Positions 1 to 64,000 of a stretch of DNA of 64,000 bases are shown here, piece after piece. Each line of letters opens with the position of its first letter. Position 1 is the first letter of the stretch. The notes below the pieces were generated by a model. The model was not told the DNA's origin. It made no database searches and was given only the letters and a program-made list of their open reading frames with translations. Made by a program: the position numbers and the translations under genes. Source of the DNA: Glandiceps talaboti (taxonomy: Eukaryota > Hemichordata > Enteropneusta > Spengelidae); the NCBI RefSeq assembly GCF_964340395.1, contig NC_135560.1, positions 18,029,098 to 18,093,097 on the forward strand. Direction: 5' to 3'.

Positions 1-1618
1 CCTTGTTTGGCAGAGCAGTGAACAGACAGCTTTGTACATGCTTCTCAAGGTTGCTATAGTAACACATCTTAGCAGGTGGTCAGTGAGAGACCTGAGTGTA
101 GTAAACCCATAGGTGTGGTTTTGCTGTCTGAGTCTATATTTGTACTATTTTAAGAAGCCCGTCAAAAACAAATGACAGACTAGCTAATACATACAATGTA
201 CCTTTAGCTAATATAAATTGCCACCCAAATAAAAAAAATGTTAAAAGTGAACAAGAAATAATTTGGGGATGATATCAGAAAAACATTGTGCAATGATTCT
301 AACAAGAGATAAATGAAAACGATACCTCACATTGCTAGGTAATAAAGTATGATGATTAGATATCAATGTTAGTGATTCTCTGTAAATTTAAACGTTAAAC
401 CTTGCCACATACTTTCAATTCTTTTTTTAAGACTCATTTCATCAGTACAATCTACAATGTAGTTGAAAATAGTGATAAGAGTAAAGGGCATTCCTTATCA
501 TGACACATGGGTGGACTGTAGATTGACTTGTAGGATCATACAGTACCATACCTCTCAAGTTTCATAACGGTATGTTGAGTCTAAGAAGGATTTGTCTTAC
601 AAGCTTGTGCACAGCAGAGTGCTACTATGATATACTTGGAAGGACATAATAAGAGGTTGTCCTAAAATATCTATATGGGCCATGCCATACTTTATCATCC
701 TACACACTCTTATTTTGATACTGAGATAATTTTACATTGAGGAATGTATAGTGGTTTGACTCATGGAATTTCTTTCAATACATTCCATCCACAATTGGAA
801 AGTTAATGAATAGGCACTTGTACATGTAAACTAAACACATCTTTCACTGTTAAATCATTCAGGGATAGTCAGAGTGAATTATAATATCAAGAATGATCAA
901 TCAAGTCATGCTATTAAGGGAATGTAACAGTATTTTAATCAAATAACCAAGTCTATATTTAGAGAAAATATAGTTGTCTGTGTTTATATTTAATGGACAG
1001 TTATTTAAAAAAAACGCACTACATATTAATACAGTGATCACTTGTTTTCATCCTGAACATACAATGTTCCAAAATCTGCAGCGATGGCATTTTATTTTCC
1101 TAGAGATATTTATGGTCATTGATATTAGTAAACCTTCATGTTTCTAGTAGTAATGGCACAAAAGTACATGTATTCATTTTGTTTTAATGGATTTGGCCAA
1201 ATTGATAACTTGTCAACTTTGTATACATAATACATGTATTTAAGAGTTTGAAACGTAATTTAGAATTTGTTATCATTTTGCATCGTCGTCTACAACTAAT
1301 TAGTTACATCTTTTAATTAAATCTGAACAAGCTTGTGAAGTATTGTAAGTTATTAGTCAGCAGTTATTGCTATCACTTGACTTTAGACAGATACAAAGTT
1401 GTAGTACCTGCAATCACTTCCATCACCAAACTTGGTAGTACTGTTACCATGTTTTACTTGAGTTGACTTGTGCTACCTGCAATCACTACCATCTCAAACC
1501 TGGCGGGAGTTAAGTACTGATTCTGTTACATATACCATGTTTTTGTCCACTTATATGTCATTGGCTGGTAGTCTAAGAGTAAGACACGTACATAATTTTG
1601 TTCTTCCGTTTCCTTTAG
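1..1618 (+). other. Intron of ARIH1 upstream of the first visible coding exon
   Basis: No reading frame with coding character is visible in these bases. They precede an acceptor (pyrimidine-rich run ending in AG at 1617-1618) and so belong to an ARIH1 intron. The missing protein part is about 120 residues by comparison with the usual family length of about 557, so the start codon and first exon(s) lie before the window. Confidence 0.75.
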
Positions 1619-4600
1619 ATTCCGGCTACCATTACTAGGATATTGCTAAACCATTTCAAATGGGACAAGGAAAAACTTATGGAAAGGTACTATGGGGAAG
1701 ATCAAGAGAAACTATTTGATGAAGCCCATGTAATTAGTCCGTATAAGACTGTGAAATCTAGGGTAAGAGTCTAGTATAGTGTGATATTTTACAGACTCAT
1801 TGATAAAAGCTTTCTAATGTTATAGAATATAGACTGAATTATATATGTTGCAAGTTGTATGCTAACCTTTTATGTTTGCAGTTTATGGAACATAAAAGTT
1901 CAAAGATGGTAATATTCTGTCTGACACTGACTTGAGATAAGGCTCAAGAATTTACGACAAATGATTACCATCATGCCTCCATTGTATGTGGCACTACATC
2001 ACATACTGCCATGTTGGTGCTGTTATATTTTATGTGGTCACGTAGAATTAGTATTTGTGAGGTGTTGAATATTTATCAACATAAACATAAACCATCTGGT
2101 CTTGTTTGTCAATTCATATAGGGTTACATGAATACCCGGTCGTCATCTGCATTAGCAAATGCTGAAGTGGATTGTGAAATTTGTCTCATGTCCATTTCTC
2201 AGACAGTAAGTATCAACATATTTCTGATTCTACTAAAATTTTTAAAAAGTACAACTCAATTTTTTTTTGACATTTGTCAATTTTGGAAGTAGTATTGATG
2301 TCATTATTACTAGTGCTTTTACTATTAGAATTCTTACAGCCTTATCAGATGTACTAAAATTGGATCTCATTGAATTTATAATGGTCACAAAGTTGTAATA
2401 TTTAGAAAAAATATTTAATTATTTATGATTGAAATAAAAAAACATATAACAGTGTATTTTGTATACTCTTTTATATGTGATCCATGTATGTCCACAATAT
2501 GAAATACATCTTATTTTGAAATTACAGCACCTGACAGGTTTAGAATGTGGTCATAAGTTTTGCGTAGAATGTTGGACAGAATATTTAACTACGAAAATTA
2601 TGGAAGAAGGCATGGGTCAGGTAAGTGCCATAAAGTATACCATTATGTTTGGTTCATTTCTCACAGATATGTTTCAACCATCTAGCTATGTTTGAATGTG
2701 AAATTCAGTGAGAAGGAAGTTGCTCAACATTTTCTAAAAATATCAAGTAATTGTCTTTACCTGAAATAGACTTTTAAGTTTTACTACCTAGGTGCATCAT
2801 AGAAAAAACAACCATTTGTAGTGGTAGTGAAGTTACCTTTTTGGAAATCTTGTTTTTGAAGCGACTTCGTAGCTTTCATCCGAATCACTCGGATGTCATC
2901 AGCGTAATGATGTTATGCATTTAGTCAGGTGACCTCTTTTCTATTCTGCAACTATCATGTGATATCTTGGGTGACACTTTGACTTTCACACCATGCACTA
3001 CACATGTATTACTATATGGGAGATTGAGAATTAGTTGACCTTGTTGACTTGCTAGCATGAGGTAAAATACTATTGCAGGTAATGAGAATTATAAGAATAG
3101 TGTTGTCATATTGTATGGATGTTGATGCTTATAAAGCAGGGTTCGTACAGTCCTGGAAAACCCTGGAAAACCCTGGAATTTCAAACCCTCCCTGGAAAAC
3201 CCTGGAAAACCCTGGAAAATGTGCCCTACCCCTGGAAAACCCTGGAAAATGATCATGACCAATCGATCGATTAATATTGAATCTCGTAAATGTGAAATGG
3301 CGAAAATATTTTCAAAGTCTTTCGCCACGGTGGTGAATCAAAATTCACGCCGATTAGACCCAGACAGTCAAACGATCGTTCCACGAGACACTTTGTCCCA
3401 CAGACCATGCCTATGCGTAGTTGAATGGGCACCGCAGTGTTTGTTTCGATCTTGCGTATATTGCTACTCCATCTCCCAGTCGTCATTTCAGGGACATGAT
3501 ATTGTAACAGTCCCGGCCAGGGGTAACAGTAGGTCTGTTAACAAGATTATCGTAACATTGTAGCGAGTATCAAAGCATCATCAACTACGATTAGAAATTG
3601 TTACAAGTTCAGCGCACGAGTCGACATACTACAAGCTCAGGCATGGCAATACTAGGGCTAGGGCCTCGGGAAGTGCAGATGAATTTCCGGGTTGTGGAAG
3701 TACGGTTGTGACTTTTATGTCGTTGATAAATGGGTATTTGAGTTACACGTTCTAAAAGAATAAACTACTGTTTTATGTTGTCGGTACAGTAACATACGTC
3801 AATGGTCAAGTTGAGTTGAGAAATCGCGATGTTCCGCAACTCGTGGCATCCGTACATAAACATCGAGACGCAAGCGATGAATGTATTTAGTTATTCATAG
3901 CTCGAAATTTCGTAACGTAAATGACATTTTCATTCAAAATTTTGAAGAAAAAATTTATTTTAGGTGACTTGAAAATCATCAAACCATACAATGACGAGGA
4001 CAAACTTTAGTTTTTAATTTATTTTTCTGGATATGTCTGAATTAGACTGACGAATGCTGTGACTCAATCTTACACGATCAATGTACCGGCTTGACGAAAC
4101 GGCTACTTAGGGGGTAGGACAGATGTTTCTCTGTTAGTCTTAGCATGCAAACATGGTTTTGAAACCAATATCTTGCAAAGTGTCGATTGTCTTTTAAATG
4201 TTTTGTGACATATTATGGGAACTGTTGTTAATTTTTTCTCGTCCACATCAGACAATTAGATGTCATTCAAAAATATACTTTAGTGTCAACACCCCTGGAA
4301 AATGGCCAAAATCAATATGAATACCCCTGGAAAACTGACGAAAAAACCCTGGAAAGTACTGGAATTTTGTTTTGCTTTAAGTGTACGAACCCTGTAAAGA
4401 CAACTAAGAAGGTGGTGTGTACAAAAAATGATGGAACAGTCCCAAAAGAATTATGATACATTGAAGTCATACATGTTAACCTAAGGCCACTTGTGATTGA
4501 ATGTCAGAAAACTGTAATTCTAGACCTTTGCTATATGCTGAATTTCTTCAAGGTGGAACATTTTATCAGTTTTGAAAAGAGTGTGACGAACTCATCAAAT

Positions 4601-5932
4601 GATACGTAACCTAAGGCAAATAAAAATATGGTCACTGTAGAGGGTGTGGTGTTATTAACAATGTGAGAATATGAGGTGCAAGTTTTTATAACAATGAATA
4701 AATGTCATGATGTGTCATGAAAAATTCACCACCTCTATGAATAAATTGAGTTGAATTTCAACTACTCCCATATCTTGAGGATTTTTAACAAAAAACTTGA
4801 TCATAATTATCAATGGATATGAATTATGCATTCAGTGAAGAACTGTTAAAAAATACCTATGCTGAAGGCCTGAAATATGATGCTATGATGTAGTATGCAT
4901 GTAAAAAAAGGTGAAACTAAATTTGAAAAGGTTTAATGTTCACCTTGTGGGAATATATTATAGGAAAAAAATGGAAATGAAGAGAACGAAGGTAGGTGTA
5001 GTTTTGTCTTTGATTAATTATAAATGGTAAATTCTGGAATTAATATGCTTTAAAACTGACTGTATCTTCCTTATATTTACAGACAATTTCCTGTGCAGCT
5101 CATGCCTGTGACATTTTAGTAGATGATGCTACTGTAATGTAAGTAGATCCTTTCCTTTTCACTTTCACTACAGGAACTTGTATTCATTGTACATAACAAT
5201 ACTCCAGATTGTTATAGCCATGGTTGTGTCGTATCCACAAGCTTGTGTCACTACTCGTGAAAAAGTTATGAAAAACATCACAGGAAAATATGCTATAGTA
5301 GTAATTAAATGTGCTGGGAGCCAATAAGTTTGTTAATAGTAAGGCAAAATAGTTGTATAAATTTGATATAAAAGAAAAAAATCTTTTCAAACGTGATTGA
5401 ATTAAATTCTTTTTATTCAATGTTTCGGAACGACACTGAGGACCTTTCTCAGGAATGTTCACGTACGAGCAACTTTTCACATTCCAGGTTACTCTTTTCA
5501 GCATTTCAAATATTATTAGTCTTATACTTCAAATCATTTCGACAGCAAATATAAATGCCATGTATGCCTGCAGGTTGTACAGACAATGAAAATTGACACA
5601 AACAAAAACAAGAAAGGTTTATAGCTGATAAGAAACATTCTGAACACATTAAATAAGTAAACCTATGTTAGATTCACTATTTCTTCATCAAACCCAAACA
5701 AAATACTTGGAGTCATTTAATACTTTGGCTTTTCAATACTCATCAGAACCCAAAAATATGTTTCATTCATTTCATACCCAAAGATTATAATTGTCAGTTG
5801 ATATTATGTATACATTCTTAACAATTGCCATATGTGTAGTCATAATGAAATCATTTTCTGTATTTCCTTGTTAAAAATGTATATCAATTTGGCTGATTGA
5901 TTTTTCATATTTATATATATATATATATATAT

Positions 5933-6023
<91 letters not shown>

Positions 6024-6960
6024 ATGAATAATTCATTTTTTGGTTGACTATACATTATTACCATAGATTTCATAGAATCCTTAACCCTGATATAGTACAG
6101 TTATTATATAATCCAATTTTGCATGAGTACAAAAAACATTATGTAATGCGAGAATGAATGTTTGTTGACATTGGATTCATAGTTTATTCATAACATAATA
6201 TAATGGTATTAAAATGATCTTATATAATTTTTCATAATTTTGTTGCATGAAAATGGTCAATTTGAAAGAAGAAAAAATTTCAACAGTTTCTATTTATTTT
6301 ATGTCGCAGCTCAACCACTCATCCATGTTTGTTAGTATGTTTTAGTATGTACACAAACATGCCAATTTGCAAGATTGTGAAAATATAATATAATATATTC
6401 ATAATGAAGTCATTTAGTATTAATAATAATAATCTTTTATTTCAATACCTTTAGTAGTGCTGATGATGATAAGGAAGTAAGGTGGTGTGTGAAAAATGAA
6501 TATGGCTATTCAATATTAAGCTGCAATATTTCATTTCCTCTGTTGCTACAAGACATGTATTGTATTAAAGTTGTTCAAGGTTCTTCCAATTACTCATGTT
6601 ATGAATGCATGACAGCTGTGACTTCTCACATACAATTTCAGAGCATCCGTTGCATCTCTTAAAGTCACCTTCCCTTTATCTTATTCACCCCACAGGAAAT
6701 TAGTCAAAGATCCTAGAGTGAAGTTAAAGTATCAGCATATTATCACCAATAGCTTTGTAGAATGTAACCGACTTATGAAATGGTGTCCTGCACCTGATTG
6801 TCCAAACGCTATCAAAGTTAGCTATGTGGATGCAAAACCAGTAACTTGTATATGTGGACATATATACTGGTAAGATATAACTCATTATGCTAATAGGAAG
6901 ACTAATGCAACTTTAAAAATAAATAGGTAAATCTGCACAGATAGCCCCTACAACTCTTAA

Positions 6961-7000
<40 letters not shown>

Positions 7001-10000
7001 GTGTGTGTGCGTGCACACTCATGTATGGTGTCGTGTTGTGCTTGCATGTTGTTTTTTGTGTGTGTGCATGCGTCTCTGGGGTTTAGAAAAATTGAGACAG
7101 AAAAGAAACAAACCAAGCGAATCATTATGGTCAAACTGTGACCACAGTCTCTAATTTCCATGTCATGTAATGACAATAAAATGTCAAATTAAGATTACAA
7201 CAGAAGATCTCAAATCTCTAGATTTTGATTTTATATGGTATAAAAGATAGACCTTGAGTAGATATGTATAAAGTATATGTAAATGGAGATGAAGAAAGTG
7301 TAATTGATGTCAACAATAGACTTTCTGATGACAACAACCAGAAAATAATTAACTTTGTTATAATTCCTGTTTTTAAATACATTTCTATATAAAATATATT
7401 GTAGGGTGTTGTAGAGTTACACTTTGTTCACAGCCTTTGAAACATGGAATAGATTAACATTGAGAGTGGTATATATGTATTTATGTATTTACACAGTGTT
7501 TTTTCTTTCCTCTCAGTTTCAATTGCTCAGAGAATTGGCATGATCCAGTCAAGTGTAAGGTATGTAACACTTTCAAACATCTGTCATATGATCTGTATTT
7601 TTGTTTGATATGCATGATGAAGCTGTAACATATCATATTTTTGTGTCAGTAAAGTTGACTGATGTGTACCTATCTGAAAGAACTGAAAGGGAAGACAGAG
7701 CAAGAAAGAAGGATAAAACAAAACTCGTATACCGTTCCCCAAACTTAACTCTTACAAAAATGTTGGTAGATTACTGATTGTTTCCCAAGTTTATCTCTCT
7801 ACATTAATAAACAACAGACATTGTTAAAGTAATGAAGACCAGGCTATTTCTGAAGATGTACTTGGTAACTTATTACATGATTACTCATTACGAAATATCA
7901 CTTGAGGCCGAGGCAGTATTTCTGCTGAGATTTGGAAACTTTGGTAACTAACAGAGAGGGAGAAATCAGGTTTAGTCTCCCATATGCCGTTGCATAATTT
8001 TCTTTTGGAGTCCTGGTAAAGTGACTAGGGAACTCCAGTAGAATTTACCTACTTGCTGCCCTTAACATAACATTGGTAGGGAACTCAGGTACAATTTACC
8101 TACAAACCACCCCAGCAAAAACACTGATAGATTTATGAAGTTGATCACCACTGTTGACTTTGTGTTTTTTAGTGGCTAAGGAAATGGATTAAGAAATGTG
8201 ATGATGATAGTGAGACATCTAACTGGATTGCAGCTAACACTAAAGAGTGCCCAAAGTGCCATGTGACAATAGAAAAAGATGGTGGCTGTAACCATATGGT
8301 ATGCAGAAATCAGAATTGTAAGGTAAGGTACACTTTCAAGCTATAATTGAAAACAGTTTTTCCATCTATCAAAGTTTAGCTGAGAACCTTTACTGGGTTG
8401 ATCCAAACAGTGTCCTCTGATCACATGTGCTGAGAATACAAATTCAATATTTTACTTTGATGAAGTGTTGGCCATGTCCTTTAATGGTAACTCAGTAAAC
8501 ATGCTGAATTTTAACTCTTGTGGTATTTTGCTTTCCATAGGCTGACTTCTGTTGGGTATGCCTAGGACCATGGGAGCCCCATGGTTCATCCTGGTATAAT
8601 TGTAATCGTTACAATGAAGATGAGGCCAAAAAAGCCAGAGATGCCCAGGAGGTCAGTGTAAGCAAACATTCATTTTATTCCTGCACACACCGTATATTCA
8701 CACAGAACATATACAGAGTTGAGAATTATCATGGTAGACTGAAACATTTAGTCACTTCATTCTACCTTGTTTTATGACAAGATAGGAAGATTCCTTGGTG
8801 ACAAATCTTTCAGTCTGAAAGCATGCAAGTTACTTACAAAATGATCAATGTCATGTGACTTGATCCATGAAAAGAAATATTTGTTGACAGACTGAAAGTC
8901 ATGATTGTCCACGGCCATAGAGAAGACAGCGTGCATCAAAAAGTAAATGATGTGGGCCAGACTTTCTTTTGGTAATCATCGCTACATGCACACACCTTCA
9001 AAAAACACAAGAAAAACTACACATCATACTGAACACCTTGTAATGTTTATGGTCATCATTGGCTAATCTTAGTGTAACAATTTGTTGTTGAAGTTTATTT
9101 CAGGGGTTTATGTAAAAAAATCATGTTAAAGAGTAGAAGGGAGAAAAGAAAGGCCTTCTTAAACTGTGAATGATAAGTTACATGTTTGTATCTTGCTTAC
9201 TACAAGAAACAGTACATATGTAATCTGGTAGTTAGGTCTGTCCAATAAGGTCAGTTATCAGGGAACTTGGAGAAATGTTAAGTTTATTTAGGTTCTGATG
9301 TGGCTCAAGTCAATTTTCCTGATAATTATTTCTATGAGAATTACATTATATGTTATATCAGTAAGGTTATGAATTGACGATGGTTGTCCTGTTCTTCAAG
9401 CTAGGAGTCAAGTGATTCATCAAAATCAGAATGTAGATGATTGCTGTACGAACACAGAGAGTAAGACTGTAGAATAGTGAACTGATTCTATAACAGATAC
9501 ACAGTTTTATTAAAGCTAGGGAGTTTAATTTTGGGTGAGGTCAGAGATAGTAAAAATATTAGACCCTTGAAATGAAGTCAGTTTGTATGGTTAACTATGA
9601 GTTGCCCCACTTTTAATATTTTCCCTACAAAGAAGACTCAAGAAAATTATTTATCAGTCACCCCTTATGTTTAAACTCATGTAAGAAATCTGGCTTGTGT
9701 GACTTGCATCCCTCTTTTTTGTTTCCCTGTGTTTTTTTTTACAGAAATCACGAGCAGCTCTTCAACGTTACTTATTCTATTGCAATCGTTACATGAATCA
9801 TATGCAAAGTTTACGGTTTGAGAATAAGCTATATGCACAAATCAGAGCCAAGATGGAGGAAATGCAGCATCATAACATGTCATGGATAGAAGTGCAATTC
9901 TTGAAGAAAGCTGTCGATGTTCTGTGTCTCTGCAGGCAGACTCTTATGTATACTTATGTATTTGCCTATTATTTAAGAAAGAATAACCAATCTATTATAT

Positions 10001-11629
10001 TTGAGGTAAGTGAACATTTGTTACATGGAAAAACTACTTACAGCACAGGGTGCATTTCACAGTGGCCTTTCCCACATGTTGCTGATGCTGTGTAACATGA
10101 AAATTTTGAATTTGAATGGAATATCCTGCAACATAAATACAGTCATGTAGATTATGCTTCAGACTCTCAGAGTGAATTCTTAACACTTTGCAAATATATT
10201 TCATTTATGGTTGCTGTTATAAATCTAACACTATTCCAATTGTGACAAAAGCTATATTTAACCCATTCAGTACTGAAAACTTTGCCGCCAAAATTATTTG
10301 AACAAAATTCTTGTTTTTATGTAAGTTTTTGGCATATATCAGCTTCATTTTAGACTGGAATTAAAGAAATGTTATTTCGTAATGAAGTAATATTATTATA
10401 ACTATGAAAATTATCATATAAATTGGGTCCCAAAATTATTTAAAACTCGTCTCCAGTCATGAAAGGGTTAATCCAATACCTGTTATTTGAAATCTTAATC
10501 CTGTTATCCCCGTAACACAATTTTTTTGGTCATATCTCAGCTTTGCAAAAATATTTGTGTTCACATTGCAGGAAAATCAGAAGGACCTTGAGAATGCAAC
10601 GGAAACCTTGTCGGAATATTTAGAAAGAGACATTACTCAAGATTCACTAGTAGATATTAAACAAAAAGTGCAAGATAAATATAGGTATGTTTCTAACTAA
10701 AGAGATACAAATAATAGTTTCTTGCCCTTTTATGAAACTGTTCATATATGATTCTATCACACCATGTTGTCTAGAGAGTGATGTTAACAGAGTTGAAGCT
10801 TACGTGAAATGCAGTTCATAGGAAAACATGAATACACTGATATTTTGTCCTTTCATTTTGATATTCAACTCTGGTAATTAAGGCTTTGGTTTACTGAGAT
10901 AGACACAAACTAGAACTATTGTTGTTCGATGTGGTAGATTACACAAATGGTGATAGCGGTTCCTCTGTTGTGTGAATCTAATCACCCTGTGAGCAAGATT
11001 GTGTAAACCTTGGAAGTTCCAAAACAGTACTGTACACTGCAAATATAAGGAACCAGCTTTCAGAGAGCCACCCTAGGCCTACTGAGACTATAATTAAACC
11101 ATCGTCCATTCAATAGCTTATCACTGTTGTATCAACATCCTGTGACATTAGTTTTAGTTTGTGTCTATCTAAAGTTTGTAAACCAAAGCCTTGATTACCA
11201 GAGTAACATATAAAGCTTTACACTGTGAATTGAACAAGTTTGTTATATGAGAGAAGTTTTTATGCATGTGTTCTTTGTGCACAGCAGAAACATTGACAAA
11301 CAAATCTAAATTCCAAGTATTAACACTGAACCCATGACAGTCGGGTCTGCCCTCACTGGACTTCTTGGGAGACAAGTTGATAAAAATTTGCAGAACTACC
11401 CATACCCAGTATGAATAGAGATTACTATGTAAAGTATGATGATGGCGTAACAGTTCACATACACACACACACACACACTATGACACAAACGAACACTTCC
11501 TTTGTTTTACTAGAGGAATTAATTTCAACATTCTCATTATCTTACAGGTATTGTGAAAGTCGGCGCAAGGTATTATTAGAGCATGTGCATGAAGGCTACG
11601 ACAAAGACCTTTGGGAGTACATCGAATAA
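1619..11629 (+). CDS. ARIH1: E3 ubiquitin-protein ligase ARIH1 (ariadne-1, RBR type), 5'-partial, 11 coding exons
   Basis: RBR E3 ligase: it takes ubiquitin from a UBCH7-type E2 onto its own cysteine and passes it to substrate, working with neddylated cullin-RING ligases. Exons: 1619-1762, 2122-2205, 2528-2620, 5083-5138, 6696-6869, 7517-7559, 8173-8322, 8541-8651, 9745-10005, 10572-10684, 11548-11629. They join in phase to 436 codons plus TAA at 11627-11629. In visible numbering, RING1 has C66/C69, C83-x-H85, C88/C91 and C111/C116. An IBR follows (exons 5-6, ending NWHDPVKCK). RING2 (exons 7-8) carries the catalytic Cys at about residue 237 in GGCNHMVC. The helical Ariadne domain ends in [13 protein letters not shown]. 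Adding about 120 missing N-terminal residues gives the usual length, so the C-terminus is complete. The match is strong over the whole visible part. Human ARIH1 is the closest form I know. Confidence 0.97.
3137..4394. mobile_element. Non-autonomous DNA transposon in an ARIH1 intron, 13-bp TIRs, CCTGGAAAA repeats
   Basis: A 1.26 kb insert in the third visible intron of ARIH1. Both ends share the inverted terminal sequence CAGGGTTCGTACA (3137-3149, and its complement at 4382-4394). The same 5 bp, TAAAG, flanks each side (3132-3136 and 4395-4399), a likely short target duplication. Just inside each end are tandem or dispersed copies of CCTGGAAAACC (3154-3250 and 4290-4355). No transposase frame is visible, so it is non-autonomous. 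The superfamily is not decided; the 5-bp flank does not settle it. Confidence 0.7.
5914..6022. repeat. (AT)n microsatellite with a short (GT)n tail
   Basis: Nearly pure AT dinucleotides, broken once by a short ACATACAT run near 5934-5942 and ending in GT repeats at 6010-6022. It lies in the ARIH1 intron 5139-6695. The tyrosine/isoleucine frames across it are not genes. Confidence 0.95.
6963..7010. repeat. (GT)n microsatellite
   Basis: GT dinucleotide run broken by single C-for-T changes, with looser GT-rich sequence to about 7068. It lies in the ARIH1 intron 6870-7516. Confidence 0.95.
11458..11478. repeat. Short (CA)n microsatellite
   Basis: About ten CA dinucleotides, 70 bp upstream of the last ARIH1 coding exon. 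Confidence 0.9.
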
Positions 11630-14600
11630 ACAGATTGTTACACTAACAAAACAACTTCATTTAGAAGTTTCATTATACAGAAGAAAAAAAATGGGTATTC
11701 TGTTGTGTTCAGGTTTTTCTTATACTTTGTGTACAATACTGTACAGATTGAAACAAAAGTCGAAGTAAGCTTTGTAAAAGTGGGGCTAACAATTGTGTAA
11801 TGTTGTTCTCTATGAGAGCTTCACCATTCTAACTCATGCTTTGTATTTTCTCCATTTTTACAAGTCTGCTTTATTCGGATTTGTTCTCTTTTTTACTTTC
11901 TGTAAGCTGAATCAATAGTAATACAAATTAAAATGTTACTTATGTGACGACAACAATCCAAAGTCAGGCTGTATATTCAATAAGTTATCAACACGCTCTA
12001 AAACAATGTTTGCCTTATGTAGATATATATAATTACAATTGCATTCTCTGCTGATAATGTTTAATTTGAAAGGTATTTTTTACACCTCATCATGAAGCCT
12101 CAAACCTGAAGCCAATAAAAAAAAAACCACGCTTCACACCACATTGAAACATTATATTTAAGATATTAAGAGTATAGTTGTACAAAAACTGCTGCCAAAC
12201 AATAAAACTCAACCTTATCATCAATATCACTGGGACATAAAGTTGAAGAACTTGTTGTGAGAAAGTATACCACCTTTTCACTTCTTTAAGATGATTTTGA
12301 AGATAGCCCTTCATAAGACACTTTTATGAGTGGATCTAAGTTGTTTTTACGTTTGGGTGTACCAGTGTTCTCTTACAGCCAGTGTTTTGGGCTGGGCTTT
12401 TATTGTATGCACACATACCTATTGAGGTGCATTCTCCCTAAAGAGCAGATTGAAATGCATATTAATGGAATAGGCTAATTTCAGGAAGTGTTGATGTATG
12501 ATGCACCAATGTCTGTCAACTTTGCCACACGATATTTATATATATCTATTAATTAAGACCTATTCTATGTTGGCGTGTCTGTAGTGATCAGTACAAAACT
12601 ACGAACAAGTCCCACACTCAATATATGGATTGAGTGTCTTTTTTTATAGTTTGTACAATACCCCATTAGATAAGTTAATAATATACAAACTTCATATGTT
12701 AAAGCGTAAAGATGGTCAACCCGTATTTGCAGTTACACATTATACTATGAGTGAGCTGTATCTAATACTTTCAAATGGAAGCAACATTGTACGGATTATT
12801 TCACGACTGACAGATAGCTTTAGGTCAGAACAAATGTTACATTAGTAAGTGATAATAGATGCTAAAACATTTTATACACCAATATGTAGATTAATAAATA
12901 GATAGAGTGGCCTGTGTGAAATATGCTACTGGAAACGAAAAAAATCCCTTGGTGCTATCTGATAACAGTATGAGCTACAAAATAGAACCATAGAAAGTAG
13001 ATGCAGTGGGCAGCTCAGTCAAAGTAAAGATGGATTTTCTTACAGGATTTTGAACAAGTTCATGAGTTGTTTGATATCACACAGGTGTTCACAGTATATG
13101 TTCTTCAAGATAATTTCATTCCATGTTTCCATCTTTGGTCCACATCCCTGAATTCCAAGAATGTATACAAGTCTTCAAAAAACATGATAAAACATGTACT
13201 TAGAAGAGTATCGTTTGTTAAAGGTATCACACATGTCAGTCTGTATATATACATGGTTCATCAAAGGAAACCCTCATATCATAAGTGTTCATGAAGGTAT
13301 GAACATCATCGTAGACAACCTTAAATATTATGAATTAAAGTTTTGACTACATGACTGCTCTGAGACCCTTGTCACTGTGTGTCCACAGAATGACTGAACA
13401 ACTTCACAGACCCATTATTTAAGATTTATATGATCTCCCCCACCCCTATATTTAACCATTGGAATGGTTTCATTGATTGATGTTCAAACGAAAAAAAAAA
13501 GTACTTGCAGCTCAGAACTTGTAAAATGTGACAACAAAAACTCGAGGTGAATCCAGTAAACATCTCATCAAATTTTTGTAGTATTGTGAAAGAAATGAAT
13601 ATTTGTAACAAATGTAAGAATATTCTTTGCCCTTGTGGATTGTTTTTTAATAGTTATGCTGTATTTAGTGTAGTTGCACTTGCTGACAATGTCAGCAGCA
13701 ACAACAAAAACTTTACTGTCAGAAACTTAGGTGGGCACAATAATACCAATAAAGTTTTCAGTAACAAACTTCATATTATTCCTGTGTCTGTGTGTTTACT
13801 TTTATGTATGTAAGTAGCTGTCCTGTGGTGGCATCATTGTCGTATTAGAAGTGTTTTGTTAGTGTCACTTCTTGACTTTATATACAAAGATTGACTGCTT
13901 GGCTGGGAGATGCTCACTGAAGCCACAATTCTTGCAAACCAGAGCTGTTATTTCTTCTGTGACACTGCCTCTCGACAGTTCCCTAAAAGAGGCTGTGGTT
14001 TACAACAATGTGAAGCCATGAATGGATTGCTTCTAATGCTGACCGTTAGGACTCTGTACTATCTCCACACTACACTGTATGTTGTTGTGTTAAACGCATG
14101 AGTCAACACAGGCAGAGCCCTATGCAACAGTATTTAATAGATTAGCAATGTTACAAATTGCTCTGTCTGTTTATTTCTATTCTCTCAATGTACAGATAAT
14201 TGCAGCTGAGAGAGGACATACCCCTTACACATAAATGTTCAAATTGACATGCATTTCTGTCTATTTTGTTTAAGACAGAGTTTGCTATTGTTGATACCCG
14301 AGATATAGATGGTGTATCATTACAATGACATGGATGTGAAATGTCTTATACTAGAGTGAATATGTCGTGTCTTGATAACTGTAAAGAAGACACAAAAGAT
14401 TGATGTGCACCAATTCAAGTTCATACAAAGTACAGCAGCAGATAGACTAAGACATGATACAGGCCAGACAAAGGAACTTTCCATTGCAAAATATATGTTT
14501 ATTGTCAATAAGTTTGTCAAGAGTAAAGTTCAGCACCTTTATGAGAACAAAGATCTATCTTTACTATAAAGTATAAAGGTGATTCTAAATATCCCATTCC

Positions 14601-15225
14601 AGATATGTGAAGACACAAATTTGTATGTCTTAACTAGTATATCCAAATATAACATCAAAAGTACAATGTACATGATAGTGAGAGAAAGAGAAAGAGAAAA
14701 AAAGCCCAAACTGGTGATCTAATGCCTGCCCAGACTTGGGGTATACTGCTGTAAATCACACATAAAATATGTCTCCAAGTATTTGATATCTTATATATAG
14801 ATCCCAATCTTTCTCTGAAAAATTGATAATTTTCAGAAACTAGCATTTGTACCAGATTTTGAATAAATTGTATATACAATAGTACCATCTTAACACATGG
14901 AAGTATACAAACAGAAAAAAATACCCTGGATGAGAATTTGTTGGAATGGAATAGTTAAATGTAAAGTTCATCCCATCGTGCAATATCAAGAATTAAATTC
15001 CATTTAACTATCACACAAACCCTTGAAGAGTTGTATATATATAGCATGCCCTCACATGACCAATTTAGCATACCCACATTCCTAATCTGATCTCTCGCTA
15101 CTACAGCAGTGATTGTATGGGACTTGGCTATGGAATGTTTTGGTAGTCCACCTTATAAAATGTAAGTCCCCCATATAATTTCTGAAATGATTTCAGAGAT
15201 ATGATTTATGTTCAGCTGCTTGTAG
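11630..15225. other. ARIH1 3' UTR and convergent intergenic interval
   Basis: No protein-like frame is seen on either strand. Candidate ARIH1 poly(A) signals are AATAAA overlapping the stop codon (about 11624), one near 12116 followed by an A run, and one near 13748; which is used cannot be told from sequence. The epimerase gene converges from the other side, with its stop at 15226-15228, so its 3' UTR lies in the right part. Confidence 0.5.
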
Positions 15226-18200
15226 TCATGTCACAACCATGGTTTGACTGGCTTCAAACTTTGCACCTGGTGACAATTTGTACCGTGATGCCGCATAGCC
15301 TGCTTCTACACATAGCATACTGGGATACTGATCATCACCAAAGTCAGACATGGCCATGGCTTTCTCCTCCCATGGATTCCATACAACTGTAAGAAGAGAT
15401 GGGAGAATCAGACATGTTATCAACAAAGTTTTGACAATTTTTCCATCAAAATATTCCATACAATGGAATGACACTGAAGAACAGATACCAAACACTGTCT
15501 TACCTTTTTCTTAAAGTTTAAACTTTAAAGATTATTTATTTTCTAAAGCACCTATTCATTAATATTCGAAAGCGCTGTACATACAATAGATTTAAAACGC
15601 ATGGTAAAACAATCAAACAAATAGAGTTAAAATTCTTTGCATGGATCCCACAAAACTGAAAGAATACCAGATCAGTAAATAACCATGGCAATACCAAAAG
15701 TAAGACATTTCCTTAAAAAAAACAGCAGTGTGCAGATTATAAGCAAGCCCCTCTAACCATTCAATCATCATGACTTCACATACTTCACATTTTGATATGG
15801 ACATTAGAGGCAGTACTTGTTCTTACCTGTTTCAGGAAAGTTTGTTTTCTTCAGTATGAGAGACTTTCCTCCAGCCACACCAGTCACTGTGTGTTCATCA
15901 GGAGTGGCAATATACATCCTGGAGTAGAATATATTACTTGTATCAAAACTTTCGATATTTCAACAATTTAAATCTCATATTGCTATAATTAATTTGAAAA
16001 TAAAAATTTACATACTGTGAATATTTAAAGCATTAATACTACAACATTGGAGACATGATTTCTTCACAGTTACAGTCACCTAATATCAATTAGACTGTGA
16101 GGGCAGTGTTCTGTCTACGATTGTTTTGAATTCCACACACAACTCGTACTAAAACACATATGTATGATAATAAATTTTCAAAATACAGAGAATTTCATTG
16201 CTAGTATTGACATCAATATGTAAGTAGAGTAAACAAAACCATAGAGAGGAACACTGGTTTGGAACATCTATCTGTTATTTAAAAGTTGAAAGTAATTCAT
16301 ACATCCCCATGAAGGTTAAATGTCACCATCACCTTTGACCTTCCAGAGGATGCAACCGATGAGATCAAAGGTGAAGCAAAAGCCATTGACAGCAGGGACA
16401 TAATATGTTGTGATTCCAGTTTACAATATGTAAATTACTATGGCATCAATACTTTTGATCAGTTTTCTTCTCATTGGCTTTATTAGAGATTTTCAGCAAA
16501 AGAATTATAAACCATAAAAGGCAACATTTGTCCACATTACAGACCTGTCATAATTTTCAGCCACTGATACCAACTCTCTTTCTTCAGTAAACATATTTCC
16601 ATCACGTAGCTGGGGGAAAAAAATTGTGATTTTGTTAATTTTACAAACTGGACAAATAACTCTTGTATGTCAAAATATTATAAAAGAAGAACAACTCAAC
16701 AGTAATGTATGTTTTTTCAAATATTTGAAATATTACCAGCTTTGAAAATCAATATATGTCATAAATTTTTTGTTGACCTTTGCCCTTTTCCATGACAACC
16801 AAGAACAGAGGTCAAGGTTCAACAAACACTGTCACATGAACAAACGAAATAATACACATCAATCATTGCATCTTTAGTGTTAATATTTATTACTTACAAT
16901 GACAGAACAGTTATTTTATTAATGTATGAGATCAAGGGTTGATGAAGCGCTATAGGTACAGTTTGGCCATTTGGGCAGAGTAGTCAGAAGTGACCTATGT
17001 ATGTATTGTCTTCTAGTTTCATAATTTTGCAATTTGAGGGGTTCAGTCCTCCCTCACCATTTGAGTCACAGGTGATGTCATCCATGCAAACCACAACTTA
17101 TAATGGATCATGACTTTAACAGGGAGGGTTAAAATATGATATGATGTGATGTGATATGTATGATATATATATGATACAATACGATATGATACGATGTAAT
17201 GTGATATGATGCAATGCGATACGATGCAATACGATACGATATGATACGATACGATATGATAAGATACAATACGATACAAAATGATACGATATGATACGAT
17301 ACGATATGATAAGATACAATACGATACAAAATGATACGATATGATATGATACAATACAATACGATATGATATGATACGAAACGAACCGATATTATATCAT
17401 ATTAAAAAGATTTATGGAGTGCCTAGTATCCAATAGAAATGCTATCTGGTGTACTACAAAAGCAGGTCATAGATAAAGCTCTCTGGAAAAAATTTTTTTT
17501 TTGAATTTTTAAAACAAGGGAGACCAATAGCACAATCTTCAAACAACCCTGTTACCTGTCACTTGACTAACATACGATAAGCATGACTGACAGTAAAGAG
17601 CAAAAAATTACCATGATACTTTTCAGGACGGCTGAGCCTATCTCAACTTTTCAGGACAGCTGAGCCTATCTCAACGTTTCAGGACGGCTGAGCATATCTC
17701 ACAGACATACCTTATCTGAGTACTGGAGACCTTTCAGTCCAGACACTGTTGTCTTGGTAACATCTGGCACCTGGATGTATGTATGGAGAAGACAAGTGAA
17801 ATCAAACTCACCAGAACCTTTCAGAATAAAAATATGTAGAGATCATTAGATTTAAGGAAAAAAACAAAAATTTGTAGGAAATTACGTAATGATGTAATGT
17901 ACGTAACCTTTTTAAAGATTTTCTTTTCTGAAATGTTTTCACACATAAAAATTTGTCAAATATTATGTTGAGAAATTATTAAAAATTCCAAACCCTTTTA
18001 CCATGGTTATCAAAGTTGTCAATTCTATTTACTTCACGATTAGTCACACAAAACCACTAACTACAAGACTACTTCTTAACATTCAGGTTATTGTTTACCT
18101 GTATTATCAACAGAAAAGTTCATCTGAAATTCACATTCTCTGAGCAGCAATGTGTATGTAACCTTGAACCTGTAAAGAAATAGATGGATATGATGAATAT

Positions 18201-21200
18201 GTAAAACCTTGAACTTGAAATAGGGGCATTGCTACTTCCTGTATAATTTTGAAATGTACTCCTTGAACTTGAAATAGGGGGCATTGGTACTTCCTGTATC
18301 ATTTTGAATGTACACCTTGAACTTGAAATGGGGGCATTGGTTTTTCCTGTATCATTTTGTCATTTTGAAATGTACAAGGAAAGAGACCCAAAATGATGGG
18401 CCAGTCAAGTGACACAAAGAAGGAAAGGAAATACATGCAAAACTACCAATATTAAAGTTTCAATATAGTTGCAATGTAATCAAACCACAAAAAATTTTGA
18501 TCGGCTGAAAATGATTTTTTTTAATGTGAGCTCTAGAGCACAAAATCACAGATGGGGTGTGGATAGTCATGCTGATACTTTTGGTCATGCATAACAGGTA
18601 TCATGTGTGCTTCTACAGTGTACAGTGATATATGTCATCATGTCATCCCACTGTGGCTTTGTTTAGTCACTTTGACTGGCAAGTGAGATTATACAGCATG
18701 GAGAAAATTTCCATTACTTTTTACAAATTGTTTCACATAGACACATTGTTGAAATGAATACCAAAAAGCACAGTTGTCAACATTGTTGGTGGTTTTGGAG
18801 TTTGTTTTTTTATTCTCTATATTTTAAGATTTACTTATGGTTCCACATCTTTCTTGTCTCCTCACTGTCTTCCAATGTAAACACAGCTGATACATCACCC
18901 TGTGAGTCCTGTCACATCAAAGTAATAACCATAACATTTTAGTAGCAATTAAGTTTTTATGTACTTATTTTGAATTGTAAACTTGATGATTTTGAATTCT
19001 ATCAACTTCAAGTTTATTTGTGGATTTGTTCATTACAAAAAAATATTGCAATTGGAGAGGAGATGAAATAGCGAGCTCTCATTGACAGTTTACTAATGTT
19101 TACCAAATGTTACATCACAAATGTATTCTTCATCGCCATGTGATTTTAATCTAGAAGTCAAGTTCAAACACTCACAACATACAACATTTCGGTCAGAATG
19201 GACTTTTTATGTTCATTTCTGATATTTTACATAACAATGTTTCATGCTTAAAATGGAGAGCTCTATAATACTGCATAGAAATGGTTTCCAGTACTGTACA
19301 AGGAGTTTCATAGTTACCTTTGATGGGGGTTGACTCAGTGTCCATCTACTAATCCTGGCAAAGCCATGTTGGGGACCTAGGTCCCAGGGTCCAAAATTTG
19401 CTGGGAAAAAAAATGAGAAAAAGTAAATTCTGTCAGGGGGTTTTTATGACACAATCTAAGCTACACAATGGTGGAAAGCAATTTGAAATGATGGCAGATG
19501 GTATGGCTTTGAATATTTGTGAAGCAATAATCAGTTACTCAAATGTTTCTCCTCAATCAACACATACATGTAGTGTAAGTATCACCAGCATAATTCCCTT
19601 TCTTGTCTATTCTCAGGTTCCTTTGTTGAAGTTAATCAGTCACAGATACATAAACTCAGCTGGGGAGTGCAAATGACAAGGTTGATTTTACTGATTAATT
19701 AACACATGTAAAAATATCATCAATTTGAAGACTGTCCTTCACATGTGCCAAAACTTAATAAATTGGTATTTTGTTAGTCACTGAGTACATAGATATGTAC
19801 AATTACTTATACATAGATATGTACAATTACTTATACATAGATATGTACAATTACTTACACATAGATATATACAATTACTTATACATAGATATATACAATT
19901 ACTTACACATAGATATATACAATTACTTATACATAGATATGTACAATTACTTAGACATAGATATGTACAATTACTTATACATAGATATGTACAATTACTT
20001 ATACATAGATATGTACAATTACTTATACATAGATATGTACAATTACTTATACATAGATATATACAATTACTTATACATAGATATATACAATTACTTATAC
20101 ATAGATATGTACAATTACTTATACATAGATATGTACAATTACTTATACATAGATATATACAATTACTTATACATAGATATATACAATTACTTATACATAG
20201 ATATGTACAATTACTTACACATAGATATGTACAATTACTTAGACATAGATATGTACAATTACTTATACATAGATATATACAATTACTTATACATAGATAT
20301 GTACAATTACTTATACATAGATATGTACAATTACTTATACATAGATATGTACAATTACTTAGACATAGATATGTACAATTACTTATACATAGATATGTAC
20401 AATTACTTATACATAGATATGTACAATTACTTATACATAGATATGTACAATTACTTATACATAGATATGTACAATTACTTATACATAGATATATACAATT
20501 ACTTATACATAGATATGTACAATTACTTATACATAGATATGTACAATTACTTATACATAGATATGTACAATTACTTAGACATAGATATGTACAATTACTT
20601 ATACATAGATATGTACAATTACTTATACATAGATATGTACAATTACTTATACATAGATATGTACAATTACTTAGACATAGATATGTACAATTACTTATAC
20701 ATAGATATATACAATTACTTATACATAGATATGTACAATTACTTATACATAGATATGTACAATTACTTATACATAGATATGTACAATTACTTATACATAG
20801 ATATGTACAATTACTTATACATAGATATGTACAATTACTTACACATATATATGTACAATTACTTATACATAGATATGTACTTTTACTTAGACATAGATAT
20901 ATACAATTACTTATACATAGATATGTACAATTACTTATACATTCTAGTAGATATGTACTTTTACTTATACATAGATATGTACTTTTACTTATACATAGAT
21001 ATGTACAATTACTTATACATTCTAGTAGATATGTACTTTTACTTATACATAGATATGTACTTTTACTTATACATAGATATGTACAATTACTTACACATAG
21101 ATATGTACAATTACTTAGACATAGATATGTACAATTACTTATACATAGATATGTACAATTACTTATACATAGATATGTACAATTACTTACACATAGATAT

Positions 21201-23558
21201 GTACAATTACTTAGACATAGATATGTACAATTACTTAGACATAGATATGTACAATTACTTATACATAGATATGTACAATTACTTACACATAGATATATAC
21301 AATTACTTATACATAGATATGTACAATTACTTACACATAGATATATACAATTACTTATACATAGATATGTACAATTACTTATACATAGATATATACAATT
21401 ACTTATACATAGATATGTACAATTACTTATACATAGATATGTACAATTACTTACACATAGATATGTACAATTACTTATACATAGATATGTACAATCACTT
21501 ATACATAGATATACATAGATATATACAATTACTTACACATAGATATATACAATTACTTATACATAGATATGTACAATTACTTAGACATAGATATGTACAA
21601 TTACTTATACATAGATATATACAATTACTTATACATAGATATATACAATTACTTAGACATAGATATGTACAATCACTTATACATAGATATATACAATTAC
21701 TTATACATAGATATGTACAATTACTTATACATAGATATGTACAATTACTTATACATAGCTATGTACAATTACTTATACATAGATATATACAATTACTTAT
21801 ACATAGATATGTACAATTACTTACACATAGATATGTACAATTACTTATACATAGATATGTACAATTACTTATACATAGATATGTACAATTACTTAGACAT
21901 AGATATGTACAATTACTTATACATAGATATATACAATTACTTATACATAGATATGTACAATTACTTATACATAGATATATACAATTACTTATACATAGAT
22001 ATATACAATTACTTATACTTACGAAAAACTACAGGAATACCTCCTCTGATTGCTTTTTTGTTATCATAAACAGCTTTATTACTGTAATCAAATCAAACAA
22101 TAGAATGTTGGCATATGGATAATATGTAACAAAGAAAAGTACAAACAGTAAAAAAATTTTTAGAAATGAACACAATTTTGTCCACAGAGAATCTTTGTAT
22201 AAAGTGTAGGAACTCTGGTTGATCTACTGAAGTAGTATAGAATCAGTCTTGCTCAGTCAGGCTGGAGAAACTGACCGGTCTATCTCAATGTTTGAGCTCA
22301 CCAATCAAGTTTCCAATTTGCATTTCAGTGTGTCATCATACCATGGCATAAAAACTGTCAATGATTTTTATTTAATTGAAAATCAAACATGTATGAAATA
22401 TGTAGTTTTCTAAATATAATCTGTGTGTGATAGAATGGCATCTTTTTACTCTCTGTATTACCCTGTGCGAAAACCAAACAGAAAATTGTGGCAACAAAAG
22501 TAGGTGTTCAACATTGATCAAATATCCGGATATCTCAAAGAAGCAAAGAAAAAAAAGTTGCCAGCATAGGCGAAGGAGAAAAAAAATAATTCACAGGCAA
22601 ACAGGTGGCAAAAAAAATAATGACTCTCCACCAATCTTCCAAGCCCCCCCCCCAGGATATCGAATGGTCTACCCCTTTTAAGTGAAAGTTCATTGATTTG
22701 TTACAGCGCCCTCAACCCATCAAATATCTCCATAACCTCTCTGGAGAGTCGGAGTAAAATAATAATGAATTACAGTAACGAATCTTGCGAAATTTAATGA
22801 GCCAAATTATTTTTCAAAAACCTAACACACCCAAAAATTACAATACACAACACAATTTATCATACTTTCATCAATTAAATGATGGCAGAAATTCGTAATC
22901 TGCATGGCATTGGAATCTGATGGAATACCCGCTTTACCTGATGAATATCATTTCTTCTCCATTACACTTCCATGATATCACAGTTGCACCTATGAGAGAG
23001 TAAAATATCTTTTTTTTAAATCTAGAGTACGATATGATAGAAATAAATTCATTAAGACTCAAGAGAGAGGGACATCATTATTTTGCCGAGTTCAACACTG
23101 TGCAAAACCATTAGCTTCCGGGGGGTAGGCTCTCTAGTACGACTGCTATCCAATACAATGATGTATTCATCACATATTCACTAAATCTACCCATATTCCT
23201 CCATTATATGTTTATATTTTTTATAAACTCCTCAATTACTTGCCATATTTTTCATAAAGACACGCGAACATGTGTACTAAAGCTGCAACTTCCAGTATTG
23301 TGACATAAACAATCCCACTGTGCGACCCCCGTACCACGACCGTCAACAGCATTGTTTTTGACGTGTCATTGCTGTGGTGGTAGTACTACTAGTACTAGTG
23401 AGTGTGGTTAACCTCACTACAACGCTAACTACATCTATTTCCATACGAGCAACCTCTCGATGTTCTAGCATTCGACACTTCTACTCACCGTGTAGATGCA
23501 CTGTCACTGACGTATTGGCACTCCGCTCCAAAACTACCAAATCAGACGAACTAGCCAT
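15226..23558 (-). CDS. Glucose-6-phosphate 1-epimerase (D-hexose-6-phosphate mutarotase), 10 exons, complete
   Basis: Galactose-mutarotase-fold enzyme predicted to interconvert alpha and beta anomers of glucose 6-phosphate (YeaD / yeast Ymr099c family, EC 5.1.3.15), in the cytosol since no signal peptide is seen. Exons on the minus strand: 23558-23489, 22989-22938, 22081-22023, 19400-19318, 18908-18835, 18169-18099, 17817-17711, 16609-16545, 15918-15827, 15386-15226. Total 834 nt, 277 aa, every junction in phase. Family marks: HGATVISWKCNGEEMIFI (22-39), NKKAIRGGIPVVFPNFGPW (48-66), GPQHGFARISRW with predicted catalytic His72, and a C-terminal block VVWNPWEEKAMAMSDF then MLCVEAGYAASRYKLSPG with predicted catalytic Glu252. 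Length matches the family (about 290). The start ATG at 23558 is the first in the short first exon. Intron 3 carries a 2.2 kb minisatellite, and introns 5 and 7 carry short tandem repeats. Confidence 0.95.
17130..17396. repeat. Degenerate pentanucleotide array (GATAY)n
   Basis: About 265 bp of five-base units, mainly GATAC and GATAT with GATGY and AATAC variants, in intron 7 of the epimerase gene. Because 5 is not a multiple of 3, reading frames across it give repeating Ser-Tyr-Ile/Arg patterns that are not proteins. Confidence 0.9.
17622..17701. repeat. 28-bp unit repeated three times beside a 5' splice site
   Basis: Three copies of a 28-bp unit whose core is CAGGACGGCTGAGCCTATCT, differing at a few bases. 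They end about 10 nt from the donor of epimerase exon 7 (exon end at 17711), so on the gene strand the array opens almost at the start of intron 7. Confidence 0.9.
18212..18376. repeat. About 54-bp unit repeated three times near an acceptor
   Basis: Three tandem copies beginning CCTTGAACTTGAAAT and containing GGGGCATTG and TTCCTGTAT, slightly diverged; the third has a small internal duplication. They lie 40-200 nt upstream (gene sense) of epimerase exon 6, where a branch point might sit. Confidence 0.85.
19786..22018. repeat. Minisatellite, 24-bp unit, about 93 copies, in epimerase intron 3
   Basis: Head-to-tail array of ACATAGATATGTACAATTAC plus TTAT (24 bp). Variation is limited: TGTAC or TATAC, and TTATAC, TTACAC or TTAGAC. 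Diverged units with CTTTTAC and TTCTAGTAG occur at 20880-21065, and a partial extra unit near 21505 shifts the frame. The unit is a multiple of three and lacks stops on the + strand, so it gives a false frame of 783 codons reading MYNYLYID over and over. On the gene strand the array starts within 6 nt of the 5' splice site of exon 3. Confidence 0.97.
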
Positions 23559-23738
23559 CGTGTCGAACAAGTGTATTGTACATGTAAGTTACACTGCAAA
23601 TGTTGACCTGTCGATTGATCACGTGACACATCTGATGTGCCCTTGCCGAAGGTCATGTCATTCACCACTTCACCATGTATGTATATACTAAAGAACTAAA
23701 GTCTTATATCGATTTATTGACATAGTGACTTATAATTA

Positions 23739-24020
23739 CATAACGACAAACAAATAGCAAAAACAAACTGAGAACATACAGTTCATTCAAGACTCACTTC
23801 AAGCTTGAAGAATACTTAACTAAGTTGAATAACAGTAAACGTAATGTTGTGTCGTTTCAGATTGGGCATACACAATCTAAGGATAGAAAAAGGAAGACAC
23901 TTAAAATTTTTCCTAGAGGAAAGAACGTGTATAATTTGTAAGTCAAATAATGTAGAAGATGAGGCACACTTTGTATTAACCTGCCCACAATATCACCATC
24001 ATAAACAAACACCTCTGTGA
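23739..24020 (+). pseudogene. Remnant of a non-LTR retrotransposon (LINE) ORF2 C-terminus
   Basis: Translation by eye gives two adjoining blocks. The first reads RTYSSFKTHFKLEEYLTKLN (about 23773-23832) and breaks by a one-base shift near 23845. The second reads CRFRLGIHNLRIEKGRHLKF, then LEERTCIICKSNNVEDEAHF and VLTCPQY, ending in a stop near 24018. The CxxC...H...C pattern and the RLGIHNL...GRH block are typical of the region after the reverse transcriptase in many animal LINEs. No RT domain or 5' part is present, so it is a dead 3' fragment. The clade is not assigned. Confidence 0.75.
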
Positions 24021-24460
24021 TTACAATTTTACATTCCCTTTATTTTTTTATTCAGCGTTTCTATCTTTACAATGTGTCTGCTGTGTATGTGCATATAGCA
24101 CAACTTTGGTATATGTGAGTATGGTGGTGTAGTGTACGTATGTCTAGTCATTGGAAAAACCAAGGTCTCCCTTGTTATGATAAAACTCATACGAAATATA
24201 CAGATCTTTACATATAATTATATTTTATTTGTAACTCTGTTGTGGTTCTGTATGTACGTGTACGGTTATAATCACACGGTTTTGTATAAAGGGTTTGCAT
24301 TTATATATGGTACTACAAAAGTCTGGTGTACATGAAATTTTTCAAATTAATTTCTTTAGAATATAAATATTCTTGCCTTTATCATAAAAAGTTCATCCCT
24401 TAGTAAGGAATACATACTAACACCTTCCAAGTCTATTCATACATGCAGTTATCTAACGCT

Positions 24461-24660
24461 CAATCTGATTAAAATTCGATGTAGATATCGGTTATTCGTT
24501 CATTGCTATTTTTACCTCGATATTTTTGCTGATGTAGAGGAGGCGACCATCACGAGGAAAACGTAAACATGTAATAGGATGGTCAAATCAAGCAAAAATA
24601 CCGAGGTAAAAATAACAATGAACGATTAGCCGACATCTACATCGAATTTTAATCAGATTG
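24461..24660. mobile_element. MITE (family A, copy 1), 200 bp, long TIRs, 9-bp target duplication
   Basis: Starts CAATCTGATTAAAATTCGAT and ends with the inverted match. The arms pair over about 80 bp at each end. Flanks are TCTAACGCT (24452-24460) and TCTACCGCT (24661-24669): a 9-bp target duplication with one mismatch. Long TIRs with 9-bp duplications point to a Mutator-like (MULE) origin. A second copy is at 50513-50711. Confidence 0.88.
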
Positions 24661-24925
24661 TCTACCGCTTTACATGTAGCACTATGCAAATGAAAGATAA
24701 TATTAAATCGTAATATAATTATAAAAGAAATATATGAGACGATTTATTTGGTGAATGTGTAACAAAATAATTAAATTCAAATTAAGAGGAATCAGTAATT
24801 ACAAATAACAGTTTGATTGTGACACGTAAATGTCCTCTAAAGCATTCATCACGTTTGAAACCACTCTGTTTGAAACGACGTTCATTGAAAACAAAAGTTC
24901 GGAGAATGTTAATGCGCTAACCCGA

Positions 24926-25411
24926 GTCCGACCACAGGGAGCTCACACCAGGAAGAGTGTTACAAACAAACAAACAAACTATTGGTCAATCAATCAATCA
25001 AACAAACAAACAAACAAACAAACACACACACACACACACACATCATAGTAAATATGTATGGGTAAATGAAATATTTCAAATTCATGAATAACCGACTGTA
25101 AACATGTATATACGGGCCTGTATACTATTAGCCTCTATTCAAATAATATACTGTATGTTTCTATATATACTATCTATACAAACAACACTGTGTTGTTTGT
25201 ACAAAATAGTACATGTAGAAACATGCTATATTATTTCAATAGTATACAGGCTCGTATATACATATATACATGTTTATAGATAATTATTCATGAGTTTAAA
25301 ATATTTAATTTACACATGCATGTTTGTTTGTTTGTTTGTTTGTTTGTTTGTTTGTTTGTTTGTTTGTTTGTTTGTTTGTAACATGGTTCCTTGGTTCCCT
25401 GTGGTCCGACA
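24926..25411. mobile_element. Palindromic element with CAAA/GTTT tetranucleotide tracts in its arms
   Basis: Inverted repeat of about 485 bp. The outer ends pair (GTCCGACCACAGGGA against TCCCTGTGGTCCGAC), then AAAC/CA tracts (24963-25042) face a GTTT tract (25321-25379), then inner arms share ATGTATATAC, GTATACTATT and TATTCAAATAATAT. The centre is the near-perfect ACAAACAACACTGTGTTGTT at about 25180-25200. No target duplication is certain and there is no coding capacity. Confidence 0.75.
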
Positions 25412-25426
25412 CCCATAGATGTCAAC

Positions 25427-25454
25427 CACAGACAACTAAAGTTAGTTGTCTGTG
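25427..25454. other. Perfect 12-bp stem hairpin
   Basis: CACAGACAACTA at 25427-25438 and its exact complement at 25443-25454, with a 4-base loop. It lies 280 bp beyond the carboxylesterase stop. It lacks the conserved form of a histone 3' hairpin; its role is unknown. Confidence 0.6.
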
Positions 25455-25737
25455 ATGTCAAAGTAGGAAAACGTTAGTTTATCCTTTGCATTAGAGAAGG
25501 TGAATTTCAGTATGTTGTTTCCTATTATAGTGGTAGATAATCTGATTGTTCTAACGTGTAATAGTTTTACCTTATGCACTTCGCGGGCTTCACATAAATT
25601 CGTAGCAGATGCTCGTGTACGTAATTTCAACTCTTGAACGCATATCCGTACATACTATGAGTATAAAGATAATATTTAAAAAGTGTATGATTTAGATTAA
25701 AACACGTCAAAAAACGACCGTGTCAATCCATGCTATG

Positions 25738-28569
<2,832 letters not shown>

Positions 28570-29657
28570 TCATCAGGTCAACCTCCTGAAGCCAAAACTG
28601 TTGGCGGATGAAAGGTCGATTTAGGACACCTGTCCTATTGTATGTTTATATGTTGGCCAGTTAATAATCTATCAACTTGGTGAAGGTACCGATTAGAGTA
28701 ATCACACCGGTCTGTGAACATGATATGGGCAGGACATGTACAGGTTGAGAGAACCAAGACAGTGCTGGTTGATAGTGTTGGTTGTCTGAGGTATATAGGT
28801 ATAGGTATACAGAAAACACTTCGCATCGATTGGCTTTGACTATAAACAATAAGAGATTCTTCTATTGTCTATGCTTTGGCATGCAAAAATGGCTTAGCTT
28901 GTATTTGCATGTCAGTTGCTTCATTTATTGTATGTCTGTACTGACCAATTACTAAAACAAAATTATTTAATCAAATAGTACATAATAAAGCCCCCCCCCC
29001 CCCGTGGACATTAGTATCATAATACTATACAGTTATTACCCCTGACACCGTGTCATATTATTTTATGCATTAGTTTCGAAATAATGCTGATATTTAGAAA
29101 ATGATTTAAATGACAATATTCATTATGCAAATCAATATGAACAGATTCGCCAAAATGAGCATAGCATATTGTTTCATTCATACAAATATATTTGCCAATA
29201 ATTGATTCGTTTGTCGAGTGTTGTGTCATTTAATCAAGTCATTCATATATAGAAATAAACATTTTTTTAAATCATATACAAATTAGGATAATTAATAACT
29301 TTATACAAGAATTCCACTAAAAAAAACCAATGGTTCCTTAACGTACAGAACCACATAAAATTATTTGTAAAGTTTTAATTTCATTTAATGCAGTAGTTTT
29401 GAAATACTAGTGACAAATAGCAACACAGTACTCATACCACTTTATAGTTGGACATTCAGTGTGTGTTAGAATCATTGCACAGTTGACGACAGTCACGAGA
29501 CTGATAAGTTCAGAACTACTGATGGCACAACTGGTGACAATGGTAGGGTGTCAAAATCACAAAATAATGCGAAGGTAGATCTAGACAAAGAAGGAACCAT
29601 TTAAAAACAGTTACTGTCCTTCCAATATAACAAAAATGTGCTTGTAATTAATATATA

Positions 29658-29727
<70 letters not shown>

Positions 29728-29860
29728 TACGTGTATTGCCGCTCTACATACATATGTATTGAGCACTGTTTACTCCAGTATAGACATATTACATATACTG
29801 AGTTTATATATATATAATAACCAGATTTAAACTGATGATACCAGGGTAGTCATGTCTCAT
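28570..29860. other. Upstream region of the carboxylesterase, no gene seen
   Basis: AT-rich. Holds a poly-C run (about 28989-29003) and a long TG microsatellite. The carboxylesterase promoter should be in the first few hundred bases, but no clear element can be named. Confidence 0.5.
29659..29722. repeat. (TG)n microsatellite
   Basis: About 32 uninterrupted TG dinucleotides, followed by a short TACG variant. Confidence 0.97.
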
Positions 29861-29869
29861 AAAGCTTAT

Positions 29870-30140
29870 TGATATAACTCTTAGTTTTAATGACTCATTT
29901 GCATAATGAATGATTTTCATTAATTAGGCTATATCTTAAAAATGCACACTTGAAATTCAATATTTCATATATACTTCAAAAATAAGTAATCGCACATGTG
30001 CTGAAAAGCTTGGTAATGTGGCTTTTAGTTTTAAGGATCCATTTGCATAACTAATGATTTTGAGTAATTAGGCCATATGTACTCTTCAAATTGAATTATA
30101 TTTGGTACATACTTCAAACATAACTAATCGCATATGTTCT
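29870..30140. repeat. Diverged repeat of about 145 bp with an ATTTGCAT box (two units)
   Basis: Two units share AAGCTT, CTTTTAGTTTTA, ATTTGCATAA, TAATTAGGC and CTTCAAA(T) in the same order; the ATTTGCAT boxes begin at 29897 and 30041. The same family returns at 32040-32500. No coding capacity. Confidence 0.7.
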
Positions 30141-30823
30141 GTTGCATTCCAATAATTATTGTCTGTAGGAACAAAAATGTAAAGACATAAATCTCGTTGA
30201 CACTTGATGACAACTGAATGCGTCATGGGGTCACGTGTACTGTATAGTAATAAGGTGAGGACGGTTGCTCTCTTTACACCAGGATTAGCTTTACAGGACT
30301 ACGTGTAGTTATATTACTGACGTTATCAAGTGACTAAAGTCCAAGACTAACATAAATTGACAAACATCAGATCATTGCTGGCTGCAGTTAATCTGTATGG
30401 TTTGTGAGTATACTTAACCTGATACTTTTAGCATATAGCTTTATCTGCATGTCGTTGAGGTGTTGATACACAGTGTCAAGATCAGATTTAAATGGTGTAC
30501 AGTGTACAGGTGTAACACCTAATTTGCATATAGACGTGTTAGTAGAAACGATGTCTAGTGATTCTTATGAAGGGACGACCCAATATATAGCTTTGAAACT
30601 CTGAAAGTTTAACAAACCACTGAATCAAATAACCATTACCATTACACGACTCGGCTCACGTGTTTGTAGAACTTCAAAGTTTACACCTAGTTCTATTCAC
30701 AATCTGTCAAAGTAAGGGTACCTGAGATTGATTAGCATCATCTTGTCAGTCAACATATATTCAAGGTCATACTTCTCTACTGTTTTTACCTTCCATAAGG
30801 GAAGAAGGGGTAATACTATGCTG

Positions 30824-30863
<40 letters not shown>

Positions 30864-32030
30864 GTATGTGTCTGCCTGTGGACACGATATTTCAAAAATT
30901 ACTTCATGAATTATCCTTAATTTTGAAGGGAAAAAAATGCGAAGCCCGCATGAGGATATATTGCCCATCACCAGAAAAAAATATATGGGTAGGTTGAAAA
31001 GGTTTTTCATTTTTTCTGGCCTAATGTCGCATCTTTTTCAAAATAGTTGCCGAAAAGATGTCACATTCAAAGTAAAAAAAATGGATGGTGCTTTCTCAAA
31101 TAAGTAACACAACAAAATAATAATTTTCTTTACCCAACTCCCAAAACTGTTATGGCCTCGTTTATGTCGGAACCAAAGACTCAGTGAATTCTCCTTGTCA
31201 TTATCATTATAATGGACATTGAAGTTTGGATTTTGATGTCGAAGGTACAGCTCTGTTTACAAATTTAGGGCCATTCTTTCCATAGCAAATTGTCGCTTCA
31301 AAATGAATTGCGAAATAACGCTAGTATCGGTGCAATGAGATAAATATATCAAATAACATTTTAACCAAAGACAACGTCGAACACAAATTGAAAGAAATAT
31401 CTTCAAATAATGGATCTTAAACTGCGTACCTAGTTTAATAGTTTTTCAGGGCCACCAAATTTTCCAAAAAGAGATCTGCCGTTTTATCAGCATGAACTGT
31501 TTTAATATAAGGAACAAGATGTAAATGAGATCGAGCGCATCTTTGGAGTCACTGTATGCAACAGGCGACCTCACGTTGAACGACTTTTTCCGTTTTTTTT
31601 TGTTTTTTTTGTTTTGCTTTTTTGAGTTTCACTCGCTGACTTTATAATTGCGACTTGCTATCTTCAAATGAAGGAGACTTTCAAGACTGTTACTCGCGGA
31701 AAATGCACAGTGCATGTGCGCACTTCTTTTGTACTTTCCCGCACAAAGAATTTTTAATTTGCTGCAAAAAGTTACAATTTTTAACTGGATACATTTTTAT
31801 TCAAAGTTAAGCCAGGGTATAATAGCGATATAAGATACATATTAGCCAGGAGTCAGTGTACAGTCACTTAAGTGAACTATCCATTTAAATCGCGCATGCT
31901 AGGAATCGTCACGTAAATAACGATTTTAATAGCATCGCTATGTATTCAAAAAGTAGCTTTTTTCTTGTTTTTTTCCAAAATCTCAGGGGGCAGCTGCCCC
32001 CTTGCCCCCCCCCCCCCCGCAGGCTACGGT
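30141..32030. other. Gene-free interval with a possible transposon end
   Basis: No coding frame is recognised. It contains a (CTGT)n microsatellite, T-rich runs at 31590-31625, and at 31985-32030 the perfect palindrome GGGGGCAGCTGCCCCC followed by a poly-C run and GCAGGCTACGGTAC. That last block looks like the end of a DNA transposon, but I find no matching other end. Confidence 0.45.
30822..30862. repeat. (CTGT)n microsatellite
   Basis: About nine CTGT units. Confidence 0.95.
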
Positions 32031-32039
32031 ACTACAATG

Positions 32040-32500
32040 TATCTTAAGAATGCCAACTTCGAATTTCATGTAATTGGGTATATGTATTGATGATAATAAA
32101 GTGTACGCGTTTCTTATAGTTTTCTATTGTCCTGAGTCATTTGCATAATTAGTGATTTTTGATATTTAGGCAGAAGATATTAGAATGCATGCTTCAAATT
32201 TCGTAAACTGTAGTGCATCATACACCATCCATAACAAAACACACATGCGCTGTAAAGCTTGTTGATGTAGCTTTTAGTTTTAGTGAATACTAGTTTGCAT
32301 AATTAAAGGTTTTTGATAATTAAACAAAATCTTAAGAATGTAAGTTTCAAATTTCATATAGTTTGGTGCATGCATGTACAATCACAAAGCAAACATGTAT
32401 TAGGTAGTTTTTTATGTAGGTTATAATTGTGATCTGTAATTTGCATAAGTAATCACTTTTGGTAATTAGGCAATCTCTTTAGACTGCAAGCGTTTAATTT
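32040..32500. repeat. Diverged repeat of about 150 bp with an ATTTGCAT box (three units)
   Basis: Three units of the family seen at 29870-30140. Their TTTGCATAA boxes lie at about 32140, 32293 and 32440, spaced 154 and 146 bp, each followed by a TAATTAGGC-like box and then TTCAAATTTC. The array ends about 280 bp before the giant inverted repeat. Confidence 0.7.
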
Positions 32501-32777
32501 CCGATAGTTCGAGTCGTGCATTGGTGGTAAAAGGGGACATCTTATAGTTATACCTCCATAGATGAAAGAAAACAAGCCGCTATTAAACAAGCTCCAGTTT
32601 CAGCAAAAAAATCTATTCTTTCTCAAAAAGTACATTGACGTTGAATCTTTAGTTTATAGTTTAGGTACTGAAACCAGGCAGTATAATTTAGTAAAACGGA
32701 ATAACAGTTTCTTTTGGTCATTGCTCACCTTTGGCCGTGACACCAGTATCTCGTGACACTTTGAACTTTGACTTGGG

Positions 32778-32992
32778 TTTCTTGTTATACAGTAATTTAA
32801 CAGTAAGCTAGAGGGTTTGATGTTGAAGGTCAAAGGTCATATCTGCCTGCTTCCAATGTCTGCTGTCTGTGTCTGCCTGCGACTAAGTTGAAGCAGGCAG
32901 ACACAGGCAGCAAACAATGGAAGCAGGCAGAAATGACCTTTGACCTTGAACATCGAACCCTCTAGCTTACTGTCAAATTACTGTATAGCAAG
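32778..32992. repeat. Hairpin formed by two copies of the inverted-repeat terminus
   Basis: The bases from CTTGTTATACAGTAATTT (about 32780) through GCTAGAGGG, GGTCAAAGGTCA and TCTGCCTGC return inverted at 32889-32992. The left end of the giant element thus carries an extra, diverged, reversed copy of its own terminal 105 bp, giving a hairpin of about 215 bp. The right end has only one copy. Confidence 0.85.
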
Positions 32993-33380
32993 AAACAAGG
33001 ACTTTACCTTTCTTTATCAGTTTCACAGACTTTCAGAAGTGATAAATCATAGAAGTACCATAATATAAGACATAAATGAAAACCTGAAGTAACTTTTAAA
33101 AAAAAAATATTCCTATGCAATGTGATATTTACATGTTGTAAGTATTAACCAAACAATTATTTTCTCCCAATGCAAGAGTACTGTGTATTCACCATGCTTC
33201 AAAATACAGCTCTATGAAATTTGTATTATTAAAATTGGTTGTACTTAAATATTGTCTTTTACACCCTTCAAAGAGTTCACTATAATAATGGGAATGTTAC
33301 TAATTCATGGAAAGATGGGGTGCATTATGGGAAATTTCACTATTTCATACACAATTGAAATTCACTTTTCTCAGAAACCA

Positions 33381-36300
33381 TTGAGTGTGCACACTATTCA
33401 CGTATTAGGCCTAGTACACTACTATATGAGCTATCAAATGATATATGTGACTTTATATAAATTTCGTCTTTCATACCCAGCAGACACACTTTTAATTAAG
33501 AAATTATAGGAATATTTACAAATTTTGATGAAACTGCACATGCGTTTTCTTGCAAACAATTGAGTGTGCACATTATTCATATAGTAGGCTTAATAAAGTT
33601 ATATATAAGCTATGACATGATATATTTCACTTTTGATAGATTTCGTCGTTCACACCCAGCAGACACAGAAACATGTGGTGCATTCTGGGAAATTTCATTA
33701 TTTCATACACAAATCAAAATCATTTTTCTAGCAAACCATTGAGTGTGCACACTATTCATGTATTAGGCCTAGTACACTACTATATGAGCTATTCAAGAAT
33801 ATATGTGACTTTATATAAATTTCGTCTTTCATACCCAGCAGACACACCTTCATTCAGGAAATTATAGGAATATTTACAAATTTTGAGGAAACTGCACATG
33901 CGTTTTCTTGCAAACAATTGAGTGTGCACATTACTCATATAGTAGGCTTAATACAGTTATATATAAGCTATAACATGATATATTTCACTTTTGATAAATT
34001 TCATCGTTGATACCCAGCAGACACAGAAAGATGTGATGCATTATGGGATATTTCATTATTTCATACAAAAATCAAATTCACTTTTCTAGCAAACCATTGA
34101 GTGTGCACACTATTCATGTATTAGGCCTAGTACACTACTATATGAGCTATTCAAGAATATACGTGACTTTATATAAATTTCGTCTTTCATACCCAGCAGA
34201 CACACTTTTATTTAGGAAATTATAGGAATATTTACAAATTTTGATGAAACTACACGTGCATTTTCTGGCAAACAATTGAGTGTGCACACTATTCACCTAT
34301 TAGGCCTAGTACAATATCATATCAGCTATTATATGATATATGTGACTTTATATAAATTTTGTCTTTCATACCCAGCAGACACACTTTTATTTATACAATT
34401 ATAGCAATATTTACAAGTTTTGACGAAACTGCACATGTGTTTTCTTGCAAACAATTGAGTGTGCACATTATTCATATAGTAGGCTTAATACAGTTATATA
34501 TAAGCTATGACATGATATATTTCACTTTTGATAAATTTCATCGTTGATACCCAGCAGACACAGAAAGATGTGATGCATTATGGGAAATTTCACTATTTCA
34601 AACACAAATCAAATTCACTCTTCTAGCGAACCATTGAGTGTGCACACTATTCACGTATTAGGCCACGTACACTACTATATGAGCTATTATATGATATATG
34701 TGACTTTATATAAATTTCTTCTTTCATACCCAGCAGACACACGTACATGTACACCTTCATTCAGGAAATTATAGCAATATTTACAAATTTTGGGTAAACT
34801 GCACATGCGTTTTCATGCAAACAATTGAGTGTGCACATTATTCATATAGTAGTGTTAATAAAGTTATATATAAGCTATAACATGATATATTTCACTTTTG
34901 ATAAATTTCGTCATTGATACCCAGCAGACATAGAAAGATGTGATGCATTATGGGAAATTTCACTATTTCAAACACAAATCAAATTCACTTTTCTAGTAAA
35001 CCATTGAGTGTGCACACTATTCACATATTAGGACTAGTACACTACTATATGAGCTATTGTATGATATATGTGACTTTATATAAATTTCGTCTTTCATACC
35101 CAGCAGACACACTTTTATTTAGGAAATTATATAGGAATATTTACAAATTTTGATGAAACTACACACGCGTTTTCTTGCAAACAATTGAGTGTGCACACTA
35201 TTCACCTATTAGGCCTAGTACAATATCATATCAGCTATTATATGATATATGTGACTTTATATAAATTTTGTCTTTCATACCCAGCAGACACAGAAAGATA
35301 TGGTGCATTCTGGGAAATTTCATTATTTCATACACAAATGAAATTCACTATTCGAGCAAACCATTGAGTGTGCACACTATTCACGTATTAGGCCTAGTAC
35401 ACTACTATATGAGTTATTAAATGATATATGTTACTTTATATAAATTTCGTCTTCCATACCCAGCAGACAGACTTTTATTCATACAATTATAGGAATATTT
35501 ACAAATTTTGATGAACTGCACATGCGTTTTCTTGCAAACAATTGAGTGTGCACATTATTCATATAGTAGGCTTAATACACTTATATATAAGCTATAACAT
35601 GATATATTTCACTTTTGATAAATTTCGTCGTTCACACCCAGCAGACACAGAAAGCTGTGATGCATTATGGGAAATTTCACTATTTCATACACAAATGAAA
35701 TTCACTTTTCTAGCAAGCCATTCAGTGTGCACACTATTCACGTATTAGGCCTAGTACACTACTATATGAGCTATTATATGATATATGTGACTTTATATAA
35801 ATTTCGTCTTTCATACCCACCAGACACACTTTTATTTATACAATTATAGGAATATTTACAAATTTTGATGAAACTACACATGCGTTTTCTTGCAAACAAT
35901 TGAGTGTGCACACTATTCACCTATTAGGCCTAGTACAATATCATTTTAGCTATTATATGATATATGTGACTTTATATAAATTTCGTCAGTGATACCCAGC
36001 AGACACAGAAACATATGGTCAGTCTGGGAAATTTCATTATTTCATACACAAATTAAATTCACTTTTCTAGCAAACCATTGAGTGTGCACACTATTCACGT
36101 AGTAGGCCTAGTACACTACTATATCAGCTTTCAAATGATATATGTGACTTTATATAAATTTCATCTTTCATACCCAGCAGACACACTTTTATTTAGGAAT
36201 TTAATTATAGGAATATTTACAAATTTTCATGAAACTACATGTGCGTTTTCTTGCAAACAATTGAGTGTGCACACTATTCATCTATTAGGCCTAGTACATT
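33381..36300 (+). repeat. 179-bp satellite, rightward arm, about 16 units
   Basis: Units start TTGAGTGTGCACACTATTCA at 33381, 33560, 33739, 34097, 34276, 34455 and so on, a steady 179-bp spacing. Two main types tend to alternate, giving a 358-bp dimer. Type A has TTAGGCCTAGTAC and GTGACTTTATATAAATTT; type B has GTAGGCTTAATA and TTTCACTTTTGATAAATTT. All units carry the 10-bp palindrome GTGTGCACAC or a close variant, and TACCCAGCAGACACA. The short frames here (about 60 codons, reading LSVHTIHVLGLVHYYMSY) are side products of repetition. Confidence 0.95.
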
Positions 36301-36311
36301 AGCTGATATAA

Positions 36312-39300
36312 TATTGTACTAGGCCTTATAGGTGAATAGTGTGCACACTCAATGGTTTGCTAGAAAAGTGGGTTTGATTTGTGTATGAAATAGTGAAATT
36401 TCCCATAATGCACCACATCTTTCTGTGTCTGCTGGGTATGAAAGACAAAATTTATCAAAAGTGAAATATATCATGTTATAGCTTATATATAGCTTTATTA
36501 AGCCTACTATACGAATAGGGTGCACACTCAATTGTTTGCAAGAAAACGCACATGAAGTTTCAACAAATTAGTAAATATTGCTATAATTTCCTGAATGAAG
36601 GCGTGTCTGCTGGGTATAAAAGACAAAATTTATTTAAAGTCACATGTATCATATGATAGCTGATATAGTATTGTACTATACCTAATACGTGAATAGTGTG
36701 CACACTCAATGGTTCTCTAGAAAAGTGTGTTTGATTTGTGTATGAAATAGTGAAATTTCCCAGAATGCACCACATGATTCTGTGTCTGCTGGGTATCAAT
36801 GACGAAATTCATGAAAAGTGAAATATATCATGTTATAGCTTATATATAACTTTATTAAGCCTACCAAACGAATAGTGTGCACACTCAATTGTTTGCAAGA
36901 AAGCGCACATGAAGTTTCACCAAATAAAATATTGCTATAATTTCCTAAATAAAGGCGTGTCTGCTGGGTATAAAAGACGAAATTTATTTAAAGTCACCTA
37001 TATCATATGATAGCTGATATAGTATTGTACTAGGCCTAATAGGTGAATAGTGTGCACACTCAATTGTTTGCCAGAAAATGCACGTGTAGTTTCATCAAAA
37101 TTTGTAAATATTCCTATAATTTCCTAAATAAAAGTGTGTCTGCTGGGTATGAAAGACGAAATTTATATAAAGTCACGTATATTCTTGAATAGCTCATATA
37201 GTAGTGTACTAGGCCTAATACATGAATAGTGTGCACACTCAATGGTTTGCTAGAAAAGTGAATTTGATTTTTGTATGAAATAATGAAATTTCCCATAATG
37301 CACCACATCTTTCTGTGTCTGCTGGGTATGAAAGACAAAATTTATGAAAAGTGAAATATATCATGTTATAGCTTATATATAGCTTTATTAAGTCTACTAT
37401 ACGAATAGTGTGCACACTCAATTGTTTGCAAGAAAACACACATGAAGTTTCACCAAATTAGTAAATAATGCTATAATTTCCTAAATAACAGCATGTCTGC
37501 TTGGTATAAAAGACGAAATTTATTTAAAGTCACCTATATCATATAATAGCTGATATAATATTGTACTAGGCCTTATAGGTGAATAGTGTGCACACTCAAT
37601 GGTTTGCTAGAAAAGTGGGTTTGATTTGTGTATGAAATAGTGAAATTTCCCAGAATGCACCACATCTTTCTGTGTCTGCTGGGTATAAACGACGAAATTT
37701 ATCAAAAGTGAAATATATCATGTTATAGCTTATATATAACTGTATTAAGCTTACTATATGAATAGTGTGCACACTCAATTGTTCGCAAGAAAACGCATGT
37801 GCAATTTCAGCAAAATTTGTAAATATTCCTATTATTTTATAAATAAAAGTGTGTCTGCTGGGTATGAAACACGAAATTTATATAAAGTCACATATATCAT
37901 TTAATAGCTCATATAGTAGTGTACTAGGCCTAATACATGAATAGTGTGCACACTCAATGGTTTACTAGAAAAGTGAATTTGATTTGTGTTTGAAATAGTG
38001 AAATTTCCCATAATGCATCACATCTTTCTGTGTCTGCTGGGTATCAACGACAAAATTTATCAAAAGTGAAATATATCATGTCATAGCTTATATATAACTG
38101 TATTAAGCCTACTATATGAATAATGTGCACACTCAATTGTTTGCAAGAAAACACATGTGCAGTTTCGTCAAAACTTGTAAATATTGCTATAATTGTATAA
38201 ATAAAAGTGTGTCTGCTGGGTATGAAAGACAAAATTTATCAAAAGTGAAATATATCATTTAATAGCTCATATAGTAGTGTACTAGGCCTAATACATGAAT
38301 AGTGTGCACACTCAATGGTTTGCTTGAAATGTGCATTTGATTTGTGTATGAAATAGTGAAATTTCCCAGAATGCACCACATCTTTCTGTGTCTGCTGGGT
38401 ATCAACGACGAAATTTATCAAAAGTGAAATATATCATGTCATAGCTTATATATAACTTTATTAAGCCTACTATGCGAATAGTGTGCACACTCAATTTTTT
38501 GCAAGAGAACGCATCTGCAGTTTCATCAAAACTTGTAAATATTGCTATAATTGTATAAATAAAAGTGTGTCTGCTGGGTATGAAAGACAAAATTTATATA
38601 AAGTCACATATATCATATAATAGCTGATATGATATTGTACTAGGCCTAATAGGTGAATAGTGTGCACACTCAATTGTTTGCCAGAAAATGCACGTGTAGT
38701 TTCATCAAAATTTGTAAATATTCCTATAATTTCCTAAATAAAAGTGTGTCTGCTGGGTATGAAAGACGAAATTTATATAAAGTCACGTATATTCTTGAAT
38801 AGCTCATATAGTAGTGTACTAGGCCTAATACATGAATAGTGTGCACACTCAATGGTTTGCTAGAAAAGTGAATTTGATTTTTGTATGAAATAATGAAATT
38901 TCCCATAATGCACCACATCTTTCTGTGTCTGCTGGGTATGAAAGACAAAATTTATGAAAAGTGAAATATATCATGTTATAGCTTATATATAGCTTTATTA
39001 AGTCTACTATACGAATAGTGTGCACACTCAATTGTTTGCAAGAAAACACACATGAAGTTTCACCAAATTAGTAAATAATGCTATAATTTCCTAAATAACA
39101 GCATGTCTGCTTGGTATAAAAGACGAAATTTATTTAAAGTCACCTATATCATATAATAGCTGATATAATATTGTACTAGGCCTTATAGGTGAATAGTGTG
39201 CACACTCAATGGTTTGCTAGAAAAGTGGGTTTGATTTGTGTATGAAATAGTGAAATTTCCCAGAATGCACCACATCTTTCTGTGTCTGCTGGGTATAAAC

Positions 39301-41730
39301 GACGAAATTTATCAAAAGTGAAATATATCATGTTATAGCTTATATATAACTGTATTAAGCTTACTATATGAATAGTGTGCACACTCAATTGTTCGCAAGA
39401 AAACGCATGTGCAATTTCAGCAAAATTTGTAAATATTCCTATTATTTTATAAATAAAAGTGTGTCTGCTGGGTATGAAACACGAAATTTATATAAAGTCA
39501 CATATATCATTTAATAGCTGATATAATATTTTACTAGGCCTAATACATGAATAGTGTGCACACTCAATGGTTTACTAGAAAAGTGAATTTGATTTGTGTT
39601 TGAAATAGTGAAATTTCCCATAATGCATCACATCTTTCTGTGTCTGCTGGGTATCAACGACAAAATTTATCAAAAGTGAAATATATCATGTCATAGCTTA
39701 TATATAACTGTATTAAGCCTACTATATGAATAATGTGCACACTCAATTGTTTGCAAGAAAACACATGTGCAGTTTCGTCAAAACTTGTAAATATTGCTAT
39801 AATTGTATAAATAAAAGTGTGTCTGCTGGGTATGAAAGACAAAATTTATCAAAAGTGAAATATATCATTTAATAGCTCATATAGTAGTGTACTAGGCCTA
39901 ATACATGAATAGTGTGCACACTCAATGGTTTGCTTGAAATGTGCATTTGATTTGTGTATGAAATAGTGAAATTTCCCAGAATGCACCACATCTTTCTGTG
40001 TCTGCTGGGTATCAACGACGAAATTTATCAAAAGTGAAATATATCATGTCATAGCTTATATATAACTTTATTAAGCCTACTATGCGAATAGTGTGCACAC
40101 TCAATTTTTTGCAAGAGAACGCATCTGCAGTTTCATCAAAACTTGTAAATATTGCTATAATTGTATAAATAAAAGTGTGTCTGCTGGGTATGAAAGACAA
40201 AATTTATATAAAGTCACCTATATCATATAATAGCTGATATGATATTGTACTAGGCCTAATAGGTGAATAGTGTGCACACTCAATTGTTTGCCAGAAAATG
40301 CACGTGTAGTTTCATCAAAATTTGTAAATATTCCTATAATTTCCTAAATAAAAGTGTGTCTGCTGGGTATGAAAGACGAAATTTATATAAAGTCACGTAT
40401 ATTCTTGAATAGCTCATATAGTAGTGTACTAGGCCTAATACATGAATAGTGTGCACACTCAATGGTTTGCTAGAAAAGTGAATTTGATTTTTGTATGAAA
40501 TAGTGAAATTTCCCATAATGCATCACATCTTTCTGTGTCTGCTGGGTATGAACGACAAAATCTATCAAAAGTGAAATATATCATGTCATAGCTTATATAT
40601 AACTGTATTAAGCCTACTATATGAATAATGTGCACACTCAATTGTTTGCAAGAGAACGCATCTGCAGTTTCATCAAAACTTGTAAATATTGCTATAATTG
40701 TATAAATAAAAGTGTGTCTACTGGGTATGAAAGACAAAATTTATATAAAGTCACATATATCATATAATAGCTGATATGATGTTGTACTAGGCCTAATAGG
40801 TGAATAGTGTGCACACTCAATTGTTTGCAAGAAAACGCATGTGCAGTTTAAAGTACATCAAAATTTGTAAATATTCCTATAATTTCCTGAATGAAGGTGT
40901 GTCTGCTAGGTATGAAAGACAAAATTTATATAAAGTCACATATATCATATAATAGCTCATATAGTAGTGTACTAGGCCTAATACGTGAATAGTGTGCACA
41001 CTGAATGGCTTGCTAGAAAAGTGAATTTGATTTGTGTTTGAAATAGTGAAATTTCCCATAATGCATCACATCTTTCTGTGTCTGCTGGGTATGAACGACG
41101 AAATCTATCAAAAGTGAAATATATCATGTTATAGCTTATATATAACTGTATTAAGCCTACTATATGAATAATGTGCACACTCAATTGTTTGCAAGAAAAC
41201 GCATGTGCAGTTTCCTCAAAACTTGTAAATATTGCTATAATTGTATAAATAAAAGTGTGTCTGCTGGGTATGAAATTTATATAAAGTCACATATATCATA
41301 TAATAGCTCATATAGGAGTGTACTAGGCCTAATAGGTGAATAGTGTGCACACTGAATGGTTTGCTAGAAAAATGATTTTGATTTGTGTATGAAATAATGA
41401 AATTTCCCAGAATGCACCATATGTTTCTGTGTCTGCTGGGTATCAACGACGAAATTTATCAAAAGGGAAATATAACATGTTATAGCTTATATATAACTGT
41501 ATTAAACCTACTATATGAATAATGTGCACACTCAATTGTTTGCAAGAAAACGCACGTGCAGTTTCATCAAAATTTGTAAATATTCCTATAATTTCTTAAT
41601 TAAAAGTGTGTCTGCTGGGTATGAAAGACGAAATTTATATAAAGTCACATATATCATTTGATAGCTCATATAGTAGTGTACTAGGCCTAATATGTGAATA
41701 GTGTGCACACTGAATGGTTTGCGAGAAAAG
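36312..41730 (-). repeat. 179-bp satellite, leftward arm, about 30 units
   Basis: The same A and B units as the rightward arm, in reverse orientation, about twice as many. The excess is partly explained by a 1,610-bp block (nine units) present twice in full and a third time in part. Confidence 0.95.
37040..40500 (-). repeat. 1,610-bp higher-order repeat, two full copies plus a partial third
   Basis: Sequence at about 37040-38650 returns at 38650-40260 almost base for base (for example CCAGAAAATGCACGTGTAGT at a constant 1,610-bp offset), and the first part comes a third time at 40260-40500. Few differences are seen, such as a different short block near 37900 against 39510. 1,610 bp is nine 179-bp units within a base. 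Confidence 0.93.
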
Positions 41731-42212
41731 TGAATTTCAATTGTGTATGAAATAGTGAAATTTCCCATAATGCACCCCATCTTTCCATGAATTAGTAACA
41801 TTCCCATTATTATAGTGAACTCTTTGAAGGGTGTAAAAGACAATATTTAAGTACAACCAATTTTAATAATACAGATTTCATAGAGCTGTATTTTGAAGCA
41901 TGGTGAATACACAGTACTCTTGCATGGGGAGAAAATAATTGTTTGGTTAATACTTACAACATGTAAATGTCACATTGCATAGGAATATTTTTTTTTTAAG
42001 TTACTTCGGGTTTTCATTTATGTCTTATATTATGTTACTTCTATGATTTATCACTTCTGAAAGTCTGTGAAACTGATAAAGAAAGGTAAAGTCCTTGTTT
42101 CTTGCTATACAGTAATTTGACAGTAAGCTAGAGGGTTCGATGTTCAAGGTCAAAGGTCATTTCTGCCTGCTTCCATTGTTTGCTGCCTGTGTCTGCCTGC
42201 TTCAACTTAGTC

Positions 42213-42900
42213 TGCCTGCGTCAACATAGTATGGTATTAGTACGTACTGTAAATACTTTAACTAGACGAATCAGGGTTATGCACGACATCTTGTATGATT
42301 ACGAGGTATGTAAGCGTCTCGTTTCGTTATTAGTTGACAATATGTCGTACATGCGTAGCAATTCACCGTGTAACAATGAGAGTGAACCATGGTGTACATG
42401 TACTGCTAAGTGTACATGTAATCATGGATCTAGTATCTATTATTGTTATTGAGATGATAGATCCATGTTGTAACACACCAATGCACAGTCCCGCTAGGCG
42501 GATTGTGACCAATGCTTTGTAACATTAATTAGACTCTCTTACAGTCCTCGGAACATCGCATCGCCAAAAGGGTTGTTTTGTATGTACCGCATAATTGTAC
42601 TCAAATATCAGGGCATCGCAGTAACGTACACGGAGCATTGCAGTAACACGTCAACAAATGATATGTGGTCGATGAGGGCCACAGTTCAAGGACGTTCAAA
42701 TACAGTTAGGGGTGAGCCATTTGATTTCTGGTGGGGGGGGGAGGAGGATTTTGAGGAAAGAAAATTGTCGACAGGTGAAGGAGGATTTGATCCCTTGAGA
42801 AGAAAAAATAGTCAAAGAGACATAAAGTAAAAAAAAATTGTTGTGATGTGTGCTGAAGTCAGCTAAATAAGGGAAGGGGACTTTCGTTAATCCCGAAGGT
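42213..42900. other. Gene-free interval
   Basis: No coding frame or known repeat is recognised, apart from a G run near 42733-42741. Confidence 0.4.
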
Positions 42901-43578
42901 GACGGATCACTTCGTCCCAATTTGAACTCGTCCCATTTCAAGTCGTCCCACTCAACTCGTCCAATTTTCACCTCGCCCCAATTTCAACTCACCCCATTTT
43001 CAACTCGCCCAAACCCTTTATAATATAATTTACCTGTGCATATATGAAATCGAAGCTAGTAGTACTCAGTTTGGAGGGTCTGTGGTATCTCTAATGAAGT
43101 ACCAATTGCGCTGTAAACACATACTATACTTGCGTTACTAGGGAGAGGAGACACGTCTCCAAAACCCGTACGCGCGGAAGTCGTATTAAAGCGTGTCAGT
43201 CACTAATATTCTCCCTGGTTATTATCATTATCATTTCTTATTTGGGTTGTAAACATTAAGTCCTAATGTGAAAAGTGATATTCCATGACTGAAAGCTGCT
43301 GTGCTAGTATAAGTTCGAGATCTACCAAACACTTAGCCAAAACCCACACCACTTTCTGCTACGAAATGTTACATTAGCTATACGCTTCAACTGGCCACGT
43401 AGGTAAAATCATGTAAATTTTCCGGTCACAGTACTTCGAGTCCATGTATCGTTTAGATTTATAAACGTTTCCTAGTGTTGTTGGGGCGAGTTGAAAATGG
43501 GACGAGTTAAAAATGGGGCGAGTTGAAAATGGGGCGAGTTGAAATGGGACGAGTTGAAAATGGGACGAAGTGAATCGC
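42901..43578. mobile_element. Foldback-like element with 16-bp minisatellite ends
   Basis: The left end (42901-43013) is a run of degenerate units like CAACTCGTCCCATTTT. The right end (43482-43578) is the inverted form, units like GGGGCGAGTTGAAAAT. The outermost bases pair (GATCACTTCGTCCCA against the complement of GGGACGAAGTGAATC). About 470 bp of single-copy sequence lies between. No transposase is present and no target duplication is clear. Confidence 0.8.
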
Positions 43579-43859
43579 AATCTTAGATCTAGTTTGTTAA
43601 TAAGTGGAAGCATTTTCCAAGGTTGGTTAAAAAAACTTGATTATTTTGTTTGGTAATAATAAATTGGTTTAAAGATCAGTTAGCCAAGTGAGCAGTCAAC
43701 TCCAACTCCTCATGGATTGTTTTACCAGCTATCTATCTTAAATAGAAGCATGGATTGTTAACTGCTACGTATTGCTACTTACACAGAACAAGTTAGTTGT
43801 GAACCAGTGACATGTAGGTATACACAGAGAACCTTGCACATCCGAGAATGTGGCCTCAT

Positions 43860-44480
43860 CCTAGTGCTAGGAAGAAGAGCACAGCTATGTACCAGCTATG
43901 TGCCTCACAGCCCCGTTACAGGGTATATTTTACCACAGCCCTGGTACATGGTTGTGAAAAATAAGCCTGTTGAATGGATGTGGAATACCGCCTCTGTACC
44001 ATGACTGTTTTGCACATCCCAGTACCATAGCTGTTTACTGCATACCTGCATACACACATGTAACAGCTATGGTGGAATAATACCCTGTAGCAACCCTTTT
44101 GTTCATATCTTACTAACATTGCTCACATAGCTGGTACATGGCTGTGGGAAATACCTATGTTACAGCTGTGCTAAAATAGCTGATACATGGCTGTGGGAAA
44201 TACCTGTGTTACAGCTATGCTGGTACATGGCTGTGGGAAAAAGCTCTTGTACATGGATGTTGTAAAAACCTATGCTGCATTGCTATTTTCCCATACATTG
44301 GTGTTGGCATACCAGTTACACATCTGTCAAATCTAGGTAGTATGTTACACCTAGTGTGTTGGCCAGAGCTGTTACAGGGATATTCTACACAAAGCTGGTA
44401 CAGTCCCCGTGGCTCCACTGACCTGGTACACCTATATGTACACAACCCTGTCCTAGGCATGTGAATGTTACAGAGTAAGT
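43860..44480. repeat. Degenerate array of about 49 bp with GGTACATGGCTGTGG and ACAGCTATG
   Basis: Related motifs recur many times: GTACATGGCTGTGGGAAA at 44135, 44184 and 44224, and ACAGCTATG or its variants throughout. Spacing is about 49 bp with deletions (40 and 26 bp). The 5' part (43860-44090) is more diverged and has some copies inverted. The array lies just upstream of the dioxygenase gene; no coding sense is seen. Confidence 0.7.
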
Positions 44481-44660
44481 GGTGTAGTGTACCGTACATC
44501 TCCAGAAAACCAAATTTTCATAAAAGATATATTTAATTGGTTACATTACTTATCAAGAGTTGTGCTTCAGAGCCAATGGCACTACTTGTTAATTCATTTG
44601 ATATTTTAATACCTTTCTATTATATTATTACGGTTTTTATCGACACATTACAGGAATGAC

Positions 44661-47600
44661 ATGGCTTCCGTCTTTCTGCGTATGTCGGCACAGTGCGTCG
44701 GACGTCTTCCCAGATGTCTACAGACGGCTTCGCAAATGACCAATGTCGTCAACCGAAGAACCACGAGTCAAGTTGGCATTCACCGTTTGCTTTGTACGGA
44801 CCACTCTCGAATTTTACGCTATGGCATATCATCACTCCAGAACTACCGAGTGTCCCCAGACATCCAGAAGAAGAAGGAGACTACCATCACTCGTACCCCA
44901 CAGCGTGGAATCCATCATGATTTGAAAGCCGTGGGTCATTTACACCAAGCTGAAAGGTGTGACGATGAGAAGGAACTCCGATTACGATGGAATGATGGAT
45001 ATACCCACGAGTATCCGTATGTCTGGCTCCGAGATTGCTGTCGATGTCCGTTATGTTTCCATTCTGATGCAAAGGCGCGTAAAGTTTTAATCGAAGATCT
45101 GGACATAGATATTTTGCCATCTAGTATTGAATTATCCGAAGACGGGAAAAGTGTGACGGTCGTTTGGCCTGACAACCATCGTTCCATATTTGAGAGTGAT
45201 TTTTTAAGAGGCATAGAGTTCAAGGATGCCAGGCCGGCGACGAAATCTAAAATCTGGGGTTCAGAGCTGACAAATAATTTGCCAACTTTTCAGTTTGAAG
45301 ATGTTATGAGCAATGACAATACTTTACTTGAATTTCTGGAAGGACTTCGCGATATTGGATTAATTTTGGTGAAAAATACGCCCACCGAGATGGGCCAAGT
45401 GGAAAAGTTCGGTGGCAGGGTATCTCACATTCGAGTCACTAACTATGGGTAGGTTGCCAAATACTCTTCACACATGATTGTACAAACATATAAGAAGTCC
45501 CTAAGAAGTGACATTGCTATGGCTATTTATTCATAAATTACCAAGCTAGAACGAGTATCTGCTTGAACTTGATACCCCCAGTGCATATTTGTTTAAATTT
45601 ACAAGAAGTCTTACAGTTTTGGGTCTGTTCAGCTTGACATGCCAACCCATCACCCGTACCCACCAAAATACACCTTTTCGTCAATTCATCAAACGTGATG
45701 CCATTCATATTAATATCAAGGATTCGCAAAAGAAACTTTAGACTTTGTCAGTGATATTTTTTTAAAACTTTATTTCATTGCCTGTAGTGCTGGGTTTAGT
45801 GTAAGAAGTAAACATGAACCAAGTAACCTTGCATATACTGGAGTAAAACTGGGACTGCATTGTGATCTACCATTTTATCACTACTCACCAGGGGTAAGTA
45901 AAGTATGCCAATTGTAAGAGATGGCGAGGTGGATAGCTATAAGCCTAACTAATTATCTCTAGAGTTAGGAAAAATGTATACTTTATGGAAAAACCTCTAT
46001 GGTTCATACTGGGGGTTCATACACGAGTTCTCTTTTTCCACTTTGATTGAGAAACAGACGTGGTGTTTCATTTTCTAGCCTTTATAGCTTTGAACTTTTG
46101 AAGACATTGAAACTTCGAAATGTACTGGGTCTTGCAACATGATCACGAATGTATTAGTATACTGCTGCTGTTTGCTATAACTGTGTTGTGGCGAATACAT
46201 GGTACGTGTATCACACATGTTGACACATTGTCACACTTAATATCAACACTTGTCAGCAATACTAACGACAGAACAGTCACCGCAACCATTTAGGGATGCA
46301 TGCATACAATTATGCAAACCTGTTGATCTAGCCGTGACTATAGGCTTCTCCCTCCACAAGAAATTTAACATCAACTGCAACTGCAAACACAGGTAAATCA
46401 TCGAACACACCTTTGATGATAAATAAGGGCCTAAAAACATTCCAACATCGAATCTTTCTGTGTAGAACTAGAAGAGCGACAACGGTAAATCGTATATCTA
46501 AGAAAATGAGCCAAAAATACAATTATTATTTAGGTTCGCTCTGTATGCTTTGTTTGTGGTAAAAACTGCCTATTCCGTTGCCTATGTTCCATCCATGCTT
46601 TATTCCAATAACATAATAAACTCCCTAAATGTTCTTCCACATTACAGATACAAGTTCTTCACTGTATAAAGCAATGTGATGGCGAAGGTGGTGAGAGTCT
46701 GTTTGCTGACGGTTTTAGGGCGGCAATGGATATTAAAGAGGAGGATCCGGAAGCGTATGAGACGCTGGCATCCATTTATATTGACTATATAGATATCGGT
46801 TCTGATTTCTACAAGTTTCATTTGAAGAATTCATGGAAAGTGTTAACGTGAGTGATGAGTTGCCAAGATTTTTTTTGTTCATCTCTTTCAACGCGAACCA
46901 CTTCCAAACGTCTGTCGACTTCACTATAGAAATTGAACTACCAAATATATATGTCCTCCTTCTACCATGCATCTTCTTTCTTCCAGTTTTACCTCAGAAA
47001 AACAGGTGACATTGTCTCCTTTTATAACACATCGTTGTCATATAGCCTTCAGTGATTGGATTAGATCGGATCACGTGGTATGGACTATTGATCCATAGTG
47101 CGCTCAATTTGCATTTAGGGGCACAATTCGCATTCTATTTTTCCCCAGGGCAATATTCATGCAGCACGGAAGTCTTATCGGGGATTTGCTTTGACTATGG
47201 AAAGAATATGTATCTGGGAATGTGACATGTGATGTGTTATAAAAGAAAATTATTGCCTGGTATTATTCGGGTACAAGTAGTAGACGTCATGCTATCCCTC
47301 GTGCTGTTATGTAGCAACTATATATTTCCCTCGGCTCTCAGCCTTGGCAAGTAATTAATTTCAACGTCTTTATCGTTTTAGATTTGATAGATTCGGTGAA
47401 CTGCTTGCGATTCACTATAACCATGGTGTGCGGGATTACAGAATGCGAACATCGAAGGAGAACGTATACAAGTGTTACAGAGCCATGAAGAAATTCTATA
47501 GCATTATGAACCGTGAAGAAAACTTGGTCAAGTTTAAGTTGGAAAGTGGTAGGTGAAAATCATTCTTAACTGAGGCCTGAGTATAAAATTTTACCTATTT

Positions 47601-48234
47601 TATGTTTAGTTTTAAATGATACCGTGACGACGACGACAGCGACATGTCAGTTATGGGGAAGCTAATCTAGAACTATCGTCGCATGATGTTGATGCAAGCT
47701 AGCGCTGTTGAAGTACTTACACTTGCAGTTGAGTGGAGTGGAGTGGAGTCATTGATAGCAAGTTTTCCTCACGTGGTCGTACTTTTAACCTCATTCAGTG
47801 TTTACTCTGTCCTTATTACAAGGTGATTATATCCACATGACTAAGGCACCGCTATCGTCCACTTCCACTTTGTAAAGTGCGTTCCATAGTTTTATTAATA
47901 GTTTTATTAATTCATGTCTATCTTAATTGTTCAATAGCTTGCTTTCCATAGTAAATGCTGTTAACCTGTCCTTTCTTCATCTCTGCCCTTTCTTCCGATC
48001 CGAAACACACCAATGTTCCTCGGCCAATCTTTTGTAAACTTCGTGTCGTACATACATTTACCCCCAGGTGACATGGTTGTATTCAACAACACACGAACCC
48101 TACACGGAAGAACAGAATTCCGCGTGGCGCAACATGGGGAGAGACATCTGGAAGGAATATACCTCGACTGGGACTGTGTTCATTCCAGGATCAGAGTCCT
48201 TAGGGAAGAGCTGGGAATGCCAATTCTCGACTAA
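44661..48234 (+). CDS. BBOX1: Gamma-butyrobetaine dioxygenase-like 2-oxoglutarate/Fe(II) oxygenase, 5 exons, complete
   Basis: Predicted to hydroxylate gamma-butyrobetaine to L-carnitine using 2-oxoglutarate, O2, Fe(II) and ascorbate. Exons 44661-45448, 45788-45893, 46648-46847, 47382-47548, 48068-48234; 1428 nt, 475 aa, all in phase. The GBBH N-terminal zinc domain has C127/C129/C132 in WLRDCCRCPLC and H173 in WPDNH. The iron site is H287-x-D289 in KLGLHCDLPF with distal H433 in RTLHGR; R446 (ERHLEG) should bind 2-oxoglutarate. YLDWDCVHSRIRVLRE matches the BBOX1 C-terminus. Residues 1-90 are an extra, Arg/Ser-rich leader nearly free of acidic residues, likely a mitochondrial presequence, absent from the 387-aa human BBOX1. 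An acceptor-like TTACAG ends 3 nt before the first ATG context, hinting at an upstream non-coding exon. TMLHE is the alternative, but the C-terminus and Zn site favour BBOX1. Confidence 0.92.
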
Positions 48235-48452
48235 CGCAACATAAGTATACATGTAATGTAAAACTGAGGGGAGGTTTCCCACACACACTTCTAATGTTGC
48301 TCAGTGTGATTTGGGATATGATGGCCAATAACTGCACAACTGTGTACTTCAATTCTTGTTTTACATGGCGCGTATACAAATACAATCAAACATATCATTA
48401 TATAAATTTCTTTTGCAACGCTTTTTTTATATTCGCTATGTTTGGTCGCAAT

Positions 48453-48661
48453 CACAGGGGCGTGTAATATTTCATAGATCGTTGTTTTCCAGGTCTACAG
48501 ACTAAATATAACAACCTTTTGATTATATATTCCTACATGTATATTCGTAGTATGGAGATTGATATATTTGTAGCAGCAAGATTCGTACTATATTTTCCTA
48601 AGAAAACGACATTCTAAGCAATAAGAAAACAACAATCTATGAAATATTACACGCCCCTGTG
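48453..48661. mobile_element. MITE, 209 bp, about 37-bp TIRs, 8-bp target duplication (hAT-like)
   Basis: Ends are CACAGGGGCGTGTAATATTT and its inverted copy, paired over about 37 bp with one or two mismatches. Both sides are flanked by the exact 8 bp GTCGCAAT (48445-48452 and 48662-48669). An 8-bp duplication suits the hAT superfamily. It lies about 220 bp beyond the dioxygenase stop, probably in its 3' UTR. Confidence 0.88.
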
Positions 48662-49161
48662 GTCGCAATATGTTTTCAAGTGAAGTGCATAAAACACGTG
48701 TGTCTGGTTCGTCGGGTCTTTACCACTGCATGACGCGTACGGCTAGACTATTCGATCAAAATTGCTATCATAAAGTAAGACACTTTCGACTTTTATCTTA
48801 TTATAAATCACAGTAGCGGTAGAGTGAAAGATCAGCTGTTGGGGGCGCTCTTCTTATCCCTTTCAACAATATGAGAGCGAGGACGTTGAGATATGGAATC
48901 GACCTTGCTTTGACAACAGTATTATATTCATCAGAGATTGCATGTGAACGTGTTACACTGTAAGAAAAAAAATCCAAGACTAACGAGGATAGGAATTTCA
49001 TTATAATACATATTAGTATGTTGAATAGCTGAAACTTTTGTCATAATTGGAACGGGTCATTTTAATTTGAACAATGCAATATACTAGTAATTAAAATATT
49101 TTAAACAATCACTGACAGGATGTATACGTTGTGACCTGGTTTGAATGTGAATGTGGGTGTA

Positions 49162-49300
49162 GGGGGTCTCGTAGGCAGAGCCCCCAGTAGTCTATCTGCT
49201 AGACCTCGGATGTTCTTCCGATAGAATACGACACACGACCGAACCTCGCTATCGAGGATGGAACATGTTCGGGCAAGCCCTCACTGCGAACTTCGTTCGC
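49162..49300. other. GC-richer island with several adjacent hairpins
   Basis: Within 140 bases lie GGGGG/CCCCC (49162-49185), CGGA/TCCG (49207-49220), CCTCG/CGAGG (49244-49257), GAACATGTTC (49261-49270, a perfect palindrome) and GCGAAC/GTTCGC (49286-49300). CCGAAC/GTTCGG (49239-49272) encloses the third. The rest of 48662-49767 shows no gene. It may be a structured RNA or a worn transposon. Confidence 0.4.
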
Positions 49301-49767
49301 TTTAATATAGTATCGAAATAAAGCCAGAACGTCTAGCAGCAAGACTAAGACTGGGTAACACTAAAGAGACTAAGTGTACATGTGAAAATAAACTATGGGG
49401 ATACAGTTGTATAATAATATCATCAAGTCATTACAAAAGGAACAGTGGTATTAGTAGGATATACAACGACGGAGGCACACTAACGTCTCTTCTTTGTAAA
49501 TGATGATGTATATTGGTCAGTATTCATATACTTTCATACATTTGGTATCTGAGCCCCAATATAATTGGAAATATTGAACAGTTATAGGAAGATTGTCTTT
49601 TGGCGGGGATTGCACTAAGTGAAAGTGAAGTGTAAGAGAGTTAAATAAAAGAGATCAGTAAAGTCCATTGACAAAATACTAACCGTACAGTTAGATTTGT
49701 GTAAATCGTCTGGCAAATCTTTCCAATTTTGTATTGTACATAAATATTATAAAGTCCACTACATAGT

Positions 49768-51565
49768 TTAAATTGTTATCATTGTAATTCCAATGGCGAC
49801 TGCAGTGAAAGTGACTACTACGATGACACTTTGAGTAGCCGGATGTGCACCATTACATAGGTTATCCACACAGCAGTAAGTACACGGTCCAGTACCCAGG
49901 AAAGTTTCACATTTCTCACTACAGGAGGATGTACATCCTTTACTTGTCGACATTAGATCATCCAAAAGATAAGTATCCACTTTCTGAAACAAATATGGGG
50001 AGAATATAGACAGTTACTTGAAGGACGTTTGGCCGTGTACATGTGCTCGGGTTCAGCTCATCTGTAAGGTATGCCGTGACGGGCGCTCTCACACATCGGT
50101 CAAACCTTCTCAATGAGAGGGTCTCGATGAGGGGTAATTGCGCCATCTTGGTTAGAGTTAAATCTATTTTGTCCAGGCCAATGTCTATGTAAAGCTAGGA
50201 GATGATGGTGATAATATAAGATTACGAAAACTTATTGTAACTTTAATTTACGAACAATTTTGGGCTTCTTCCGACGCCCCTTTCAAAAGAAGAAATAGGT
50301 CTTGCCATGATTGTTGGCTGTGAATCTGACGAGCCCTCTTGACAGATTGTCGTGCAAAAAGCGAATTGAATTGATCCATACGTACTTTCTGTTATATAGA
50401 AATCCAGTTAAAAGTAGTTTCACAGTGATGTGGCAAGTTAGTATCACCGTAGTCTGCATGGCCAACGTTATCGGGATGGGCTTATATAAGTACACTGAGG
50501 CAAGGAACGATACAATCTGATTAAAATCCGATGTAGATGTCGGCTAATCGTTCATTGCTATTTTACCTTCGTCATTTTGCCCTCTACGTAGAGGAGACGA
50601 TCAGGCTAAAAAATTTAAACATGTACCAAGAAGGTCAATTCAGGCAAAATAACGAAGGTAAAATAGCAATGAACGATTAGCCGACATCTACATCGGATTT
50701 TAATCAGATTGGGAACGATATTACCGTACACATGTATCAATTATTATTTTTTCCGTGAAATCAAAGTGTCATAGTCTTTGAAATCGAAGTGAGTGTGATT
50801 AAGTTCCAGGCTTGTACAACTCCATGAGAGATGAGTGCACACCAGTTGCATTCCATTTCTTACCTGACAATAGCCATCACATTCTACTATATCATGATTG
50901 GAACACACTGCGGAAAACTTGTCGGTCGTCAAAGCCGTACATCGATAACATTCATTACCTGCATTAACATATATAAACAAGCAAAAAAAATCAACATACC
51001 TAGAAAATACGAGACAAGAACAACGTTTTCGGTATAGAATGGAAAACTCATGTCACTTATACTAAGTTATAGATTATCATTTCTATGACAACACAGAAGG
51101 GGCCACGTACGTTAAATATACGGTTATTGTAAATCCGCCTGACGGTGTCGAAAGTTGGGAATACTTTATATTTGTACAAATAAAACTGTGACAAACATAA
51201 TTTATAACATGTTGTGAAGAACTATCAAGGAATGTGATGATACAGGTTACTCACGATATGCTAAGACAGACCGTCACGTTATATCTTTAATACAGATGGA
51301 ACGGGTGGGGGGGGGGTGCATTCTTAAATTTACTTGTCGACATCAGATCAAATAGGAGTAATTTACACCAGGAATGCGGATGGTAACTATTGAAAAGTGA
51401 CAATCGCATGTGGACAAAGTTTACAAGTGTGTACGTGTTAATTCTAAATATCTACAATATATAATGGTATTAAATCAGTTTACCGTCTGTCACTCTCCAA
51501 ATAACAGCTAGTATCAGCATGAGACGCGGATCCAACCTCAACAGGGTAAACTGTACCAATGACAT
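49768..51565 (-). CDS. Ly6/uPAR (three-finger) domain protein, GPI-anchor type, 3 exons
   Basis: Small secreted, cell-surface three-finger protein; partner unknown. Exons on the minus strand: 51565-51484, 50958-50864, 49983-49768; 393 nt, 130 aa, in phase. A hydrophobic leader (RLMLILAVIW) is followed by the domain start GNECYRCT, 12 cysteines in all, and the closing CCVDNLCNG typical of Ly6 (CCxxDLCN). The tail (SVIVVVTFTAVAIGITMITI) is hydrophobic to the last residue, as expected of a GPI-addition signal. The three-exon layout (leader, fingers 1-2, finger 3 plus tail) is the usual one. Intron 2 contains a MITE (50513-50711). Met1 is chosen because it opens the only leader in phase; a later Met (residue 16) could also serve. 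Confidence 0.85.
50513..50711. mobile_element. MITE (family A, copy 2), 199 bp, exact 9-bp target duplication
   Basis: Same family as 24461-24660: begins CAATCTGATTAAAATCCGAT, arms pair over about 80 bp, with a different centre. Flanked on both sides by GGAACGATA (50504-50512 and 50712-50720), an exact 9-bp duplication. It lies in intron 2 of the Ly6 gene. Confidence 0.93.
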
Positions 51566-54173
51566 AGCTGTATACTGAATAAATAAGATAGAGTGAAATT
51601 ACATAGTTAAAAAAATAACATTTTGGTTAGCTTTGAACCCAGTCTGTGTTCGAGATTTTCAAAGATCTGGTAAGGTTTTGTTAGATGATCGACCGCGTTG
51701 TACACAAGTGAGCAAGACTGACAATTTGCAGTTGAAAGCTCTCAACTTATCAAATTATACTCTGTGTGTGTTGCAGCACTCACATGTACATGCTTCCCTC
51801 CCACCGATTTTACATCTAAATTTTAAAGATAGTATCAAGTCTTGACCAAGGAGGGTTTAAGTCTCCTTGCCTGGACATACAACATTGCAAAATCTAGATT
51901 TAGAGGCACCAGGCATGATAACCTTCGAAGGGTTCATTTATATATCGCATATATCGTTGATGAATACTTGTTTTTCGATCGAACACGTTCCTTACCCGCA
52001 CTGTCACGCTAGTTTACGACCGACATCGATCATGGGTGTACAACGTGGTTGTGAAACATCAACGCAAACGAATGTTGTTGTCTGTAATGTTCGACTAGGA
52101 CAGTATGCAACTTGTATGTAAACTGCTTCTGGAGACAAGTACAGGAGTCTATATCGGATATCTTTGTCTATCATTACCACCAAGGAATCATGTCCAGTTC
52201 GTTTTTCATCCAAGGAATTCTAAATTCGAGAATTTTAAAGTGAACACAGGGGACTGGTGAGTTCTATCATTCGTACGCGTAACAAAACAACTTTTTATAT
52301 ACTTCTATTCTCGCGGGAATATTTGTGATCGAAAACAGCAAGGCCGGATCGAAAGTAGAATGAATTGAACGAGTCGTAACCCTTAGAACTGCAGTGGGAA
52401 CACCCCGGTTTTACCATGCACAAGCCAAGTTCAACAAAAAATATGGAATTTATGCCTGGCTCGTTCAAAGCAGGGACGTATAAATACATACGTGTGTTTA
52501 CTGTTTATCATGTTTATACCGTCACTGTTCTATGTCACGACAACGCGTGTTTACGTCATTGGTTCTGCTGTGTTCAAAATGAGTTCAAATATTCAAAATT
52601 GTCATTACTTTCCCTTATTTTCCTTTGATATTAGAGATACACTCCTTCACACTTCGCTGCCCTGGCAATTTTCTCTTCAGGAAATGCCTGAGGCAATCAG
52701 GCAACACATTTTTTAAATAAACAATTCTGAGTGTGTGTTAGTTCTTTAACTACTTCCCCTTTCCAAAGTTAGAGGGCTTGAAAAAAAACCCCACAATTCT
52801 CTCCCCTATAGAAGTAGAGGAGACTGACATCAGAAGGAATATCACTGGATCCTGGGCATGGCTCCATGTGTACGAACAAATAGAACAGGACATTACTAGT
52901 AGTACAGACACATTTACAAGTATGGTCATATGATGGATTTATACTCACACACACAGGATCAAAAAATGGTACATATACACTGAACGTTTCTTTCTCATAT
53001 ACTGTTTTAATGTCCGTAAAACCCACTTTTGTATTACATTTTTTATAAAATGCATTACATAATTCAATGTGACAAAAGATAGAATGTAATTGACTTAAAA
53101 TGTACAAAATAATAGTGTCTACAATCTAACACTTGTTGAGATCTCTTAGTTTGAACCTATATGTGACTTGGGCTTGCTGAAACGTGTACAAAGGGAAGGA
53201 ATACCACAACTACTTTTCAATCTACATTGTACACAAATTAAATGTCAACCAAAAAGTTTTAAAAGAACTTTGCTATACTGTACATGAGACAATATTCACC
53301 TGTCTGTGAATTTAATTACATCAGATTATTCAATTCTGTATTTAATACACTACATGCATCACATGGTGAGAATTGTTTACGACTTTTATTTAGAAATGTT
53401 CAGATGCTGGGTATTCAAAAATTGGCCGTAGGAGTGGAGTGTAGACAAAATAATGGAATTTTGGCATTCTCTCACATTATTTCTTGTAGTTTTAACTTGT
53501 GTTGCAGTAATGTTATTAATAGTAAAACAGACTGAAACTAAACAACTTTCATTAAAGGCCAATCCGAACAGTATTTTAAGTTTGGGTGTGAAGACCATTT
53601 GTTTGATAGAGGTACAGCAAAGTTGCTCCTAAACAAAAGAAATGTCCTCCTTATTCCCTGTTAGTGCTACTAATAATAAGATAATAGTAATCCAAGAACA
53701 TGGTAGTCAAACATTGGGGTTTAAATGCTTCAAGTCTAATACTTCAATACTCCGAATAACTTCTACTGACTTAGGGATTCTCCAAAGACTATCCTAACAT
53801 ACAAGGGTCCATCCTTTGATTCCTTGAAAGCAAACGGAGTAAATTTCATACTCAATGTCTTATTATCTTGTAAAAATTCAAACAAACTGATCACCATTTC
53901 CAAGGACATATATATCATTCTAACAGCTATTATAGTGACCAAGGTATTAGTTTGTCAGTCTTTGCTGGCCAAATCATACTGATGCTTCAAAGTATTGGGT
54001 AAGTATAGTATTTTATCAATATCTTTGTTTATTACAAATACTAGACTGTAAGATACATTGTGTTGTTCAGCACTATCAGATGAGTGTTAGCTGATACTGT
54101 GGTAGAATGTTGTATCTTACAGACTATGTGAATCATTCATTCACAAGAAACAAAAAGTTATTAATTTTGTTAT
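51566..54173. other. Intergenic interval between the Ly6 gene and RSL24D1
   Basis: No frame resembles a known protein. The left part should hold the Ly6 promoter. The right part should hold the RSL24D1 3' UTR, with a candidate AATAAA on the minus strand at about 54028-54033, 140 nt after its stop. Confidence 0.5.
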
Positions 54174-57100
54174 CTACTCTTTCATCTCTTCATCTGATTC
54201 AATAATCTGTACAAGTCTCTCAACCTTCTTCTCTTTAGCTGTGAAAAACAAACAGAAATGGATCAACGATTGAAGTATATATTTGATGGAGAATATATTG
54301 TTCCATGGTTCAAAGAATTAGCCAGACAGTGTTACTTTAGAATGGCAATTTAGAAACGAATTGTGATGAATTATTTTCTACATTATCTTTCAGAGTCATA
54401 CAAATACTCAAATCATACAGGTATTTTAAATGAAATGAAATTGAGAAATACTTTATCAATCCAAATCAAATTCAGAATTTCAAAACAGTTGCCACTTATG
54501 CAATGCCAAAATGTTAAAAGCAGGAGGAAACTGGAGTACCCGGAGTAGCCTCTGTTGTTTGGTAGATTCAAACTGAGCATCACCCTTCAGATCTAGGAAA
54601 TGTGTAATTGAAACCCAGCTGACACTGGTTGGGTTGAAGCCAAGCGGTATGAGGTACATGAGCTAACTGTTTGGCCACAGACAACCCATTGTGACATATG
54701 CAAGACTCACACCCATGTCCACTGAAGTCGTGTCAGAGCTCTCTAACCTGCTGAGCTAACACATCAACTGGTATACTTCATGAATTATTCATGGTGTACC
54801 TCTTTCTATCTCTGGTCAGGTGAATTCTACAAGTGAGTGGACCTGGTGTCTCTATGTATCTGATCATAAATGATTAGTTGAGCCTGCAAGTGGCAAAATA
54901 TTTCATGTACACTGAAATAACGTGAACATTCTGACAGCACATAAAATATTACATTGCTTACCTGCTGGTGATTTGACAAGATGGATATTTTGTTTAACTT
55001 CTCTGATGTCAGCTTCCTTTCGGAGTTCTTTGCCTTTCTTAAGCCTATGTGATCAGACAAGAAAATTAAAACATCAGTACATTGACAAACTTAGTTGAAA
55101 TCTTTTAACTGGGTACACTTATTACAATGAAAACTATCCAATTGAACCATTTCACGTAATTTTTTATTGTACATGCTTGTACTATTATGGCGAATCATAA
55201 AATAACACATAAATGTACACTGACTTAGTCTATATACATCGTATTATGTATTCAATGCTGAGTTACATGCAAGTGCGTTTTCATTGAAGACACAGCTCTG
55301 ATCACACTCAACCAATGGTGGCACTCTGCATGCTATGCAATTCTACCACTGGAATAGTTTGGTGATTTACTTCTCATAAATACACCTTCCTCAAGACACA
55401 CAGACACCATTTGTTTAAATTTACTGATCATGTGCAGTAGATATTCATTTTCCCCCTTAGAACTGATGATCATAGCATGGACTTTCATTATTAATTTCAT
55501 TAGAAACATTTTAAGTTTCTTTAACAAAGACGTTCTATCAAAAAATCCAAATTGAAGCTATGTTGTGAATCACCTCATGGCAGACCCAACAGTGGCAGTT
55601 GTTAAGGAGTGTAAAGAGCTCCACCAACATGTGAACTTTGACATAATAATTTATGAATATATGCAATATCATACAAAGAGTTGTGCTGAATAACTGCTTC
55701 TTCTCCAATGAGATCATTGTATATAATTAGTTCATACCACTTACAAGTTAGGGGTAACCAGCATCATAAAAGAGGGAACCAAGACTTACCTGTTAATAAT
55801 AAATTGATTTTGTCTTCTGATTCTGATCTCATCCACTCTCTTCATTGCTCTCAGTGTACTATTCCATACTTCTCTCTTGTATTTTGTTGGAACCTGTCTA
55901 CGTCTCTCAAACTCAAAAGAGTTATCCTTCAAAACAAAGTAAAAAGACAACATTACAACTTCTATTTTGTGAGTAGTAAAAGTGCACAAAAACAAAATCT
56001 TTGACCGAAGTGGGCAATTCAAAAAGTTTGAATTGAATACTATTTTTCTAAAAAAAATACTGAAGGATCCCTTGCTGGTGGTTCTACTGTGTTAATCATT
56101 CACTAATTACTGAGTATTACATAACAATGGATATTTTAATCTAAAGAGAAATCATCAACTTCAAAACAAAATTGGAGACAAACACAATACCTACTTTGAA
56201 CTTTGATGAAAAAACAACTCAATAAACAATTAAAAGTACTAAGTAGTCTTTTCATTCATACAATCAACATTTGAAAATAGCTGTGTCTGATAAAGACATA
56301 ACACACAACTAGCTCTAATCTATTCTGGAAGACTTGAAAACTGTTACAGTACTTTTCATATTGGTGTTGAATAGGTCCAAGTTTTAAAAAATTCCATTGA
56401 GCTCCCTCACAAAATTTCGGTGAAACATTCAAGATATTGTATAAAATTTAACAGATTTCTGTCATCATTACCCAGGCTCCAAAATGTTAGTAAGAATGCT
56501 ACATTGTGTTCTGAACATTACTATGTGCATATATTTGAGCTATATTTGGAAGAGTTAGAAAGGTCAAAGGTCAGACCTTATACTCACCACTGCCAGATCT
56601 TTACCATGGGATTTCCTGAAAGCTTTTGTCCATCTAACTTTACGTGGATTTCTCTTCTTTTTAAACGCCTTGTGACATTTGGATCTGCAAAACTTGAAAA
56701 TCTGCAACAAAAACAACACTGCAGTTACTCAGGCAATGGAACAAAAGTTTGAAATAATCCCCATGGCATGGTGAAAGTCAACAGATGTAGGTAAGTTATT
56801 GTTCTAGAGTCAATACTTATGTAGTCTAGAGAACAGCTGTTGGGTTCAATCAGGTTAGAGATCTTCAGATTCAAACCAACAGTCAGTCTCTAGACTAACA
56901 CTTATTTTATTAAAGGAAAAATATTTAAATTATCAATTGATTTGCTGAACTCTGTCACTTTCTTCCTCTCTCATCTCCAAATGGCATCCTCTCCAATCAA
57001 TAGTTAAACTGCACTACAGTTCAATAAAGATATTTGCCCCAAAAACATAACTTCACAACTGTAACTGTTAGTTTAATTTGAAAAATACTGACATTTTGAA

Positions 57101-57809
57101 TCATGTGCTCTAACAGGTGTTGACGTCATTTGAATTATGTGTGTCCATAGACATGTGTACGTGTATGACCTTTAATATATTGACCATTACATGGAGGTAG
57201 ATGATCAGTGCACTGCAAGCTCAAACTATGTTATCAGTGAACGAAAACTAACAATGTCATTTCTACCAAAGGTTTAGGCCTTCAGATCTCTTACTCAGAC
57301 TCTAGAGCAGAGCTATAGTGTCAAACTTTACCTAACTCGACACTAAAGTCAGTATTGCCTTGAACTAACTTGTTCCATCAGGGCATCCCATGTGGACCCC
57401 TTTAAACTCCATGGTTTCAATCCATATCCATGTTCTGATCTCCCATAATTTGTAAATTAAAGATGGTAATCAAACTGATTACTCTCATAATTAAACGTTA
57501 TTGGTATCTTAAAACAATATTTTCCTTACTTCATTTCTATTATAGTTAGTCCGCGTAAGAGAAAAGCTATTGATTGTTGCTCAACACGATGAAACATACC
57601 CACGTTATGCTAACCGGAAGCCATCTTGAAGTTAAAACACACACGCTATCTTCCCACAAGTTCGACAAATTTATTCGACCGAAATTGATTCTCTGAAATC
57701 ATCATTCGACTATTATTATTTTTCTTACCTTGCAGTCATTCCTGACGAACTGGATCCCATGTCCAGGATAGACTGGAGAGGAGCAAAAATAACACTTTTC
57801 AACACGCAT
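54174..57809 (-). CDS. RSL24D1: Ribosome biogenesis protein RLP24 / RSL24D1, 5 exons, complete
   Basis: Nucleolar and cytoplasmic assembly factor of the 60S subunit. It holds the place later taken by eL24 and recruits the Drg1/AFG2-type ATPase in yeast. Exons on the minus strand: 57809-57729, 56701-56588, 55926-55790, 55044-54962, 54238-54174; 480 nt, 159 aa, in phase (human about 163). The N-terminus [18 protein letters not shown] with C6/C9 and C32/C36 ([10 protein letters not shown]) forms the L24e zinc ribbon. [20 protein letters not shown] and the basic, helical [14 protein letters not shown]...AMKRVDEIR follow, then the RLP24-only tail [15 protein letters not shown]. This tail separates it from eL24 itself. 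Intron 4 holds a tRNA-type SINE. A palindromic MITE sits 137 bp upstream of the ATG. Confidence 0.97.
54518..54772 (-). mobile_element. tRNA-derived SINE in RSL24D1 intron 4
   Basis: On the minus strand, TAGCTCAGCAGG (54758-54747) fits a pol III A box, and GGTGTGAGTC, from about 54713, fits a B box. The two starts are about 45 nt apart, as in tRNA genes. The tRNA-like head (5' end near 54772) is followed by about 180 bp of unrelated body that includes GCTGGGTTTCAATTACAC and, near its end, GGGTACTCCAGTTTCCTCC. No intact cloverleaf or anticodon stem is claimed. The 3' limit is approximate and no target duplication was found. Confidence 0.65.
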
Positions 57810-57945
57810 TCTTGCGTTCACGTGTTGTCACTGAATAAGCTTTCCCAATATCATCGATAGGTGGCGCACTTGGGCTCCCCCAAGCTAGTTGTCCCAGATC
57901 CAGATCCTCAACAGTACACGAGTTCATGCTGGGTAGGGGTTCATC

Positions 57946-58126
57946 TAGCTGCAATAATTGTAGCGTCTTGTTGCGGTTTTGTGGGTTTTTTCGTCTGTTT
58001 TGGTGACTTTTTAAGTTTTTGTGTTTAACCCGTTAGGTGCGGGTTAAACACAAAAACTTAAAAAGTCACCAAAACAGACGAAAAAACCCACAAAACCGCA
58101 AAAAGACGCTACAATTATTGCAGCTA
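57946..58126. mobile_element. Near-perfect palindromic MITE (family B), 181 bp, 9-bp target duplication
   Basis: TAGCTGCAATAATTGTAGCG pairs with the far end, and the arms (about 87 bp each) match at all but one or two positions around a 7-base loop. The exact 9-bp direct repeat GGGTTCATC flanks it (57937-57945 and 58127-58135). It differs in sequence from family A but has the same duplication length. It lies in the 5' flank of RSL24D1. Confidence 0.93.
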
Positions 58127-58135
58127 GGGTTCATC

Positions 58136-59999
58136 ATGCATGGTCCTAAGATCGCTCAATAAACTCTGTTGTACAATATGTTGTTTGCAAAATGAAAATC
58201 AATGAGGATGAAATACTAAAATGAGGTTGCGCTTTGATTTGAAAACCAAAACCGACTGTAGGAGTTTTGCATAACCCCAAAACCAAAATAGTGGACATCA
58301 CCATCTGTACAGAGGTACCTGAATGGTACATATGAAAGTCTGACCAACGATTTTAGAGCTGAATTAACAGTATGTAAACAATTTCACTCCCTTAAAACAT
58401 AACAGTATTAACAAACTGGAGTAAAAAGGAATCTTGAATGGTGTGATACTTTTTTCCACACCAGTTCTAATTTTTCATTTTGTTGTTGTTGTTGACATTT
58501 TGCCAATTTCTACTGAAAGATGAGTGAGAACTTTAATAACCAATCACAACATTTAATCTCTCATGCTGACTTGCTATCATTTGAAGTTTTGAGACTAACC
58601 ACAATCATGAGAGAAACAAGATTGTCATATACGACATGCTTTTCAATCACTTCAAATAGCTCAAGTACCACACATGTAACATATGTAAAAATTAAAACAG
58701 TAACATGTTTGTGTTCTTCTGCCATGTGTTCACTCTATAAACGTTTTATTGACTATACCATAGACAATGGAGAAAGCATATCTATGACTACATATACAAC
58801 AATGGAAACAGAAACAAAATAGTTTTCTTTTTTATCTTGGTTTTATTCAGCAGTTAAAATGTGTAATTTACAGATTTGATATTAAGATCTTGGTAGAACA
58901 ATAGACTATTCATTTATTACGATTTATCTTCTTTTGAGAATATGTCCATAAAACTTTGTATAAAACTGACAATTGTACAAGGAACATACACTGAACAATA
59001 GAGGGCTATACTCAGTTCTGCCAAGGTTTCCAACTAGTGGAGACAAAGGCCCCTTGGTTGCAAAAAAGTGGGGTCATTTGACAGGGAGTGAGGGTCAATT
59101 ATTTATTGTCTATGAAATCATACATATTACCTCAGACCACTATAGAGATACCGGGTCTGAGATATTCCATTACACATAGACTAGACTATTACCTAACTAC
59201 ATAGAAAAATTCCATTCATAATAACAGTTCCCGGTAAGATATACTTGAACAATATCAGAAATGGTAATAAATTTTAAAGATGTATAACAACATATCAGTT
59301 TCTGAGAGAGCACTGGATGTCTGTGACAGCTGTGGCTATTGGAGAACATTGTTCACTTGTAGTATATACCACAAATTGATATTACGGTGTATGTTAGGGT
59401 GTGTAACAATATTTCTACCTCTTGCCTAACCTGACTCCCTAGCTTGAATACAAAACTGCATCTATTGAACAGTGGTATTGTCATGATTTCTTACAACTTG
59501 TAAGCTTGGCCATGGTTCCACATTCTTACCCAAACAAATTATTGGTAATTCCTCACCTCATTATCACTGTCACTGTTACTGGTGTACACAAAATCCAATT
59601 TTTTCATGTGAAAACTTATTTGTTTACCGAAATGTAAAACCTATGATCCCAGTAATTTTTTATGTGCAGAAAAATTTACTGCTGTACTCTACTAAAGAAC
59701 ACTTCCTTGTGAAAAACAAAACCAGGACGAAAATGACATTTCAAACATTAAATGATTCTAGTCATGAAGTACAATTTGAGACTTTCTTGGCAGTTTTTCA
59801 TATTAAACTAACACACTATAAAAGCAGTATTTGAAATTTCATTTTCACTTCATCCATTTGGTATAACTATTTTAGTGTTTGATTTGTACATACAACATTT
59901 GAAGAGCAAATGAAATTTTGAAATACATGTACTAACTGCCATGTCCATGACAGTTTAAACTCCTATCATTGGCCAAAACATATCACAAAGTGTATTCTG
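58136..59999. other. Intergenic interval between RSL24D1 and SUB1
   Basis: No protein-like frame is seen. It should hold the SUB1 3' UTR on the right and distal RSL24D1 upstream sequence on the left. Confidence 0.5.
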
Positions 60000-62479
60000 T
60001 TATGAAAAATCTGCAATCTTTTCATCTATTTCATCAACACATTCTTTTAGTTTCTCCCACTGTTCACGTGTTAAACTGATACCTAAGGAGATAAAACAAA
60101 AGAACAAGAATGTTATTAGTACCAATACCAGCCTGACAGTACATTTTACAATCATTCCAATGGCAAAATACTACCAACAACTCTCGGTACCTGCAATAGC
60201 ATTTTACATCATGCTAGAAGGTCAAAATAGAACAAGAAGGTCGACTTATTCTCATGCGCGCCTATAGTAATGCATGTGTAGTGCATGAAGAGAAAGTTAT
60301 GGTATTGACCAAGGAAATGAATAGTCGCTATTTTTATGACAAACCTAAGTGGTATTTCGGGTACCAAGAATTTACAAATTATGTTATTGCCAATCATTGA
60401 GGTATAGTGTAGGCAATGAAATACACCGTTGTGGCATCCTTATCATCCGTTCCTCTAAAAGGGATGGTAAGAGTATCCACAACAGCTGATCATTCAGCCT
60501 ATGGTACAGTGTATGTTATGGTGTAGTGTTTTTCCACTATACATGTTTATACATTACCTTTTCTTCCTGGTTTGAGTTCTCCACCAGCATCATAGTATTC
60601 TCTGATGTCTACCAGTACTTTACCTTTGAAGTCCCTTACATTCACATACCTCATCCTGGAAAGCTGAGAAAAAAAAGTGAAAAATGCTCAAAATAAGATA
60701 ATAATACAACAACTACAAAAACAGAAAAAAATCCACCAATAAAATGTTTCCAAACAAAGGGTACAAATGGTGTATAAAATTGCTGGTTAAATGTTCTTTC
60801 AAATTTAAAGGATAAAATTCAGAAGACAGCTAGGAGATCAAACAAATCACACATTAAAATAAGAGAGTCAACTGTCCTGCAACAACCCTGGCAACTCAAA
60901 ATCACTACAACAGTTTTCTCATGTGGCAGCACATTCAACCCCATTTTTATCTTAAAAAGAGATATCTATGGGAAGCCACATACAGTGTTTTATTTCTTGC
61001 ATGGTCTTACAATGTACATTTTCACTATCTTGATTCCATGGTGATTATATCCACATGTCCAAGACACTGCATCTGTCCACTTGTTTTAGTTTGTGTCTAT
61101 CTTAATTTGCTAATAGTCTGAAATGGTGTCTTTACAATACAAGTTTCCATGTTGAGTATTATACAACTTTTATGTAAAATACCTAATAAGGATAAAGCAT
61201 GTAATTTTTAGAGCATGCGTAATATAAACCAACTTGCTTTTCCATAGATGAAGCACCACATGTTAGTGCCAACTTACAAGGCAAAACAGTAGCCAGATAA
61301 GCCACTTTGCTATTTCATACAAGTCCAAGACACAAGACACAAACAATATTCAAAACTACCTGAATCATCTCCTCAGACCCATCATCTGCTGCAGCAGCCT
61401 TTTTCTTCTCCACCTTCTTTTGCTTTTTGGCTTTAGGCTATACATGAATTGATAGTGAAAAGATACACATGAAAGTTGAATCATTTGTTGATGTAGATGA
61501 CTTTTAGATTGTATAATATGTTCTGAACAGAAATGAAGAAATATGCAATACCGTCTACCGATCAACAATAAATTGCTTTACATAGATGGTAAAGTCTTTT
61601 AACATGTTGATCCATGTAGTTGGCTTGCTGTCTGTTATACCTCATCTACATCAATAGATGCACATTCTTGTAAGCCAAAGCACATATTTCTTGACTGGCA
61701 TTTCAGATGGTGTCGTAAGAGGCCTACAGTTTACAATGTTGTAGATGCAAAAAGAGAAATCGTGATGAGAATACACATATTTGCAGTTATTTAGCTATTA
61801 TGCTACACATTCAAACTGTAACACACTGTGCAGAGTTTTGCATGGTGATATATGATCACAAACGATGACATTTATATACACACAATAATAATGTAGAAAT
61901 ATTATGCAGGTTTTCAACTTATCATTCTCTTAGGAGAATTCAAGTGTTTATTTCTATATTATTATTACATAATATTACAGTACCATATTATACTAAATAT
62001 TATATTACACTGTTTCATATCATTTTATGATTTAAGTAACAACAGCTACCCTAGCTGCAACAATTCTAGTGTGATTTTTGTTTATAAATTATAAGCTTTT
62101 TGTGTGAGCAAATCCTGAATGACAAATTGAAAAAGCTTAAAAAATAATGCTAAAAATATTTCAGCTATCAAACCAGGTGCACTCGTTTTTTCATTTTCCT
62201 ACTTCTGTTTTTTCAAGTAAATGATACAGTAGTATTGGGAAATGGTCGCTCCCGTCTTTTGTATACAGAGATGAGACAGGTATTAAAAGATGGAGATTGC
62301 AATCTGAAGAACTGAACATGACAAAGGCTTGGCAGTGTCAGGGCAAGAAATGCAGCCGTGTCAGAGATCTGTGATCTATACAACTGGGTTTCCCTATTCC
62401 CTGTACAGTGTACACGTACTTTGACTTCAGTGTCAGAATCAGAATCGTCTGTTGAAACGATAGCCTTTGATTTGGGCAT
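60000..62479 (-). CDS. SUB1: SUB1 / PC4 (activated RNA polymerase II coactivator p15), 4 exons, complete
   Basis: Nuclear single-stranded-DNA-binding coactivator of RNA polymerase II, also tied to repair. Exons on the minus strand: 62479-62420, 61437-61360, 60663-60558, 60082-60000; 327 nt, 108 aa, in phase (human 127). The N-terminus [20 protein letters not shown] is the acidic Ser-rich (SEAC, CK2-type) segment. A Lys/Ala-rich linker [16 protein letters not shown] follows. The C-terminal PC4 fold reads [40 protein letters not shown], then a helix ending [11 protein letters not shown]. Start ATG at 62479 has no better upstream choice. The shorter length comes from a reduced linker. Confidence 0.97.
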
Positions 62480-63300
62480 CTTTGGCTCTGGTATTGATAT
62501 CGGAAGCAGATCCACAGACCAAAACACTGAGACGGAAATGACGGCTTCAAGTTTGTTGGCGTCACATGTGCATTGTAAACGTCGTTGAATTTGATTGGAG
62601 AAATATTTATCACCATTATATAACAAGCGTTATCATTGGCCTAAGAGAAAAGAGGAACGACTTAAGAAACAAACAACGCCAAGAGAGGCCCGACGTGACG
62701 TCGACCCGAGAAGGCTCTTCTTCTGAGGCTGCGTTTGAGACCATATTTTGCCTTAAAAATGACGCGTAAGTGTGATATTTTATGCCTAGTGTCATTTTAG
62801 ATTATAACCCATCGCATGATCATAAACGCTTTTTCGGTCTTTCCAGAAGGGCCACACCAATCATTTCAAGTCGACGTATCCGTCCGCCATGACAGTGTCA
62901 GTGGTATATTGATGACAATATTGTTATTGTATTTATACCATAAGTTACATCCTTGTTGCGTGTTGGCAGACAAATTCACGTATATTAGTACATTTTAAAG
63001 TAAGAACACTGCTTGCTGTAAGATCTCACGTATGAAACTTGCCACTGAGACTGAGTCATCAGGCACCAGCTTAGCCTTTACAAGTTAGAATTGTAGGAAA
63101 ACAAATATTATAAGGGGCAATTAAAGCGCCACGGTCGTCAGGGGCGAGTTCTTACGTGGTCTCTGCTGAATACTTGTTTCCTGTTGGCCGTGCGACCGTA
63201 CATGTATTAAAATAATGACAAAATTACAGAGAAAGAGAGCTATATACACACATTTCTTTGGGATTGGAAAGACCAACTTTAAACTGTTCATCCTGGTCTA
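62480..63300. other. SUB1 upstream region, possible promoter
   Basis: GC- and CpG-richer than its surroundings at 62640-62770, with GACGTCGAC/GACGTGACG-like sites near 62691-62705 that resemble CRE/ATF half-sites. On the + strand an ATG followed by a GTAAGT donor (62758-62770) could mark a divergent transcript. No protein can be named. Confidence 0.35.
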
Positions 63301-63310
63301 TCTATCTATA

Positions 63311-63429
<119 letters not shown>

Positions 63430-63488
63430 CTCGGTGAGTATCAATCTGCTATAAGATAGTGCTCTATACCGCAGTGGCAGAGCGTAAT

Positions 63489-63735
<247 letters not shown>

Positions 63736-64000
63736 GTATACGAATGACAGTATAGGGCATGTCTATGGTATAATCATTTTGTGGTTAAACAATGCCAATT
63801 ACTACATAGGGTTGTGCTGATGATGGAGATTTTTTATAGCATTTTGAATGTAAGTTTACTCTTGGAATGGGAGATTATTTGTAATAATGTTAGTAAGTAA
63901 TCAGTTTCTTTTGATATTTGCCAACTAATTGCATCTCTTTCCAAGAGCTTACATTGTCTGAGGCTGTAAGTGAATACAGAAATGACACAATGGCAAATCT

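Follow-up and report, generated by a model that had tools for sequence, protein, structure and literature searches.

The TU elements of sea urchins and the FB elements of Drosophila have long foldback repeats with short internal tandem repeats, and we know of no 179-bp satellite in either. The closest plan to the one described below that we found in print is that of Tetris, a foldback transposon of Drosophila virilis, in which an outer flanking domain is followed by a ~220-bp tandem array of variable number and which has no coding capacity (PMC4079207). Complete Tetris copies have target-site duplications of 8–9 bp, the array can grow into satellite DNA, and Tetris is related to the non-autonomous element DAIBAM (PMC4079207). 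In Tm1, a Mutator/Foldback family of Meloidogyne, 45 of 53 complete elements have duplications of 8–10 bp, most commonly 9 bp, and the family includes members with a putative transposase as well as non-coding ones (PMC3169594). Muta1 of Aedes aegypti, a Mutator-like element (MULE) that has been called a type 2 Foldback element, has 8–9 bp duplications and subterminal tandem repeats (PMC5225508), and MULE target duplications as a group are 8–11 bp (PMC6446971). Galileo belongs to the P superfamily, with 7-bp duplications, repeats of up to ~1.26 kb and a THAP-domain transposase (PMC3688188, PMC3573991).

We analyzed a 64,000-nucleotide stretch of Glandiceps talaboti DNA (the window) that contains a palindrome of comparable design. 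The palindrome is, at a probability of about 0.84, a foldback-type DNA transposon that is non-autonomous and most likely belongs to the Mutator-like (MULE)/Foldback group. In each of its terminal inverted repeats, a flanking domain of ~430 bp precedes an extended array built of a 179-bp satellite, and the two arrays are placed head to head. The likeness to Tetris considered here is that of plan, and lies in the flanking domain plus array, the duplication length and the non-coding interior. Tetris differs in that its terminal repeats reach 1,735 bp and that it has inner and middle domains, whereas the arms here are unequal, at 3.4 kb (left) and 5.9 kb (right), and have no middle domain between them. 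Tm1 is similar in its composite inverted repeats with internal repeats and in its commonly 9-bp duplication, but its internal repeat is ~14 bp and its 7-bp terminal motifs are asymmetric. Muta1 differs in having a 12-bp repeat, a 145-bp terminal repeat and known autonomous copies. The Galileo F group also has long foldback-like repeats, with ~210-bp tandem repeats whose number is unequal between the ends; Galileo differs in its 7-bp duplications, its shorter repeats (up to ~1.26 kb) and its encoded THAP-domain transposase. Word searches of the literature that combined a 179-bp satellite with terminal inverted repeats, or foldback palindromes with satellite arrays, found no papers. The element would be an unusually long representative of a known foldback plan, and its sequence family may already be named.

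Plan and extent of the palindrome

The original prediction of a 9.3-kb palindrome proved to be correct in that both inverted arms, 32881–36306 and 36307–42212, are present. Its termini were refined, almost to the exact base, from 32881 and 42212 in the first reading to the positions given in Table 1. From each end inward, the single-copy flanking domain is followed by the 179-bp array. Mirrored single-copy ends had been predicted and are present on both sides, but at ~430 bp per side and not the ~500 bp that had been proposed. The two opposed arrays had been placed as meeting near 36306, in agreement with the junction that we located at about 36300–36307, and neither the sequence nor the Tandem Repeats Finder (TRF) rows revealed a unique middle domain between the arrays at this centre junction.

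Table 1. Coordinates of the element, its parts and its insertion site (positions in the window)
Feature	Position	Strand	Description and basis
Whole element	32882..42211	.	9,330 bp, ACTAAGTTGAAG ... CTTCAACTTAGT; arm alignment and target-site analysis
Left flanking single-copy domain of terminal inverted repeat	32882..33310	+	Base-by-base alignment
Left array, 179-bp satellite, A/B types	33311..36301	+	17 monomers, innermost partial; TRF, monomer segmentation, recount
Centre, head-to-head array junction	36299..36320	.	Sequence, TRF rows
Right array	36302..41784	-	31 monomers, innermost partial; holds 1,610-bp duplication (R10-R18 and R19-R27); TRF, segmentation, recount
Right flanking domain of terminal inverted repeat	41785..42211	-	Inverted match of the left one
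Left target-site duplication copy	32873..32881	+	CTGCCTGCG, 9 bp; adjoins left terminus exactly
Right target-site duplication copy	42212..42220	+	CTGCCTGCG, 9 bp; adjoins right terminus exactly
Older relative's terminal repeat, left part, interrupted by element	32777..32881	+	32873-32881 doubles as left target duplication
Older relative's last 10 bp	42221..42230	+	TCAACATAGT; gap-free continuation once the 9-bp duplication is collapsed

The flanking domains of the two arms are 98.4% identical in inverted orientation, as determined from a 450-bp alignment (32881–33330 against 42212–41765) that reaches into the array. The longest perfect paired runs in the mirrored single-copy part were 176, 90 and 51 bp. 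Chance is an implausible source of the palindrome. This is because, in ungapped searches of each neighboring region on its own, the longest inverted pairs among those listed reached only 89 bp in 1–32776 and 115 bp, a TA simple repeat, in 42213–64000. The element has the hallmarks of the foldback class in that very long inverted terminal repeats fill most of its length and tandem repeats, the 179-bp arrays, lie behind an outer flanking domain.

Within the element there was no open reading frame of at least 110 aa, and judged by that absence no transposase was seen inside it. Frames of at least 50 aa that overlap the element numbered 57, and 55 of these sit in or run into the arrays. Judging from its reading frames, the element appears to contain no gene. 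The whole window had no Rfam matches at the gathering threshold. An exact-pattern scan of IMG/VR with two patterns returned 0 matches for each, as did a scan of prokaryote contigs with one pattern, and the surroundings appear to resemble ordinary animal genes.

Several other features were observed in the window. An Ariadne-domain reading frame (PF19422) lies at 9703–10092 on the plus strand and a carboxylesterase-family gene (PF00135) of at least two coding pieces at 25738–28569 on the minus strand. At 44.6 kb there is a gamma-butyrobetaine-hydroxylase-like frame, and the element is situated ~2.4 kb upstream of it. A 24-bp satellite of ~92 copies (19786–22018) is open as long frames on both strands, which is as expected since its period is a multiple of three.

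Insertion site and an older relative

The 9-bp sequence CTGCCTGCG abuts the element on both sides as a perfect match, and is the only direct 9-mer common to the 209-bp flanks on either side. No 9-bp match was obtained in 200,000 random boundary pairs taken from the same flanks. The element thus has, as foldback transposons do, a target-site duplication at its ends, and its empty site can be restored. That restoration is possible based on the left flank, in which 32777–32880 is 92.3% identical to 42097–42200, i.e., it is a copy of the element's right end. When the element and one CTGCCTGCG are removed, the left flank runs gap-free into TCAACATAGT, and this reconstitutes an older relative's end; the site would then read ...TGTCTGCCTGCGTCAACATAGT uninterrupted. 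This restored end is identical to the element's own right end at 105 of 115 positions (an alternative count, 105/118, takes in three further columns, all mismatches, that lie before 32777). When 0 to 19 bases of the right flank were dropped and the result was scored against the element's own end, dropping 9 gave the best score (176), followed by 8 (171), a measure that is not independent of the 9-bp direct repeat. The restoration of the empty site indicates that the whole element most likely integrated, as a single unit, into a related one, and from the sequence its position is most likely one nested inside the end of that older relative.

The terminal 104 bp of the element is therefore present in the window as a third copy, in the older relative, whose end supplies the window with one more copy of the terminal ~115 bp. 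Non-autonomous relatives of Muta1 share ends and not interiors (PMC5225508), and the older copy here appears to do likewise. A search of 1–32776 for the other end of the older relative did not find it, as nothing beyond short words matched; no sequence on the plus strand of that region came closer than 4 mismatches to the 16-base terminus of the newer copy, or than 5 to that of the older one. The 9 bases that follow the older copy's right end, ATGGTATTA, recur at 6203 and 51464. No terminus follows them at 6203, and the site at 51464 is situated past the right end. The best match to a terminus, at 23819, lacks a preceding ATGGTATTA.

Two further observations were made in and near this site. 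The sequence AGGTCAAAGGTCA, which we take to be a DR1 nuclear-receptor-like site, is found in all three window copies of the transposon end (32827, 32934 and 42147) and once elsewhere (56561). A second, small foldback-like structure with ends TCACTTCGTCCC and GGGACGAAGTGA occupies 42907–43573. It has 16-bp repeats of the TCGTCCCATTTTCAAC type at 42912–43012 that are inverted at 43482–43568, and no clear target duplication was seen for it by eye.

Monomers of the two arms and the rival readings

Tandem Repeats Finder placed the two arrays at 33311–36298 and 36300–41729. Their monomers are of two main types, A and B, which are ~31% apart; type B includes a sub-type, C. The A and B monomers mostly alternate, giving a repeat unit of 358 bp. 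From the outside inward, the two arms share the order of types in their first eight monomers (A B A B A C B A). The outermost pair, L01 and R01, are 98% alike and the second monomers of both arms are 95% alike. Overall, the left arm and the outermost 3.4 kb of the right arm are 84.3% identical, in comparison to 98.4% at the ends. The palindrome is weakest at its centre, where the innermost monomers L17 and R31 are of different type and only 67% alike in register, and the opposed arrays consequently pair better when shifted. A hairpin would pair best at the outer ends, with 728 bp at 97%.

The right arm is enlarged by the 1,610-bp tandem duplication, the copies of which are 98.4% identical across 2,141 bp. 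Monomer L06 is identical to R18, while L05 and L07 both have 98.9% identity to right-arm monomers other than their register partners. A tree was built from 46 of the 48 monomers, omitting the partial L17 and R31 at the centre. The two arms were interleaved in it, with 15 changes of arm label against a mean of 13.4–13.5 for shuffled labels. No arm-specific clustering was present in this tree, as the number of changes was equal or lower in 475 and 478 of 500 shuffles, and this interleaving speaks against two independently evolved arrays. From these patterns we infer that the arms probably share a common origin and that monomers have since been exchanged, lost and duplicated. BLAST searches with 4 of the 48 monomers (E up to 0.01) revealed no monomer-like sequence elsewhere in the window.

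Both a foldback transposon and a fold-back duplication had been put forward for this palindrome originally, and the exact target duplication, the restored empty site and the further, older copy of the terminal repeat all favor the transposon. A fold-back, or inverted, duplication would have arisen in break repair rather than by transposition, through inverted copying of a satellite array beside one solo terminal repeat. Such an event would be in keeping with arms that agree in order and sequence at their outer ends and with a structure that has neither a transposase nor a middle domain. However, it predicts no target duplication, and both the 9-bp duplication and the restored empty site were found; nor does it explain why both ends of the palindrome coincide exactly with a transposon terminus. 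We consider it improbable for the locus as it now stands, and note that it may explain the first origin of the two-armed plan, before transposition. An assembly or sequencing fold-back, caused by a read through a hairpin adapter or a template switch, is still less probable. Head-to-head arrays are likely places for misassembly, which is a point in its favor, but an artefact of this kind is expected to have near-identical arms, whereas those observed have 17 and 31 monomers. The differences of the arms in length, monomer order and sequence (84.3% against 98.4% at the ends) argue against a fold-back read, and an artefact would not give a target duplication. It is possible that an otherwise true element contains a collapsed or misplaced array. 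The chance insertion of two separate elements or arrays head to head is similarly remote: the different types of the innermost monomers fit with it, but both outer ends are the same terminal repeat at 98.4% identity and one target duplication brackets the whole.

A reading with clearly greater weight than these, though we think it the less probable assignment, is that the element has the plan described above but belongs to the P/Galileo superfamily (7-bp duplication), or to another superfamily, rather than to the MULEs. The same empty site is obtained if the ends are GACTAAG/CTTAGTC and the duplication is 7 bp (TGCCTGC), or if the ends are asymmetric and the duplication is 8 bp, and Galileo F copies hold their ~210-bp tandem repeats inside the terminal repeats (PMC3573991). 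Against this, the extra terminal C of the 7-bp reading is absent from the older copy, and duplications of 8–11 bp, often 9 bp, have been described for MULE/Foldback elements (PMC3169594, PMC5225508, PMC6446971). We prefer 9 bp to 7 or 8 bp for two reasons: it makes the ends symmetric, and in the older copy the terminal ATAGT is followed by A and not by C. The 9-bp duplication suggests mobilization of the Mutator/Foldback (MULE) type, a superfamily assignment that draws mainly on the length of the duplication. Two other classes were rejected. TA does sit at the ends, as in a Tc1/mariner-like duplication, but the restored empty site needs a collapse of 9 bp. Helitrons have no inverted ends and no target duplication, and the element has both.

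Taken together, the mirrored composite ends, the tandem arrays, the target duplication and the restored empty site make it most likely that the palindrome is a foldback DNA transposon that moved as a unit. Under this preferred reading, a transposase encoded elsewhere would have recognized the terminal ~115 bp common to the element and its older relative, and the element would have moved as a unit by cut and paste. The arrays may have lengthened through unequal exchange, and the two arms may also have exchanged sequence with one another.

Satellite growth, shared motifs and hairpin RNA

The locus is a clean single-locus case of satellite-length arrays in both arms of an apparent transposon that moved as a unit. 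In this respect it agrees with the idea, put forward for Tetris, that satellite DNA can originate from foldback elements. With arms that are long, unequal and apparently exchanging, it is a case for studying how arrays grow inside mobile DNA, and also one for studying the stability of palindromes near genes.

We noted that short motifs are shared between the element's ends and its monomers. The sequence GCAGGCAG occurs twice in the element terminus. There are 44 exact copies of GCAGACA for the 48 monomers (15 in the left arm and 29 in the right), in the same orientation as at the terminus, and AGCAGAC is the second-longest monomer run conserved at ≥95%. The flanking domain of Tetris has a 37-bp stretch in common with its monomer, whereas here the similarity between the two was non-significant, with the best local score for the whole domain reached by 11% of 200 shuffles. 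The corresponding scores were reached by 50% of shuffles for the outer 110 bp and by 13% for the outer 45 bp. These results weaken the idea that GCAGACACAG, which is common to the flanking domain and the monomer, exceeds chance, and the idea that monomers carry a terminal binding motif was likewise not significant against the shuffles.

The internal repeats of Galileo bind its transposase (PMC3688188), from which a similar role for the 179-bp repeats is possible as a hypothesis. A more extended, and rather doubtful, suggestion is that the element is a mobile satellite nursery. That is, most monomers would carry GCAGACA as a putative transposase-binding box, so that array growth would strengthen mobilization, disperse the satellite and create a hairpin locus of several kb as a possible source of small RNAs. 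In folding predictions, carried out without a shuffled control, the duplex of a read-through transcript had an energy of -853.9 kcal/mol for the outer 500/500 nt and -361.1 kcal/mol for the centre 800 nt. A hypothetical transcript of this kind could pair into a long duplex.
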